From positions 1 to 49,230 of the forward strand of contig CANDYV010000002.1 in NCBI GenBank assembly GCA_947425085.1: a stretch of 49,230 nucleotides of DNA, written 5' to 3'. Below the pieces are notes generated by a model. It was not told the origin of the DNA. It did no database searches and saw only the letters and a program-made list of their open reading frames with translations. Below, in pieces: positions 1 to 49,230 of this stretch; within the stretch, counting starts at the first letter, position 1, and every line of letters begins with the position of its first letter. Both the position numbers and the translations under genes were made by a program. Source of the DNA: an uncultured Candidatus Saccharibacteria bacterium (GTDB lineage Bacteria > Patescibacteriota > Saccharimonadia > Saccharimonadales > Saccharimonadaceae).

Positions 1-18
1 TACTAATTTTTGGGCATG

Positions 19-50
19 AAAAATCCCCCGGCCTGGATAGGTCGAGGGCT
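19..50 (-). terminator. Intrinsic terminator of the 62-946 gene
   Basis: On the minus strand CCCTCG (48-43) pairs with CGGGGG (30-25, one G-U pair), followed by a run of five T. It lies just after the stop codon of the gene that ends at 62. Confidence 0.7.
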
Positions 51-61
51 TTTACCAAGAA

Positions 62-946
62 TCAAAACAGCAAGCCGAGAACGGTGCGAATGGCGGTCAA
101 CTCAATCATAGCATCAAGGAGTCCGCTGTCCTGCATCAGGTCAAAATGCTCGGCCGTCTCAACGCTTCGGCGAAGGGTGGGGATACATTTCGCATCATAG
201 CGGATGCGGTCGACCCCGTTCGGAGAGGTAATTTCGACACAGTCATCCTTCAACTCCAACGTCGTGCCGTCGGGGCCATAGACCTTATTGAACCGTTCAA
301 TGAGGTCGGTTTTCTCCAGCTCATTGCGGCGCTCAGCCTTATGTTCCTGGAAGTCGCGCTCAGCCTGGTCGCCAGCATCAATGGACTGTTGTGTAGAGGC
401 GGCCAACGAATAGCAGAGCGCCTTCACAAAACCGGTCGCCGGAAGCATCCAGACGTCCTCGTTGCCATAGGTTGTGCCCTCGTCGTCGGAAAGATTCTCA
501 AAACGACGGTACCAGATAGCGCCGTGGCGCTTGGCAAAGTTGCTATCCATTCCGCCAGCAGGCGGCATAAGATTTGCATTCCAGCAGACATGCAGGGCAA
601 AACAATCAGCCTCGCCGGGGTGCTGAAGGATAAAGCGAGGCGGCTGGCCGTCGGCAGAGATCAGATGTCCGGTATGAACATGGAGCTGCACCAGACGCGG
701 CAGTACGCCCAGATCGAAACAGAGTTGTGGACAGTTGACTTCACCGACACCACCGGGCAGGAGGAAGCCTCCGCGCCCATCAACGGGCAGCTTTTCGGGG
801 AGCAGGAGCAGAGGATAGTCGGCGGCGCGGCCAGTTTTCGCAGCGTTCTTGCTCTCGAGGACGTAGTGGCCACTACCAGCCTCATGGCTAATATTGGCGT
901 CCTTGATAGCCTTACATAGGATTTCAATGGGAGCTTTTTGTAACAC
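62..946 (-). CDS. Hypothetical soluble protein, 294 aa
   Basis: I do not recognise this protein. It starts at a GTG at 946, with a GAGG-type ribosome site about 9 nt upstream, and reads to a stop just before a terminator. There is no signal peptide or membrane segment. The middle is rich in Cys, His and Trp (around residues 70-125) and is followed by a charged helical stretch (about 195-220, Glu/Arg/Lys rich). It is monocistronic, with a consensus promoter 149-177 bp upstream giving a leader of about 140 nt. This arrangement recurs in other orphan genes of the window (starts at 20362, 42272, 47271, 47673). Function unknown. Confidence 0.7.
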   Translation of the reverse strand: MLQKAPIEILCKAIKDANISHEAGSGHYVLESKNAAKTGRAADYPLLLLPEKLPVDGRGGFLLPGGVGEVNCPQLCFDLGVLPRLVQLHVHTGHLISADGQPPRFILQHPGEADCFALHVCWNANLMPPAGGMDSNFAKRHGAIWYRRFENLSDDEGTTYGNEDVWMLPATGFVKALCYSLAASTQQSIDAGDQAERDFQEHKAERRNELEKTDLIERFNKVYGPDGTTLELKDDCVEITSPNGVDRIRYDAKCIPTLRRSVETAEHFDLMQDSGLLDAMIELTAIRTVLGLLF

Positions 947-1094
947 GGAAAAGACCTCTTTTCGTCAAAATTACTGTCATCGACAGCGTTAGGAGCATAG
1001 AAGGCGATGTACTCCCGACGCTATCGACGATAGATTCTTGGTTTTTGAAGGAGCAAACCACTACAGATAGAACCTCCGCGAGGCTTATATTTTT

Positions 1095-1123
1095 ATTGTA
1101 GCACAGGTTACACTTTTTGTCAA
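1095..1123 (-). promoter_or_regulatory. Sigma70-type promoter of the 62-946 gene
   Basis: TTGACA (1123-1118), 17-bp spacer, TACAAT (1100-1095), with TGTGC before the -10. The predicted start near 1088 leaves a leader of about 140 nt with short hairpins (CCTC-GCG-GAGG; CTGTC-ATC-GACAG). The whole 29-bp box is nearly identical to those at 20461-20489 and 29379-29407. Confidence 0.75.
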
Positions 1124-1187
1124 TAGTTATTCGAGATTCTTGGGATTTTGGCTAGCAAAAAATAGGCGCTGAGAGGCTCTTGAGGAT

Positions 1188-3725
1188 TTATTTTCGCTGA
1201 GCGAGGAACTTGTAGCCTTCGAAGATGCCGAGCGGGACGAAGAAAGCGGTAAGGACGGTGATGACAAGAGCGAGAAGTGGGACAGAGACCGTGTTGACGA
1301 TAATCATCAGCGGGCCGAAGAGGGCGAGGATTTGAAGTATGATCGCGGCGAGCATAGCGAGATGAAAGCTGTTGTGCTTGACCTTGAGGCGTTTCCAAGC
1401 GGATTCGTAGGTACCGCGAGCAGAGAAAGCGCTAGCCCATTGCATAACGACTAGCGCCGTAAAGGCGAGAGTATTGGCCTGAGCGGGGTCACCGAGAACG
1501 GCGCGAGCGATATAGAAGGTAGCGAGAGTGCCAGCGGCCATCGTGAAGGCGATGAGCGCCATGCGACCGAACATTTTACCGGAAAGGATCGGTGCGTCCT
1601 TTGCTTCGGGTTTCTGGCGGAGGATTTTCTGTTCGGGCGGTTCGAGGCCAATCGGGATGACCATGAGAGAGTCGGTGACGAGGTTGATCCAGAGAATTTG
1701 GATCGGAGTGAGGAGCTGGCTGCCAGAGAAAATCAGAGCGCCGAGCATCGTGAGGGCTTCGCCGGCGTTCGTGGCGAGAAGATAGCCGAGCATGCGACGG
1801 ATATTGGCCAGAACGGTGCGGCTTTCCTTGATGGCTTCGGAAATGTTTTTGAAATTATTATCGAGAAGAACAATGTCGCCGGCGTCTTGGACAATAGAGG
1901 GGCTATTACCCATAGCGATACCGACGTGAGCGCCGACGAGAGCGGGGACATCATTCACGCCGTCGCCGGTCATGGCGCAGATTTCGGTCGTTTTGATAGC
2001 AGAGAGGACACGATATTTATCTTCAGGAGTGACGCGGGCAAAAATCGTGATATTTTTCACGGCATCGGCGAGATCGTCATCGCTAATATTTCCTAGCTTC
2101 GAGCAATCGAGAACTTGCGAAAAGTCGTCGGCAAGGCCGAGTTCGCGACCGATAGCGTAGGCGGTGCCGGCATGGTCGCCGGTGACCATTTTGGTTTTTA
2201 CGCCCATGCGCGCGGCCTGACGAATTGCGGCAGGAGCCTCCTTGCGCAAAGCGTCAGCGACGGCAATAAGGCCTTCAAACTTAAAAATACTATGCTTGTC
2301 GAGGCGACCGAGCTCGTTGATTTCGCGGTCAATTTCGGCGCTAGCAATCGCGATAACTTTATAACCTTTGTTGGCGAGCTCGATAAGTTTTGCATCGGCG
2401 GCATCACGCTCTTTTTGGTCAAGATTACTGCGGGAGAGGATGGTTTCGGGAGCGCCTTTGACACGAAGGATGAGTTTCTCGTCGCTACGATAAAGGTTAC
2501 CGGAAAGCTTAATACTTTGATCAAAAGCATAGAGTTTTAGGGATTCAAGTTTGGAGATTTTGAAGTTTTCTTTCTTCAGATAGTCAAGAATACAGGCATC
2601 GAGCGGGTCCATCACGCCGACGCCGCCGTCAGTATCCATGAAAACCGATTCGAGGAGAGCGGTGCGAGCGAGATTGTCAAGAAACTCACGCTTCGGCTCG
2701 GTGGTCCAGATTTCTTTGAGCTCGAGGCGATTCTCGGTCAAGGTGCCGGTCTTGTCGCTGGCAATAGTGGTGACGATGCCGATAGACTCGATAGCCTGAA
2801 GCTCCTTGATGAGGGCGTTTTTCTTCGCCATGCGCTTCGCACAAAGGGCGAGAATAATCGAAATCGCGATCGGAAGACCTTCCGGCACAGCAGAAACAAT
2901 CATGGCGAGGGTAAATTCGAGAGCGTCGAGCAGGTCGATGCCATCAACGAGCTGGATAATCAGAACGACGAAAGCCAGAACGACCACGACTGCGGCGATT
3001 TGAGCGACAAGCTTGTTCATTTTGGCCTGGATAGGACTTTCCTCGCCGAGCGAAGAGGCGAGAGAGGCAATGCGGCCGTATTCGGTATCATTACCGGTCG
3101 CGGTGACGACGAATTTGCCGGTGCCGGTGATAACAAAAGAGCCGGCGAAGACCATGTTACGCTGTTCGTAGACTTTTTTGGTACCGGAGATGGCCTTGGC
3201 GTCCTTCGCGATAGCCTCTGATTCGCCGGTCAGCATGGACTCGTTCGAGAGGAGGCCGGATTCACTCACAATGCGGCCGTCAGCCGGGATGCGATCGCCC
3301 TCGCGAAGAATCACGATGTCGCCGGGGACGAGCTCGGTCGATTCGATAGCCTGTTCTTCTCCGCCGCGGAGGACGGTGATAGTCTGGATAGTGCTGTTTT
3401 TGAGAGATTGGAGGATTTTTTCGGTCGAAAAACGCTGTATATAATATATAATGGCGTCGACGGCGATGATAATTCCGATCGTGATAGCCTCGATCCAGTT
3501 TTGCTGAATGGCGGAAAGCGCGAGCGCAATCACCAAAATAACCATGAAAATATCAACGAACGGCTCGATTAGCTTTCGCCAGAGCGGAGTTTCCGCTACT
3601 TTGAGAATGTTTTTGCCGTAAGTTTGTTGGCGCTTCTGCACCTCTTTATCGCTGAGACCAGTCTCGGGATTGACCGCAAGATTGCCCAGTACCTCCTTAG
3701 TCGTCTGGTTGTAAAAATTAGCCAT
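1188..3725 (-). CDS. Type II (calcium-type) P-type cation-transporting ATPase
   Basis: An 845-aa membrane pump expected to move a cation, probably Ca2+, across the cytoplasmic membrane at the cost of ATP. Visible features in order are an N-terminal cation-ATPase domain (1-45), paired membrane helices (about 55-95), the actuator motif TGES (166-169), the ion-site helix VPEGLP (280-285), the phosphorylation motif DKTGTLT with Asp324, the TGDGVND hinge motif, and C-terminal membrane helices. VPEGLP in M4 places it with PacL/SERCA-like type II pumps rather than CPx heavy-metal pumps. The length is typical. The ATG is exactly 6 bp downstream of a TATAAT box, so the mRNA is probably leaderless. Ion specificity cannot be decided from sequence. 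Confidence 0.93.
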   Translation of the reverse strand: MANFYNQTTKEVLGNLAVNPETGLSDKEVQKRQQTYGKNILKVAETPLWRKLIEPFVDIFMVILVIALALSAIQQNWIEAITIGIIIAVDAIIYYIQRFSTEKILQSLKNSTIQTITVLRGGEEQAIESTELVPGDIVILREGDRIPADGRIVSESGLLSNESMLTGESEAIAKDAKAISGTKKVYEQRNMVFAGSFVITGTGKFVVTATGNDTEYGRIASLASSLGEESPIQAKMNKLVAQIAAVVVVLAFVVLIIQLVDGIDLLDALEFTLAMIVSAVPEGLPIAISIILALCAKRMAKKNALIKELQAIESIGIVTTIASDKTGTLTENRLELKEIWTTEPKREFLDNLARTALLESVFMDTDGGVGVMDPLDACILDYLKKENFKISKLESLKLYAFDQSIKLSGNLYRSDEKLILRVKGAPETILSRSNLDQKERDAADAKLIELANKGYKVIAIASAEIDREINELGRLDKHSIFKFEGLIAVADALRKEAPAAIRQAARMGVKTKMVTGDHAGTAYAIGRELGLADDFSQVLDCSKLGNISDDDLADAVKNITIFARVTPEDKYRVLSAIKTTEICAMTGDGVNDVPALVGAHVGIAMGNSPSIVQDAGDIVLLDNNFKNISEAIKESRTVLANIRRMLGYLLATNAGEALTMLGALIFSGSQLLTPIQILWINLVTDSLMVIPIGLEPPEQKILRQKPEAKDAPILSGKMFGRMALIAFTMAAGTLATFYIARAVLGDPAQANTLAFTALVVMQWASAFSARGTYESAWKRLKVKHNSFHLAMLAAIILQILALFGPLMIIVNTVSVPLLALVITVLTAFFVPLGIFEGYKFLAQRK

Positions 3726-3731
3726 GGTTTC

Positions 3732-3737
3732 ATTATA
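3732..3737 (-). promoter_or_regulatory. Extended -10 of the P-type ATPase (leaderless)
   Basis: TGCTATAAT with the hexamer at 3737-3732. Six bases separate it from the ATG at 3725, which puts +1 on the A of the start codon. No good -35 is visible; its place is taken by a hairpin (3740-3756). Confidence 0.7.
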
Positions 3738-3739
3738 GC

Positions 3740-3825
3740 ATGAACCTCCGGTTCATACTGTAATTTCCTCGCGCTCAGAAAAACATGCTAGCATATTTTC
3801 GTTCGCTGCTCGTTATTATAGCGAG
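3740..3825. repeat. Double-hairpin intergenic element, copy 1
   Basis: Reading the plus strand: hairpin 1 (ATGAACC/GGTTCAT, 3740-3756), a conserved linker starting ACTGTAA and holding TCGCGCTC (3757-3777), hairpin 2 (3778-3800, one mismatch, one bulge), then a conserved tail with TTCGCTGCTC (3801-3814) and TTATAGC. CTGTAAT (3758-3764) pairs with ATTATAG (3815-3821) around hairpin 2. Linker and tail match copy 4 (41955-42040) at 18/21 and 18/22 positions, while the stems differ in sequence and stay paired. Confidence 0.75.
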
Positions 3826-3876
3826 AGGGGTCTGATTTGTCTAATGAACCCTGGCTTGGTTGCACCTGGCTGCGCT

Positions 3877-4863
3877 TTATTGTGCGGAATGCGCCTCAAT
3901 CCAGCCTAGAATATCTGACCAAACTTCGAGCTTGCCGCGCTCATTGAGGATTTCATGGCGCATTTTTGGATAAAGTTTGCTGACGACGTCTTGGTAGCCG
4001 CGGGCGCGCATAAAGTCGACCGCTTCGTTGAACTTCTTATGGCTAATAATACAGGGGTCGTCGGCGCCGGCAATGAAGAGGATTGGGACGGAGGGATTTC
4101 GCATTTGCCAATCTTTCGGGCTGTAGGCGCGCTTCATAAGGCCGAAGAGCGTGATAAAACCATTGAGAGTGAAGACGAAACCGTCGCGCTCGTCCGCGTC
4201 GTAGGCGGCGACCACGGCCGGGTCGCTAACAATCCAAGCGTTCGGGCTGTTGTCATAGGTGGCGTCGAGATTGTTGTTGGACTTGGCGAGTTTGGCGGAA
4301 CGCTTGTTGTAACTGCTAAAAGCAAGGTTGTTGATAAGGTTGCTGCGATGGCGATCGCCGCGGAAGACCTTTAGGAACTTCGAGATAGCGATAGCGGGCC
4401 CGGCACCGGGATTGTTGCTGGGCGAGCCGCAGACAATGAGGCGACCAACGTCGGCGTCGTATTTTTTCATATAGCAACGGACGACGAGCGAGCCCATGCT
4501 GTGGCCGAAGAGAGTGAGCGAAAGACCCGGGAAGCGTTGTTTGACGTATTTGGTGATTTGATGGACGTCGCTGATAATGCCATTCACGCTATCCTTGCCG
4601 AAATAACCATAGTCATCTTCTGAGGCGACGCTGGCGCCGTGCCCGCGGTGGTCATGGATGATGACGACATAGCCGCGCTCAGCGAGATAATCCATGAAAT
4701 CGTGATAGCGCTCGCGATGCTCGGCCATGCCATGAACGAGCTGAACGATGCCTTTAGGGGCGGCCGGAATGCGGAGGCTGACGCCTAGCACGAGACCGTC
4801 ATGATTGCTTTTGAGGGTGAATTCTTCTTTTTGAAAAGTTGCGTTTTTGGATGGTTCGTCCAT
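3877..4863 (-). CDS. Alpha/beta hydrolase, monoacylglycerol-lipase-like
   Basis: A 328-aa serine hydrolase of the Hydrolase_4 type. The fold begins with the HGMAEH oxyanion region (44-49); the nucleophile elbow is GHSMG with Ser122; the acid is in GADDP (Asp268/269); the catalytic His303 lies in MRHEI. These are the family marks of lysophospholipases and monoglyceride lipases, which suggests a role in lipid turnover or scavenging. No signal peptide is present. I chose the ATG at 4863 because AAGGA lies 7 nt upstream; the frame is open further upstream, but that extension runs through tRNA-Gly and is not coding. It has its own extended -10 (4895-4900). Substrate is unknown. Confidence 0.9.
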   Translation of the reverse strand: MDEPSKNATFQKEEFTLKSNHDGLVLGVSLRIPAAPKGIVQLVHGMAEHRERYHDFMDYLAERGYVVIIHDHRGHGASVASEDDYGYFGKDSVNGIISDVHQITKYVKQRFPGLSLTLFGHSMGSLVVRCYMKKYDADVGRLIVCGSPSNNPGAGPAIAISKFLKVFRGDRHRSNLINNLAFSSYNKRSAKLAKSNNNLDATYDNSPNAWIVSDPAVVAAYDADERDGFVFTLNGFITLFGLMKRAYSPKDWQMRNPSVPILFIAGADDPCIISHKKFNEAVDFMRARGYQDVVSKLYPKMRHEILNERGKLEVWSDILGWIEAHSAQ

Positions 4864-4894
4864 ACTTATTCCTTGTGCTAAATAAACTAATTTT

Positions 4895-4900
4895 ATTATA
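4895..4900 (-). promoter_or_regulatory. Extended -10 of the alpha/beta hydrolase gene
   Basis: TGTGCTATAAT with the hexamer at 4900-4895. The predicted start near 4888 gives a leader of about 25 nt that contains the ribosome site. The -35 region is weak. Confidence 0.6.
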
Positions 4901-5004
4901 GCACAGGCCCTCGACTTAAAAATAGCAGCCCCGACAGAGAATTTTTGGCCTACTAACTGCAACAAAAAATCGCCCTTGTCGGCGCTATTGAACATTATCA
5001 CATA

Positions 5005-5081
5005 TGGTGCGGGCGAAGAGACTCTAACTCTCGACCTCTTCCTTGGCAAGGAAGCGCTCTAAACAACTGAGCTACGCCCGC
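5005..5081 (-). tRNA. tRNA-Gly (anticodon GCC) with U19/A56
   Basis: A 77-nt cloverleaf with encoded CCA. The acceptor GCGGGCG/CGCCCGC is perfect, the anticodon loop is TTGCCAA, and the T stem is GAGAG/CTCTT. The D loop reads AGTTGTTTA and the T loop TTAGAGT. The near-universal G19-C56 tertiary pair is therefore U19-A56, a matched double change; G18 and U55 are kept. The neighbouring tRNA-Leu has normal loops (GG and TTCAAGT). A sigma70 promoter precedes it. It could be an ordinary decoding tRNA with a compensated pair, or a tRNA specialised for cell-wall glycyl transfer. Confidence 0.93.
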
Positions 5082-5091
5082 GTATGTGGTC

Positions 5092-5120
5092 ATTATAGCA
5101 CACGGTGCGCAACGAGGCAA
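5092..5120 (-). promoter_or_regulatory. Promoter of tRNA-Gly
   Basis: TTGCCT (5120-5115), 17-bp spacer, TATAAT (5097-5092), preceded by GTGTGC. The predicted start is only a few bases before the mature tRNA 5' end at 5081. Confidence 0.75.
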
Positions 5121-5206
5121 GGGATTTTTGCGAAGTTTTTTGAGATAATGGATAGGGCTTAAGCCTTTCGCTATACGTTTTATAGTTCGTGGTTTGCTTT
5201 GCGGAC

Positions 5207-5229
5207 AAAAAATGGCTACTTTCGTAGCC
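5207..5229 (-). terminator. Intrinsic terminator after tRNA-Leu
   Basis: GGCTAC-GAAA-GTAGCC stem-loop (5229-5214) followed by ATTTTTT. It lies immediately after the transcription start predicted for the promoter at 5240-5268, so it ends either tRNA-Leu read-through or a mini-transcript of about 25 nt. Confidence 0.8.
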
Positions 5230-5239
5230 CTATACTTCC

Positions 5240-5268
5240 ATTGTAGCACTCTTTTCTGATTTTGTCAA
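5240..5268 (-). promoter_or_regulatory. Consensus promoter between tRNA-Leu and its terminator
   Basis: TTGACA (5268-5263), 17-bp spacer, TACAAT (5245-5240), with TGC before the -10 and GGAAGTATA after it. It begins 5 bp past the tRNA CCA and no gene follows before the terminator. Confidence 0.65.
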
Positions 5269-5272
5269 GAGT

Positions 5273-5357
5273 TGGTGCCCGAGACTGGACTTGAACCAGC
5301 ACGCCTTGCGGCATATGCTCCTAAGGCATACGTGTATACCAATTTCACCACTCGGGC
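5273..5357 (-). tRNA. tRNA-Leu (anticodon UAG)
   Basis: An 85-nt class II tRNA with encoded CCA. The acceptor is GCCCGAG/CTCGGGC, the D loop has the normal GG, the anticodon loop is CTTAGGA, the long variable arm is GCC-GCAA-GGC, and the T loop is TTCAAGT. It reads CUN leucine codons. TATAAT lies just upstream (5371-5366). Confidence 0.95.
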
Positions 5358-5365
5358 ATGGGTTC

Positions 5366-5371
5366 ATTATA
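5366..5371 (-). promoter_or_regulatory. Extended -10 of tRNA-Leu
   Basis: GTGCTATAAT with the hexamer at 5371-5366, 9 bp before the tRNA. The -35 (TTTCGC) is poor. The 17-bp palindrome at 5397-5413 lies just upstream and could act as an operator or UP-like site. Confidence 0.65.
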
Positions 5372-5396
5372 GCACGAGATAGTTGATAGCGAAAGT

Positions 5397-5413
5397 GTTG
5401 TAATTTTTACAAC
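5397..5413. repeat. 17-bp palindrome GTTGT-N7-ACAAC, copy 1
   Basis: GTTGTAATTTTTACAAC, just 3' of the rsmD stop and upstream of the tRNA-Leu promoter. It differs from copies at 10383-10399 and 10447-10463 only at the two central bases after GTTGT. The conserved arms suggest a dimeric DNA-binding protein site; a weak RNA hairpin is the alternative. Confidence 0.6.
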
Positions 5414-5416
5414 GTT

Positions 5417-6049
5417 TTATTTCCGGTAGACCGTCAGGCGGGCCGCGGCGTAAGTGCGGGTGGTTTCCTGCTGGAGACCAGGGATTTCAAGGGGATCAAT
5501 TTTAGCGGGAGAAGAAAGGAGAAAGACGCCGCCTTCATCGAGGATTTGGCTAATGTTTGCGAGATCCTCAGGATGGAAGTTATCATATGGCGGATCAGCA
5601 AGAATAATGTCGAAGTATGACAGATATTCGGGGCGCCCGCAAAAAGTCGAGACGGATTCAGGGAAAACCGCAGAGGATTCCGGGGCGGGGTTTAGGACGG
5701 CGAGATTTTCGGTAATAAGGCGGGCGATGCGGGGGGATTTTTCGACGAAGACTACTCGGCTAGCGCCGCGGCTCAAAGCTTCGATACCGAGTGCGCCGGA
5801 GCCGGCATAGAGGTCGAGAACTTTAGATGAATTGTCGAGATAGGGCTGGAGAAGGTTAAAGAGGGCTAGTTTTTCGCGGGCGCCCATCGGGTGAGTGAGG
5901 GCGGATTCGGGCGAGCGAAGCCTTTGTCCTTTATAAAGACCGGAGATGATGCGCAGATCAGAGGCAGGGCGGGGGTGAGAGCCGGAACGAAGCGCAAGGC
6001 GGTGGTCTGAGGCGGGGTGACGAGCAGAGTGGCGATTGCTAGTTTTCAC
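5417..6049 (-). CDS. rsmD: 16S rRNA (guanine966-N2)-methyltransferase
   Basis: A 210-aa SAM-dependent methyltransferase that modifies G966 of 16S rRNA during 30S assembly. The family core is clear: RIISGLYKGQRL near residue 32, SAM-binding DLYAGSGALGIEALSRGA, and the catalytic motif ADPPY. The frame stays open to 6223, but I place the start at the GTG at 6049. It has AAGGAG 5 nt upstream and overlaps the stop of the preceding gene by 11 bp, a coupling arrangement. This leaves an Arg/His-rich N-terminal extension of about 30 residues before the canonical start, which may be native or mean initiation still further in. Confidence 0.92.
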   Translation of the reverse strand: MKTSNRHSARHPASDHRLALRSGSHPRPASDLRIISGLYKGQRLRSPESALTHPMGAREKLALFNLLQPYLDNSSKVLDLYAGSGALGIEALSRGASRVVFVEKSPRIARLITENLAVLNPAPESSAVFPESVSTFCGRPEYLSYFDIILADPPYDNFHPEDLANISQILDEGGVFLLSSPAKIDPLEIPGLQQETTRTYAAARLTVYRK

Positions 6050-7010
6050 GAATCTCCTTCGACGCGCGGTTCGGCTTGGATAGAGATTTCGGGCGAATAT
6101 TATACGCCTCTGCAACCGCGGAATACCAGCCGAGCGTAATGGCTTTGACGATTTCCGGGAGAAGAATCTCTTTAGTCTGGAGGGCGAGGTCGGTGGTCCA
6201 GCCGTCTTGACAAAAACGGTCATACATCTTAAGGCTTTTCACAAGTTCGAGGGATTTGTCAAAAATATGTTCAATATTCGTATCTTCGAGGTCGCTAGGC
6301 TTAATATCGGGGATAAAAGATTTTGGCGGGAGGGTGGCGGCAATCATCGCGACGCCATATTCGTAAGCAATATGCTTCGACATATGGCCGCCGGCGCCCC
6401 AGTAAAGCCAGTTGTTGCGAATGGTCTCGAGCATGCTGCGGCCATGCATGACGCCCTTAATCGGCTGGCCGAAAACGCGCATCATTTCTTTGTCGGTCAT
6501 GAGCTCGTCCTGAACCTGCGAAAGCGGATAGTGGTGGGCCGGGGTGAGGCCGTCAGTAAGCATATGCGCCATCCAAGCAGCCTCGAAGGCGGCGCGAACG
6601 TCATTCTTCTGTTTGAGGGCGCGGACCAGATTCCAATGATGATCCTGGATCAGAGTGAGGACGGAGCGCTGGTCGAGATGCTCGTGACCGGGGGCGTTGG
6701 CGGGGCTGGAATCCTCGAGGCATTCAGCGGCGTTAGCGGTTTCAATGATGTCGGTAGGATCGGAGGGATTGACAGCTGGTTCCGGGGTGAGCATGTGCGA
6801 AGGCTCGTCGACGCCAGGGCTTTTGCGCTTCAGACCGTCAGGGCCGCGAATCCCCTCGAAGTGGACGATTTCCTTGCTGGCAGGAAAATATTTGCCCCGA
6901 GGTAAATGATGAGCAAGGGCCTTGCGCGCGGCTTGGTCGAGACGCTGGTGCGTGCCAACAATTCGGCCGGAAAGCTTCGAATTTTTCGAAATCGCAGTCG
7001 TAGAATACAT
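6039..7010 (-). CDS. Conserved-looking hypothetical with a TPAHHY motif
   Basis: A 323-aa protein I cannot name. The segment AWMAHMLTDGLTPAHHYPL (about 165-185) resembles the His/Asp metal site of zinc-dependent phospholipase C and S1/P1 nucleases (H..GD...P.H), and further His residues occur around 120-125, 190 and 214. There is no signal peptide or membrane segment. A metal-dependent hydrolase is therefore possible but unproven. The first 110 residues look poorly structured (Pro, Ser, Asp rich). It is co-transcribed with rsmD through an 11-bp overlap. A promoter TTGGAA-17-TATACT (7024-7052) precedes it. Confidence 0.8.
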   Translation of the reverse strand: MYSTTAISKNSKLSGRIVGTHQRLDQAARKALAHHLPRGKYFPASKEIVHFEGIRGPDGLKRKSPGVDEPSHMLTPEPAVNPSDPTDIIETANAAECLEDSSPANAPGHEHLDQRSVLTLIQDHHWNLVRALKQKNDVRAAFEAAWMAHMLTDGLTPAHHYPLSQVQDELMTDKEMMRVFGQPIKGVMHGRSMLETIRNNWLYWGAGGHMSKHIAYEYGVAMIAATLPPKSFIPDIKPSDLEDTNIEHIFDKSLELVKSLKMYDRFCQDGWTTDLALQTKEILLPEIVKAITLGWYSAVAEAYNIRPKSLSKPNRASKEIREN

Positions 7011-7023
7011 TACTTAATAAAGT

Positions 7024-7052
7024 ATATAACATTTTTGTAAGGTTTCCAAGCG
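7024..7052 (-). promoter_or_regulatory. Promoter of the 6039-7010 / rsmD operon
   Basis: TTGGAA, 17-bp spacer, TATACT on the minus strand, ending 13 bp before the ATG at 7010. Confidence 0.5.
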
Positions 7053-7083
7053 GTTTTGGTAATTTTAGTGATTCTTACTTGAC

Positions 7084-7163
7084 TTTTATAGCGGCCAAGC
7101 CGCATAAAAACCTGCGCGCACTCGAAAGAGGCTGCCGCCAGCACCCTCTTTGCTCGCTTACTT
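7084..7163. repeat. Double-hairpin intergenic element, copy 2
   Basis: Plus strand: hairpin 1 TTTTAT-A-GCGGC/GCCGC-ATAAAA (7084-7109), linker with GCGCGCACTC, hairpin 2 AAAGAGG/CCTCTTT with inner CTG/CAG (7125-7151), and the tail GCTCGCTTACTTG. The tail and hairpin-2 edges match the other copies, while the linker is shorter. A 12-bp direct repeat TTACTTGACTTT flanks the block (about 7077-7088 and 7159-7169). Confidence 0.55.
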
Positions 7164-7190
7164 GACTTTCGAGGAAAAGTGTGCTATAAT
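7162..7190 (+). promoter_or_regulatory. Orphan plus-strand promoter antisense to the recG 3' end
   Basis: TTGACT (7162-7167), 17-bp spacer, TATAAT (7185-7190), with GTGTGC before the -10. Predicted transcription begins about 7197 and runs straight into the 3' end of recG on the opposite strand. No plus-strand gene follows for more than 9 kb. Confidence 0.65.
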
Positions 7191-7202
7191 GAAGGGGTGG
7201 GG

Positions 7203-9320
7203 CTAGTTCAGAGTGGTGAGCTGCTGATATTTCTTAATGCGGGAGGCAAGTTCGGGGTAATTTTGGAGATTTTCGGGGTGCTTGGCAAATTCGGTGGCAT
7301 GATGACTTGCCTCAGCGATTAATTTCGTATCTGTCAAGCTGGCAACTTGGAGGTTCAGCTCGCCATGTTGCATGGCGCCGTAGATTTCGCCAGGGCCGCG
7401 AATTTTGAGGTCGACCTCAGCAAGGTGAAAACCGTCGGTCGATTTTTCCATTTCGCGGAGACGGCGCGAAGGCTTCCCTTCCCCGGTCGTGAGGAGAAAA
7501 CAGCTAGCCGGCTGGTCGCCGCGACCGACACGGCCGCGGAGTTGGTGGAGCTGAGCGAGACCATAATTCTCAGAATCCTGGATGATGATCATGTTCGCAT
7601 TCGGAACGTTGACACCGACTTCGACCACCGTCGTCGAGACTAGAATCTGGATTTTGTTCATTGCAAAATCCTCCATAATCTGGTCTTTTTCGTCAGCTTT
7701 CATCTTGCCGTGCAAGAGACTGACGGTATAATCCGGGAAGAGTTCCTGGAGTTTTTTAGCTTGGCGTTTGACGGGAGTGGCGCCGGAAGTTTTACCGGAA
7801 CCGGATGTCTTACTAGACGAGGCCTTTGCGCTTTCGTCAATTAGTTGACAAATCCAGTAAATCTGCTGGCCCTTGGCTAGCAATTCGCGCATTTTCGGAT
7901 ATAATTCGTCGCGTTGTTCGGTTTCATTCAAGATGCGGGTCGTGATGGGCTGGCGACCGGGCGGCAGCTCATTCAGTAGCGAGACGTCGAGGTCGCCGAA
8001 GACGGTGAGCTGAAGAGAGCGCGGAATTGGGGTAGCGGTCATCGAGAGGAGATGCGGAGCATGGCCTTCAGGGGACTTAAGGAGGAGTTTTTGACGCTGA
8101 TTGACGCCGAAACGGTGCTGTTCGTCGATAATACAGAAGGCTAAAGAGTTAAACTCAGTGTCGTCGGTCAGGAGGGCGTGAGTGCCGATAACGAGGTCAA
8201 TTTCGCCATAAGCAATGCGTTTTTTCAAGCGCGGTTTCTGCTTGGTGGCACCGGTAAGTAAAGCGATTTGGGGCAGTTCGAGGCCAGGAATTGCCTCCTC
8301 AAGGCCTTGAAATAACTTCTGAAGGCTTTCATAGTGTTGAGTGGCTAGGATGGCGGTCGGCGCGAGGAGGGCGGTCTGGTGGCCGTTACGGGCGGTCTGG
8401 GCGGCAGCTAGAGCGGCGACAATCGTCTTCCCGGAGCCGACATCGCCTTGAAGTAGGCGGTTCATCGGGGTCGTCTTCTCGAGAGCTTGGAGGATCTCCC
8501 AGGTCGAGCGGCGCTGGGCGCCGGTGAGCTGGAAAGGCAGATTTTTGACGATTTGCTGGATAAACTCGGCTTCGAAGGGTAAAGAAATGGATTTTAGGCG
8601 CTGATTTTCGTGTTTATTGAGCTTTGCGGCGAGGATGAGCTCGAAAATTTCCTCGTAGGCAAGGTAGGCGCGACCCTTCTCGGCGTCGGCGGCATTTTCG
8701 GGAAAATGAACCGCGAAGAGAGCTTCGGCGCGAGCTCCAGGCTTGACATATCCTGGATTTCCGTCGATAAATGGCAACAAATCTGGGATTTTAGCGAATT
8801 CCGGGCGGAGGTTAGAGAGGATTTTTTGGAAAAACTGGGGTTTTAAGACATTTTTGGCAGCGTAAATCGGCTGACAGTCAGAGGAAGTGCCAGATTCGGA
8901 GGCGGTTTTTTCGATATCTTGGGCGAGGACTGCCGAGGGCGAAGTGAGGACGTAGCGGCCGTTTTTGAGCTCGTATTTGCCGGTAAAAAAATACTCATGC
9001 TTGTCATCGAATTGCTTGGCGCGGTAGGGCTGATTGAACCAGACTGTGCGAATGGCGCCGGTTACATCGTGGATGACGCCTTCGGTGATAGTGAGGCGGC
9101 GACGGCTGGTGTGGCGGGTACGAAGGTCGCTGATTTTGCCGCGAATGATGACTTTTCCGGGGCGGAGGTCGGTAATACGGACGGCGGCTTGGTAGTTCTC
9201 GTAGACGCGGGGGAGACAATAGATCAGGTCGCCGACCGTGCGCAAACCGACGCGGGTGAGCGCGGCAGCGGTTTTCGGGCCGACACCCTTGACGGTGTCG
9301 ATGGGGGCGGACATATCCAT
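7203..9320 (-). CDS. recG: ATP-dependent DNA helicase RecG
   Basis: A 705-aa branched-DNA translocase that regresses stalled forks and processes Holliday junctions. It has the wedge/OB domain (about 45-135), helicase motif I GDVGSGKT (292-299), the DEQH box in IDEQHRFG (near 400), a TATPIPR motif, and C-terminal helicase motifs with QLRGRVGRG. A Ser/Gly/Thr-rich insertion near 505-520 interrupts the second RecA domain, between the motif IV region and KLQELFPDY. The ATG at 9320 is 6 bp after TATAAT, so the transcript is probably leaderless; a second ATG 6 nt downstream would also serve. Confidence 0.97.
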   Translation of the reverse strand: MDMSAPIDTVKGVGPKTAAALTRVGLRTVGDLIYCLPRVYENYQAAVRITDLRPGKVIIRGKISDLRTRHTSRRRLTITEGVIHDVTGAIRTVWFNQPYRAKQFDDKHEYFFTGKYELKNGRYVLTSPSAVLAQDIEKTASESGTSSDCQPIYAAKNVLKPQFFQKILSNLRPEFAKIPDLLPFIDGNPGYVKPGARAEALFAVHFPENAADAEKGRAYLAYEEIFELILAAKLNKHENQRLKSISLPFEAEFIQQIVKNLPFQLTGAQRRSTWEILQALEKTTPMNRLLQGDVGSGKTIVAALAAAQTARNGHQTALLAPTAILATQHYESLQKLFQGLEEAIPGLELPQIALLTGATKQKPRLKKRIAYGEIDLVIGTHALLTDDTEFNSLAFCIIDEQHRFGVNQRQKLLLKSPEGHAPHLLSMTATPIPRSLQLTVFGDLDVSLLNELPPGRQPITTRILNETEQRDELYPKMRELLAKGQQIYWICQLIDESAKASSSKTSGSGKTSGATPVKRQAKKLQELFPDYTVSLLHGKMKADEKDQIMEDFAMNKIQILVSTTVVEVGVNVPNANMIIIQDSENYGLAQLHQLRGRVGRGDQPASCFLLTTGEGKPSRRLREMEKSTDGFHLAEVDLKIRGPGEIYGAMQHGELNLQVASLTDTKLIAEASHHATEFAKHPENLQNYPELASRIKKYQQLTTLN

Positions 9321-9326
9321 AGGGAT

Positions 9327-9332
9327 ATTATA
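9327..9332 (-). promoter_or_regulatory. Extended -10 of recG (leaderless)
   Basis: TGTTATAAT with the hexamer at 9332-9327 and 6 bp to the ATG at 9320. Confidence 0.65.
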
Positions 9333-9369
9333 ACACGAGCGGCAGACTGCGCGCTTGAAGGCTCGATGG

Positions 9370-10050
9370 TTAGTTGGCCTTTTTACCGCTGTGCTCGGCG
9401 CGCCAAGCAGCGATTTTGCCGTGGTCGCCAGAGAGAAGGATTTCCGGCACTTTCAGACCACGAAAATCGGCTGGCTTAGTGTATTGAGGGTATTCGAGAT
9501 TGTCGCCGTCGGAAAAACTCTCAATCAGGGCGGAAGTTTCGCCACCGAGGACGCCGGGGAGGAGGCGCGAAATACTATCGATGAGAATGAGAGCAGGCAG
9601 CTCACCGCCGGTGAGGACGTAATTGCCAAGGGAGATTTTGTGGTCGATGATAGTCAAGATGCGCTCGTCGTAGCCTTCGTAGTGGGGGCAAAGAATGATA
9701 TAGTGGCGCTCTGAGGTATCGGTGGTATCTACGCCGGCAAACTGGCGGGCGAGATCCTGGTTCCAGGTCATACCGACAGGGGTCGGGAGAATCACCTCGG
9801 CGTCAGGACTGACTGCTTTGACGCTCTCAATCGCCGCAAAAACCGGCTCGCAGCGTAACAGCATGCCGTCGCCGCCACCATAAGGCGTGTCATCAACGGA
9901 TTTGTGCGGGCCGAGCCCAAAATCGCGCAGATTGACGTATTCAATCGCGATAATTCCCCGATCCTGCGCCTTGTAGAGCATAGAACTGTCGAGATAAGGC
10001 TTCAGCGCCTCTGGAAAAAGGGTGATAATAGTGAATTTGATTTTTGGCAT
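9370..10050 (-). CDS. trmD: tRNA (guanine37-N1)-methyltransferase TrmD
   Basis: A 226-aa SPOUT-class enzyme that methylates G37 next to the anticodon and prevents +1 frameshifting. Family signatures are ITLFPEALKPYL at the N terminus, DDTPYGGGDGMLLRCEP, CPHYEGYDERI (substrate loop), and the trefoil-knot SAM segment SLGNYVLTGGELPALI, followed by the C-terminal domain with PQYTKPADFRG. The length is close to the usual 230-250. It lies 50 bp upstream of recG. The -10 at 10062-10067 leaves only about a 5-nt leader. Confidence 0.97.
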   Translation of the reverse strand: MPKIKFTIITLFPEALKPYLDSSMLYKAQDRGIIAIEYVNLRDFGLGPHKSVDDTPYGGGDGMLLRCEPVFAAIESVKAVSPDAEVILPTPVGMTWNQDLARQFAGVDTTDTSERHYIILCPHYEGYDERILTIIDHKISLGNYVLTGGELPALILIDSISRLLPGVLGGETSALIESFSDGDNLEYPQYTKPADFRGLKVPEILLSGDHGKIAAWRAEHSGKKAN

Positions 10051-10061
10051 AAGTTGAGATA

Positions 10062-10067
10062 ATTATA
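10062..10067 (-). promoter_or_regulatory. Extended -10 of trmD
   Basis: TGCTATAAT with the hexamer at 10067-10062. The ATG is 11 bp downstream, so the leader is only a few nucleotides and lacks a Shine-Dalgarno site. Confidence 0.6.
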
Positions 10068-10084
10068 GCATTTTCTGCTCAAAA

Positions 10085-10330
10085 AATCTAGTTCTAAGGG
10101 CCAGCGGAAGCCCAGGCAGCAAACTGACCTCCGCGATAGAGGTCAGTTTCAGTTTCTGCGCCAGATGTTGATCTGCGCTAGCGCTGATGCTTTTCGAGCA
10201 GTTGCACTTCTGCTGATGCGCGCCCACCCTAGGGCACATTGGTTTGTTTTAATCCGCTGTTTGTTTTTATCGTTTTGTCTCCACACTCCACTTTGAACTT
10301 CAGTGGAACCCTGTGAAGCGTATCAGCTTA
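10085..10330 (-). ncRNA. Candidate structured RNA between obg and trmD
   Basis: A promoter (10336-10364) is followed by about 245 nt with many stems. P1 pairs 10318-10327 with 10212-10221 (10 bp, one mismatch). P2 pairs 10312-10318 with 10279-10285. P3 pairs 10302-10307 with 10287-10292. Smaller hairpins lie at 10188-10200 and 10158-10178. A strong stem-loop (AACTGACCTC arms, 10121-10149) and a T run at 10086-10081 lie toward the end. An A-rich unpaired stretch covers about 10235-10278. A 58-codon ORF without a ribosome site starts inside (MCPRVG...), so coding cannot be fully excluded. I could not match it to tmRNA, SRP, 6S or RNase P RNA. Confidence 0.5.
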
Positions 10331-10335
10331 TACTT

Positions 10336-10364
10336 ATAATAAAGCATAACCGTCGCCACGTCAA
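10336..10364 (-). promoter_or_regulatory. Promoter of the candidate structured RNA
   Basis: TTGACG (10364-10359), 17-bp spacer, TATTAT (10341-10336). Palindromes at 10371-10382 (TTTTGCGCAAAA), 10383-10399 and 10447-10463 lie upstream. Confidence 0.6.
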
Positions 10365-10382
10365 CGGATTTTGCGCAAAAAT

Positions 10383-10399
10383 GTTGTGATTTTTACAAC
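10383..10399. repeat. 17-bp palindrome GTTGT-N7-ACAAC, copy 2
   Basis: GTTGTGATTTTTACAAC, 19 bp upstream of the -35 of the candidate RNA promoter and adjoining another perfect palindrome (TTTTGCGCAAAA). Possible operator. Confidence 0.6.
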
Positions 10400-10446
10400 A
10401 TATTTGAACAAACAAGGTATTTTTGGCGCAAATATCTATCAAACGT

Positions 10447-10463
10447 GTTGTATTTTTTACAAC
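10447..10463. repeat. 17-bp palindrome GTTGT-N7-ACAAC, copy 3
   Basis: GTTGTATTTTTTACAAC, ending 3 bp before the obg stop codon, which is the same placement as copy 1 beside the rsmD stop. Confidence 0.6.
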
Positions 10464-10465
10464 GC

Positions 10466-11890
10466 TTAATAATCTTCGACGAGAGTGAACTCTTTGCCGG
10501 CGATAGAGATGATAGAGGTCGGCTCGGCGCCTTGAGAGGTGAGTTCGGCGCGAATGCCGAGCTTTTTCATGATGTCGCGGAGGCGGTTGACCGAAGCGTA
10601 GTTCGCGAGGTCAGTGCGACGGGCGAATTTCTCGATTTTCGGACCAGTAACGACGAATTTGGCTGGGACTGGCGGGTCTTGCGCAAGGTCGGCTTCTTCG
10701 ATTTTTTCGATTTTCCAGGCGTTCGAGAGCTGCTCGGGACCGAGTTTGATGACAGGGAGAGGCTGTTTGCGGACAGCACCGTCCACCAAAGCAGTGGCGC
10801 TCCCAAAATCGAGCTCTGAAGAGTCGTGATTTTGGCCCGCGCCAGCCTGGTTGTCATGCTCTGGCGAGCGTTCCTGCCCACGAGCAATTCCTACCGCGGA
10901 GGTATCGTGTCTGGCGGAGTTTTTCAACTTAACGAGAGCACGGAGGACGTCGGTGATTCCCTGGCCAGAGGCGGAAGAGATGGTGAAAATCTGGGCGTCA
11001 GGATTGACGGCGAGAATGGCATCCTTTTGCATTTCGAGAATGTCATTGTCGACGCCCTCGCATTTGGTCAGGGCGACAATTTCAGGACGCTTGGCGAGGT
11101 CGGAATAGCGCTCGAGTTCGCCGCGAATCACTCGATAAGCGTCGCCGGCATCGTCATTATAGACATCAATGAGATGAAGGAGGGCGGCGGTGCGGTCGAC
11201 GTGGCGAAGGAAAGCGTGGCCGAGGCCCTTGCCGTCGGCGGCACCTTCGATAAGGCCGGGGATGTCAGCGATGAGGAGATCTTGATCGTCGACAGTCGCG
11301 ACGCCGAGCTGAGGAGTCAGAGTCGTGAAGGGATAATCGGCAATCTCGGGACGAGCATTCGAAACACGAGAGAGGAAGGTGGACTTACCGGCATTTGGCA
11401 GACCGACAAGGCCAATATCAGCGAGGAGCTTCAGCTCGAGAGTCGCCTCGAAGGCATCGCCCGGCTCGCCAACTTCGGCGATGAGCGGGGCCTGACGGGT
11501 GGAAGATTTGAAGTGGGCGTTGCCGAAGCCGCCGTCGCCGCCCTTGGCAATGACAGCTTCTTGTTGGTCGACGGAAAGGTCGGCGAGGACTTCTTCGTCG
11601 CGCTTGACAATAGTGCCGATCGGGACTTCAACGATGAGATCTTTTCCGGAGCGGCCGGCAGAGCGCTGGCCGGAGCCGTTTTTGCCGTTTTCGGCGGTTA
11701 GCTCAGGGTTAAAGCGAAAATCGAGAAGAGTATTCGTGTCTTTGTCGGCGCGAAAAATGATTGAGCCGCCTTTGCCACCGTCGCCACCGTCCGGACCGCC
11801 CTTCGGGATGTAAATCTCATGGCGAAAAGAGACGGCGCCGTCGCCGCCTTTGCCGGCTTGAAGTTTGACTTTTGCGGTATCTACGAACAT
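10466..11890 (-). CDS. obg: GTPase Obg/CgtA
   Basis: A 474-aa ribosome-associated GTPase that acts in 50S maturation and stress control. It has the glycine-rich Obg fold (1-158, with KGGPDGGDGGKGG), the G domain with GLPNAGKST (163-171), DIPGLIEGAADGKGLGHAFLRH (switch II) and TKCEG (NKxD equivalent), and a C-terminal OCT-type domain (about 400-474). A Gln/Asp/Ser-rich linker of about 60 residues joins the last two. It is monocistronic, with a consensus promoter whose -10 ends 8 bp before the ATG, so initiation is nearly leaderless. Confidence 0.96.
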   Translation of the reverse strand: MFVDTAKVKLQAGKGGDGAVSFRHEIYIPKGGPDGGDGGKGGSIIFRADKDTNTLLDFRFNPELTAENGKNGSGQRSAGRSGKDLIVEVPIGTIVKRDEEVLADLSVDQQEAVIAKGGDGGFGNAHFKSSTRQAPLIAEVGEPGDAFEATLELKLLADIGLVGLPNAGKSTFLSRVSNARPEIADYPFTTLTPQLGVATVDDQDLLIADIPGLIEGAADGKGLGHAFLRHVDRTAALLHLIDVYNDDAGDAYRVIRGELERYSDLAKRPEIVALTKCEGVDNDILEMQKDAILAVNPDAQIFTISSASGQGITDVLRALVKLKNSARHDTSAVGIARGQERSPEHDNQAGAGQNHDSSELDFGSATALVDGAVRKQPLPVIKLGPEQLSNAWKIEKIEEADLAQDPPVPAKFVVTGPKIEKFARRTDLANYASVNRLRDIMKKLGIRAELTSQGAEPTSIISIAGKEFTLVEDY

Positions 11891-11898
11891 ATAATACC

Positions 11899-11927
11899 AT
11901 TATAGCACAGGTTATTCAAAAAGTCAA
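11899..11927 (-). promoter_or_regulatory. Promoter of obg
   Basis: TTGACT (11927-11922), 17-bp spacer, TATAAT (11904-11899), with TGTGC before the -10. The leader is 0-2 nt. Confidence 0.75.
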
Positions 11928-11970
11928 TAAGCATAAGCGCTAGATAGGTTTAGTATATTATTTCGTGAGA

Positions 11971-13062
11971 TTAGTGGATGTAGCTGAAGTTAGCGACGAC
12001 GTTAGCGGGGATAGTGGATTCGGTGATAACGTTGACGCGATAGCCGTAGTTCATTTCGCGAACGAGGATGGAACCGTCGTCATTCACGCGAAGGACGACG
12101 CCGACGTGACCATACCAACCTGAGGTAGTTTGGAAGACGGCACCGGCTTCTGGGGTATGATCGACGCGGAGGCCAAGGGCGCTAGCGTTTACGGCCCAAT
12201 ATTTAGCATCGCCAGTCAAGGATGCCGGGAGCGGGTTGCCATAAGCTTCGCGCCACCACCAAGCATAATAGGTACATTGACCCCAAACCATACGGTTCGT
12301 GGCGCTACGAGTGACGTTATCGTAGACAACACGCGGATTCTGGCGATCGGAAGTGCTACCCTGGAAAGTATAGGTGTAGACTGGGACATACTCAGGGCGC
12401 TCGGTGAGCGGCAAAGTACCGTTCGGGAGAACGATCTGAGAGCCAGCGACTAGACCCGTGCTTTCGAGGTCATTGTAAGCAATAATGCGCTCAGCGTCGG
12501 AGCCATAGCGAGAGGCAAGGCTGGCGGCAGTATCGCCAGCGCGAACTTCATAGACAATACCCGAGGTGCCAGGAATATTCAAAGAGGTGTTGACGGCGAC
12601 ATCAGTAGTCTTAAGACCGTTCGACCAGCGAATCTGGTCAGCAGACACGCCGTAGAGAGAGGCGATAGTGTTAACATTTTCGCCCTCTTTCACGATGTGC
12701 TTTTTCACACCGCGAGAGTCCTGAATCGTGACGTAGCCCGGCTTCTCAATGCGGTCAGTATTGGTCTGAGCGACTTCTTTCAAAACCGAGGCAGCGACGT
12801 AGTTACTAGCGACAGTATCAATGCTAGCGAGGTTAAACGAGTTGGAGAGGCTAGCTACGACATAGAGTTCCGAGAGCTGATCGGCGGAAATGCTGTTCGA
12901 AGCGGCAAGAGTGTTCATGTTGATACTGGCCGGGTCGGTCGAGTTTTTGTCGTCGGTGCCAATTTTTGCGAGCGCAAAAATCAAGCACGCCGTCAGCGCA
13001 TAGGGCAAAACCTTACGGATTGCCCGCAAAAACTTATGTTCTTTCTTCTGCTTAGTCTTCAT
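11971..13062 (-). CDS. LysM-LysM-CHAP peptidoglycan hydrolase
   Basis: A 363-aa secreted or membrane-tethered cell-wall enzyme. A basic N terminus and one hydrophobic segment (about 17-33) form a signal anchor. LysM domain 1 spans about 122-164 and LysM 2 about 169-213, both for binding glycan. The C-terminal CHAP domain (about 255-363) has the catalytic Cys263 in WGQCTYYAW, His319 in WYGHVGVV and a polar Glu336/Asn338 in REMNY. CHAP enzymes cut the stem peptide or bridge as amidases or endopeptidases. A role in cell separation or in remodelling at the host contact site is plausible but inferred. It has its own promoter and a 5'-terminal hairpin. Confidence 0.93.
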   Translation of the reverse strand: MKTKQKKEHKFLRAIRKVLPYALTACLIFALAKIGTDDKNSTDPASINMNTLAASNSISADQLSELYVVASLSNSFNLASIDTVASNYVAASVLKEVAQTNTDRIEKPGYVTIQDSRGVKKHIVKEGENVNTIASLYGVSADQIRWSNGLKTTDVAVNTSLNIPGTSGIVYEVRAGDTAASLASRYGSDAERIIAYNDLESTGLVAGSQIVLPNGTLPLTERPEYVPVYTYTFQGSTSDRQNPRVVYDNVTRSATNRMVWGQCTYYAWWWREAYGNPLPASLTGDAKYWAVNASALGLRVDHTPEAGAVFQTTSGWYGHVGVVLRVNDDGSILVREMNYGYRVNVITESTIPANVVANFSYIH

Positions 13063-13090
13063 AATTTAAGTGTAGTTTCTAGGTTATTTG

Positions 13091-13108
13091 AGATAGCCTG
13101 GGCTATCT
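13091..13108 (-). promoter_or_regulatory. Stem-loop at the predicted 5' end of the LysM-CHAP mRNA
   Basis: AGATAGCC/GGCTATCT, 8 bp with a 2-nt centre, beginning at the predicted transcription start. It may stabilise or control the message, or be a repressor site. Confidence 0.5.
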
Positions 13109-13114
13109 ACAACT

Positions 13115-13143
13115 ATTTTAGCACAAGCGCCATTTGTTGTCAA
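13115..13143 (-). promoter_or_regulatory. Promoter of the LysM-CHAP gene
   Basis: TTGACA (13143-13138), 17-bp spacer, TAAAAT (13120-13115), with TTGTGC before the -10. It abuts the stop of the upstream fusion gene at 13144. Confidence 0.75.
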
Positions 13144-14688
13144 CTACAGAGCAACATTACAGAGGCTTTGGCAGTATTCATGGATGTTCTGGTTATGCTC
13201 ATCCTCTGTACTACTATAATACATCGTACCGTCGTCGCCTGTCAAGAAGTAATACTTGTCGGCAACGCTTTCATCAGGGGTGGCGGTAGAGGTTAAGGCT
13301 TCGAGACCAGGATTGGAAATTGGGCCGTAAGGCAGGCCAGGATTTTTGCGGGTGTTATATGGCGAATCGATTTCGAGAGCGGCAGCATTGTCACCATAGA
13401 CTTCACGATTCGGGTCGACGAGATCGACGGCGTATTGAACGGTGACATCACTACCAAGCGTCCAGCCATCGGCAAGGCGATTGTAGAAGACTTTGGCGAC
13501 CTTGGCTTGGTCTTCGGCATTATTGGCTTCGCGCTGGACGACGGAGGCGAGGGTGATTCCTTGATAAAGATTGAGGCCTTGTGCTTCGAATTTAGCTTTC
13601 AGGTCGTTCTCCTCGAGGACGTCGGCCATTTCTTCAAGAAGACGACCGACAATGTTCTCAACTTTATCACCTTTGTAAAATTCGTAGGTATCACCAAAGA
13701 GATAGCCTTCGAGGCTAGTATTGTCCTCGGGGCGACCTTCAAAAATCCAAGCATAAGGCTTGCTGGAATAGTCAGCGGAAAGGCCAGCGGTAATTTCTTC
13801 ATCGGTATAACCATAGAGTAGGAGTTTTTTACGGAAATCGAAGATGTTTTCGCCTGGGAAGAAAGTAAAACTAAAAACGTTGTCGCGACTGCCAGTAAGG
13901 AGCAAATCGGTGATGTCGGCGACAGACATGGACTTATTGAGGTTATATTCACCGGCCTTGAGGCTGTCACCGCCCGAGGTGAGGCGGAAATGAATCTGAA
14001 AAACAAGGCTGTCACGGATGAGGCCAGCCTCTTTCAGCTCGTTTGCAACATCGCTAACGCTGGAGCCGGTCAGAACTGCGAAGACAGTGTCGTCGCATTC
14101 GTCGGCGTCAACTTCAGCGCAATTAATCTCAGAAACTGGGCGCGAGTTGTATTTATAGTATCCAAAAGCTGCACCGCCCAATAGGCCTAGTAAAACTAGA
14201 ATAGCAATAATTGCGGTCGCAAAACGGTGCGGCTTAGCTGCCTTGACGCTTTTGCGATGAGTCGAGGCGGCGCGAGTTGTGGACTTTCCGGTTTTCTCTT
14301 CGAGAAAGTCCTGAAGAATAATCGTGGCGGCCTCGGAGTCAATATCACCCTTTTTATAACCTTTTTTGCGATTTTTAAGGCGCTTTTCGGCTTCGACTGA
14401 GGTGAGAGATTCATCCTGAAAGCAGATTTTGGCGCTCGGAATAGACTTTTTGAGATCGCGCGCAAACTGTCGGACGTAGCGGCTTTGCTCGGTTTCTTGG
14501 CCCTGACTGTTGCGAGGGAGGCCGATCACGAAACTATCAATGTCCCAGGCGCGAGCCAGCGAGGCGATTTTTTGGAACTCGGTGCCGTCGACTTCTACGG
14601 CACTATAAGGGATGGCGATGCGGACTTTCGAATCAGCCTTAGCGACGCCAATGCGCTTCGTGCCGACATCAAGGGCGATTAGTTTCAT
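13144..14688 (-). CDS. RuvX/YqgF - MltG fusion protein
   Basis: A 514-aa two-domain protein in one uninterrupted frame. Residues 1-135 are a YqgF/RuvX RNase H-like domain (ALDVGTKRIGVA with Asp7, QDESLTSVEAE, and IDSEAATIILQDFL with Asp117), a family tied to 16S rRNA 3'-end maturation. A basic linker leads to one membrane helix (about 158-178). Residues 195-514 are an MltG/YceG endolytic transglycosylase with a LysM-like part and ASVVQREANN (Glu387 as the expected catalytic residue), which cuts nascent glycan strands outside the cell. The fused topology tethers an RNase H-like domain to the inner face of the membrane. The two families are neighbours in many genomes, so gene fusion is a natural origin. 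It overlaps the upstream gene by 4 bp. Confidence 0.93.
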   Translation of the reverse strand: MKLIALDVGTKRIGVAKADSKVRIAIPYSAVEVDGTEFQKIASLARAWDIDSFVIGLPRNSQGQETEQSRYVRQFARDLKKSIPSAKICFQDESLTSVEAEKRLKNRKKGYKKGDIDSEAATIILQDFLEEKTGKSTTRAASTHRKSVKAAKPHRFATAIIAILVLLGLLGGAAFGYYKYNSRPVSEINCAEVDADECDDTVFAVLTGSSVSDVANELKEAGLIRDSLVFQIHFRLTSGGDSLKAGEYNLNKSMSVADITDLLLTGSRDNVFSFTFFPGENIFDFRKKLLLYGYTDEEITAGLSADYSSKPYAWIFEGRPEDNTSLEGYLFGDTYEFYKGDKVENIVGRLLEEMADVLEENDLKAKFEAQGLNLYQGITLASVVQREANNAEDQAKVAKVFYNRLADGWTLGSDVTVQYAVDLVDPNREVYGDNAAALEIDSPYNTRKNPGLPYGPISNPGLEALTSTATPDESVADKYYFLTGDDGTMYYSSTEDEHNQNIHEYCQSLCNVAL

Positions 14689-16433
14689 GCTTTTTCGTCC
14701 TCTCCGGTCAGGATGATAGTGACTTTGCTACGGTCGTTCGGAACGGACCAGACCCAGAAATACGGGGTGCGAACTTCGACTGAGCTGACGCCGTTGATTG
14801 GGCGGAGGAGCGATTGAACTTCGCCAGTTTTATGGCCTTTGACTTTCTCGAAAATATCATCTTCGGTGACAGTCGGGCCGGCCGTAAGGGTGGTCTTTAG
14901 GCGAGCGTTTTCTTCGAGGCTAGTGAAGCGTTCGAAATATGGACTGCCGATCGAGTAAATCTTCTGCCCTTCCTCGAGATCAGCTTTCGATTTGATATAT
15001 TCTTCGATTTTGTCTCTAGATACAACATAGACAGAATATTTGACCGGAACGGTTACTTTCGGGGTGGTGCTACTACCAACTTCGTCGCCGACGGCTGGAG
15101 TCGAGTCGGCATCACCCGGCTCAGCTTTGAAACTGGAGTCAATCGCGACGACATCTTCGCCAAGATCCTCGAACAGATGCGAACGGCCTTCGCTTTCGTG
15201 CTCGGAAACTAGGGTTTCTTTGACTTTTTTAATATCGTCTTCGCTGACGACTTTGACCATGTGGGTCGTGCCGCCAGAGATAGTGCTGGAGTTGTTAACG
15301 GTCGCAGCGCCGTCATCATAGGCACTCCAACGCGCGCCGGCGGAGATGTTATATTTTTCGCCGCCTTCGACGGCTTCGACAGGAACTTCGAAGGTTTTCG
15401 TACAAAGCGCGCTAGGATTTCTAACTTGACTGTCGCAGAGGATAGGATAATCCCCGCCGTCCCAAGAGAATGTCGTACTGGCGGTGGTGGCGCGATATTT
15501 CAGACCATCAGAAGTCGTAAAAACTTCACCTTCGGGAATATGGTATGAAAAACCTTTGTCTTGGAAATCGCGGCCATAGAGTGAATAAACGACGCGAAGA
15601 GTGCCCTTTGCCTTGTCGCCTTTATCTTCTTCGCCGGTGGCGGTAAATTCGGTGTTGTATTTTTCTTCAAGGGTTATTTGCTCGGTATAGAAGACACCTT
15701 CAGAGAGGTTTTCCGCGGCTTGGTCGGTCGTAAAACGGACGGTTTCGTTGAAGTTACTAGAGGTGCTACTGATGGCGACGGTGATAGTCGCGGCGGGAGC
15801 GAAGACGAAGGCCCAAACTAGGGCGATAACCAGCACGATGGCGGCAGGCACGCCAATCATGATCCATTTGCGGTATTTCTCGAACGATGGCACTTTCGGG
15901 CCGTTTTTGGACTTTTGGCCCGGTTTTTTGCCGTTTTTAGGGTCTTTTCCGTCGTTTTCGAGGCTTTCTTCGGTCAAGTCGATAGTTTCGGCACCTTTTA
16001 TTTTGCGATCGTCAGAATCAACGTCAGAGGCCTTAGAAGCCATTTTAGCGCTATCTTTTTTGGATTTGGCGGATTTTTCGGGTTTTTCGTCGCTAAAATC
16101 GCCGGTTTCCTCGTCAATGACCTGTTCCTCGCGCTCAGAGGCCTTGAGGCTTTCTTCGGTCGGCACCATCGGGCGCGACTGAAGAGTCTTCGCGACGGGG
16201 ATTTTGGCGGCCATGGCCATTTTGATAATTGCCGGATCCGCAGTTACGATCACGGCGACCTTTTCGCACTCTTTAGCGACGCGGGCGACGAGCTTCATAT
16301 TCACAGCGCTACGAAGCATAGTAGCCTTTTTCGGCGGCACAAGGGCGACAAGTTTTTGTTCAGCCTGCTGGAGCTTAGTCAAGATATCGGTGATATCATC
16401 CTCCGGCTCCAAGTAAATAACTTCCTTGTTCAT
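14685..16433 (-). CDS. Large single-pass membrane protein of unknown function
   Basis: A 582-aa protein. Residues 1-90 form a small alpha/beta domain that starts YLEPEDDITDIL and continues LVALVPP. A charged, probably disordered Lys/Asp/Glu/Ser-rich linker (95-185) follows, then one membrane helix (about 190-212) and a large extracytoplasmic part of beta-rich character. I recall similar proteins in Patescibacteria being labelled baseplate-J-like, but I see no decisive motif. It is co-transcribed with the RuvX-MltG fusion (4-bp overlap), which suggests an envelope role. TATATT lies 6 bp before the ATG, so the mRNA is probably leaderless. Confidence 0.85.
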   Translation of the reverse strand: MNKEVIYLEPEDDITDILTKLQQAEQKLVALVPPKKATMLRSAVNMKLVARVAKECEKVAVIVTADPAIIKMAMAAKIPVAKTLQSRPMVPTEESLKASEREEQVIDEETGDFSDEKPEKSAKSKKDSAKMASKASDVDSDDRKIKGAETIDLTEESLENDGKDPKNGKKPGQKSKNGPKVPSFEKYRKWIMIGVPAAIVLVIALVWAFVFAPAATITVAISSTSSNFNETVRFTTDQAAENLSEGVFYTEQITLEEKYNTEFTATGEEDKGDKAKGTLRVVYSLYGRDFQDKGFSYHIPEGEVFTTSDGLKYRATTASTTFSWDGGDYPILCDSQVRNPSALCTKTFEVPVEAVEGGEKYNISAGARWSAYDDGAATVNNSSTISGGTTHMVKVVSEDDIKKVKETLVSEHESEGRSHLFEDLGEDVVAIDSSFKAEPGDADSTPAVGDEVGSSTTPKVTVPVKYSVYVVSRDKIEEYIKSKADLEEGQKIYSIGSPYFERFTSLEENARLKTTLTAGPTVTEDDIFEKVKGHKTGEVQSLLRPINGVSSVEVRTPYFWVWSVPNDRSKVTIILTGEDEKA

Positions 16434-16439
16434 AAAACA

Positions 16440-16445
16440 AATATA
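16440..16445 (-). promoter_or_regulatory. Extended -10 of the 582-aa protein / RuvX-MltG operon
   Basis: TGATATATT with the hexamer at 16445-16440, 6 bp before the ATG at 16433. The -35 is poor. Confidence 0.5.
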
Positions 16446-16528
16446 TCACATTTTGACGTGCTTGTGTTAAATAATGACGCCGGGCGGAGATTTTTCCGAA
16501 AATGCACGCCAAATTATCTCGTCTATGG

Positions 16529-16534
16529 TAAAAT
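16529..16534 (+). promoter_or_regulatory. -10 of the histidine kinase operon (leaderless)
   Basis: TAAAAT, preceded by TGG, 7 bp before the ATG at 16542. It is divergent from the minus-strand operon promoter about 90 bp away. Confidence 0.5.
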
Positions 16535-16541
16535 AAGAATA

Positions 16542-18143
16542 ATGAGTTTATTTAGTTTTGGTTTTGGCAAGAAAAAGGCAAGTAGCGCGGGAACGGATAC
16601 GGCAGCGTTGGCGCAGCGGGCTTTGGATTTTATTACTGAGGGGGTGATTGTGATTGATGAGCGAGGGATGATTAAGTTTGCGAACCCGGCGGCGGCGACG
16701 TTGACTGGATACGACGCGGCAGACACGATTGTCGGGCTGGATTATCAGCTGATTCTCCGACTTCAGACCGAGGAAGGCGCGCCGGTCGAGCCGACACAAT
16801 CGACATTATATACGGCGATTATGACGAATCAAAATTTCACTACGCGGGAATATTGGTTGGTTTCGGCGCAAACGGAACATCGGGTGGCGGTGGCGCTGTC
16901 GTGTATTCCGACCGGCAACGAGCGGGCGGATCGGATTGTGACTTTTCGCGATATTACGAAAGAATTGGCTGAGGAAAACGAGCAAGCGGAGTTTATTTCG
17001 ACGGCTTCACACGAAATGCGGACGCCGGTGGCTTCGATTGAGGGCTATCTCGGGCTGGCTTTGAATCCGCAGACGGCGACGATCGATGCGCGAGCGAAGC
17101 AATACCTCGAGGCGGCGCATTCAGCTTCGCAACATCTCGGACATTTATTTAAGGACTTATTGGACGTGACGAAGCTAGACGACAATCGTTTGAAGGCGCA
17201 TCTGGTGCCAGTGGATGCGGTTGAGGTCGTCCAGAGGATTGCGAGCGAGCGCGAGAAGGACATGCTCGCAAAGAAGTTGAAGTTTAGCTTCGGGACGCCA
17301 GAAGCTCCGGTGTCTTTGGATAAGAAACGGCTGGAGCCAAAGGTTTATATGGCGACGGATATGGACTTTTTGCATGAGATTATTGATAATTTGATTGAGA
17401 ATGCAATTAAATATACGCCAGAAGGGGGCGAGATTTGGGTGAATGCGCGGGGCGATGGCGATAAGGTTCTGATTAATGTGACAGATACTGGCATCGGGAT
17501 TTCCAACGAGGATGCGGGACATATTTTCCAGAAGTTTTATCGAGTAGATAATTCACAAACGCGCCAAATCGGCGGAACAGGGCTGGGGCTTTATCTCGTG
17601 AAGCAGCGAGTCGAGGCGCTTGGCGGCCGGGTTTGGGTCGAAAGTGGATTCGGCGACGGTTCGACGTTCTTTGTTTCCCTGCCGCGGATTTCGGATGCGG
17701 AGTATGAGAAAATGCGGATCGCGTATGAAAATGAACAGATGATTCGGAACTTCGCTGCGGCCGAGCAAGCGCAAGCGGTTCAGGCGGCTGTGCAAGCAGC
17801 ACCGGAGGTACAAGTTGTCGTTGGCTCCGCAAGAGCAGGAGTCGCCGACGCGCAGGGTTCGGTAAATGGGGCTGAAACTAGCGTCGCTGCTCCTCAAGCC
17901 CCCGTGGCTGCTCAGCCGTCGATTGTGGCGCGGAAGCCAATGGCGCAGTCCGATCCGACGGTCGGGGCGAATGAGGGGGTTTTACAACCGCAAGCTGTAA
18001 TTCAGCCGCAGGCGACGGAGACTAGTGGAGGCGCGATGGCGGCCGGGGCGGTTTCGCAATCGACGCAAGTGCCGCATTCGTTGCAACCGCAAGTTTCGCA
18101 AGCGCAACCACAAATTAATAACCCCAATGAGGAGACCGCATGA
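16542..18143 (+). CDS. Cytoplasmic PAS histidine kinase
   Basis: A 533-aa sensor kinase with no membrane helix. A PAS domain covers about 26-140; the HisKA H-box is STASHEMRTPVASIEGY with His157. The ATPase domain has the N box (EIIDNLIENAIKYTPEGG), G1 DTGIGI and G2 GGTGLGLYLV. The last 150 or so residues are Gln/Ala/Val/Pro rich and probably disordered, an uncommon tail for this class. I placed the start at the ATG at 16542; the longer open frame upstream lies antisense to the 14685-16433 gene and lacks kinase features. The stop overlaps the response regulator by 4 bp. The signal sensed is unknown. Confidence 0.94.
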   Translation: MSLFSFGFGKKKASSAGTDTAALAQRALDFITEGVIVIDERGMIKFANPAAATLTGYDAADTIVGLDYQLILRLQTEEGAPVEPTQSTLYTAIMTNQNFTTREYWLVSAQTEHRVAVALSCIPTGNERADRIVTFRDITKELAEENEQAEFISTASHEMRTPVASIEGYLGLALNPQTATIDARAKQYLEAAHSASQHLGHLFKDLLDVTKLDDNRLKAHLVPVDAVEVVQRIASEREKDMLAKKLKFSFGTPEAPVSLDKKRLEPKVYMATDMDFLHEIIDNLIENAIKYTPEGGEIWVNARGDGDKVLINVTDTGIGISNEDAGHIFQKFYRVDNSQTRQIGGTGLGLYLVKQRVEALGGRVWVESGFGDGSTFFVSLPRISDAEYEKMRIAYENEQMIRNFAAAEQAQAVQAAVQAAPEVQVVVGSARAGVADAQGSVNGAETSVAAPQAPVAAQPSIVARKPMAQSDPTVGANEGVLQPQAVIQPQATETSGGAMAAGAVSQSTQVPHSLQPQVSQAQPQINNPNEETA

Positions 18144-18823
18144 GCAAGGTTATGCTAGTCGAAGACGACGATAGTCTTCGCGAGATTTATAGTATTCGTT
18201 TGACCGCTGAGGGCTATACGATTGTGACGGCGAAGGACGGCGAGGAGGCGCTGGCGGTGGCGGTGCGCGAACGGCCGGATTTGATTGTGTCGGACGTAAT
18301 GATGCCGAAAATTTCGGGGTTTGACATGCTCGATATTTTGCGGTCGACGCCAGAGACACAAAATATTAAGGTGATTATGATGACGGCACTGTCGTCGGAG
18401 GATCAGCGAGTGCGGGGCGAGAGCCTAGGGGCGGATCGCTATTTGGTGAAATCACAGGTCGGAATTGAAGATGTAGTAAACGTGGTACATGATGTGCTAG
18501 GCGACCGGGCGGCGGACGGGACGATAAACCCTTCGACGCCAGCCAACGACGTAGCGATGCCAGCCGTAGCGGAGACGGTGATTGAGGTTCCGACGACGCC
18601 AGGCCCAGCCGCAATGCCTCAAACCCCGGTTGCACCAACCCCTACGATGCCTGCTCCTGCGTCGGTGCCTCCAGCCCAGCCTACTAGTGTTCCAGTCCAG
18701 CCTACTAGTGTTCCAGTCCAGCCTACTAGTGTTCCAGTCCAGCCTGTCGAAGCGGCGACTAATCCAGCGGTGCCGGGTTCGCCCGTTGACGGTGCGGCCG
18801 GGACGGTTTCGCCGATGGCATAA
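18140..18823 (+). CDS. REC-only response regulator with proline-rich tail
   Basis: A 227-aa protein. Residues 1-122 are a receiver domain with acidic pocket Asp9/Asp10, phosphoacceptor Asp52 in VSDVMMP, the T/S in MTALSS and Lys104. No DNA-binding or enzymatic output domain follows. Residues 125-227 are Pro/Ala/Thr/Val rich and carry three perfect PTSVPVQ repeats. It is translationally coupled to the kinase (ATGA overlap). It probably works by protein-protein contact; the Pro-rich tail may meet the Gln/Pro-rich tail of the kinase or another partner. Confidence 0.92.
   Translation: MSKVMLVEDDDSLREIYSIRLTAEGYTIVTAKDGEEALAVAVRERPDLIVSDVMMPKISGFDMLDILRSTPETQNIKVIMMTALSSEDQRVRGESLGADRYLVKSQVGIEDVVNVVHDVLGDRAADGTINPSTPANDVAMPAVAETVIEVPTTPGPAAMPQTPVAPTPTMPAPASVPPAQPTSVPVQPTSVPVQPTSVPVQPVEAATNPAVPGSPVDGAAGTVSPMA
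18677..18739 (+). repeat. Three 21-bp direct repeats in the response regulator
   Basis: Three identical in-frame 21-bp units beginning CAGCCTACTAGTG, plus a partial fourth, encode the PTSVPVQ repeats. Perfect identity suggests recent expansion by slippage and possible length variation between strains. Confidence 0.9.
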
Positions 18824-18839
18824 TCAGCGTTAGGAAGTT

Positions 18840-19523
18840 ATGGAAGGAAAAGTGCGGCTAAACAAGTTTCTGGCGGAGCGCCTTGGGCTATCAAGGCGAC
18901 AGGCGGACGACGCAATCGCGGCGGGCAAGGTTCTCGTCAATGATTCGCCGGCGATTTTAGGGGCGCGTATTGACAAAAATGATAAGGTGTGCTATAATGG
19001 GGTTATAATCCCCTTTGATATGGGCTATCTTTACGTGGGCTTGAATAAACCGGCTGGTTATGTCTGCTCGAGGAAGGCGCAGGGTGAGTTCCCGACGATT
19101 TATGAACTTTTGCCGGCGAAATATCATGACTTGAAGACGGTAGGTCGGCTGGACAAGGATTCTTCAGGGTTGATTTTATTGACGAATGATGGTGATTTCG
19201 CGTTCAAGATGACGCATCCGAGTTTTACGAAGACGAAGATTTATGAAGTGGAGCTGGATCATGCTTTAGAACCGCTGCATCAGCAAGAGATTAGCGATTT
19301 TGGGATTGAGATTGGCGACGGAGTGTCGAAGCTAGGGCTGACGCGATTGGATGATTTGCGCCGGCGTTGGCGGGTTGAGATGATCGAGGGGCGCAACCGG
19401 CAGATTAGGCGGACGTTCGGAGCGCTAGGATATACGGTGACACGGCTGCACCGGACGGCGTTCGGGCCATATCAACTGAGCGGGCTGGAGCCAGGGGAAT
19501 TCGCAGAGGTGAAGAAGGTTTAG
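18840..19523 (+). CDS. RsuA/RluB-family pseudouridine synthase
   Basis: A 227-aa enzyme that isomerises a uridine in rRNA (16S or 23S, undecided). An N-terminal S4 RNA-binding domain (about 4-50, VRLNKFLAERLGLSRRQAD) precedes the catalytic domain with GRLDKDSSGLILLTNDG (Asp105 as nucleophile) and a C-terminal EGRNRQIRR motif. The length is typical of the family. It follows the response regulator by 16 bp in the same operon. A perfect sigma70 promoter sequence lies inside the coding region (18970-18998). Confidence 0.94.
   Translation: MEGKVRLNKFLAERLGLSRRQADDAIAAGKVLVNDSPAILGARIDKNDKVCYNGVIIPFDMGYLYVGLNKPAGYVCSRKAQGEFPTIYELLPAKYHDLKTVGRLDKDSSGLILLTNDGDFAFKMTHPSFTKTKIYEVELDHALEPLHQQEISDFGIEIGDGVSKLGLTRLDDLRRRWRVEMIEGRNRQIRRTFGALGYTVTRLHRTAFGPYQLSGLEPGEFAEVKKV
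18970..18998 (+). promoter_or_regulatory. Intragenic consensus promoter in the pseudouridine synthase
   Basis: TTGACA (18970-18975), 17-bp spacer, TATAAT (18993-18998), with GTGTGC before the -10 and a second TATAAT at 19004-19009. Internal initiation would give a message lacking the S4 domain. Confidence 0.5.
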
Positions 19524-19590
19524 AATACGCTATTCCCGGGGATGTTCTTGAGGGGCTAGGCTAGTTGAAGAAAATATTGGAAGACATGCG

Positions 19591-19616
19591 AAGGGCGTCC
19601 CTTGCGGGGCGCCCTT
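19591..19616 (+). terminator. Terminator of the kinase / regulator / synthase operon
   Basis: AAGGGCGTCCC-TTGC-GGGGCGCCCTT stem (one G-U pair) followed by TT and GGGG. It separates this operon from the convergent 19631-20362 gene. Confidence 0.75.
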
Positions 19617-19630
19617 TTGGGGAGAGATGA

Positions 19631-20362
19631 TTATTCCTTACTGACACCGTAATAGTCGCGAGCGACTTTGCGGACAGGCGCGTTGCTGTTCACCATCCAT
19701 TCGTAATACTCGCGTTGCGCAAAGACAATGCTGTCCGGGCCATAGGCCTCGAGATATTCAGCATAGTCGCTATCGTCGCCGGGTTTGACCGCGAAGTGTC
19801 CTTTCTCATCAACGGTCGCAATGACGCAATCGGCATAGTGCCGGGCGGCGCGGCGGATGCGCAGGATTTCTACCGAACTCGCAAGGATTCCCAGTGCAGA
19901 GAACAGTAGCATGACGACAGCGGCCGAACAGGCCAACGGTTCGTAGGGGCCAAGAGCAGGACGAACAGCCGGCCAGAGGCAGTAGCATGCGATGAACGTG
20001 GCGCTCATGGCCAGAGCAACCAAGCCTACCTTAAGGTCACGGCAAAAGCGATGGAGGTCTGCAACGCCGGAGGGACGGGGAGGAAACCCAGTCTTGCTCT
20101 TACGACGCTGACCTACGGCGGGCTCTTTTGCGCGACGGAGATAGTAAAGGAATGACCTCCGGCGCAGGCGAGCGACAGGGCTGGCGGGCGGGCGACGACA
20201 GAAGATCAACTCGAACAGGTTCTGGCGGCGACCGCTCTTTGCTTTGATGACGCCAGCAGAGGAGCTGGGCTCAGCTGGAGGCTCGATCTTTGCGTTGTTA
20301 GCCTCAGCCAGAGGTTGGTTCCAGGCGGTGGTGGTAATACGGCAGTCGGCGATGGGATTCAT
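19631..20362 (-). CDS. Hypothetical two-helix membrane protein
   Basis: A 243-aa protein I do not recognise. The N-terminal half (1-105) is polar and strongly basic (several Arg/Lys clusters). Two membrane helices follow (about 110-132 and 140-163), then a soluble C-terminal domain of about 75 residues rich in Tyr and acidic residues. It is monocistronic, with a consensus promoter (20461-20489), a leader of about 90 nt and a GAGAG-type ribosome site. Codon use is CTG-rich, as in the other orphan genes here. Confidence 0.7.
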   Translation of the reverse strand: MNPIADCRITTTAWNQPLAEANNAKIEPPAEPSSSAGVIKAKSGRRQNLFELIFCRRPPASPVARLRRRSFLYYLRRAKEPAVGQRRKSKTGFPPRPSGVADLHRFCRDLKVGLVALAMSATFIACYCLWPAVRPALGPYEPLACSAAVVMLLFSALGILASSVEILRIRRAARHYADCVIATVDEKGHFAVKPGDDSDYAEYLEAYGPDSIVFAQREYYEWMVNSNAPVRKVARDYYGVSKE

Positions 20363-20460
20363 AAGATCACACTCTCTTTCTTAATTTTTCTTCATGCTCG
20401 GATAGGTTGGGCACGACGCAACCGGGGCGTCATAGACAGGCTATGCGTCCTTATATTTCC

Positions 20461-20489
20461 ATTGTAGCACAGATTATGCTTTTTGTCAA
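20461..20489 (-). promoter_or_regulatory. Promoter of the 19631-20362 gene
   Basis: TTGACA (20489-20484), 17-bp spacer, TACAAT (20466-20461), with TGTGC before the -10. The spacer is nearly identical to those at 1095-1123 and 29379-29407. Confidence 0.75.
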
Positions 20490-20490
20490 T

Positions 20491-20582
20491 ACTTAAGCCA
20501 TAAATGGCTTAAGTATTGCTAGCTGCGTTGTTAGGAAGAAAAAGTAAACTTTTTCTTCGCTCACTATCCTCGCTAGGGCAAT
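20491..20582. repeat. Double-hairpin intergenic element, diverged copy 3
   Basis: Plus strand: hairpin 1 with 11-bp perfect arms ACTTAAGCCAT/ATGGCTTAAGT (20491-20514). Then ATTGCTAGC (20515-20523) pairs with GCTAG-GG-CAAT (20572-20582) around hairpin 2, GAAGAAAAAGT/ACTTTTTCTTC (20535-20558). The tail CTTCGCTCACTATCCT resembles the conserved tail of the other copies. It fills the gap between the 20604 stop and the promoter at 20461. It might also act as a terminator, though no T run follows. Confidence 0.55.
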
Positions 20583-20603
20583 AGCAATGAAATAATAAGG
20601 GCG

Positions 20604-22427
20604 CTATTTTATGACAATTTCGGGGTTAAAGTATTGCTGAGGAATTTCGCCAAGACTGAAAGAATAGAAGTAGCTCGAACCGGATTCGGAGTCGTCCTTG
20701 AGATTGATAGTGATGCCGGCGCCACCAGAGAAAATATAAACGAATTCATGGGATTGTTTTTCGGCTTCGGTATAGCAGTGTGGATTCCACGTGCTAGCAC
20801 AAATTTCATGATAGGCTTTTCGTTTGAGGTAGTCTTCCCAACCAATGCTCAGTGCGGGAGAGTCGACCAAGATCCCATCGACGTCTTCAATAATGGCGCC
20901 GGAGTCTGTAATGGCTACGCTTTTCTGCTGGCTACAGACTTCGGTGCTGCCGTCAACTGGAAGTTGGATGACTCGATTTTCGTCATATCGTCCGGCCTTC
21001 AGAGGAGCGAGCCAGTTACGTTGGACTTTTTTATCGATAATAACCTTTCTGTAAACCGAGTCATAGTATGCTTTATCCGTCTCGTTGACGCAAAGAGTTG
21101 CATAACCAATGCGAAGATTATCCCATTTAGTGACTGCGCCACTCGCGGAAACGTAACGAAACTTTCCCTCCTCTCCAGGCGCGGAGAGACCCTTGTTCTT
21201 GAGGTAATCGCGGAAGGCTTGCCGAATTGAGGGCGAGATAATATTGTCCGATGAGATACTCTCTGTGTAGTCGAAGAGGTAGTCGTCAGTCTCTTCGTTA
21301 AGATATTTTTGATAAGAAGTGGGGATCTCGGTGAAAAACGGGTTTGAGGAATCAGATAGTCCGTCTTCGAAGAGTGGGCCATCGGAGCGATAGTTTTTGA
21401 GATAAACTGCGTAGCGAATATTGTCTTTAAGTTCCATCTCAACAACAGTACCGTCATCTAGAACGAAGACAGGACCGAAGCTGTTGAGATAGAAGCGCTT
21501 TTCTCCAGCTAAATATTTCTGTATAGTGTCGATAGTGATTTGCTCAATATTGGCCAGCTGAGCGTCGTAGGTTGCGATGCGTGCGCGAAGATCGTCATAG
21601 GTCTCGCCAGGAGAAGGGCAATACTGTGCGTTGCACTGCGCAGGGTCCGGAAAATATTGCTCGGCGGCGAGGCTTCTCTCAGCATAAAGTCGGTTGAATT
21701 GAATTGAAGTCGAGAGCGAGTCGTAGAAACTATTGAAAAGTAGCGAAGTCAGATTAAGATTCTCCGAAAATAGGTTATTGAAGTTTAACTCTTCGCCGGT
21801 ATTGAGGTCAAAAGTAAAATAGGCGTTGTGCCATGCTCCGGCATCATAATCATACTGTTCGATCGTGAATGACAGAATGTTGAAATAATTCGCCGTAATA
21901 TCCATACTAACGCCATCACGCTCCGGAGCGATATCGTGATATTCTCTAGCTGTCGCTAGAATGCGATTGTTAATTTTGTCTTCGATGGACTTATTCTTCA
22001 GGCCGGAGATTAGGTAGGCGCCCTTTTCCCTACCTTCGGACTGTAGCGTAAAGGCTAGCGGGTTCGGGACGTAATAGCCGTAATAATCGAGATCGTCCAC
22101 CGTATCGAGGATTTCCGCAGAATTTAGCCCGGAAAACTTGTAAGCTTCGACAATAGCGTCCGTATAGACGATTTCCGGAGCAGGCTTCAGCAATAGCGCA
22201 ACGCCGGCAGCGATACCGAGGAGTAGAATCCAGCCGGCGACAAGCAAGGCAACCTTGGCTTTCTTACTCAGCGGTTTCTTTTGGGGTTTAGGTGATGTCG
22301 ATGCTTCTGGCGCTGTGGCGGGTTTGGGAGTAGAATTGCTAGAGTATACATCACCGCCAACAAGTGCAGAGTTAACCTCTGATACAAAATCGACCGCGCC
22401 AGCAGATTTATTTTCCGACTGGGACAT
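20604..22427 (-). CDS. Single-pass membrane protein with DUF3298-like region
   Basis: A 607-aa protein. A Ser/Pro/Thr-rich cytoplasmic N terminus (1-58) and one membrane helix (about 59-80) lead to a large extracytoplasmic part. The stretch around FDLNTGEELNFNNLF resembles the DUF3298/RsiV pattern (L.TG..L.L.DLF); this is a weak motif match only. It overlaps the upstream PstS-like gene by 20 bp, so the two are translationally coupled and probably work together at the outer face of the membrane. Function unknown. Confidence 0.82.
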   Translation of the reverse strand: MSQSENKSAGAVDFVSEVNSALVGGDVYSSNSTPKPATAPEASTSPKPQKKPLSKKAKVALLVAGWILLLGIAAGVALLLKPAPEIVYTDAIVEAYKFSGLNSAEILDTVDDLDYYGYYVPNPLAFTLQSEGREKGAYLISGLKNKSIEDKINNRILATAREYHDIAPERDGVSMDITANYFNILSFTIEQYDYDAGAWHNAYFTFDLNTGEELNFNNLFSENLNLTSLLFNSFYDSLSTSIQFNRLYAERSLAAEQYFPDPAQCNAQYCPSPGETYDDLRARIATYDAQLANIEQITIDTIQKYLAGEKRFYLNSFGPVFVLDDGTVVEMELKDNIRYAVYLKNYRSDGPLFEDGLSDSSNPFFTEIPTSYQKYLNEETDDYLFDYTESISSDNIISPSIRQAFRDYLKNKGLSAPGEEGKFRYVSASGAVTKWDNLRIGYATLCVNETDKAYYDSVYRKVIIDKKVQRNWLAPLKAGRYDENRVIQLPVDGSTEVCSQQKSVAITDSGAIIEDVDGILVDSPALSIGWEDYLKRKAYHEICASTWNPHCYTEAEKQSHEFVYIFSGGAGITINLKDDSESGSSYFYSFSLGEIPQQYFNPEIVIK

Positions 22428-23583
22428 ATCCAGCCTCGCTAGCTACGTATTGACCGCGCCGGGAGAGCATTGCTCGTTTCAGAAGCGCAACGTTTTCGTT
22501 CTCGTCGCCTTTGCGCGTAACTATATAATAGGCGGAGAGAATCGGGTATGTTTCATTTTGGATAGTAGTGTAGGTCGGAGCGACGTCGTTGATGGCGAGG
22601 TATTTTAGATTATCATTATAATACATCGTGTTGACATAATAATAGAAGCCGTAGCCGATAGAGTCAATCGCGTTATCATAAGACGCAACATAGTCGATAA
22701 TACCAGCCATCGAAAGCGTAACTTGTTCTTTGATGGTGGGGATTTTCACTTCTTTGCCCTTAAGTACTAGATTATACAGGCCGGTCTGCGAACCGGAATT
22801 CTCAGGGCGTTGGTAAGCTACAATCTCTGCGTCGTTGCCACCAAGATCTTTCCAATTAGTGATTTCACCGGTGTAAATTTTGACAATATCGTCAAAGGAG
22901 GCGCTGGAGACCGGGTTATTTTTATTAACAAAAAAGGCGAAACCCTCGTTGACTACTTTTGTAACTTCAAGCTCGATTCCCTTTTCGGCAGCGAGAGCAA
23001 GTTCTTCCTCGCTCGGTTCGGTAACAACAATAAGATCAGCTTCGTTGTTAATAAGTTTTACGTAGCCGGGGTGAGTGTTAGAATATTCGATGCCGAGTTC
23101 TTCGGTAGTTTTGCCGGTGAAATTTTTAATGAAAGCATCCGTGAGTGGTTGCGTAGCGAGAGAGGCGTCGATGCGTGGCAAGTTCTCGCTTATAAAAAGA
23201 ATTTCAGAAGAAGTTTCGAGGAACTTTTCGTCGTCTTCCGGAAGATCATTCACAACGACAACCGTTTCTGGTTTCTGAAGAGCCCTCACGAGACAGAAGA
23301 CACTAACAGCAGAACAGAGTGCAAGGACAATCAGTATAACAGGAACGAGAGGAAACTTTTTCTTATTCTTTTGAGAGGATGAAGCGGGCATTGAAGGAGC
23401 TGTCGGATTCGTTTCCGGCGAAGGCTCGGCAGCAAGTTCGGTGGAGAGTTCAGGGATAGCTGAAGCGGCATGACCAGGAACGGTCGGCGCAGCATCAGGT
23501 TCGTTGAATGGAGGCTGGTTATTAATTACGTCTAGGTTATTATTGACGACTGACTTTACATCAGAGTTTTCGTCATCTTTCAT
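22408..23583 (-). CDS. Membrane-anchored PstS-like substrate-binding protein
   Basis: A 391-aa protein. A Pro/Ser/Glu-rich cytoplasmic N terminus (1-75) and a membrane anchor (about 78-99) precede a periplasmic-binding-protein fold of the phosphate-binding type. Marks include FFVNKNNPVSS, IYTGEITNWKDLGG and QRPENSGSQTGLYN, all characteristic of PstS-like proteins, where they shape the phosphate pocket. PstC, PstA and PstB are not nearby. It could feed a transporter encoded elsewhere, sense phosphate, or bind another ligand with its coupled partner. The anchor by an internal helix with a long cytoplasmic tail is unlike the usual lipoprotein form. Confidence 0.9.
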   Translation of the reverse strand: MKDDENSDVKSVVNNNLDVINNQPPFNEPDAAPTVPGHAASAIPELSTELAAEPSPETNPTAPSMPASSSQKNKKKFPLVPVILIVLALCSAVSVFCLVRALQKPETVVVVNDLPEDDEKFLETSSEILFISENLPRIDASLATQPLTDAFIKNFTGKTTEELGIEYSNTHPGYVKLINNEADLIVVTEPSEEELALAAEKGIELEVTKVVNEGFAFFVNKNNPVSSASFDDIVKIYTGEITNWKDLGGNDAEIVAYQRPENSGSQTGLYNLVLKGKEVKIPTIKEQVTLSMAGIIDYVASYDNAIDSIGYGFYYYVNTMYYNDNLKYLAINDVAPTYTTIQNETYPILSAYYIVTRKGDENENVALLKRAMLSRRGQYVASEAGYVPVGK

Positions 23584-23617
23584 ATAATATATGGTCCTTT
23601 AAAATTTGTAAACAAGG

Positions 23618-25003
23618 CTAGTTCTGGAGGAGTTTGGCGAACTTGCCGCGGAGGCCACCTTCGTCGGGAGAGCCGGCGAGGGTGTCGAGGGCGACACGGA
23701 GCAGGCCGAGAGCGGTGATGTAGGAATGGTCGAGATGGGTCTCAGTCGAATTGTGGACGCCGGGGATATCGGCGGACTCGACGAGATGAATAACTGGACG
23801 ACGGGCGAAAGGGAGCTCCTTGAACCAGTCGGTCGTACTCAAGACTTCCTGAAGCTCGCTGAGACCGGCGCCGCCACCACAGAGGAGGATCTTGTTCGGG
23901 AGCATTTCGGTCAGCTGGAACTCTTCGAGGGTGATTTGGACGCCAGAAAGCCAGACGGCGAGATTGCGCTGGATGGCGAGCATCATCTTGTCCCGGAGGT
24001 CAGCGGGGACTTTGGTCGGATTGTTGACGGAGAGCTTATATTTCTCGGCGGTGTCGAAATCGACGTTGAGAGCTTCGGCGATTTGGTGGGTGAAGCTACG
24101 ACCGCCGATGCCGAACATCTTCGTTCCTTCGACGCCGCCATCATCGACGACGGCAATATCGGTCGTGCCGCCACCGATATCCATGACGATACCGGAGAAA
24201 TTGCTATCAAGCTCGTCGCCGAGGCAAGCGCGGCAAACCGCAAACGGTTCGACAGCGACGGCGAGCAAGTCGAGCGAGAGCTCGGCGCAAACTTTCTCGA
24301 TGGCCGAGATATGGACGAGCGGAGCGAAAGCGGTGTAGAACTGGAGGACGACGTCGGTTCCCTTAAAACCGATTGGGTTGCTGATCTTGTAACCGTCGAT
24401 AGTAATCGAGACGATAGCGGAGTTGATGAGGCGGACTTCAACGTTCGGGTTGTTGGTTTCGTCGGCGATTTCCTTACGGGCGCGCTCCCCGGCGCGATCT
24501 TGGACGCGCTTGATGATGAGCGCCATTTCTTGCTCGGAGAGCGGTTTGTTGCCGCTCTTGCGGCGGTAGCGAACGGTCGACGTGTTGCCTTTGATTAATT
24601 CGCCAGCAATACCGACGACGGTGAGCTTGCTGGTCGTGCCGGCCATTTTTTCGGCTTGGCTAAGGGCTTTTTCACAGACGCTGGCGACGCCGGGAATGTC
24701 GGCGATGGCGCCGGCGTACATGTTGCTGGAATCTTGGTGGGCCTTGCCGATGCCAATGATGTCGAGGCCGTGGTCTTTAGTCTGGCGGGCGATGACGGCT
24801 TTGACGAACTCGGTACCAATGTCGAGGGCAAGAATAGTGCCATCGGAGGCTTTCGGAGGGATGTAATCGGCATCATGAGCGGAGGCAGTATTCGCGGATT
24901 TCGCCGACGGACCATTCGCGCCGTCGTAATCGGTAGTTTTGACGGCTTTAGCGGCGGCTTGAACTTTCGCTTTGGCTGATTTTACTGTATCCAGGAAGCC
25001 CAT
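23618..25003 (-). CDS. FtsA/PilM-family actin-like ATPase
   Basis: A 461-aa cytoplasmic protein of the actin/Hsp70 fold. It starts with an Ala/Lys-rich helix (1-25) and a flexible segment. The phosphate-1 motif is LALDIGTEFVKAV (Asp61), phosphate-2 is VMDIGGGTTDIAVV, and an SHS2-type insertion lies between, as in FtsA and PilM. The sequence looks closer to FtsA (QAEKMAG helix and the QEMALIIKRVQDRA insertion), which would tether a division ring to the membrane. No ftsZ or pilus genes are close, so PilM remains possible. The ATG has GGAG 6 nt upstream. Confidence 0.87.
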   Translation of the reverse strand: MGFLDTVKSAKAKVQAAAKAVKTTDYDGANGPSAKSANTASAHDADYIPPKASDGTILALDIGTEFVKAVIARQTKDHGLDIIGIGKAHQDSSNMYAGAIADIPGVASVCEKALSQAEKMAGTTSKLTVVGIAGELIKGNTSTVRYRRKSGNKPLSEQEMALIIKRVQDRAGERARKEIADETNNPNVEVRLINSAIVSITIDGYKISNPIGFKGTDVVLQFYTAFAPLVHISAIEKVCAELSLDLLAVAVEPFAVCRACLGDELDSNFSGIVMDIGGGTTDIAVVDDGGVEGTKMFGIGGRSFTHQIAEALNVDFDTAEKYKLSVNNPTKVPADLRDKMMLAIQRNLAVWLSGVQITLEEFQLTEMLPNKILLCGGGAGLSELQEVLSTTDWFKELPFARRPVIHLVESADIPGVHNSTETHLDHSYITALGLLRVALDTLAGSPDEGGLRGKFAKLLQN

Positions 25004-25053
25004 TTATTTCTCCATTCGGGGTGTCTTGATGATTATAGTTATCCTTAGTTTAT

Positions 25054-25059
25054 ATTATA
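25054..25059 (-). promoter_or_regulatory. -10 of the FtsA-like / PstS-like / 607-aa operon
   Basis: TATAAT (25059-25054), leaving a leader of about 45 nt with a GGAG ribosome site. The -35 is unclear. The three genes are spaced 34 bp and -20 bp. Confidence 0.45.
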
Positions 25060-25107
25060 CTACACTTTTCGAAATGGCGATATTTAATTCGGCTGGAAAG
25101 TTGCTGA

Positions 25108-26454
25108 TTATACGCCAATTTCGACGGGAAGTTCAAAATCTAGGCCGGGGAGCTCTTCAGGCCCCATAAGATAATAGTTAAAAATCTCGACGGCTTCTTC
25201 AAAAAGCTCGGTAATCGGGCGATATTCACTCGGCGCGGAAACTTCGGAGTTATCGTAGGAAAACTTCAGATAGCCATAAACTTGGTTATTATCAGCGGAG
25301 TCACCGAAGGTAATCGCATCTAGAAGATGGCTTGAAGAATGAATATCAAAGCGAATCGTCGGCTCATCAGAGAAAGCTTCGCGAAGATCATTTGCAGTAA
25401 TTTTCTCGGCGTCATCCGGGGAAACCGTCTCTTCAGTATTATCGGTGGCTTTGAGGAAGTCGTTATAACAGGTGGTAAGTTCCAAAGAATAAGAAGCATG
25501 GGGCAGGGCGTTCAAAAAGTTGGCAAGATTATCGTAATTGATTGACATATCATAGATTACTTGGCCAGGAATATTCGAGCTTTCGACCGACTGGTCAAAA
25601 ATAAGGAACTGGTTACGATTATATAAGTCTGCGATTTCGCCAGAATAATCTTGGTTCATGACATTAACAGCACAGCTATAAAGCTCTTTAATCTCGCTAC
25701 TTGGCAGGTCAAGACCGGAATCGTCCAGTTCGTCGATAAGGTCAGGGATGGAAATTTGCCACCATTCGTCTTCAATCAGAATAGCTATTTCATAGAGGGC
25801 GGTCTGGAATACATCAGCATCGTCTTCATCTTCAAAGAAAGTATCAAGGGCGGTGGTGATTTCGCTGGCACGGAAATAGATGATTCCATCAGACATCTGG
25901 ACACTACCGAGCTCGACGCTAATTTCGTGGTCTTCGATAACGGAGTGATCGTCGAGGTCGACCTCGCTCATAGTGAGTGTAGCGGTCGTCGCGGTCGGAA
26001 GCGACTTGGATTGGTTGCCGAACTTAATCTGAAAAAGAATCGTGCTATCGTCGTATTTTTCATACGGCGCGAGGAAGTTGAGCTCGCCTTCGGTTTGAAC
26101 ATTTTTAGCGGTGATAAGTTTGTTCACAGAGTCGAAAACGACGTTTTCGGGGGATTGGTAGACGGCGAAATACCAGATTGCGAAGCCGATTCCGCCGAGG
26201 AGAAGTAGGATGACAATAATGATACTTACGATGAGGCCGGTTTTCTTTTTCTTGAGCGGCTTGACCAGGACGACGGTGTCGACCGGAGCGCCAGTCACGG
26301 GGTCGGTCGCAGGCATAGTTTCAGCGGCGGTCGTCGAGTTAGGCTCGTTGATTGGCGTCTCAACAACCGTGACGACAGGCTGCGCCGGGGCGTCCGGCGA
26401 ACTGTTTGAAGCTGGCTCAGCGGTGCCAGCAATGTTAGTGGATTTTTTATCCAT
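25108..26454 (-). CDS. Single-pass membrane protein of unknown function
   Basis: A 448-aa protein. A Pro/Thr/Ser/Ala-rich cytoplasmic tail (1-66), a KPLKKKK basic stop and one membrane helix (about 73-97) precede an extracytoplasmic domain. The start KLITAKNVQTEGELNF recalls lipid-carrier or lipoprotein-type beta domains (LppX/LolA-like), but this is a loose resemblance. I place the start at the ATG at 26454, which has AGGAGG 5 nt upstream; the longer open frame would cross the enolase promoter. It is monocistronic and divergent from eno. Confidence 0.83.
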   Translation of the reverse strand: MDKKSTNIAGTAEPASNSSPDAPAQPVVTVVETPINEPNSTTAAETMPATDPVTGAPVDTVVLVKPLKKKKTGLIVSIIIVILLLLGGIGFAIWYFAVYQSPENVVFDSVNKLITAKNVQTEGELNFLAPYEKYDDSTILFQIKFGNQSKSLPTATTATLTMSEVDLDDHSVIEDHEISVELGSVQMSDGIIYFRASEITTALDTFFEDEDDADVFQTALYEIAILIEDEWWQISIPDLIDELDDSGLDLPSSEIKELYSCAVNVMNQDYSGEIADLYNRNQFLIFDQSVESSNIPGQVIYDMSINYDNLANFLNALPHASYSLELTTCYNDFLKATDNTEETVSPDDAEKITANDLREAFSDEPTIRFDIHSSSHLLDAITFGDSADNNQVYGYLKFSYDNSEVSAPSEYRPITELFEEAVEIFNYYLMGPEELPGLDFELPVEIGV

Positions 26455-26476
26455 ATCCCTCCTTAAGTTTAAGCCT

Positions 26477-26482
26477 ATTATA
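26477..26482 (-). promoter_or_regulatory. Extended -10 of the 25108-26454 gene
   Basis: TGCTATAAT with the hexamer at 26482-26477 and a leader of about 15 nt carrying AGGAGG. The eno -10 lies 22 bp away on the other strand, so the two promoters overlap each other's -35 regions and may compete. Confidence 0.65.
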
Positions 26483-26504
26483 GCACGGATTTTTATGAAA
26501 GTGG

Positions 26505-26510
26505 TATAAT
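26505..26510 (+). promoter_or_regulatory. Extended -10 of eno (leaderless)
   Basis: TGGTATAAT with the hexamer at 26505-26510, 7 bp before the ATG at 26518. No Shine-Dalgarno site precedes the gene. Confidence 0.65.
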
Positions 26511-26517
26511 AGTAATT

Positions 26518-27804
26518 ATGGATAAATTTACAATTCAAGACATAAAGGCGCGGCAAGTTCTCGATAGCCGCGGAAATCCGACCGTGGAGGCGGATGTATT
26601 TCTAAGCACGGGTCAAGCGGCGCGGGCAATGGTGCCTTCGGGCGCATCGACGGGTGAAGGCGAGGCGCTTGAACTTCGCGACGGCGACCCGCAATATTAT
26701 AATGGTAAGAGTGTTTCCAAAGCCGTCTGGAACGTGAATCATGAGATTCATGATCTCTTGGTCGGAAACTCGGCGAACCAGGAACAAGTTGATAAGTTGA
26801 TGCTCGAGCTCGACGGAACCGAAAATAAGAGTAAACTCGGCGCGAATGCGATTCTGGCAGTTTCCCTGGCGGTCGCGAAAGCGGCAGCGAAGGCGCAAAA
26901 TCTGCCGTTCTACCAGTATGTGGCGGCGATTGCGGGGACGACGCGCGATATGTGCTTACCGATGCCGATGATGAACGTGATGAACGGCGGTGCGCACGCG
27001 GACTGGTGCACGGATATTCAGGAATATATGATTATCCCGCGCGGCGCAGGAACGATTGAAGAAGCGGTGCGGATGGGCGCGGAAGTTTTCCACGCTTTGA
27101 AGCGAGTTTTGAAAGATCGCGGCTATACTGTGACGGTCGGCGATGAAGGCGGCTATGGCCCGAAGGTGCGCGAAGGCAATAATGAACCGCTTGAATGTAT
27201 CATGGCGGCGATTCAGGCAGCCGGGTATCGCCCGGGCGAAGACATTGCGCTCGGCCTCGACGTGGCGGCTTCGGAGTTCTGGAACCATGACCACTACGAA
27301 TTGAAGACTGACGGCTCCTGGAAGACGGCGGCGGATATGGTCGACTGGTATGCTTGGATGGTCGAGAATTATCCGGTGGTTTCGATTGAAGACGGTCTTG
27401 ACGAGCACGACTGGGAAGGCTGGAAGATGATGACCGAGCGGCTCGGCAAGTCGACGCAGTTGGTCGGCGACGATCTCTTCGTGACGAACACGAAGCTCTT
27501 GGAATATGGCATTAATGAGCATGCGGCGAACGCAATTTTGATTAAGCCAAATCAGATTGGTTCGCTCACGGAGACGATTGCGGCGGTGAAGATGGCGAAG
27601 GCGGCCGGGTATCGGACGGTGATGTCGCACCGCTCGGGCGAGACCGAGGATACTTCGATCGCGCATCTTGCGGTCGGTCTCGGGACGGGTCAAATCAAGA
27701 CCGGTTCCCTCTCGCGCTCGGAACGCATCTGCAAGTACAACGAGCTAATTCGGATTGCCGAAGACCGCCCGGACTTGCAGCTGAAGGATCCGTTCGGAAA
27801 GTAA
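26518..27804 (+). CDS. eno: Enolase
   Basis: A 428-aa glycolytic enzyme that interconverts 2-phosphoglycerate and phosphoenolpyruvate. It starts with the family N terminus [20 protein letters not shown]; the active-site loop [17 protein letters not shown], metal ligands in [14 protein letters not shown] and the C-terminal [19 protein letters not shown] are all intact. The length is standard. It is monocistronic between a leaderless promoter and a strong bidirectional terminator. Confidence 0.98.
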
Positions 27805-27815
27805 ACAGCAGCCAT

Positions 27816-27846
27816 GAAAATACCCCTCTGGTTGAGGGGTATTTTT
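27816..27846. terminator. Bidirectional terminator between eno and the MFS gene
   Basis: AAAATACCCCTC-TGGTT-GAGGGGTATTTTT is a perfect stem with A and T runs on both sides. It serves eno on the plus strand and the convergent transporter gene on the minus strand. Confidence 0.92.
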
Positions 27847-27849
27847 GAT

Positions 27850-29085
27850 TCACTCTTTTCTGATGCGACTAACGACATACAGCCCGGCCGGGACAAATAG
27901 GATAATGGTCACTAAGGCAGCATACCGGAGATCAAAGTCTGCCACAAAACCAATGAGCCAAACGGCAGGCATGTAAAGTAGTTGACCGAGAACTTTCGCA
28001 AGCGATACAACTGAAGTCTGCTCGCCGGGTAAAGCTTCTTGTTGTACAAGCGAGAGCGCCGAAGCGCCAACCCACCCCTGAGCAATACTTGCCAGCAGGT
28101 AGCACCAGACGGTTATAGCGTTCAGCTCAATAGTAATTATTCCAAGTCCACAGGTGATAATAACAAGCGGAATAAGCAGAACCTTCCAAGCCGGCAGATT
28201 AACCGAAAAACGCCGAGCGAGCCGAGCGCCAATGGTACTAGCAACCGAACTCAATGCCCAGGCGGCCGAAACGACAGCTAGCGGAACTCCGGCGACAAGC
28301 AGCATCGGAGTAAATATCCAGATGATACCGTGAGTCATTTCGCGGACTATTGCGAACGCAACGATACGCCGGCGCAGGCGACCAGGCGTGAAACTTTCGC
28401 GCGCAATACGGCACATGTCGCCGAGCGGAGTAGCTTTGGTGGTCGTCAGTCTTTCGCTGTCATCCTGAATGAACAGGCCGACAATTCCAGCGATGAGATA
28501 AGTTATGCCGTTTGCGGCAATAGCAAAACGAAAGCTGACAACGCCAAGTGGTCCACCGAGGAGGCAAAGTAAAATAGATGCGAGATACTGATAGGTGACA
28601 AGATTTGCGCTCTGGCGGCGAAAGTTTTGTTCCTGGGTTGATTGGTCTTGTTGAGCATTGCTGGAAGAGAGTTGTTCGGAGAAATGCTTAAGCAGGCTAA
28701 AATCGACGCCTTGACTAAAGGCCATGAAGAAGCCGAGCAATATCTCGCAGGCGACAGCCGTGAGGAAGGAATTGGCTCTGGAATAACAGAGGTAGCTGAT
28801 GGCGCAGCCAAAATCACCGAGAACATTCGCCCATTTACGGCTGAAGCGATCAGCGAGCCAGCCAGTCGGAAAATTGAGGAGCATGACGACAACAGTGAAG
28901 ATGGCTTGGACGGCGGCGATTTTTGCCTGGTTGAGTCCGATCGAAATGAAGAACGGAGTCATGATGGCAATAGAAATTGATCCGTGTGTAAGTGCCGACT
29001 CGAACATAACAAGTCTAAGGTTACGCCTAGGATTTGAGTGGAGACGAGAGCGGACTTCATAGGAGTTGGTAGTTGACTTTAGCAT
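27850..29085 (-). CDS. Major facilitator superfamily transporter
   Basis: A 411-aa integral membrane protein with about 12 hydrophobic segments. The MFS loop signature after helix 2 reads GWLADRFSRKWANVLGD (about 96-112), followed by further helices and a Ser/Gln-rich central loop (about 140-160). Substrate is not evident; drug or metabolite efflux is possible. The ATG has AAGGAAG upstream. The gene follows a leader of about 285 nt that carries a short leaderless ORF and overlapping hairpins, so attenuation is a reasonable guess. Confidence 0.9.
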   Translation of the reverse strand: MLKSTTNSYEVRSRLHSNPRRNLRLVMFESALTHGSISIAIMTPFFISIGLNQAKIAAVQAIFTVVVMLLNFPTGWLADRFSRKWANVLGDFGCAISYLCYSRANSFLTAVACEILLGFFMAFSQGVDFSLLKHFSEQLSSSNAQQDQSTQEQNFRRQSANLVTYQYLASILLCLLGGPLGVVSFRFAIAANGITYLIAGIVGLFIQDDSERLTTTKATPLGDMCRIARESFTPGRLRRRIVAFAIVREMTHGIIWIFTPMLLVAGVPLAVVSAAWALSSVASTIGARLARRFSVNLPAWKVLLIPLVIITCGLGIITIELNAITVWCYLLASIAQGWVGASALSLVQQEALPGEQTSVVSLAKVLGQLLYMPAVWLIGFVADFDLRYAALVTIILFVPAGLYVVSRIRKE

Positions 29086-29133
29086 GATTTTCTTCCTTTC
29101 TGAAAAGAGTTGTTAAGGTGCTTAAAGTGCATG

Positions 29134-29166
29134 TGCTAGCGTAGAGCTTTTGGCGCTACATTAGCA
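29134..29166 (-). promoter_or_regulatory. Leader hairpin upstream of the MFS gene
   Basis: TGCTA-AT-GTAG (29166-29156) pairs with CTAC-GC-TAGCA (29144-29134), 11 positions with one mismatch and one G-U, about 50 nt before the start codon. Confidence 0.5.
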
Positions 29167-29175
29167 CGGAATGGT

Positions 29176-29237
29176 TAGCCGCTTTTTAAGATCTGCGGCT
29201 AGATAAATCCCGAAGGCAAGCTCCGGGACTTATCTAG
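29176..29237 (-). promoter_or_regulatory. Two overlapping leader hairpins upstream of the MFS gene
   Basis: Hairpin Z: CTAGATAAGTCCCG (29237-29224) with CGGGATTTATCTAG (29212-29199), one mismatch. Hairpin Y: TAGCCGC (29201-29195) with GCGGCTA (29182-29176). They share three bases (29199-29201), so they cannot both form fully. This is an attenuator-like layout. Confidence 0.5.
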
Positions 29238-29264
29238 AAATCATATTACATGTCGTAAGAAAAG

Positions 29265-29372
29265 TTATTTCGATAGTGATAATTCCCGCACATCTTGAAG
29301 CGTTGGCAAACCGAAGCCATTAAGGTTGGCCTCTGTTAGCTGCTGATAGTGTGCGAAAATTATGCTACACAT
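29265..29372 (-). CDS. Putative 35-aa leaderless leader peptide
   Basis: A short ORF (MCSIIFAHYQQ...LSLSK) whose ATG lies exactly 6 bp after the TACAAT of a consensus promoter, which is the same geometry as the leaderless genes of this window. It sits in the leader of the MFS gene, 28 nt before the first hairpin. No homologue is recognised. It may be a regulatory leader peptide, or the ATG may be fortuitous. Confidence 0.4.
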   Translation of the reverse strand: MCSIIFAHYQQLTEANLNGFGLPTLQDVRELSLSK

Positions 29373-29378
29373 ACTACC

Positions 29379-29407
29379 ATTGTAGCACAGTTTATGCTTT
29401 TTGTCAA
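29379..29407 (-). promoter_or_regulatory. Promoter of the MFS leader transcript
   Basis: TTGACA (29407-29402), 17-bp spacer, TACAAT (29384-29379), with TGTGC before the -10 and GGTAGTATG after it. It abuts the stop of the 29410-29694 gene. Confidence 0.75.
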
Positions 29408-29409
29408 TA

Positions 29410-29694
29410 TTAATTAGATTTTTCGATGACTTGGAAGGTCCCGTAGGCAAAAATCTGGTCGGCTGAGAGGTTCTGATCGAGAAGGTGTTGGATGATGGCG
29501 CCGGCGACAGCAGAGAGGAGGAGCTTAGCGACTGGAGAGAGATCGGTTATTTGGTTAATTTTTGTAGCCTCCATTTCGCCTAAGCTATAGGTTCGGCCAG
29601 TGAGCTCACCGAAATATTCGCTGGCCGCCCAGATGATTTCGCCGGTAATCGGAGGCTTAGCGGGCGAGTCGACTTGATAGGTTATACTGGTCAT
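29410..29694 (-). CDS. Small hypothetical protein, 94 aa
   Basis: Not recognised. It is soluble and mildly acidic; the C-terminal half (about 50-85) predicts helices (SPVAKLLLSAVAGAIIQHLLDQN). The ribosome site is AAAGGGA 8 nt before the ATG. It lies 37 bp downstream of dnaE on the same strand, so it may be in the same transcript; a possible TATTAT-like -10 also lies in the gap. Confidence 0.65.
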   Translation of the reverse strand: MTSITYQVDSPAKPPITGEIIWAASEYFGELTGRTYSLGEMEATKINQITDLSPVAKLLLSAVAGAIIQHLLDQNLSADQIFAYGTFQVIEKSN

Positions 29695-29731
29695 TATTAT
29701 TCCCTTTCTAGATTATCTTATAATACGCTGA

Positions 29732-32700
29732 CTATTGGACTTTGACGCAGGCGGCGCCGAGGAGCTTGGCGAGGGGGCCGGTGAGTTCGTCGGTAGCTTC
29801 GACACGGAAGGGGAGGCGGATGGGGCGCTTGCCGGATTCATCTTTGAGGACCATGACGACTTCTTGGACGCCGGGGTTTCGCTCGCAAAGATGGCGGATT
29901 TCGTTCAGGATTTCGAGATTGTTCGGATCTTCGATGAGGACGTAGAGGCGCTCGTTGCGATGGTCTTTCGGGGGAGTGATGATGCGGCGAGGAGCGTCGT
30001 CAGAGGAGGGGGCGGCGGCGCGGGGGGCACCGCTAAAGCTGGTGCCGCCACGGCTGTAATTACTTCCGCCGCCGACCCCGCTAGCACGCGACGCTCCTCG
30101 CCGGCCACGGGCTGGAGCCGGGGCAGCCTTCGGAAGCGGGAGTTTTTGGCCGGTGGCTTGATAATTATCAAGTTCGGCATCAGGAATAATCTCGACGGTA
30201 TCGGCGATAACTTTGACCTCAGAGGAGATATTGCCGTCTTTATCTTTCGCGTTGACGCGACCGGTAACTTTGATGACGTTGTCCTGCTCGAGTTTCGCGC
30301 CGACGGTTTCGTAGAGGCTAGGGAAAATGATGACTTCTTGCTCGGAGGTTTTATTCTCGAGCTTGACGAAGGCCATGCGAGTATTGCTCTTAGTCATGAT
30401 AGTGCGGACGGCGCTGATGATGCCGCCGAGAGTGACGAGACGACCATCGTTCTCGGCAGTAATGAGGTCGTAAGGATGAGTCTGTTCCTCAAAATAGACA
30501 TCATAGCGGTCGAGCGGATGTGAGGAAATATAGAGGCCCATGAGGTCACGCTCCCAAAGGAGTTGTTCTTTCTCGGAATATTTGGTCGGAGCAGTTTTAA
30601 TCTCTGGCTCCGGAATCGCGCCAGCATCGCCCATCGCGCCGAAGAGATCGGTCTGGCCAGAGGCGGCGTCTTTTTGACGCTTGGCGCCGTAAGCTTGGAT
30701 GTTCTCGAGATTGAAGAGGAGATCGCTGCGATCACCGAAACGGTCGAAGGCGCCGGTCTTAATGGCAGCTTCCCAAGATTTCTTGTTGAACTTGCTGGAA
30801 TTGACACGCGAGGCAAAATCGCAGACGGAAGTGAAGGGGCCGTTCTTGTCGCGCTCGGGGATAACAAATTCTTCGACCAGAGCCTTGCCCATGGATTTAA
30901 TGCCGGAAAGGCCGAAACGGATCTTCCCTTCCGTGCCGACGATACCGAAGTCGCCATAAGATTCGTTGATGTCGGGGCCGAGGACCGGGATGCCCATGCG
31001 CTTACATTCGGTGATTTCGATGGCGAGGCGATCGGTCGAGCGCATATCAGCGGTCATAAGAGCGGCCATGAAGGCGTCGGGGTAATGGGCTTTCAGGTAG
31101 GCCGTCCAGTAAGCGACGAGGCCATAACACGCGGCGTGAGATTTGTTAAAACAGTAGTTCGCGAAGTCGAGTAGCTCACGCCAAAACTCTTCGGCAATTT
31201 CCTCGGTCGCGCCACCGATTTTAATCGCGCCTTCAATAAACTGCGGTTTCACCTTATTCATGAGGTCGACTTTTTTCTTACCGACAGCCTTGCGGAGCGT
31301 ATCGGCCTGGCCACCGGTAAACCCGCACCATTCACGCGAAATCTGCATGAACTGCTCCTGGTAAATCATAATACCGTAAGTATCTTTGAGGGAGTTTTCG
31401 AGACCGGGATGGAGATAGGTAATCGGCTCCTTGCCGTGTTTGCGACGAATGAAGCTGTCGATGAACTGCATCGGGCCCGGGCGGTAGAGGGCCACCATAG
31501 CGATAATGTCCTCGAAGCGGTTCGCCTGGAGGTCCTTCAGATAGCGTTTCATGCCGGCAGATTCCAACTGGAAGACGCCAGTCGTCTCGGCGCGCTGGAG
31601 AAGCTCATAAGTCTTCTGATCGTCGAGCGGCAGGGCATACATGTCGACGTCTTCGTGATAGACTTTGCGAATCATGCGAAGAGCGTTGTTAATCACGGAA
31701 AGGTTCGAAAGGCCGAGAAAGTCCATCTTGAGAAGGCCGAGCTCCTCAATCTGCGGGCCAGGATATTGAGTTGTGAGCGGGCCTTTCGCACTAACTTCCA
31801 TCGGGAGGAACTTAACTAAATCATCCGGCGCAATCACCACGCCGCAAGCGTGGACGCCGTGGCTACGAATTGTGCCTTCGAGGCGCTCGGCAAAGTCTAG
31901 AACTTCGTGCGACGTCGGGTTGCTTTCGTATTCCTGTTTCAGCTCTGGAACTTCTTTGATCGCGCGGCCAATCGGGACGTGATGACCCTGCTCGGGGTCG
32001 GGGACGAGCTTCGCGAGATGATCGGCCTCAGCATAGGGAACTTCCATGACGCGGGCGACGTCGCGAACGGCCATCTTCCCCATCATCTTGCCGAAAGTGA
32101 CGATGTTGCCGACGCGACCCTTACCATATTTGTCAGTACAATATTCGATAACTTCGTCGCGACGAGTATCCTGGATATCGGTATCGATATCCGGCATCGA
32201 GATACGGTCGGGGTTCAGGAAGCGCTCGAAGAGAAGATCATATTTCAGAGGATCGAGCTCGGTAATCCTGAGAGCATAAGCGAGAATCGAACCGGCAGCC
32301 GAACCACGACCCGGGCCGTAGACGATACGCTGACTTTTGCCCCAGTTAATAAAGTCTTGGACGATCAAGAAATAGCCATTATAACCCATTTTGTCGACGA
32401 CGGAAAGTTCATAATCAATGCGCGGCAAGATTTTTAATTTTTCTTCGGCGCGCTCGGGGCTTTTGTCGACTTCTTCGAGAAGTTCGCGACACTTGGGAAT
32501 TTCAAGGTCGAGCGTCTCATCAAGTTTATAACCACAATAACGATAAACTAGCCCCTGAAAAACGAGGCGGTCGAGATAAGCCTTCTCAAGTTGCTGCGAA
32601 GTAGCGTTTTTAACGTCGTCAAGTTCTAGTTTTGGCAAAGCGTCTTCGGGCACGGGAAACTTCGGGATCAGAATTCGACCAAGCTGAAGGTCGATATTGC

Positions 32701-33571
32701 AACGGTCAGCAATGCGACGCGAATTGCGTACTGCTTCAGGGCAAACCTTCTCCCAGCGGTTGATAATTTCTTGAGGCGGAATAACATGAAGTTCAAAATC
32801 TTTCAAGCTCATGCGGTTCGGATTCGAAAGGTTCGAGGCGGTGCCGACGCAAAGCAAGACTTCATGCGCGTCTTGATCTTCGTGGTTGAGGTAGTGGGCG
32901 TCACAGGTTACGACCAGCGGAATGTTGGTCTCGTCATGGAACTTCATCAGCTGTTGGTTAATAGTGTTCTGGACGTCCCAATGAGTCGGTGAGTCGGGAT
33001 GGCCGTGGTCCTGCATCTCGAGATAGAAACGGTCGCCGTAGATGCCGTGATACCAGTCGATTAGCTCGCGAGCCTTTTTCAGATCATTCGCGCGAATCGC
33101 TTCGGAAATCTCGGAACCGGCACAGCCGGAAAGACAGATAATTCCCTCGCTGTATTGCTCCATGATTTCATGGTCGATACGGGGTTTATAATACTTACCG
33201 TGGATTTCAGCCTCGGTCATCAGGCGACAAAGGTTCTCAAAGCCTTCGTTATTCATGGCGAGGAGGGTGATATGGAAGCGCTGCTTATCGTAGGCCGGGT
33301 CACGGTCTTCGCGGCCGCGAGCGGCAACGTAGGCCTCGAGACCGAGGATCGGCTTGATTCCGGCATCATTACAGTTCTTATAAAGCTCGACTAGGCCGCT
33401 CATGGTGCCGTGGTCGGTAACGGCGACAGCTTCCATGCCCTGGGATTTGACAAAGTCAACTAGCTCGGGGATCTTGGTCAAACCGTCGAGCAGAGAATAA
33501 TGGGTATGGTTGTGCAGATGGACGAAGTCGCTACATTTGAGCGGTTCGCCTTCCTTGGTTACCTCCGTCAT
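29732..33571 (-). CDS. dnaE: DNA polymerase III alpha subunit
   Basis: A 1279-aa replicative polymerase. The N-terminal PHP domain opens VHLHNHTHYSLLDG; the catalytic palm has GRGSAAGS and the metal-binding MPDIDTDIQD; the finger, the tandem HhH and the OB domain (VTLGGIISAVRTI) follow. The protein is about 100 residues longer than the E. coli enzyme. Much of the excess is a Gly/Arg/Ser/Ala-rich linker near 1170-1215 that precedes a C-terminal domain ending LLGAACVKVQ. No exonuclease domain is present, so it is DnaE rather than PolC. TATAAT lies exactly 6 bp before the ATG (leaderless). Confidence 0.98.
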   Translation of the reverse strand: MTEVTKEGEPLKCSDFVHLHNHTHYSLLDGLTKIPELVDFVKSQGMEAVAVTDHGTMSGLVELYKNCNDAGIKPILGLEAYVAARGREDRDPAYDKQRFHITLLAMNNEGFENLCRLMTEAEIHGKYYKPRIDHEIMEQYSEGIICLSGCAGSEISEAIRANDLKKARELIDWYHGIYGDRFYLEMQDHGHPDSPTHWDVQNTINQQLMKFHDETNIPLVVTCDAHYLNHEDQDAHEVLLCVGTASNLSNPNRMSLKDFELHVIPPQEIINRWEKVCPEAVRNSRRIADRCNIDLQLGRILIPKFPVPEDALPKLELDDVKNATSQQLEKAYLDRLVFQGLVYRYCGYKLDETLDLEIPKCRELLEEVDKSPERAEEKLKILPRIDYELSVVDKMGYNGYFLIVQDFINWGKSQRIVYGPGRGSAAGSILAYALRITELDPLKYDLLFERFLNPDRISMPDIDTDIQDTRRDEVIEYCTDKYGKGRVGNIVTFGKMMGKMAVRDVARVMEVPYAEADHLAKLVPDPEQGHHVPIGRAIKEVPELKQEYESNPTSHEVLDFAERLEGTIRSHGVHACGVVIAPDDLVKFLPMEVSAKGPLTTQYPGPQIEELGLLKMDFLGLSNLSVINNALRMIRKVYHEDVDMYALPLDDQKTYELLQRAETTGVFQLESAGMKRYLKDLQANRFEDIIAMVALYRPGPMQFIDSFIRRKHGKEPITYLHPGLENSLKDTYGIMIYQEQFMQISREWCGFTGGQADTLRKAVGKKKVDLMNKVKPQFIEGAIKIGGATEEIAEEFWRELLDFANYCFNKSHAACYGLVAYWTAYLKAHYPDAFMAALMTADMRSTDRLAIEITECKRMGIPVLGPDINESYGDFGIVGTEGKIRFGLSGIKSMGKALVEEFVIPERDKNGPFTSVCDFASRVNSSKFNKKSWEAAIKTGAFDRFGDRSDLLFNLENIQAYGAKRQKDAASGQTDLFGAMGDAGAIPEPEIKTAPTKYSEKEQLLWERDLMGLYISSHPLDRYDVYFEEQTHPYDLITAENDGRLVTLGGIISAVRTIMTKSNTRMAFVKLENKTSEQEVIIFPSLYETVGAKLEQDNVIKVTGRVNAKDKDGNISSEVKVIADTVEIIPDAELDNYQATGQKLPLPKAAPAPARGRRGASRASGVGGGSNYSRGGTSFSGAPRAAAPSSDDAPRRIITPPKDHRNERLYVLIEDPNNLEILNEIRHLCERNPGVQEVVMVLKDESGKRPIRLPFRVEATDELTGPLAKLLGAACVKVQ

Positions 33572-33577
33572 AGGTTA

Positions 33578-33583
33578 ATTATA
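33578..33583 (-). promoter_or_regulatory. Extended -10 of dnaE (leaderless)
   Basis: TGTGCTATAAT with the hexamer at 33583-33578, 6 bp before the ATG at 33571. The -35 is not recognisable. Confidence 0.65.
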
Positions 33584-33607
33584 GCACAAAATTTAGGCTA
33601 GGCGCGG

Positions 33608-33997
33608 TTATTTCTTGGCTTTGCTAGACTTGGCGTTGTCGCCTTTGCCGCGAGCATCGCGAGAGGCCTGGGCGTTTTCGCGGGCCGCTGCCTCGGCGGC
33701 TTCGGTGACAATTTCTTCGGCAGCGGCACGAGCAGCGTCTTCTTCGGCGTAGCGACGTTCTTGATTAGTGATAACGCGATTGGCGAAAGTTTTGACGATG
33801 CCGCCGACCGAGGTCATACCTTTGACGTTGTCGACAATATCGTCGGCCTTGGTAGCGATTTGCTGGCCGGTGGCGACGATTTTTTGTGCTTCCTCGGTGA
33901 GCCGGATAAGTTTGATGGCGAGGACGATACCTGCAATCAAGAAAATCAATAATGCGCATGAGAGCATCACGACTAAAATCCATTCTGCTACGTTCAT
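33608..33997 (-). CDS. Small membrane-anchored protein, DUF948-like
   Basis: A 129-aa protein with one N-terminal membrane helix (about 6-30), a heptad-like stretch (IRLTEEAQKIVATGQQIATKADDIVDNVKG, split around 31-60), and an Ala/Glu then Lys/Ser-rich tail. The layout matches DUF948/YtxG-type general-stress membrane proteins, though the match is by pattern only. A strong AGGAGG lies 7 nt before the ATG. No promoter is obvious after the galU terminator. Confidence 0.75.
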   Translation of the reverse strand: MNVAEWILVVMLSCALLIFLIAGIVLAIKLIRLTEEAQKIVATGQQIATKADDIVDNVKGMTSVGGIVKTFANRVITNQERRYAEEDAARAAAEEIVTEAAEAAARENAQASRDARGKGDNAKSSKAKK

Positions 33998-34037
33998 TTA
34001 TTTACCTCCTTTGCGAGCGATTTTGCCTGCTATTAAA

Positions 34038-34065
34038 TGTGCCGCAGCGAACGAACTGCGGCACA
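34038..34065 (-). terminator. Terminator of galU
   Basis: TGTGCCGCAG/CTGCGGCACA, a perfect 10-bp stem with an 8-nt loop, followed by TTTAAT on the minus strand, 8 bp after the galU stop. Confidence 0.8.
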
Positions 34066-34072
34066 AAAGTTT

Positions 34073-34951
34073 TTAATATTTCTGGGCGGTTTCTTTGATC
34101 AGGTCACCAAGACCGTCGACCTCAGCGGCATATTTCAGATAGGCCTGGAGATAATTCTTCGGGTCGCCGGTCGTCATCCATTCACCATGCGTTTTTTCGA
34201 CGATCACATCACCATCATCAACCATGCGAGTAATCGCGTCGACCGTCCAAAGTTCATTATCGAGACCGGTGTTGCGCGGGTCAAGATAGTCGAAAACTTC
34301 CGGAGTGAGCAGGTAGCGGCCATAGCTAGTGAGATTCGAAGGAGCATCTTCGATTTTCGGCTTCTCGACAATGTCGTGGAGAAGCATTTCGTTACCTTCT
34401 TTTAGGCGGATGATACCATATTTATTAAGCACCTCGCGAGGCATCTCCTGAGAGATGATAATCGCCTTCGCTTCTGGGTGCTGCTGATAGGATTCAATAA
34501 GAGTTTTTACGTCTGACGAGCCGAAGACGACGTCATCAGAGTAAAGAACGACAAAGGCTTCGTCATCCTGGATAAACTTGCGCGCGGAAGCAATCGGGGA
34601 GCCATTGCCGTAAGGATAGGACGGATCTTGCTCGATAACGGTGATTTTAGGGAAGTTGAGGATTTGTTCAATTGGAGCGTAGCGATCTTCTTTGCCTTGA
34701 GAGCGGAGCTGTTTCTTGATTCGGGTGATAGCGTTGTTGAAATAATCTTCGTAAATCGGCTTGCCTTCAGGGGTCGCGACGATGATGATTTCTTCGATGC
34801 CAGCCTCGGCGCATTCTTCGACGACGAGTTGCATAATCGGCTTCGCACCGAGCGGGAGCATCGCTTTCGGCACGGTTTTAGTAATTGGTAAATAACGGCT
34901 CGCAAAACCAGCATCGGTAATGATCGCCTTGGTTGGGGTACGATAGTTCAT
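34073..34951 (-). CDS. galU: UTP-glucose-1-phosphate uridylyltransferase
   Basis: A 292-aa nucleotidyltransferase that makes UDP-glucose for envelope glycans and glycolipids. The nucleotide-binding start is AIITDAGFASRYLPITKTVPKAMLPLG, a variant of the usual AG.GTR.LP. The FVVLYSDDVVFG metal-site region and the VEKPK motif are present. The length is typical for bacterial GalU. The ATG is 6 bp after TATAAT, so the mRNA is probably leaderless. A terminator follows. Confidence 0.95.
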   Translation of the reverse strand: MNYRTPTKAIITDAGFASRYLPITKTVPKAMLPLGAKPIMQLVVEECAEAGIEEIIIVATPEGKPIYEDYFNNAITRIKKQLRSQGKEDRYAPIEQILNFPKITVIEQDPSYPYGNGSPIASARKFIQDDEAFVVLYSDDVVFGSSDVKTLIESYQQHPEAKAIIISQEMPREVLNKYGIIRLKEGNEMLLHDIVEKPKIEDAPSNLTSYGRYLLTPEVFDYLDPRNTGLDNELWTVDAITRMVDDGDVIVEKTHGEWMTTGDPKNYLQAYLKYAAEVDGLGDLIKETAQKY

Positions 34952-34957
34952 ATCGCT

Positions 34958-34963
34958 ATTATA
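34958..34963 (-). promoter_or_regulatory. Extended -10 of galU (leaderless)
   Basis: ATGCTATAAT with the hexamer at 34963-34958, 6 bp before the ATG at 34951. Confidence 0.65.
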
Positions 34964-34988
34964 GCATATTGCGTGCTAAAACAAGGGG

Positions 34989-35612
34989 CTATTTCTTGGC
35001 TAGCTTTTTGGCGGTTTTTGTCTTGCGAGCGGCTTTGGCGGCTTCGGCGCGAGCCTCGCGGTCTTCGAGCTTCTGGGAGCGGTTATGGACACCATAAATT
35101 AGGCTGGAGACGCCAAAGATAAAGAGGTATGCGCCGAAGAAGCGGACGAAGTCGATATTCATGAGATGACCGGAGTTCAAGATTACGATACCGAAGATGA
35201 TGCCAGCGATGCCGGTGAGAACCCAGATGAAGCGGTCGGTCGGGTCGACGGTAGTGCGGAAACCGATAACGAGCTCGAAGATGCCGCGGATGACAGTATA
35301 GGCAGCGAGGGTAGAAAGTTGCCAAACCATTTCTTGGCCGGTGAGACAAATTAGAACGAGACCAAAAGCGGCGTCAAAGAGCGCGACGAGGGTTGCGATG
35401 AGCCAGCCCTGGCGGTTGCGGCTACGATGGAGGGAGTTGGCGAATTCGACGACGGCGAGAGCGAGCAGAGCGATGCCGATGGTCGGGGTGAGAGTTCTCG
35501 GGCTTTCGCTGCCGGTGAACAAGGTCAGACAACCAAAGAATAAAGCGATTGCTCCCTGAAAGATAAACACTAGCCAATGGCTGTCAATATATTTACGCTT
35601 GATGTGCGCCAT
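34989..35612 (-). CDS. HdeD-like (DUF308) membrane protein
   Basis: A 207-aa protein with six hydrophobic helices arranged as three similar pairs, the pattern of HdeD/DUF308 proteins (YTVIRGIFELVIGFR and VLTGIAGIIFGIVIL are typical phrases). HdeD itself is linked to acid resistance in enterics, but the role of the wider family is unknown. The C terminus is a Lys/Ala/Arg-rich cytoplasmic tail. The ribosome site is AGAGGAT 9 nt upstream and the extended -10 lies at 35639-35644. Confidence 0.85.
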   Translation of the reverse strand: MAHIKRKYIDSHWLVFIFQGAIALFFGCLTLFTGSESPRTLTPTIGIALLALAVVEFANSLHRSRNRQGWLIATLVALFDAAFGLVLICLTGQEMVWQLSTLAAYTVIRGIFELVIGFRTTVDPTDRFIWVLTGIAGIIFGIVILNSGHLMNIDFVRFFGAYLFIFGVSSLIYGVHNRSQKLEDREARAEAAKAARKTKTAKKLAKK

Positions 35613-35638
35613 AGTTAAAAATCCTCTTACTTTAGTCT

Positions 35639-35644
35639 ATTATA
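35639..35644 (-). promoter_or_regulatory. Extended -10 of the HdeD-like gene
   Basis: TGGTATAAT with the hexamer at 35644-35639 and a leader of about 20 nt. Confidence 0.55.
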
Positions 35645-35679
35645 CCATACGCATAAGCGTTTTGGCGAAGAATTTTGGA

Positions 35680-36948
35680 TTAGACGTGGCGGACTTTTTT
35701 GCGGACGGACTCGATGAGCTTGGTGATGGCGTATTTGGCGGGTTTTAGGATGATGTCGTGAGCGGGAGTATAGCGAAGCTCGTCGACGCCGAAGCCACGT
35801 TTGAAACAGGAGACGCCGTAGAAACGGTGGTGGATTTCGTCTTCCTCGACTATGCCCCAGAAATTGTAGCGCTTAATTCCCCGTTCGCGAGCGTCGCGCA
35901 TGGCTTCCATATGAAGGAGCGGAGCGCCGGAATACTTCGTGCCAAGCTCGGAAGAGACGCCGTAATGATAGGAGGCCTCGTTGCCATAGAAAATCATGAA
36001 GTTTTGGGCGAGGATTTGGTCCTGATATTTGGCAGTATATAGGACAGCTTCGCCGTTTTTGGCGAGGGCGGCAAATTGCTTGGTCAGGAAGTCTTCAGAG
36101 AAGGCGACGAATTCGTGACGACCGGCGGTCTGGAGCTGAATTTGGTAGAACTCATGGATATCTTTCGGGTCGGTGGACTTTTCGACTTGAATATCATTTT
36201 TAGCGGCTTTGCGAAGAGCGCGGCGGAGGCGCTGACGCATACCTTTCAGGATTTCGTCTTCGGATTTATTGAGGTCAAGAACGCCGGCAAACTCGACCGA
36301 AAGATACATTGGAGCTGGCTTCAACCCGCGGCTTTCGAGAAGCTGGAGATTTTCGGGAGTGCGTTCGAGCTGCGGGCGAACGCGGACAAAGACGCAGTTT
36401 TCTTTCTTACCCTGGATGCGCATGTCTTCAAAGATAGCGGTGACAAGGGGCTGGTTCGACCAGTCAAGAATCGGACCGCCAGCGATAGCGAGGTGGCGGC
36501 CGCGCCGAGCGGCTTCAATAACGCCAGCATAAGCGGCAACGATTTTGCCACTCTCGTCTTTGGCGAGGCGGCGAATGATATGGTTGCCGCGGCTCAAATG
36601 GAACTCATAAAAGTCCCAAGACTGGAGGAAGTTTGCCTCGGGGTGGCTAGTGACGAAATCGTCCCACTCTTCGCGATTTTTAGCATCTTCGAAATTGAAG
36701 ACGGAGACAGTAGGAGTTTTGGCTTTCGCTTCGGTCTCTACTTCGGCAATGACGGCGGCTTCAGATTTCCCTGTGGCTTTCGCGGTTTCGGCGATCTCCG
36801 AAGCGGGGATTTCTTTGGTAGTGGTTTCGATGATAACAGTACTGGCTGGAGTCCTGACAGTGGTGCGATGGACTTTTTCGGAAGTTTTTGGGGCGGTGGA
36901 CTGGTTTTCTGCCTGGGATTCGGGGATGGATTTAGTTTTTTCTGACAT
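35680..36948 (-). CDS. FemAB-family peptidyltransferase, long form
   Basis: A 422-aa protein of the Fem/MprF-related GNAT superfamily, whose members add amino acids from aminoacyl-tRNA to the peptidoglycan precursor stem. The first 80 residues are a charged, probably disordered extension (Thr/Ala/Glu/Lys rich). The twin GNAT domains follow, with NFLQSWDFYEFH, GGPILDW, LRRALRKAAKND and the conserved SYHYGVSSELGTKYSGAPLLHMEAM near the second acyl-CoA-like site. It lacks the long coiled-coil arm of staphylococcal FemA. It is the last gene of the MurF-like operon, 125 bp after the second FemAB gene, with AGGAG before the ATG. Amino acid donor unknown. Confidence 0.92.
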   Translation of the reverse strand: MSEKTKSIPESQAENQSTAPKTSEKVHRTTVRTPASTVIIETTTKEIPASEIAETAKATGKSEAAVIAEVETEAKAKTPTVSVFNFEDAKNREEWDDFVTSHPEANFLQSWDFYEFHLSRGNHIIRRLAKDESGKIVAAYAGVIEAARRGRHLAIAGGPILDWSNQPLVTAIFEDMRIQGKKENCVFVRVRPQLERTPENLQLLESRGLKPAPMYLSVEFAGVLDLNKSEDEILKGMRQRLRRALRKAAKNDIQVEKSTDPKDIHEFYQIQLQTAGRHEFVAFSEDFLTKQFAALAKNGEAVLYTAKYQDQILAQNFMIFYGNEASYHYGVSSELGTKYSGAPLLHMEAMRDARERGIKRYNFWGIVEEDEIHHRFYGVSCFKRGFGVDELRYTPAHDIILKPAKYAITKLIESVRKKVRHV

Positions 36949-37016
36949 TTTTACTCCTGTTATTTAGATTATTTGGTTGCTTTCTTGTGATTTTGGCAAC
37001 TTTTGCGAGCTGATTA

Positions 37017-37045
37017 TTGACTTTTTCGGAAAAGTGTGCTATAAT
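37017..37045 (+). promoter_or_regulatory. Orphan plus-strand promoter between the two FemAB genes
   Basis: TTGACT (37017-37022), 17-bp spacer, TATAAT (37040-37045), with AAGTGTGC before the -10 and GGTATTATG after it. It fires into the 3' end of the minus-strand FemAB gene at 37074, a mirror of the promoter beside recG (7162-7190); 15 of the 17 bases before the -10 are near-identical between the two. Confidence 0.65.
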
Positions 37046-37073
37046 GGTATTATGGGGCATTTCTGGCAGTTCA

Positions 37074-38081
37074 CTAGAGGCGCCTTTTCTTTTTGCGGAC
37101 GGTTTCGACGAGGAGGTTCAAGAGGTAGCGGAAGCGGCGGATGACAAGGTCACTGGCAGGGACGAACTCGACGATTTCGCCGCCGAAGCCGGTCTTGAAA
37201 GTGGTAACGCCGGCGTAGCGATGATTTTTCTGGCCATGAGGGGCAATCCCCCAGAGATTATAGCGTTTTATACCGAGTTTTTTGAGGTCTTTGATGACTT
37301 GCCACTCGAGAGCATAGGCGCCAGGAAGCTTGTGGTTCAGCTCGGTCGAAGCGGCTTCGAAGTATTCGGCCTCGACGCCGCTAATCAAAATGAGACCATA
37401 AGCAATCGGCTCACCTTCGGCGGTTTTGGCAACATAGATGCGGGCGTGGTCGTCGAAGGCAGCACGCTCGGCGAGGAGGGTTTTGAGATCGGGCGGGACA
37501 AAATGCTGGCGGAGAGCGGTCTCGGCCTGAACTTGATGAAATTCGCGGAAAATCTCCTCGCTGCTAGACCAATCGACCGTAATGCCGAGCTTGCCGGCGC
37601 GGCGAACTTCGTAGCGGGTCTGGCGACGCATTTCTTTCAAGAGTTCATCTTCGGATTTCTCGAGGTCAAGGATGACGGTATGCTCGGCGTGGAGGTGCAT
37701 AGGGGCTTTCTTCAGGCCGAGGCTAGAGAGGAGCTGAAGATTCTCGGGGGTATTCCGAAGCTGGGGGCGAAGACGAACAAAAACACATTTCTCGCGCTTA
37801 GCAATAGCGCGAATTTTGGCAAAAATCCCCTGAACAGCGGTTTCGTCTTGCCAATCGAGGAGTGGACCGCCGGGAACTTCCAGATAGCGTCCGCGCTTGG
37901 CATTTTTGACGATCATCAAGCACCATGCTTTATCGGTTGCTTCGATAATAACTTTATGACCGATAAGTTCATTCATGCGACCCCATTCGGGGGATTGGAG
38001 GAAGTTCGCCTCGGGGTAGAGCTGCTGGATTTTAGGCCAGAGTTCGGCGAGACTGGAAGAAAGGTTCTGCGGACGCGTCAT
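37074..38081 (-). CDS. FemAB-family peptidyltransferase, short form
   Basis: A 335-aa paralogue of the preceding protein. Shared marks are NFLQSPEWGRMN, GGPLLDWQDE, FVRLRPQLRNTPENLQLL, MRRQTRYEVRRAGKLG and YEAAS-type TELNHKLPGAYALEWQVIK, then GIKRYNLWGIAPHGQK. Two paralogues in series usually add successive residues of an interpeptide bridge (as FemX, FemA and FemB do), so a two-step bridge is a fair inference. The start overlaps the DegT stop by 4 bp. Substrate residues cannot be read from sequence. Confidence 0.93.
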   Translation of the reverse strand: MTRPQNLSSSLAELWPKIQQLYPEANFLQSPEWGRMNELIGHKVIIEATDKAWCLMIVKNAKRGRYLEVPGGPLLDWQDETAVQGIFAKIRAIAKREKCVFVRLRPQLRNTPENLQLLSSLGLKKAPMHLHAEHTVILDLEKSEDELLKEMRRQTRYEVRRAGKLGITVDWSSSEEIFREFHQVQAETALRQHFVPPDLKTLLAERAAFDDHARIYVAKTAEGEPIAYGLILISGVEAEYFEAASTELNHKLPGAYALEWQVIKDLKKLGIKRYNLWGIAPHGQKNHRYAGVTTFKTGFGGEIVEFVPASDLVIRRFRYLLNLLVETVRKKKRRL

Positions 38082-39367
38082 AGTTCAACCTCATAAGGTT
38101 TGATGATTTCGCGAGCTTTTGCGAGCTTAGTCTCCGGATACCAAGTCGGGAGATTGATGATGTGCTGGGCGACTTTGACAGTATTCGGGCAGCGATCGGT
38201 CGGAAAGTCGGCTTCGAGAGCATAGCGCACCGGAGAAACTGGGGTGTCATACCAGATTTCACAGAAGTCGTAGCCGTTATGCTTAAGCTCCTGGAGAAGC
38301 TGATCGCGTTTTTTTACAAAGGCATGTTCGCGGAGCGGGGTTTTCGGAAGCTTGTCTAGTTGCTCACGGGCGAGTTTAGCCTGCCAATGAGTTGAGCGGG
38401 TTTCTAGAGACAACTCAGCGTCGGCGGACTTTTCGATCCAGCGAAACTTGACGCAGACAGCAAGGATGGCTTTGCCGAGGCCGATGCTCCAGAAAGTGCG
38501 GCTGAGACCGGCGAAGACTGGATACCAACGGTCGCGCAAACTGGCGCTCAGGCGAGGTCGCTTAGGCGGCTGGTCAAGGGTCTGGTCGGCGGTAGATTTG
38601 GGCTGGCGGACGATAAGAGCGCCGCCGCAAATCGTGTCGATGGCCTTGCCCTTGCCAAAACTGAGAGCGGTCGCGGCGCCGATAGTGCCGATTTCGCGAC
38701 CATCGGGATAGAAACGACCAGCAGAGTGGGCAAGATCTTCGATGATAATCGCATTGTGTTTTTTTACGACTTCTTCAAGCTTCTCGGCGTCGAGAGGGAG
38801 ACCGAGAGTATTTTGAGCGATGACAACCGGCCGAGGCTGGTTTTTTGCTCGGACGAGGTTATTTTCGGTGTTTTCCGGCGAGCTGGAAGCATCGCCGGGG
38901 CGTGGAAAAGCGGGGCTCATCGAGCCATTACTACCATTGTCTTCACTATCGTTCAGATAATGGGGCGTATCCTCGGAAGAGTCCGAGCAAGCTCGGCTCT
39001 CCCCTCCTATACTACCATTGTAGCACAGCGTAAGCGTTTTGTCAAGAGCGTCGAAGTCGTATTGGAGAGTTTCTGGGTCGATGTCGGAGTAGACGGGGAT
39101 ACAGCCGGCGGCCTTGATAGCGCGGACGACAGCGATACAGGTGAGTCCGGGGAGAATGACCTTCGCGCCAGGCTCGGTGACAGCAAGGAGGGCGGCGGCA
39201 AGAGCGGAGCGGCCTGTGTGATAGAGTGCGACTTGGTCGACGGCGGAGCCGTAGCGGGAGGCGAGGGCGTGACGAAGGGCTTGGCTATCTTTCGGGGTGC
39301 CCCAGGCAAAAAGATGTCGCAAAGTGCGGCCGACGGGATAATTCGAGGCAAGACCAAGAAAAATCAT
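38078..39367 (-). CDS. DegT/DnrJ/EryC1/StrS-family aminotransferase with an internal insertion
   Basis: A 429-aa PLP-fold protein; relatives transfer an amino group to nucleotide-linked sugars. Features are YHTGRSALAAALLA (PLP phosphate region), KVILPGLTCIAVVRAI, IIEDLAHSAG (Asp stacking under PLP) and SFGKGKAID with Lys242 as the expected Schiff-base lysine. Residues about 112-178 are a low-complexity Ser/Asp/Asn/Pro-rich insertion, not normal for the family, between DKTL and VVIAQNTLG; it contains a perfect promoter sequence on the coding strand. It is coupled on both sides by 4-bp overlaps. Likely job: making an amino sugar for the wall or surface glycan. Confidence 0.9.
   Translation of the reverse strand: MIFLGLASNYPVGRTLRHLFAWGTPKDSQALRHALASRYGSAVDQVALYHTGRSALAAALLAVTEPGAKVILPGLTCIAVVRAIKAAGCIPVYSDIDPETLQYDFDALDKTLTLCYNGSIGGESRACSDSSEDTPHYLNDSEDNGSNGSMSPAFPRPGDASSSPENTENNLVRAKNQPRPVVIAQNTLGLPLDAEKLEEVVKKHNAIIIEDLAHSAGRFYPDGREIGTIGAATALSFGKGKAIDTICGGALIVRQPKSTADQTLDQPPKRPRLSASLRDRWYPVFAGLSRTFWSIGLGKAILAVCVKFRWIEKSADAELSLETRSTHWQAKLAREQLDKLPKTPLREHAFVKKRDQLLQELKHNGYDFCEIWYDTPVSPVRYALEADFPTDRCPNTVKVAQHIINLPTWYPETKLAKAREIIKPYEVEL
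39018..39046 (-). promoter_or_regulatory. Intragenic promoter inside the DegT insertion
   Basis: TTGACA (39046-39041), 17-bp spacer, TACAAT (39023-39018), with CTGTGC before the -10 and GGTAGTATA after it, then a hairpin CCGAGC-TT-GCTCGG. It could drive the FemAB genes independently of the operon promoter. Confidence 0.55.
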
Positions 39368-40605
39368 CGTTTCCCTTTCGTGGATTTTTTCGTAGAGGAG
39401 GCGGGTTTGGCAGCGGATTTGACTGATTTTGAAGAGGTCTTTGTGGCGACTTTTGGTTCCAGGCCGATTTTGCGGCGAGCGCGCTCGAGGCGACCGACTT
39501 TCGGGACGGAGGCGCTGGAGATAATCTGGTGCGGCTCGGGCGCCGGCAAATCAGCGGCTTCATACTCGACGCCTTCAGGTCGTTCAGGGGCAGCCGCGAC
39601 GACGGGCTGAGGCGCGTTGGCTTCAAATTGACGCTTGATAGCGGCGCGCTGACGGCGGGTGAGCGGAGCTCGAGAATGGATCGCAGCAGGCTTCGCCTTC
39701 GAACTCGGAACGGCGAGAGCGGCAGACATCTTCGAGGCATCATCGGCGCTCGGGCCGGCTGCTTTCTTGAAAGCGAGCGTGGCGGAAATCGGCGCCGTAC
39801 TCGGGACGACTGGCTCGGCTGCCTTCTTCATGGCCATCGACGCAGAAACCGTGGCGGCCTGAGTGACCTCGACAACCGGCTTCACTTCGGGCGGATGGCG
39901 ATAGGCTTGTAAAATCGCTTTCGCGAGTTCGTCGGGGTGAGAAAGATAAGGTGCGTGGGTCCAGCCTGGGAAAATCTTCAACGTGCTACCTTTGATAGAT
40001 TGATGCATGATTTCGGCTTGGTGCGGCGGAGTGACGGTGTCATTCGCACCCCAAAGAATAGAGGTCGGAGTCGTCACCTTGGCGAGATTGAGATTTTTGT
40101 CGCTATCGAGCATATTGGTCAAAGTTTTCTTCATATTTTCGGGAGCGCGAGCATAGTCAGAGGCGCCGGTGAGTTTACGCCAGACCTTAGTCAAGCCAGG
40201 GACTTTCTTGAGAAAGCCGAGTCGCTTCGAGAGATTGCGGGCGACGTCGCGCTTGTTGGAGGTTTCATAAACTCCGGCGGCGTCAAGCAGAATGAGATGG
40301 GAAAGTTTGTCAGGTTTTTCGCTACAGAGATTAAGTAAAATGCGACCGCCGTTGCTGTGGCCGAGGGCAATAGCGCCATCAGGGATGTTGCGGTCAGCCC
40401 AGTCTTTGTACTCGTCAATCGTCCAGACTTTCTTTGAGGAAGTAGTGAGGCCGGGGACATTGAGCATTTCGACGACAAGCCCTTGCTTCTCGAGGAGGGC
40501 AATGGTGCGTTCCCAGGGTGCAACGGTATAGGTCCAGCCATGAATGATATATAATTTCGGGCGGCGACTCCTGGGGAGTTTCTTCGGGTCAGGGATACTA
40601 GGCAT
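39364..40605 (-). CDS. Alpha/beta hydrolase with long disordered C-terminal tail
   Basis: A 413-aa protein. Residues 15-235 form an alpha/beta hydrolase with IHGWTY (oxyanion region), the nucleophile elbow GHSNGG (Ser84), Asp189 in WGANDTVTP and His217 in GWTHAPYL. Residues 240-413 are Ala/Pro/Lys/Ser rich with two similar ATxSASMAMKKAAEP / APISATLAFKKAAGP blocks and a very basic end (SSTKKSTKGKR). The tail may bind nucleic acid, membrane or wall polymers. AGGAGG lies 6 nt before the ATG. It is the second gene of the operon, 63 bp after the MurF-like ligase. Substrate unknown. Confidence 0.88.
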   Translation of the reverse strand: MPSIPDPKKLPRSRRPKLYIIHGWTYTVAPWERTIALLEKQGLVVEMLNVPGLTTSSKKVWTIDEYKDWADRNIPDGAIALGHSNGGRILLNLCSEKPDKLSHLILLDAAGVYETSNKRDVARNLSKRLGFLKKVPGLTKVWRKLTGASDYARAPENMKKTLTNMLDSDKNLNLAKVTTPTSILWGANDTVTPPHQAEIMHQSIKGSTLKIFPGWTHAPYLSHPDELAKAILQAYRHPPEVKPVVEVTQAATVSASMAMKKAAEPVVPSTAPISATLAFKKAAGPSADDASKMSAALAVPSSKAKPAAIHSRAPLTRRQRAAIKRQFEANAPQPVVAAAPERPEGVEYEAADLPAPEPHQIISSASVPKVGRLERARRKIGLEPKVATKTSSKSVKSAAKPASSTKKSTKGKR

Positions 40606-40668
40606 AAGCGACCTCCTGCGCGAAGACGACGGACGAGCTTAAGTCGGAAATGGGCGAGACGGAGATCA

Positions 40669-41940
40669 TCAGTCTAACCCCCATTTCTGGCGGCGTTTGA
40701 CGGCGGCTGGCTCGCGGCGGGGTAGCTTCGCGGCGTCGGCCGGGTCGGCAAGGAGCTTCTCGATAATCCACTCAAGATACTGGCTGCCCTTGAAAACGAT
40801 AGTTTCTTCGCCAGTGGCGTTATTCTCGATGAACTTGAGGGCTTTTTTCGGGTCGAGGGTGGTGCGGGCAGGAATACCAAGTTCCTTGAGGCGGGGCGCG
40901 GTATATTCTTTCGTGCGGCGACCGACCAGGATGACCATTTCCGGACCAGCGTCAGCAATGAGGTTGGCGAGCTTATGATGCTCTTCGCCTTCGATTGATC
41001 CCTGGTCGACAATATCGCCGATAACGAGCCACTTATGGCCAGCGCGGAGATTGCGGGTCATCTCGAGAATAGATTGAGCGCTGATGATATGGGCGTTATA
41101 ACTGCTGTCGATAAGATTAAGACCTTTTTTACCCTTAAAATAGCTGCTGCGGCCGGGCGGGACGGGCATAGAACTGAAATCGGTGCGAAGCGGAACGCCG
41201 AGATAGACCATGAGATCCTCGAGCATGAGGAGCTGGATGGCGATATCTTTCGGCTGAGGTTGGGCAAAATGAAACGAGGCGGACTCAAAGACGAAATCGG
41301 TGCGGGTCGGGTAGACGTTGTAGCGCTTGAGTTGCTTCTTCGAGAGGGCGATAACTTCGGCTTTGATGTTTTTGGTCGCTTCGCGCATCGGCTCGGAATC
41401 AGCATCGATATAAACGCGCTTCGTTGTGTTCTCGGGGAGAGTGGCAAATTCATGAGCAATGGCAGCGTCGAGGGTCGGGAATTTCCCTTCGGCGACGGCG
41501 TTCTCGAACTGGATGGCGTGAGAAAGACCGAAGGAGACCCAGAGAGTAACCTCGGGCTTCAACCAGGTCGCGAGAAACTCGGTCTCGTGCGGGCGTTCGC
41601 CATCGATTTCGACGACATAGAACTCACCTTTACGCTGATAATAGAGAGCCTTGAACGGCGCAAAAAGGAAAAGCTTAATCCAGCGGAGCTTCGAGCCGCG
41701 GACGCCATCCATCCCGAGGAGATCAAAGGTGATACCGAAGGCGGAATTGGCATCGTGGGAATAATGGGCGCGGTCGCCAAGCTCAAACTCAATCATGTGG
41801 AGCAAAGTGGTCTTCCCCGCGGAGCCGGTGACGGCGATGATGCGGGGATGCCAGCGCCGGAGAGCGAAGTTCGCAAAAAACCGGAAGTAGCGAGCAGCTA
41901 CGAAGTAAAACCGTTTTTTAAACCTCATCACGGGCGTCAT
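40669..41940 (-). CDS. Mur-ligase-family protein (MurF-like)
   Basis: A 423-aa ATP-dependent amide ligase fold. The P loop is VTGSAGKTT (38-46), followed by the central domain with VVEIDGERPHET and a C-terminal domain holding IDSSYNAHIISAQS and IGDIVDQGSIEGEEHHKL. The order matches MurF-type ligases, which join a dipeptide to a UDP-MurNAc tripeptide. A basic, weakly hydrophobic N terminus (1-30) replaces the usual UDP-binding domain, so the substrate may differ. It may act on another wall polymer or precursor, as first gene of an operon with DegT and two FemAB proteins. TATAAT lies 6 bp before the ATG (leaderless). Confidence 0.9.
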   Translation of the reverse strand: MTPVMRFKKRFYFVAARYFRFFANFALRRWHPRIIAVTGSAGKTTLLHMIEFELGDRAHYSHDANSAFGITFDLLGMDGVRGSKLRWIKLFLFAPFKALYYQRKGEFYVVEIDGERPHETEFLATWLKPEVTLWVSFGLSHAIQFENAVAEGKFPTLDAAIAHEFATLPENTTKRVYIDADSEPMREATKNIKAEVIALSKKQLKRYNVYPTRTDFVFESASFHFAQPQPKDIAIQLLMLEDLMVYLGVPLRTDFSSMPVPPGRSSYFKGKKGLNLIDSSYNAHIISAQSILEMTRNLRAGHKWLVIGDIVDQGSIEGEEHHKLANLIADAGPEMVILVGRRTKEYTAPRLKELGIPARTTLDPKKALKFIENNATGEETIVFKGSQYLEWIIEKLLADPADAAKLPRREPAAVKRRQKWGLD

Positions 41941-41946
41941 AAGTTC

Positions 41947-41952
41947 ATTATA
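41947..41952 (-). promoter_or_regulatory. -10 of the MurF-like / FemAB operon (leaderless)
   Basis: TGTTATAAT with the hexamer at 41952-41947, 6 bp before the ATG at 41940. Hairpin 1 of the double-hairpin element lies directly upstream, in place of a -35. Confidence 0.6.
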
Positions 41953-41954
41953 AC

Positions 41955-42040
41955 ATAAGTCTTCGACTTATACTGTAACTTCGTCGCGCTCCGAAGAGCC
42001 TGCCAGCAGGCTCTTCACTCGCTGCTCCTTGTTATAGCAT
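41955..42040. repeat. Double-hairpin intergenic element, copy 4
   Basis: Plus strand: hairpin 1 ATAAGTC-TTC-GACTTAT (41955-41971), linker ACTGTAACTTCG then TCGCGCTCC (41972-41992), hairpin 2 GAAGAGCCTGC/GCAGGCTCTTC (41993-42016), tail ACTCGCTGCTCCTT and GTTATAGCAT. CTGTAAC (41973-41979) pairs with GTTATAG (42031-42037); copy 1 has T-A where this copy has C-G. It is placed exactly as in copy 1, against the -10 of a leaderless gene. Confidence 0.75.
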
Positions 42041-42117
42041 AAATTTCGGGGAGGCTCGGGAAAACATTGAATTTTGCGAGGTTTACCTCTGTTATTTTGG
42101 GCTTATTGGTTTTATGG

Positions 42118-42146
42118 TTGACAAAAGTGTTTTGGTGTGATATAAT
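42118..42146 (+). promoter_or_regulatory. Promoter of the 42272-43120 gene
   Basis: TTGACA (42118-42123), 17-bp spacer, TATAAT (42141-42146), with TGTGA before the -10. The leader is about 120 nt. Confidence 0.78.
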
Positions 42147-42271
42147 GGTAGAGAGGAGGTCTGTTTTATACTTTTTGGGAAATTTCTATTTTGGGAAGAT
42201 TTTAGAGAGTAAATGGGCTGAATTGTAGTATTAATTTTGCTAGAGATTGTTCATTCGAAGGAGGGATTTTG

Positions 42272-43120
42272 ATGAACAAAAAGACCACGCCACAGGATGT
42301 GGCTCGACTGTTCCCGAACGCAAGGAGCGAGAGAAGGGGCGGCAAATTTATTCTGCCGCTACATTCCAACGCGCCCAGCCTAAAGCTGGTAGTCCCTGAG
42401 GAGCTGCCAATTGGCATCAATGCCGTAGCAATGCTGCCGGGCGATATTCACGTTGCCTCCAGCTCCAAGATTAGCCAGGACCTCGGCACCGAGTTTCCGA
42501 TTTGGATTGGAGCAGGGCGCTACGAGGAGGATGCTGAATCTGGGCCGGAACTTCACTTCGAGGACTGGCTGGCGGCGGGACAGCTGCTGGTGGTTTCGAG
42601 GTGGGAGTTGACCCCGCCTGTTCAGACGGTCAGCGGGATGAATTCGCTGTTTGCCAAGAGCTACCGAGCGCATGCGCTGATGCGGCTGACTCCGCCAGAG
42701 ATGCTGGGGCTGAATCCGGTGCTGTTGCCGGTTCCGACGGAGCTGTCTCCGCCGATTGGCCCGATGTCGGGGCTGGATTTTTGGATTATTGACCGGCCGG
42801 ACTTCTATGAGGTTGAGGCCAAGATTTTATCCGAAAATCTGCGCCAGGCAATTCTGATGGGCGACCGCGAGCAGTATAACGATACCACGCGGAGTGTCTG
42901 TAAGAATATGTTTGAGGCTATCGCCAAAGATATCGAGACCGACGACAAGCTGAAAGGCTGGACGCTCAAATGTGGCGATACCGAGGCGGAGATCACTATG
43001 TTTGACCGGAACGGGCGCAAGCAGACCCAGACAGCGCTATACACGCCAGCCTATCTCGCGGGCGTCCAGCGATATATCACCGAGGGGCGCAACGGGGCTC
43101 TGGTGTTCCCCGATCCGTAA
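42272..43120 (+). CDS. Hypothetical soluble protein, 282 aa
   Basis: Not recognised. There is no signal peptide or membrane segment. The N-terminal half is Pro/Leu rich with alternating hydrophobics (FILPLHSNAPSLKLVVPEELP), and the C-terminal half (about 185-250) looks helical and charged. I chose the ATG at 42272 (AAGGAGG 7 nt upstream) over a TTG one codon earlier. It is monocistronic, with a consensus promoter and a strong terminator. Codon use is CTG-rich and unlike the adjacent MurF-like operon, which hints at a separate origin. Confidence 0.72.
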   Translation: MNKKTTPQDVARLFPNARSERRGGKFILPLHSNAPSLKLVVPEELPIGINAVAMLPGDIHVASSSKISQDLGTEFPIWIGAGRYEEDAESGPELHFEDWLAAGQLLVVSRWELTPPVQTVSGMNSLFAKSYRAHALMRLTPPEMLGLNPVLLPVPTELSPPIGPMSGLDFWIIDRPDFYEVEAKILSENLRQAILMGDREQYNDTTRSVCKNMFEAIAKDIETDDKLKGWTLKCGDTEAEITMFDRNGRKQTQTALYTPAYLAGVQRYITEGRNGALVFPDP

Positions 43121-43170
43121 TGCGTCGACGGCGATGAACTGACTTTGGATTTCACTCTATACTCTAGCAA

Positions 43171-43209
43171 AAGTCCTCGACCCTGACGGGTCGGGGACTT
43201 TTCTTTTGG
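43171..43209 (+). terminator. Terminator of the 42272-43120 gene
   Basis: A 13-bp stem (AAGTCCTCGACCC / GGGTCGGGGACTT) with a TGAC loop, followed by TTCTTTT. Confidence 0.92.
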
Positions 43210-43246
43210 TCTTCAGCCGGTCGGGTTCGTCGGGTTCGGGCAGCAA

Positions 43247-43270
43247 AACCGGAGCCGCAAGACTCCGGTT
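43247..43270 (-). terminator. Second terminator downstream of rpsJ
   Basis: AACCGGAG/CTCCGGTT stem followed by TTG on the minus strand. Together with the preceding remnant it looks like a duplicate of the rpsJ 3' end and terminator. Confidence 0.6.
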
Positions 43271-43277
43271 CTCTGTT

Positions 43278-43320
43278 TTACATCTTGATTTCTATCGGCA
43301 GAGAAATCTGCAATGCGCGT
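43278..43320 (-). pseudogene. Remnant copy of the rpsJ 3' end
   Basis: Minus strand reads LQ-IS-LP-IEIKM-stop, against [16 protein letters not shown]-stop for the true rpsJ end 80 bp away. The segment AGAAATCAA(A/G)ATGTAA is identical at 15 of 16 bases. Each copy is followed by AGAG and a terminator hairpin. A partial tandem duplication that has lost internal codons is the simplest reading. Confidence 0.5.
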
Positions 43321-43324
43321 CAAG

Positions 43325-43351
43325 AAAAATCCGAAGTGGGACTTCGGATTT
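43325..43351 (-). terminator. Terminator of rpsJ
   Basis: ATCCGAAGT-CCC-ACTTCGGAT, a perfect 9-bp stem, followed by TTTT on the minus strand. Confidence 0.88.
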
Positions 43352-43360
43352 GCTCTTTCC

Positions 43361-43687
43361 TTACATTTTGATTTCTGCGTCGACGCCGGCTGGAAGGGCG
43401 AGATTCTGGAGAGAATCAATCGTCTTCGGGGTGGCGTTGGAGATGTCGATGAGGCGCTTGTGGACTTTCATCTCGAAGGCTTCACCACCGGTCTTGTAGA
43501 CATGTGGGGATTTGACGACGGTGAAAGTGCTGCGCTTGGTCGGCAGAGGCACAGGACCGGAAACGGTCGCGCCGGTGCGGACGGCGGTGTCAACGATTTG
43601 TTTTGCGCTCTGGTCGATCACGCGGTGATCATAGGCCTTGAGGCGGATGCGGATCTTCAGACCCTCTTCTTTTTTGGCTTCGGTCAT
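43361..43687 (-). CDS. rpsJ: 30S ribosomal protein S10
   Basis: A 108-aa S10 protein. After an acidic start (MTEAKKEEG) it has the family core [34 protein letters not shown] and [20 protein letters not shown]. It binds 16S rRNA in the 30S head and also serves in NusB-S10 antitermination. It stands alone: no rplC or other S10-operon genes follow, and tuf lies 5.5 kb away. AAAGGA lies 6 nt before the ATG. The promoter is at 43777-43805 and a terminator follows, so it is a single-gene unit. Confidence 0.97.
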
Positions 43688-43776
43688 ATTTCCTTTCTCT
43701 GCTCTATAACCTCAGATGACCGCTAGACGGGCCGTCGATGAGTTTTTAGGGCAAAATGCTTATACCTTATCTTTCC

Positions 43777-43805
43777 ATTATAGCACACTTCACCTCAAAA
43801 AGCAA
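43777..43805 (-). promoter_or_regulatory. Promoter of rpsJ
   Basis: TTGCTT (43805-43800), 17-bp spacer, TATAAT (43782-43777), with AGTGTGC before the -10. The leader of about 80 nt holds a small GACGG-CCC-GTC hairpin. Confidence 0.75.
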
Positions 43806-43876
43806 GAGTTTTCGGGGTTTCTGGCGGCGTTTGTCGGTTTTGCCGATCTAGCAGTAGCGTTTGTTGGTTTTATCGC

Positions 43877-45064
43877 CTAGAAGAGGCCTTTGTAGGATTT
43901 CCAGGCGAGGATTTGGCGGGCCATGCGGTCGATCTGGGCCTCGTCGAAGACTCCGCGCTGGAGAGCGGATTTGATGGCGGTGAGACTGTTGAGGTAATCG
44001 GTTGTGACGATGAGGTGGTTGCCAGCGAGGACGGCTTGGACGGCGGGATTCTCGGAGAGGGCTTGAAGGCTCTCGGGGTCGGCAGAGTTCTCAGAGGAGG
44101 GGTTCGCGAGGTTTTGCGAGGAGGCGGCAGCGGGGTTCGCGATGGCGCCCATGGCGATATCGTCGGTGATAATGACGCCGGTGAAACCGAGAACGTTAGT
44201 GAGGAGCTCGTGGACGACGGGCGAGAGGGAGGCGGGACGGGCGGAGTCGAGGGCGGTGACGATATTATGGCTGACGAGGACGGCTTCGGCGCCAGCGATG
44301 AGGCCGGCGCGGAAAGGCTGAAGGTCGATGCTTAGCAGGTCGACGAGGGAGCGGCGATCGAGCGAAGTTCCCTGGTGAGTGTCGAGATTGTTGCCATAGC
44401 CGGGGAAATGTTTGAGGGTATAGGAAACGGTGGAGGCTTCGTGATTTTCGGAGGTGAGTTCGGAATTGAAGGTGCGGCTGGCGTCGATGACGGTCCGGGC
44501 GAATTCAGAGGTGATTTTGGCGTCTTCGCCGAGGCTGCGGCTATACATATAGTCGGCGGGGTTGGTCGAGACGTCGACGACCGGGGCAAGGTTGAGGTTG
44601 AGGCCGAGCGAGGAAAGGAGGCGGGACTTTTCGAGGGTATCTTCGCGGATGAGCGGGAGCCCGCCAGCGGCGTATAATTCGCGCGGGGAGGCGAAACGCT
44701 CCTTGCGGAGCTTTTGATTGCTGCTAACGCGAGCGACGAGGCCGCCTTCTTCGTCAACGGCGGTCAAAATCGGGACTTTGGCGACTTTTTGGAGACTTTC
44801 GGTCATCTGACTGACTTCAACGGCGGACTTTCCCTGGAAATCTTTGGCAAAGAAAATATAACCGCCGAATTGATATTTCTCGAGGATACTCGCGGCGGTG
44901 GCGTCGTCAGGGTAGCGGACGAGGAGAGTTTGAGCGATTTTCTCGTCGAGAGTCATCTCAGAGAGGAGTTGGTCGGCAACAGCATAATGGTCGGCGAAAA
45001 GCGGCGCCTGGTTATGCGAAATCAGACCGGCGACGAGGGAGCAGAGGAGAAAAAGGCTATGCAT
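43877..45064 (-). CDS. Glycoside hydrolase family 3, NagZ-like
   Basis: A 395-aa beta-N-acetylglucosaminidase-type enzyme that removes GlcNAc from peptidoglycan fragments. A short hydrophobic N terminus (1-20) suggests export. The TIM-barrel has KHFPGYGNNLDTH (His230 as the NagZ acid/base) and the nucleophile region IITDDIAMGAI (Asp301/302). A Ser/Asn/Ala-rich insertion (about 310-335) interrupts the end of the barrel. TATAAT lies 6 bp before the ATG, so a leaderless transcript is likely. If exported, it may digest host or sibling wall material rather than recycle cytoplasmic fragments. Confidence 0.92.
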   Translation of the reverse strand: MHSLFLLCSLVAGLISHNQAPLFADHYAVADQLLSEMTLDEKIAQTLLVRYPDDATAASILEKYQFGGYIFFAKDFQGKSAVEVSQMTESLQKVAKVPILTAVDEEGGLVARVSSNQKLRKERFASPRELYAAGGLPLIREDTLEKSRLLSSLGLNLNLAPVVDVSTNPADYMYSRSLGEDAKITSEFARTVIDASRTFNSELTSENHEASTVSYTLKHFPGYGNNLDTHQGTSLDRRSLVDLLSIDLQPFRAGLIAGAEAVLVSHNIVTALDSARPASLSPVVHELLTNVLGFTGVIITDDIAMGAIANPAAASSQNLANPSSENSADPESLQALSENPAVQAVLAGNHLIVTTDYLNSLTAIKSALQRGVFDEAQIDRMARQILAWKSYKGLF

Positions 45065-45070
45065 AGTTTA

Positions 45071-45076
45071 ATTATA
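45071..45076 (-). promoter_or_regulatory. -10 of the GH3 gene (leaderless)
   Basis: TATAAT (45076-45071), 6 bp before the ATG at 45064. No TG extension and no clear -35. Confidence 0.5.
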
Positions 45077-45137
45077 TAATATTTCGTGCGGTTTGGCAGG
45101 GGGATTTTGTGAGTTTGGGGCTTGTGACTAGGAGGAT

Positions 45138-46268
45138 TTACGGTTCGAGCTCGAGGCCGGTGTCAAGGTCGAGGGTGACGCGGCAGCGATATTCGGGGTA
45201 GGCGCGGCGAAATTCGCGAACGATGCGATTCTTCAGCTTGAGTTTTTCACGATAAAAGTAGTCGATAACAAGATCGAAGGTGACGAGTTTTTGTTGGTCG
45301 TCGACGTAGAAGCCGTGCGATTGAAGGACGGCGGGGTAATGCTCAATGATTTCTTCGAGGTGACGGCGCATGGCCTGGTGGGTTTTGGTCTGGCTATTTT
45401 CGGCATAGATGCCGACGGTGAGCGTAATATTGTATCTCGAGAGCGCGCCCTGAGAGATTTCGCTGGTCAGGCGATGGATGTCTTTCGCGGTGAGGCGGTC
45501 AGGGACTTGGATATGAATCGAACCCATGTAGGCGCCGGGGCCGTAATCGTGGAGAATGAGGTCATAGGCACCACTAACCTCGGGAAAGCTGCAGACGAAG
45601 GTGTGGAGCTTGCGGGAGAGCCTAGGGTCGCTGCGGCCGCCGATGATGTCGAGGACGGAATTGCTGAGGATTTCGAGGCTGGTTTTGATAATGAACAAGG
45701 AGATGATGACGCCGAGGATGCCGTCGAGACTGACCTGGAAAAACATGGTCGAGAAAATACCGATCAAGGTCGAGAAGGAGAGGACGGCGTCAAACATTGC
45801 GTCGAGACCGGAGGCGAGGAGGCTGGCTGAATCTTGGGCGCGACCGACGGATTTGACGTAGAGGCCGAGGAAGATTTTGACAAGGATGGCAGCGGAGATA
45901 ACGATAATGCTGGCGAGAGAATAGTCGGCAAGCTCGGGGTGAAAGACTTTTGGGATGGACTCGACGAGAGCGAAGGCGCCGACCGAGAAAATGATAGCGC
46001 CGACGACAAGGGCGGCGAGATATTCGTAGCGACCGTGGCCGTAGGGGTGCTCGCGATCGGGACGGCGAGCGGCGAGTTTCGTGCCGACAATAGTGACGAC
46101 AGAAGAGAAAACGTCGGTCAAGTTGTTCACGGCGTCGAGGACGATTGCGTTGGAGGCGGCGATAAGGCCGACCGTCATTTTGAAGGCGACGAGGACGAGA
46201 TTGGTGACGATACCGATAATGCTAGTCCGAATAATGATTCTTTGGCGGTTAGGCTTATTTTTGCTCAT
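45138..46268 (-). CDS. Cation diffusion facilitator (CDF) metal transporter
   Basis: A metal/proton antiporter of about 376 aa that exports divalent cations such as Zn2+, Fe2+ or Mn2+. Six membrane helices are visible; the signature RRPDREHPYGHGRYEYLAALV lies after helix 2. Metal-site residues in helices 2 and 5 fit LDAVNNLTDV and ASGLDAMFDAVLS. The C-terminal cytoplasmic domain (about 215-376) includes the metal-sensing HDYGPGAYMGSIHIQVP region and an extra Lys/Arg-rich end. Two adjacent ATGs exist; I prefer the second (46268), which lies exactly 6 bp from TATAAT as in the other leaderless genes. Confidence 0.95.
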   Translation of the reverse strand: MSKNKPNRQRIIIRTSIIGIVTNLVLVAFKMTVGLIAASNAIVLDAVNNLTDVFSSVVTIVGTKLAARRPDREHPYGHGRYEYLAALVVGAIIFSVGAFALVESIPKVFHPELADYSLASIIVISAAILVKIFLGLYVKSVGRAQDSASLLASGLDAMFDAVLSFSTLIGIFSTMFFQVSLDGILGVIISLFIIKTSLEILSNSVLDIIGGRSDPRLSRKLHTFVCSFPEVSGAYDLILHDYGPGAYMGSIHIQVPDRLTAKDIHRLTSEISQGALSRYNITLTVGIYAENSQTKTHQAMRRHLEEIIEHYPAVLQSHGFYVDDQQKLVTFDLVIDYFYREKLKLKNRIVREFRRAYPEYRCRVTLDLDTGLELEP

Positions 46269-46274
46269 CATGAT

Positions 46275-46280
46275 ATTATA
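46275..46280 (-). promoter_or_regulatory. Extended -10 of the CDF gene (leaderless)
   Basis: ATGCTATAAT with the hexamer at 46280-46275. The first ATG is 3 bp and the second 6 bp downstream. Confidence 0.65.
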
Positions 46281-46307
46281 GCATAAGTCTTGGATTTTGG
46301 GCGGCGA

Positions 46308-46335
46308 AAAGCCCCTGCCACTTGGCAGAGGCTTT
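46308..46335 (-). terminator. Terminator of the 46357-47271 gene
   Basis: A 13-bp stem (AAAGCCTCTGCCA / TGGCAGGGGCTTT, one G-U pair) with a 2-nt centre, followed by TCGCC. It stands directly before the CDF promoter. Confidence 0.8.
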
Positions 46336-46356
46336 CCTAGAAAGGTTTGTGGGCTG

Positions 46357-47271
46357 TCAGATTTTGATGCCGCGCCGCGCCAACATGGCGGCAGTCGGAT
46401 TCAGGATTTCTGAATAGTCCTCGTAGACATCCGGCAGTTTGCTGGTCGCCGGCAAATCCTGGCTGACGCCGCGCAGCTGATAATAATCGGCAGCGGGCGG
46501 ATTGAAACCGGAAGAGCCAACATGAATCAGGGTGGGACGGCTGCGGGAATTGACAAGCAGAGGCGTTCCGTTCGGGGCCAGGCCGCCGGCGCGGGCGTAG
46601 AGGCTCAGGCTAATGCGGACGATTTTGCCGCGGTGGATTTCGGGCAGGTCGTAGCCGGAGGGTAGTTGAAAACTGACGCGGATGGGCATTTTGTCGAGCC
46701 GGTCGGGAGGAATTTCATGTTTCTGGGCGATCCCAGTCAGGTCGAGGCTGTCCACTTCTCTTGGGAAGAGTTCTTTGACCAGACCATGAGGTAAGAGAGC
46801 CGAGGGCGTTTCCGGAATAAACTGAGTGTATTCCAGCGCCTCGGTAATCTTGGCGAACAGGGATAGCCCGAAATAGGGATTCTCATTTTCCATGGCGGCG
46901 GAGAGGAGCTGTATCTTGATCGGTAGAGCGCCCCGATCGGGCGTCAACGGACAAACGACATGGTGTTCGGGCGAGCTCAGAAGCAGCCCGGGCAGCATAC
47001 GAAATCGCATCGCGCAATCGGCGACAGGGTAGACGTCCAGCTCCGGCAGCTCCAACAACTCGGTAACCAGGAAAACAACACGATCGATGCCAAGGCGGAT
47101 TGTGAGGCCGGGAGGGTCAAGCTTTAGGGCAGGGGAGCGCGGAGCGTTGCTCTTGCACTCGGGGTGGATGGCGATGATTTTGGCGGCCGTTGTGTCGGCG
47201 GGGGTGGACGACTCGGACTGGTTGAATGCTCTTTTGTTGGGCGTAGCGATAGGAATTGTCTTGTCGGGCAT
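46357..47271 (-). CDS. Hypothetical soluble protein, 304 aa
   Basis: Not recognised. The N terminus (1-50) is Pro/Ser/Thr rich and probably flexible; the rest is a mixed alpha/beta protein rich in Pro and Leu (LKLDPPGLTIRLG, VFLVTELLELPELDVYPV). No signal peptide or helix bundle is seen. AAGGAG lies 7 nt before the ATG and a TATAAT-like box at about 47340-47347. It is monocistronic with its own strong terminator and CTG-rich codons, like the orphan genes at 42272 and 47673. Confidence 0.72.
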   Translation of the reverse strand: MPDKTIPIATPNKRAFNQSESSTPADTTAAKIIAIHPECKSNAPRSPALKLDPPGLTIRLGIDRVVFLVTELLELPELDVYPVADCAMRFRMLPGLLLSSPEHHVVCPLTPDRGALPIKIQLLSAAMENENPYFGLSLFAKITEALEYTQFIPETPSALLPHGLVKELFPREVDSLDLTGIAQKHEIPPDRLDKMPIRVSFQLPSGYDLPEIHRGKIVRISLSLYARAGGLAPNGTPLLVNSRSRPTLIHVGSSGFNPPAADYYQLRGVSQDLPATSKLPDVYEDYSEILNPTAAMLARRGIKI

Positions 47272-47399
47272 AGTTTTCTCCTTTCTAGTTGTGAGGTACG
47301 CTGCTTCTGGGCGGGTGCGGTCTGGCAGATTGTATCAGTTAATTATATAACTTTTTGACTGAAATGTCTATATCTCCGTTGTCATTTTCGCTCGATTAC

Positions 47400-47428
47400 T
47401 TGACTTTTATGGTGATGTGTGCTATAAT
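47400..47428 (+). promoter_or_regulatory. Promoter of the 47673-48425 gene
   Basis: TTGACT (47400-47405), 17-bp spacer, TATAAT (47423-47428), with GTGTGC before the -10. The leader is about 240 nt. Confidence 0.75.
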
Positions 47429-47529
47429 GGGGGTATAAGGTGTTAGCGTTAGGCTAATAGCCGAGGTTTTTGATGAGCTTCCGAGTGTTTTAGCTTGAGA
47501 TTGTGAGCTGGATTTCGACTTGGAGTTTG

Positions 47530-47649
47530 ATGACTTTGGCGCTATTTGGACCGGAGTGGGCTGGCGAAGCTAGGCATTATGGAAATGTTGGCGACATCTG
47601 GCACATTTTGGTTAGCTTTATTTCGGTTAGCGTTTTGATGAACTCTTAA
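47530..47649 (+). CDS. Possible 39-aa leader ORF
   Basis: ATG (47530) with GGAG 5 nt upstream, encoding a hydrophobic peptide (MTLALFGPEW...FISVSVLMNS). It stops 23 bp before the next start, just ahead of that gene's AGGAGG. It may be a coupled leader peptide or small membrane protein; chance cannot be excluded. Confidence 0.3.
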   Translation: MTLALFGPEWAGEARHYGNVGDIWHILVSFISVSVLMNS

Positions 47650-47672
47650 AATTATTGCAAAGGAGGGGTAGC

Positions 47673-48425
47673 ATGAGAGGGCAAACGACAGCACCGAAGC
47701 GGCAACGCGGGGATTCGGAAGCAGATTTTGAGCTGCGGATGAAGCTGCTCGAGGCGCAAATGGAGCGGCTGATGCTGGAACGTTACGGAAGGGCGACCGA
47801 CCGGGAGCGTTATGAAGATTTGCGAGCGAGGGCGCGGGCGGTCGGCGGCGAGCTGGAGAAGACTTTTGGCTTCGATGAGAAAGGCTGTGTCACAGCGGCA
47901 ATTTCCGGATCTAAATGCGCGACTTATCGGCGGCCGTATTGGTTGGTCCGCGAGGCGAGCGAGCTGACGGCAACGCTGGCGTTCGATTTGCCAAAACAAT
48001 TTGCGCGGCTGGAGCGGGCAATCGCCCGCGACGAACAGACTTATCAAGAGCGGATTCGGTCGCTGGCCTATGGCGACGAGATTCCGGCAGTCTGGATGAT
48101 GACTCGGGCAGATTTCGAGAGTCGGCTGCAAAAGTTGGCACGCACGGCGGGCGGGAGCCTGGAGCTGAAGACTTCTCGCCAGGACGGAAAAGTTTATGTC
48201 TATTATTATCGCTACAAGCGGCTGAAGACGGCGACGGTGTTCAATTCCCTGCTCACGCATGCACCCTATCACAGCACCGGCAAGCATCGCTACACGTTCT
48301 GGCTGCCGATTGACTATGTCCTGCTGCGGCAGCTGCTCGATAGAGACGCCGAGATTTATGCGGCGCTGCCCGAGGAAATGCGACGGCCGGGGTATCCGGC
48401 ACGGAAAGCGGCCGATCCGGCGTAA
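47673..48425 (+). CDS. Hypothetical basic protein, 250 aa
   Basis: Not recognised. Residues 20-65 form a charged helix (Arg/Glu/Leu rich, likely coiled coil: ELRMKLLEAQMERLMLERYG). A mixed domain with many Arg, Tyr and Lys residues follows, which could suit nucleic-acid contact, but no motif supports that. The ATG at 47673 has AGGAGG 8 nt upstream; a TTG 18 nt earlier is less likely. It is monocistronic with a long leader. Downstream come five 14-bp repeats and a terminator. Confidence 0.72.
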   Translation: MRGQTTAPKRQRGDSEADFELRMKLLEAQMERLMLERYGRATDRERYEDLRARARAVGGELEKTFGFDEKGCVTAAISGSKCATYRRPYWLVREASELTATLAFDLPKQFARLERAIARDEQTYQERIRSLAYGDEIPAVWMMTRADFESRLQKLARTAGGSLELKTSRQDGKVYVYYYRYKRLKTATVFNSLLTHAPYHSTGKHRYTFWLPIDYVLLRQLLDRDAEIYAALPEEMRRPGYPARKAADPA

Positions 48426-48434
48426 GCAGCTTGT

Positions 48435-48504
48435 TTTATCGGCATCGGTTTATTAGCATTGTTCTATCGGCATTGACTTATTAACATTGGTTTACCTGCA
48501 CTGG
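48435..48504 (+). repeat. Five degenerate 14-bp tandem repeats
   Basis: Units approximate TTTATCGGCATTGG: TTTATCGGCATCGG, TTTATTAGCATTGT, TCTATCGGCATTGA, CTTATTAACATTGG, TTTACCTGCACTGG. They lie in the 3' untranslated region of the 47673 gene, before its terminator. Confidence 0.75.
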
Positions 48505-48516
48505 CTAACCACAATA

Positions 48517-48547
48517 AAACTCCCCCGCGAGCGTGCGAGGGAGTTTT
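48517..48547 (+). terminator. Terminator of the 47673-48425 gene
   Basis: AAAACTCCC..CGC / GCG..GGGAGTTTTT stem with one mismatch and a 6-nt loop, with A and T runs on both sides, so it may work in both directions. Confidence 0.85.
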
Positions 48548-48579
48548 TCTTTGTGTACCGACGATAAATCTTGTTTGCG

Positions 48580-48631
48580 TAAAAAAAGAAAGCGACCTAT
48601 TGTCCATTACTGGACGCATCCGCTTTCTACT
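48580..48631 (-). ncRNA. Candidate 50-nt small RNA downstream of the nuclease-like gene
   Basis: A consensus promoter (48638-48666) predicts a start near 48631. The transcript is essentially one structure: AGAAAGCG (48628-48621) pairs with CGCTTTCT (48594-48587), with an inner hairpin TCCA-GTAA-TGGA, followed by TTTTTTT. It may be a short stable RNA or simply a promoter in front of the gene's terminator. Confidence 0.45.
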
Positions 48632-48637
48632 AGTTTT

Positions 48638-48666
48638 ATTGTATAGCGAAAACTATTTTATGTCAA
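48638..48666 (-). promoter_or_regulatory. Consensus promoter embedded in the end of the nuclease-like gene
   Basis: TTGACA (48666-48661), 17-bp spacer, TACAAT (48643-48638). The -35 encodes the last Ile-Asp-Ile codons of the upstream gene and its TAG lies in the spacer. Confidence 0.6.
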
Positions 48667-49048
48667 TAACTTCTTCTGCTTTCGTAATGAGAATAACTCC
48701 GTCGAACTTTACTTTCGTGTGCGACAGCATGTATTCAATTCTGGTTTTAGTGCGACGCGCGTCGGCCTTGCTTGCGCGCAATAGGGATATAACGACATTT
48801 TTAGACTGCTTGTCGGCTTTTCGCAAGTTGTCTTCAATAGTGTGCTTACTATTGCCTTTAATATTTTTAATTTCCCAAAACTGGCCAGTTTTGAGGACTT
48901 TTAGATCTGGAGTAGTATGATTACCGCGAAGAACAAAAGCGACATCGCTCTTGAAATAAAGTGCGCAAATCTCTGCCACCATTTCCTCGAATTTATCAGG
49001 CATAGGCTTCAATCCAGCGGGACGGATTATGTTGTATTGTTTAGACAT
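48653..49048 (-). CDS. Stand-alone CdiA-CT-like PD-(D/E)XK nuclease domain
   Basis: A 131-aa protein. The pattern TTPDLKV (Asp48), FWEIKNIKG (Glu59, Lys61), SKHTIEDNLRKADKQSKNVVISLLR (Gln81) and a final VILITKAEEVIDI matches the nuclease-type C-terminal toxin domain seen at the ends of CdiA and other polymorphic toxins. Those domains cleave tRNA or DNA. Here it is free-standing, without a delivery domain, signal peptide or evident immunity gene. It may be a domesticated nuclease, the toxin of a toxin-antitoxin pair, or a repair enzyme. The start lacks a good ribosome site. AT-rich codon use differs from its neighbours, in line with transfer. Confidence 0.75.
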   Translation of the reverse strand: MSKQYNIIRPAGLKPMPDKFEEMVAEICALYFKSDVAFVLRGNHTTPDLKVLKTGQFWEIKNIKGNSKHTIEDNLRKADKQSKNVVISLLRASKADARRTKTRIEYMLSHTKVKFDGVILITKAEEVIDIK

Positions 49049-49110
49049 GATTTATCTATCTTATCATGATTGCTCCGAGGCGCCAAACATATGCAACATA
49101 GCGAACAAAA

Positions 49111-49130
49111 AGAGCCCCTTTCGAGGCTCT
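49111..49130 (-). terminator. Terminator of tuf
   Basis: AGAGCCTC-GAAA-GGGGCTCT, an 8-bp stem with one G-U pair and a tetraloop, followed by TTTTTG. Confidence 0.9.
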
Positions 49131-49153
49131 TTTCGTGTATCAGTAAGTAGTAA

Positions 49154-49230
49154 TTACTTGATAATGCTGGTAACGACACCAGAACCGACGGTCTTGCCGC
49201 CTTCGCGGATAGCGAAGCGGTCGTTGTTGT
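49154..49230 (-). CDS. tuf: Elongation factor Tu, C-terminal end (partial)
   Basis: Only the last 25 codons lie in the window; the gene runs off the right edge. The end RFAIREGGKTVGSGVVTSIIK is the characteristic final beta strand of EF-Tu domain 3, which delivers aminoacyl-tRNA to the ribosome. A terminator follows. The usual partner rpsJ is not next to it but 5.5 kb away. Confidence 0.95.
   Translation of the reverse strand, partial: NNDRFAIREGGKTVGSGVVTSIIK

Follow-up and report, generated by a model that had tools for sequence, protein, structure and literature searches.

The window analysed here (the whole stretch of 49,230 nt, contig C2 of the genome) carries a gene for tRNA-Gly(GCC) on its minus strand at 5005–5081, and ARAGORN and Rfam concur on its identity, strand and exact coordinates (Rfam score 69.3 bits, gathering score 29). 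The gene is 77 nt long with an encoded CCA and reads GCGGGCGUAGCUCAGUUGUUUAGAGCGCUUCCUUGCCAAGGAAGAGGUCGAGAGUUAGAGUCUCUUCGCCCGCACCA. A G19-C56 pair is counted as a near-invariant feature of tRNAs. In this gene, the D loop (AGUUGUUUA, 9 nt) has G18 followed by U19 instead of the usual G19 (window position 5063, minus strand; the 19th base counted from the 5′ end at 5081), and the third base of the T loop, UUAGAGU (U54 U55 A56 G57 A58), is A56 instead of the usual C56 (position 5025, minus strand). The molecule is standard elsewhere, with U8, A14, G15, U33, the U32-A38 anticodon-loop pair, G53-C61 and U54-A58 all present and G18-U55 kept, and its T stem (GAGAG/CUCUU) contains G49-U65 and G51-C63. 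The glycine identity set, G1-C72, C2-G71, C35 and C36 (PMC9976931), is complete in the sequence. Plain RNA folding of this tRNA gave no cloverleaf, and the fold was left out of our reading. The discriminator base, here and in all related Gly tRNAs read, is A73 (position 5008, minus strand), not the U73 usual in bacteria; bacterial U73 has been reported to be an antideterminant for the deacylase DTD (PMC9976931).

As an internal control, we used the tRNA-Leu(UAG) at 5273–5357 on the same strand, also called by ARAGORN and Rfam, which has the canonical G19-C56 (GG in the D loop, UUC in the T loop). A first-pass annotation of this DNA had described a tRNA-Gly(GCC) with a compensated U19-A56 pair, a normal tRNA-Leu nearby and two FemAB-type transferases, and each of these features is borne out. 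The two FemAB-family ORFs (PF02388) lie on the minus strand at 35680–36948 and 37074–38081, 30 kb from the tRNA-Gly gene, and nothing ties them to the tRNA. Together with ORFs for a DegT-type aminotransferase, an alpha/beta hydrolase and a Mur-ligase C-domain protein, they form a candidate locus for wall-precursor modification (35680–41940, minus strand). Elsewhere in the window, a single ORF (13144–14688, minus strand) fuses RuvX (PF03652) to a YceG/MltG-like domain (PF02618).

The genome to which the window belongs (717 kb in 45 contigs, 75% complete) has 28 recognised tRNAs, 26 of which have G19-C56. The exceptions are tRNA-Gly(GCC) and tRNA-Ala(UGC), the latter with A19-U56 (D loop AGCUGAUUA, T loop UUUGAAU); tRNA-Gly(CCC), tRNA-Ala(GGC) and tRNA-Ala(CGC) are canonical. 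A second tRNA-Gly(GCC) gene was not found in this 75%-complete genome, and the gene is also single in most relatives, including two (G045 and G009) with an estimated completeness of 100%. Where two copies occur (G058 and G397), both are U-A or have A56. In about 20 ORFs of the window, GGC and GGU account for 499 of 601 Gly codons (83%), and hence the sole GCC tRNA must decode, a consequence that the first-pass annotation had made conditional on the gene count. One relative has a degenerate second tRNA-Gly(GCC)-like copy (G079:C4:162819-162874), with a T loop that begins GTGAGA, ∼11 kb from the intact one.

To follow the swap in other genomes, we searched 99 relatives with a pattern in which positions 19 and 56 were left open. 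This search recovered U19-A56 tRNA-Gly(GCC) from throughout the genus and from several further families within the order, and A19-U56 in one genome (G073). Within a single genus, some species have A19-U56 in tRNA-Ala(UGC) and others U19-A56, with D loops of both the AGCTG and the AGTTG background. An unbiased test for position 56 is provided by a survey of 117 genomes of the class Saccharimonadia, in which tRNA-Gly(GCC) was located by its anticodon arm and position 56 was left open. Among the matches listed, Gly(GCC) had A56 or U56 in 64 of 64 genomes, 19 of them from other orders of the class, with no case of C56 or G56. In a search of 192 genomes of the phylum, those Gly(GCC) tRNAs that lie outside the class have G19-C56, and in a scan of GTDB contigs, all titles among the matches listed were Saccharibacteria, Saccharimonadia, Patescibacteria or ‘bacterium’ MAG. 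Throughout the class, the swap is thus fixed in those tRNA-Gly(GCC) genes that were read, and base 19 always matches base 56. On a tree of AlaRS proteins, in which several branches are weakly supported, the state of the Gly(GCC) pair requires at least three changes among 12 genomes. The open-licence literature that we searched held no prior report of an elbow swap.

Neither a sequencing error nor a peculiarity of a single genome accounts for the swap, since the U19-A56 tRNA recurs in relatives from the genus, family, order and class. The first-pass annotation had reasoned in the same direction, naming relatives with G19-C56 as the finding that would speak against it, and the opposite was seen. 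Chance and error are further ruled out by covariation: wherever a Gly, Ala or Pro tRNA was read, positions 19 and 56 varied together. We judge the missing G19-C56 to mark a variant of tRNA-Gly(GCC), given that this feature is near-invariant rather than defining and that the pair is compensated and clade-wide.

Covariation was quantified in 309 distinct tRNA sequences from all fetched loci, a sample enriched for Gly(GCC), as some loci were fetched with a Gly(GCC) pattern. Gly, Ala and Pro tRNAs contribute 126 distinct sequences, with 35 G-C, 50 U-A and 41 A-U pairs and no mismatches. Gly(GCC) alone (61 distinct sequences) comprises 44 U-A and 17 A-U pairs, with neither G-C nor C-G. Judging from these sequences, the elbow is apparently maintained by compensatory change, the pair being never broken among the 126. 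Within the order, Gly tRNAs other than GCC, Ala tRNAs and a few Pro tRNAs alternate among G-C, A-U and U-A. The remaining isotypes of the set are G-C, save for one tRNA-Met mismatch and one Leu D loop misparsed by the script; Phe, Leu, Val and Glu are G-C in every clean reading, as is Arg(CGN) in 8 of 8 distinct sequences read. The tRNA-Met(CAT), at locus L271 (G067:C6), has G19 and A56 and is the sole uncompensated elbow mismatch seen.

We also scanned 60 genomes of the order for T loops with a base other than C at position 56 followed by CCA, and fetched and re-read 60 chosen sites. The non-C56 tRNAs verified in this way were Gly (GCC, CCC and UCC), Ala (GGC and CGC), Pro(UGG) and one Met; the deviant Pro(UGG) sequences, from two genomes (G074 and G066), are identical. 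Among the matches listed for Ala acceptor ends in the 60 genomes, 17 of 93 had U56, a few of the 93 being tmRNA ends. Two genomes (G064 and G069) combine U-A in Gly with A-U in Ala. Since the polarity can thus differ within one genome, depending on whether the tRNA is for Gly or for Ala, we rejected gene conversion from a single deviant tRNA. A separate change was seen in tRNA-Cys(GCA), which adjoins tRNA-Gly in related genomes: in 11 of 32 distinct sequences (for example, L034, L046, L143, L159, L178 and L201), G18-U55 is replaced by A18-G55 and G19-C56 is kept, with a D loop of AGCAGTT or AGGAGTT and a T loop of TGCAACT or TGCGAAT.

Enzymes that act on these tRNAs were compared in Patescibacteria. 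In 13 genomes with an intact gene, the AlaRS reading frame is about 617–656 codons long and stops just past the editing domain; the copy in the window's own genome is divided between two contigs. In the two AlaRS proteins analysed, Pfam detects the catalytic and SAD domains but no DHHA1/C-Ala. In other organisms, C-Ala grips the elbow of tRNA-Ala (PMC10036535, PMC10485164). AlaRS is short in all of the 14 Patescibacteria compared, among them two whose tRNAs are normal, and hence loss of C-Ala alone does not explain the swap; we rejected it as the cause and regard it as a plausible, at most permissive, step for tRNA-Ala. All 14 genomes, with or without the deviant tRNA, encode a GlyRS of the dimeric type that leaves a stretch of the model within about 350–421 unmatched. 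TruB is present in 12 of 14, the window's own genome included, and its loss as a cause was therefore also rejected. The minimal TruB substrate, with consensus GUUYRANYC, has Y56 (PMC7912444), so tRNAs with A56 may be without Ψ55, or TruB may be adapted.

AlaRS also charges tmRNA. The tmRNA T loops at 11 Saccharimonadia loci (L241–L245 and L247–L252) are degenerate (TGCGATA, TGCAATT, GGCAGTA, AGCATTA, TGTGATA), with G55 replacing U55; those of two other Patescibacteria (L240 and L246) have the normal TTCAA, and TTC-type tmRNA ends also occur in some members of the order. We considered an AlaRS-driven change of which tmRNA would be a mark and provisionally rejected it, as these T loops deviate mostly at 55 and 54, do so without a matched 19-56 swap, and are accompanied by normal TTC-type ends.

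The gene at 5005–5081 is, very probably, an ordinary and essential elongator tRNA-Gly(GCC) with a compensated elbow, in which U19-A56 replaces G19-C56. Charging with glycine and delivery by EF-Tu are predicted. Judged by the covariation, U19-A56 would form a Watson-Crick pair and close the L shape in the same way. Other molecules, RNase P and the ribosome among them, stack on the exposed distal face of the 19-56 pair, which offers them a flat surface (PMC4810234), and for this reason a matched swap can work. EF-Tu, RNase P and the ribosome (through L5, the A-site finger and the L1 stalk) may use mainly the flat face and shape of 19-56 and its neighbours, and a matched swap would then be tolerated, as shape rather than bases would be what these partners mainly use.

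The swap may even be favoured in Gly, Ala and Pro tRNAs, although this step is weaker: a pair with two hydrogen bonds could loosen the elbow where codon-anticodon pairing is very strong. The GC-rich codon boxes are those of Gly, Ala, Pro and Arg(CGN), three of which are affected, a suggestive grouping made post hoc. Our preferred, unproven account is that the weaker elbow pair tunes tRNAs of the GC-rich boxes, the lineage being one in which AlaRS no longer has C-Ala. That 19-56 is a natural tuning element, at which selection holds a weak A-U or U-A pair to balance strong codon-anticodon pairing, we put forward only tentatively and with considerable doubt; to our knowledge, such a role is known only for the 32-38 pair of the anticodon loop. 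The pattern would be invariable in Gly(GCC) and variable in Ala, Pro and the remaining Gly tRNAs. That Gly(GCC) has neither G-C nor C-G, that A-U and U-A exchange freely, and that the swap is restricted to strong codon boxes tilts the balance towards selection. Two observations lean the other way. Tuning predicts that Arg(CGN) should deviate, and its eight G-C sequences count against it; and the Ala tRNA that deviates in the window's own genome is UGC, although GGC and CGC pair more strongly.

The same observations can be read as neutral drift, a reading that we take seriously without thinking it probable. Here, some reader of the 19-56 bases would have been lost in the ancestor of Saccharimonadia, after which compensatory changes accumulated without benefit. 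That tRNAs within a single genome differ independently in pair type (G064 and G069) fits this view, as do the repeated changes on the AlaRS tree and an AlaRS without C-Ala; moreover, with A18-G55 in tRNA-Cys and degenerate T loops in tmRNA, elbow change is broader than one pair. However, drift should also have produced C-G pairs and reversions to G-C in Gly(GCC), neither of which occurs among its 61 distinct sequences, and confinement to Gly, Ala and Pro is not expected when Phe, Leu, Val and Glu all remain G-C in clean readings. Nor is AT bias a driver, as the GC content of the window is 52.5%. Alternatively, an A-U or U-A elbow might mark Gly and Ala tRNAs for or against an enzyme such as GlyRS, AlaRS, an editing deacylase or a tRNA-cleaving toxin of the host bacterium. 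Both pairs are free of guanine, few amino acids are affected, and A56 falls outside the TruB consensus (PMC7912444), such that modification may differ. Yet the AlaRS of a single genome must charge both G19-C56 Ala(GGC, CGC) and A19-U56 Ala(UGC), the polarity of the pair flips freely, and no candidate reader was found, the dimeric GlyRS having the same unmatched model segment in all 14 genomes, with or without the deviant tRNA. These considerations make a mark of this kind improbable.

The first-pass annotation had raised another idea, attractive in its view but unproven: that FemAB-type transferases use the tRNA as a glycyl donor dedicated to the cell wall, with EF-Tu avoided as it is in staphylococci. 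Its attractions are the two FemAB ORFs and the Mur-ligase-like ORF within the window, the fact that Gly and Ala are typical Fem substrates, and the changes at 18-19 that S. aureus wall tRNAs also show (PMC4052509). But no other tRNA-Gly(GCC) gene was found, 83% of the window's Gly codons depend on this one, the EF-Tu pairs G49-U65 and G51-C63 and G18 are kept, Ala and Pro tRNAs are swapped too, and the FemAB genes are distant. The idea fails at each testable point and is not supported; we consider it very improbable.

An ordinary elongator with a swapped elbow has implications of its own. A bacterial class has exchanged a near-invariant pair in an essential tRNA, in the sole copy found, in either polarity (A-U or U-A) and without ever breaking the pair. 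The swap amounts to a mutagenesis experiment performed by nature on the requirements of the elbow: in these tRNAs, shape has been conserved and base identity has not. Whether RNase P, TruB, synthetases and the ribosome recognise bases or only shape at 19-56 thereby becomes testable, and the swap supplies a sequence marker for the class.

Comparison with known systems places this tRNA close to the canonical bacterial form. It shares with E. coli tRNA-Gly(GCC) the anticodon, the cloverleaf, C35, C36, G1-C72, C2-G71, U32-A38, the T-stem pairs G49-U65 and G51-C63, G18-U55 and U54-A58, and differs in having U19-A56 for G19-C56, A73 for U73 and one more nucleotide in the D loop. The non-proteinogenic wall tRNA-Gly of S. 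aureus (PMC4052509, PMC8007984) likewise has a changed base 19 and an altered T loop. In those tRNAs, however, G18 G19 become UU or CU, so that both positions are changed, and A49-U65 and A51-U63 replace G49-U65 and G51-C63 (PMC4052509); the anticodon is UCC in the case described, and the genes are extra ones beside normal ones. Here the anticodon is GCC, the EF-Tu pairs and G18 are kept, the pair is compensated and no second GCC gene was found. tRNA-Pyl and type II mitochondrial tRNAs are also without G19-C56 (PMC7609411), but there the whole GG/TΨC motif and the usual D-T contact are gone, whereas here one pair is swapped and the rest is standard; instead of the loss of G18, U54 and U55 and the short D loop of tRNA-Pyl, we find G18, U54, U55 and A58 all present. 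Finally, the 32-38 pair tunes tRNAs by codon box (Uhlenbeck and others, reviewed in PMC6720975), with tRNAs of GC-rich boxes, Gly among those named, tuned down (PMC6720975). The 19-56 swap similarly affects tRNAs of GC-rich boxes (Gly, Ala and Pro), but it lies at the elbow instead of the anticodon loop, and the tuning role suggested for it there is our own proposal.

Follow-up and report, generated by a model that had tools for sequence, protein, structure and literature searches.

The genes yqgF (ruvX) and mltG lie side by side in many bacteria, and we know of no reason for this arrangement. The stretch of DNA analysed here (the window; 49,230 nucleotides, positions 1 to 49,230 of contig CANDYV010000002.1, assembly GCA_947425085.1, from an uncultured Candidatus Saccharibacteria bacterium) goes one step further, because a single reading frame in it appears to encode both proteins. 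Such a locus raises the question of whether the joint polypeptide is genuine and, if so, what may be gained by attaching a cytoplasmic nuclease domain to an enzyme that cuts glycan strands on the other side of the membrane.

The fused gene and its surroundings

The gene, complement(13144..14688), occupies the minus strand and consists of one uninterrupted frame of 514 codons, with its ATG at 14688 and its stop codon at 13146-13144. Its limits had been correctly given in a first reading made from the letters alone (hereafter the sequence-only reading), to which the strand is added here. The features of the locus, in order of coordinates, are the following:

11971..13062, minus strand: downstream gene, cell-wall amidase-like, with two LysM domains and one CHAP domain (Pfam); synteny with mltG kept in relatives of both the fused and the split type
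13147..13884, minus strand: catalytic domain of the MltG/YceG endolytic transglycosylase (about residues 269-514), catalytic glutamate E387
13885..14142, minus strand: LysM-like membrane-proximal part of MltG (about residues 183-268), within the YceG match at 204-503
14143..14226, minus strand: single transmembrane helix (residues 155-182), N-terminus predicted to be cytoplasmic (positive-inside rule)
14227..14298, minus strand: predicted cytoplasmic linker (about residues 131-154), rich in lysine and arginine, predicted to be disordered at 136-153
14299..14688, minus strand: RuvX/YqgF RNase H-like domain (residues 1-130; Pfam PF03652, E = 7e-35)
14685..16433, minus strand: 582-aa gene preceding the fusion in its cluster, function unassigned

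The stop codon of the upstream gene shares four nucleotides (ATGA, 14688-14685) with the ATG of the fusion, which hence belongs itself to a coupled cluster. The 582-aa upstream product has one apparent membrane helix, its gene is found directly 5' of ruvX across the class, and its match to Baseplate_J is only sub-threshold (E = 0.004). The assembly from which the window derives is 75% complete and comprises 45 contigs; it contains one RuvX and one MltG, both of them within the fusion gene.

Both domains appear to be intact

The sequence-only reading had regarded both domains as intact, and this view is borne out by near-full-length profile matches and by the presence of all the catalytic acids. 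The RuvX domain (residues 1-130 of 514) covers positions 1-133 of the 134 in PF03652, whereas residues 204-503 cover positions 2-274 of the 275 in PF02618 (YceG; E = 1e-70); both matches are far above the cut-off, and the corresponding NCBIfam models, TIGR00250 for RuvX and TIGR00247 for MltG, are also above theirs. Three metal-binding carboxylates have been described in the YqgF protein of D. radiodurans (D22, E106 and D122; PMC9601230), and we pair them, by motif position rather than by superposition, with D7, E93 and D117 of the fused protein, which are invariant in the 73 fused and 35 split homologues aligned. The motif LASVVQRE, which an alignment of the MltG region with Listeria Lmo1499 (4iiw) and E. 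coli MltG (2r1f) pairs with TMASIIEKE of the latter, contains E387, which is likewise invariant in all these fused and split sequences, the catalytic glutamate being E218 in E. coli and E242 in B. subtilis (PMC8135044). The best reading of this conservation is that both enzymes would remain active in the fusion, although RuvX may act on DNA branches instead of rRNA. Within the fused genus RuvX is the more conserved half, with a mean distance of 0.48 against 0.65 for MltG.

The AlphaFold model, computed with 70 family members, reaches a mean pLDDT of 89.6 and a pTM of only 0.59, and hence predicts two domains that are each well folded but have no set position relative to one another. Foldseek comparison of the model with solved structures retrieved 4iiw, 8yoa, 2r1f and 8yq7 for the MltG half, and 1nu0 (TMt 0.83), 7ess, 1vhx and 7w89 for the RuvX half, for which an RNase H-like fold is thus predicted. 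On the extracytoplasmic side, the fused proteins have four nearly invariant cysteines (C190, C198, C506 and C510), which possibly form two disulfides. A proposal for MltG is that it cleaves newly made strands close to the membrane and that its LysM part contributes to the choice of cut length (PMC8135044). The LysM-like part has been lost in a sub-clade of the window's genus (L031-L055 and L100-L110), in which the YceG match mostly begins at about profile position 50-68 and RuvX, the helix and the catalytic part are kept; this loss could alter glycan strand length.

A membrane helix at the joint and a linker held in frame

One strong hydrophobic helix lies at the joint, at about residues 157-175 by hydropathy (value 2.45) and at 155-182 in the AlphaFold model, and it is preceded by a disordered stretch (136-153) with pLDDT below 50. 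The net charge of the window's protein is +5 before the helix and 0 after it, and the same asymmetry is seen among homologues, whose 15-residue flanks have a mean net charge of +5.2 before and -0.3 after, the former exceeding the latter in 72 of 73 cases. By the positive-inside rule, these charges place RuvX in the cytoplasm and MltG outside, and the predicted sides match the places in which the two families usually work. The single helix and the tethering of a cytoplasmic RuvX to an extracytoplasmic MltG, both put forward in the sequence-only reading, are therefore upheld, the former by hydropathy and model alike and the latter as a prediction from the helix and its flanks.

The linker varies across the genus in both sequence and length (18-134 aa). 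Between the window and L111, a locus of another species whose fused protein is 90% identical, linker and helix are nevertheless the same over 51 residues despite 28 nucleotide differences. Comparison of species pairs gives 717, 596 and 1279 changes at the first, second and third codon positions of the linker, against 941, 462 and 3631 in RuvX; in most pairs the linker evolves fast, yet third positions still lead. Taken together, this codon-level constraint and fast change indicate that the joint is real coding sequence held in frame, the exact letters of which matter little. Fast evolution of the linker also makes a specific role for the joint as such less likely, and inspection of the linker alignments by eye revealed no conserved motif for cleavage or binding.

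The gene in the window contains no in-frame ATG, GTG or TTG from codon 100 to codon 169, and the first one after this interval falls inside the membrane helix, which leaves no start for a separate full-length MltG in this species. Internal re-initiation as a source of separate MltG is thereby ruled out for the window's gene, and the internal starts seen in relatives are not conserved.

The fusion across the genus

RuvX was found in 142 of the 147 genomes of the window's genus, fused to MltG in 140 and split from it in two sister species (G227 and G645). As far as their titles and records say, these genomes are metagenome assemblies, and each domain is single-copy in nearly all of them. One of the 140 fused loci (G263) is interrupted by contig ends; the other 139 present the fusion in one open frame of at least 439 aa that carries MltG too, as inferred from equal frame lengths and positions in two tables and, for 71 fused loci, directly verified in the DNA. 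All 80 contigs retrieved from a second collection, which has part of its genomes in common with the first, carry the fusion in one frame; nearly all of them bear the title Candidatus Saccharibacteria, and ruminant gut is the source of many. The fused proteins belong to some 140 species and span identities down to about 45%.

These results confirm, at the sequence level, the single RuvX-MltG frame noted in the sequence-only reading and refute the frameshift that it had envisaged near codons 135-155, the same frame being present in 139 of 142 RuvX-bearing genomes and in all 80 contigs. That a stop codon or frameshift at the joint was missed in assembly or sequencing, as the incomplete and fragmented assembly of the window might lead one to suspect, is a practically negligible prospect, refuted by the recurrence of the frame in about 140 genomes and 80 contigs and by the strong in-frame constraint across the joint. 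Judged by this evidence, the fusion is real, old and almost universal in the genus.

Probable origin in place and later splits

Among the remaining genera of the family and order, ruvX and mltG form separate genes that share a strand and abut or overlap by a few bases, and split and fused lineages alike present the gene order upstream 582-aa gene, ruvX, mltG, LysM/CHAP amidase, obg; all four query genes lay within the fetched stretch in 134 of the 152 loci with any match. Because the neighbourhood is the same in split and fused lineages, the fusion appears to have arisen in place. Among the matches listed, and with positions compared by eye, the adjacency of yqgF and mltG is kept in many genomes of the phylum, so that the two are indeed frequent neighbours, as had been remarked from the sequence alone.

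In a maximum-likelihood tree of 57 rows the window's genus is recovered with support of 100/100, and it forms a clade with one sister genus (99/97) in which two of the 43 RuvX-bearing genomes are fused (G232 and G223). These two branch first in the sister genus with weak support (94/36 and 89/68). The fused or split state needs a minimum of three changes on this tree and, given a split outgroup, is most simply explained by one putative fusion on the common stem of the two genera followed by two splits, one inside the sister genus and one in the pair formed by G227 and G645, the sisterhood of which is supported at 100/93; separate fusions within the sister genus are also conceivable. In the two split species (L099 in G227 and L199 in G645), ruvX terminates immediately behind the sequence for its domain, and mltG is read in a different frame; both species have a candidate ATG within the end of ruvX.

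One of the fused members of the sister genus departs from the common architecture. The G223 gene (L070:4447-6222) encodes a fusion of RuvX, helix and LysM-like part that lacks the second half of the MltG catalytic domain and continues in frame into a glucosaminidase domain (PF01832, E = 2e-30). As far as domain content tells, it is a natural swap of strand-cutting activities behind the same RuvX anchor.

The search for the two-domain architecture across the phylum, which had been suggested along with the sequence-only reading, was positive for the window's genus and for the two members of the sister genus, and negative elsewhere: no further RuvX-MltG fusion was seen among the best matches (about 150 per family) in 380 genomes. 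In distant relatives, apparent readthrough of a stop codon was rejected, since the matches in question are neighbouring genes that lie in frame by chance and had been selected for crossing a stop. In another family of the phylum (G383, L191:3048-4568), RuvX follows, in one frame, a sequence that we take by eye to be methionine-aminopeptidase-like, in what is apparently an independent fusion.

What the fusion may provide

The explanation that we favour, with a probability of about 0.5, is an in-situ fusion of a translationally coupled ruvX-mltG pair, in which both enzymes are active and RuvX is tethered to the membrane in a 1:1 ratio with MltG. The stop codon of ruvX would have been lost and the frame bridged into the cytoplasmic N-terminal tail of MltG, with the protein then made and kept as one chain of about 56 kDa. 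RuvX would lie against the cytoplasmic side of the membrane and retain its nuclease function, on pre-16S rRNA or on structured nucleic acid, and MltG would cut nascent glycan strands outside, near the membrane, the disordered linker letting each domain work independently. The gain would then consist of a fixed 1:1 dosage and of the placement of RuvX at the membrane, rather than of an allosteric signal. Fixed stoichiometry had already been offered in the sequence-only reading, and the single frame carrying both domains lends it support. Since two lineages have apparently split the genes again, the covalent link seems dispensable over evolution and is probably a benefit more than a necessity. 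In this phylum YqgF counts as one of the less conserved ribosome biogenesis factors (PMC12641178), and that it has been kept here suggests that its function is needed.

Regulatory coupling, in which RuvX on the cytoplasmic tail would sense nucleic acid or ribosomes and thereby position or adjust MltG, or vice versa, with wall elongation keeping pace with ribosome production, seems to us unlikely. Long retention of the fusion in about 140 species with both active sites kept speaks in its favour, as does the G223 protein, where RuvX and the helix persist with a glucosaminidase domain in place of the second half of MltG, and a precedent exists in the interaction of the RNA-binding protein EloR with MltG reported in pneumococcus (Winther et al. 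2021, as cited in PMC8563077). On the other hand, the fusion has apparently been split twice, the linker is long, disordered and poorly conserved, and the low pTM comes with no predicted fixed arrangement of the domains. The sequence-only reading had envisaged a physical link between ribosome processing and wall elongation, and a direct control link from ribosome to wall is possible. In its fullest version, ribosome-linked RNA or another nucleic acid bound to RuvX inside would position or gate MltG outside, the fusion being a dedicated control point by which wall growth tracks ribosome production and the old yqgF-mltG neighbourhood the same link without the covalent bond; this version we hold to be quite unlikely.

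The loss of the stop codon might also have been fixed by drift with no benefit at all, the fusion persisting because re-splitting requires both a new start and a new stop. Coupled, overlapping ancestral genes would have eased such an accident, and two fissions on the simplest count agree with it, but maintenance across some 140 species whose proteins diverge to about 45% identity makes it unlikely. From sequence alone it is hard to tell this course of events from the explanation that we favour.

Finally, a protease could cut the precursor in the disordered linker, in which case the enzymes would act apart and the fusion would couple their synthesis only. This is compatible with a linker that is disordered and evolves fast, and with relatives in which separate genes suffice; we consider it very unlikely in view of the lack of a conserved cleavage motif discernible by eye in the linkers and of the identity of linker and helix between the window and L111.

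Within the favoured explanation, a single-copy fusion that is found nearly genus-wide shows that equal amounts of the two products can function at the same site, and hints that this may be a requirement. Provided that a single chain is made, membrane anchoring is also compatible with a nuclease whose presumed work on ribosomes takes place in the cytoplasm. The bearers are tiny host-dependent bacteria (Saccharibacteria), of one genus for the most part, and this clade constitutes a natural experiment on a link between ribosome maturation and wall growth, because fused, re-split and domain-swapped versions are all present in it.

Comparison with known systems

We found no published description of a RuvX-MltG fusion in the open-access literature, and it may well be recorded already in public domain-architecture databases; the domains and their neighbourhood are known, and it is the joined form that is apparently undescribed in the literature searched. 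With respect to the RuvX/YqgF family (PF03652; E. coli YqgF, M. tuberculosis RuvX, D. radiodurans YqgF), the fused protein presents the same full-length domain, fold and three carboxylates, but the members compared are stand-alone and soluble, whereas here the domain makes up the N-terminus of a larger protein and is tethered to the membrane. The MltG/YceG family (PF02618; E. coli MltG, B. subtilis YrrL, Listeria Lmo1499) shares with it the membrane helix, the LysM-like part, the catalytic domain and the glutamate, E387 occupying the place of E. coli E218 and B. subtilis E242; what sets the fusion apart is the whole nuclease domain on the cytoplasmic tail before the helix, and the sub-clade without the LysM-like part. 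Pneumococcal MltG/MpgA and EloR likewise link a strand-cutting enzyme of the MltG type to an intracellular nucleic-acid-binding protein, but EloR, which has KH and R3H domains, is a separate protein of another family, unrelated to RuvX, and no homology is claimed. Counterparts in separate form are the adjoining yqgF and mltG genes of other bacteria, such as yrrK (yqgF; BSU27390) and yrrL (yceG; BSU27370) of B. subtilis, which a co-evolution study links to each other and to translation genes (PMC3814617), and those of split Saccharibacteria, in which the order of ruvX and mltG and the neighbourhood are identical to those of the fusion: the same two genes are covalently joined here.
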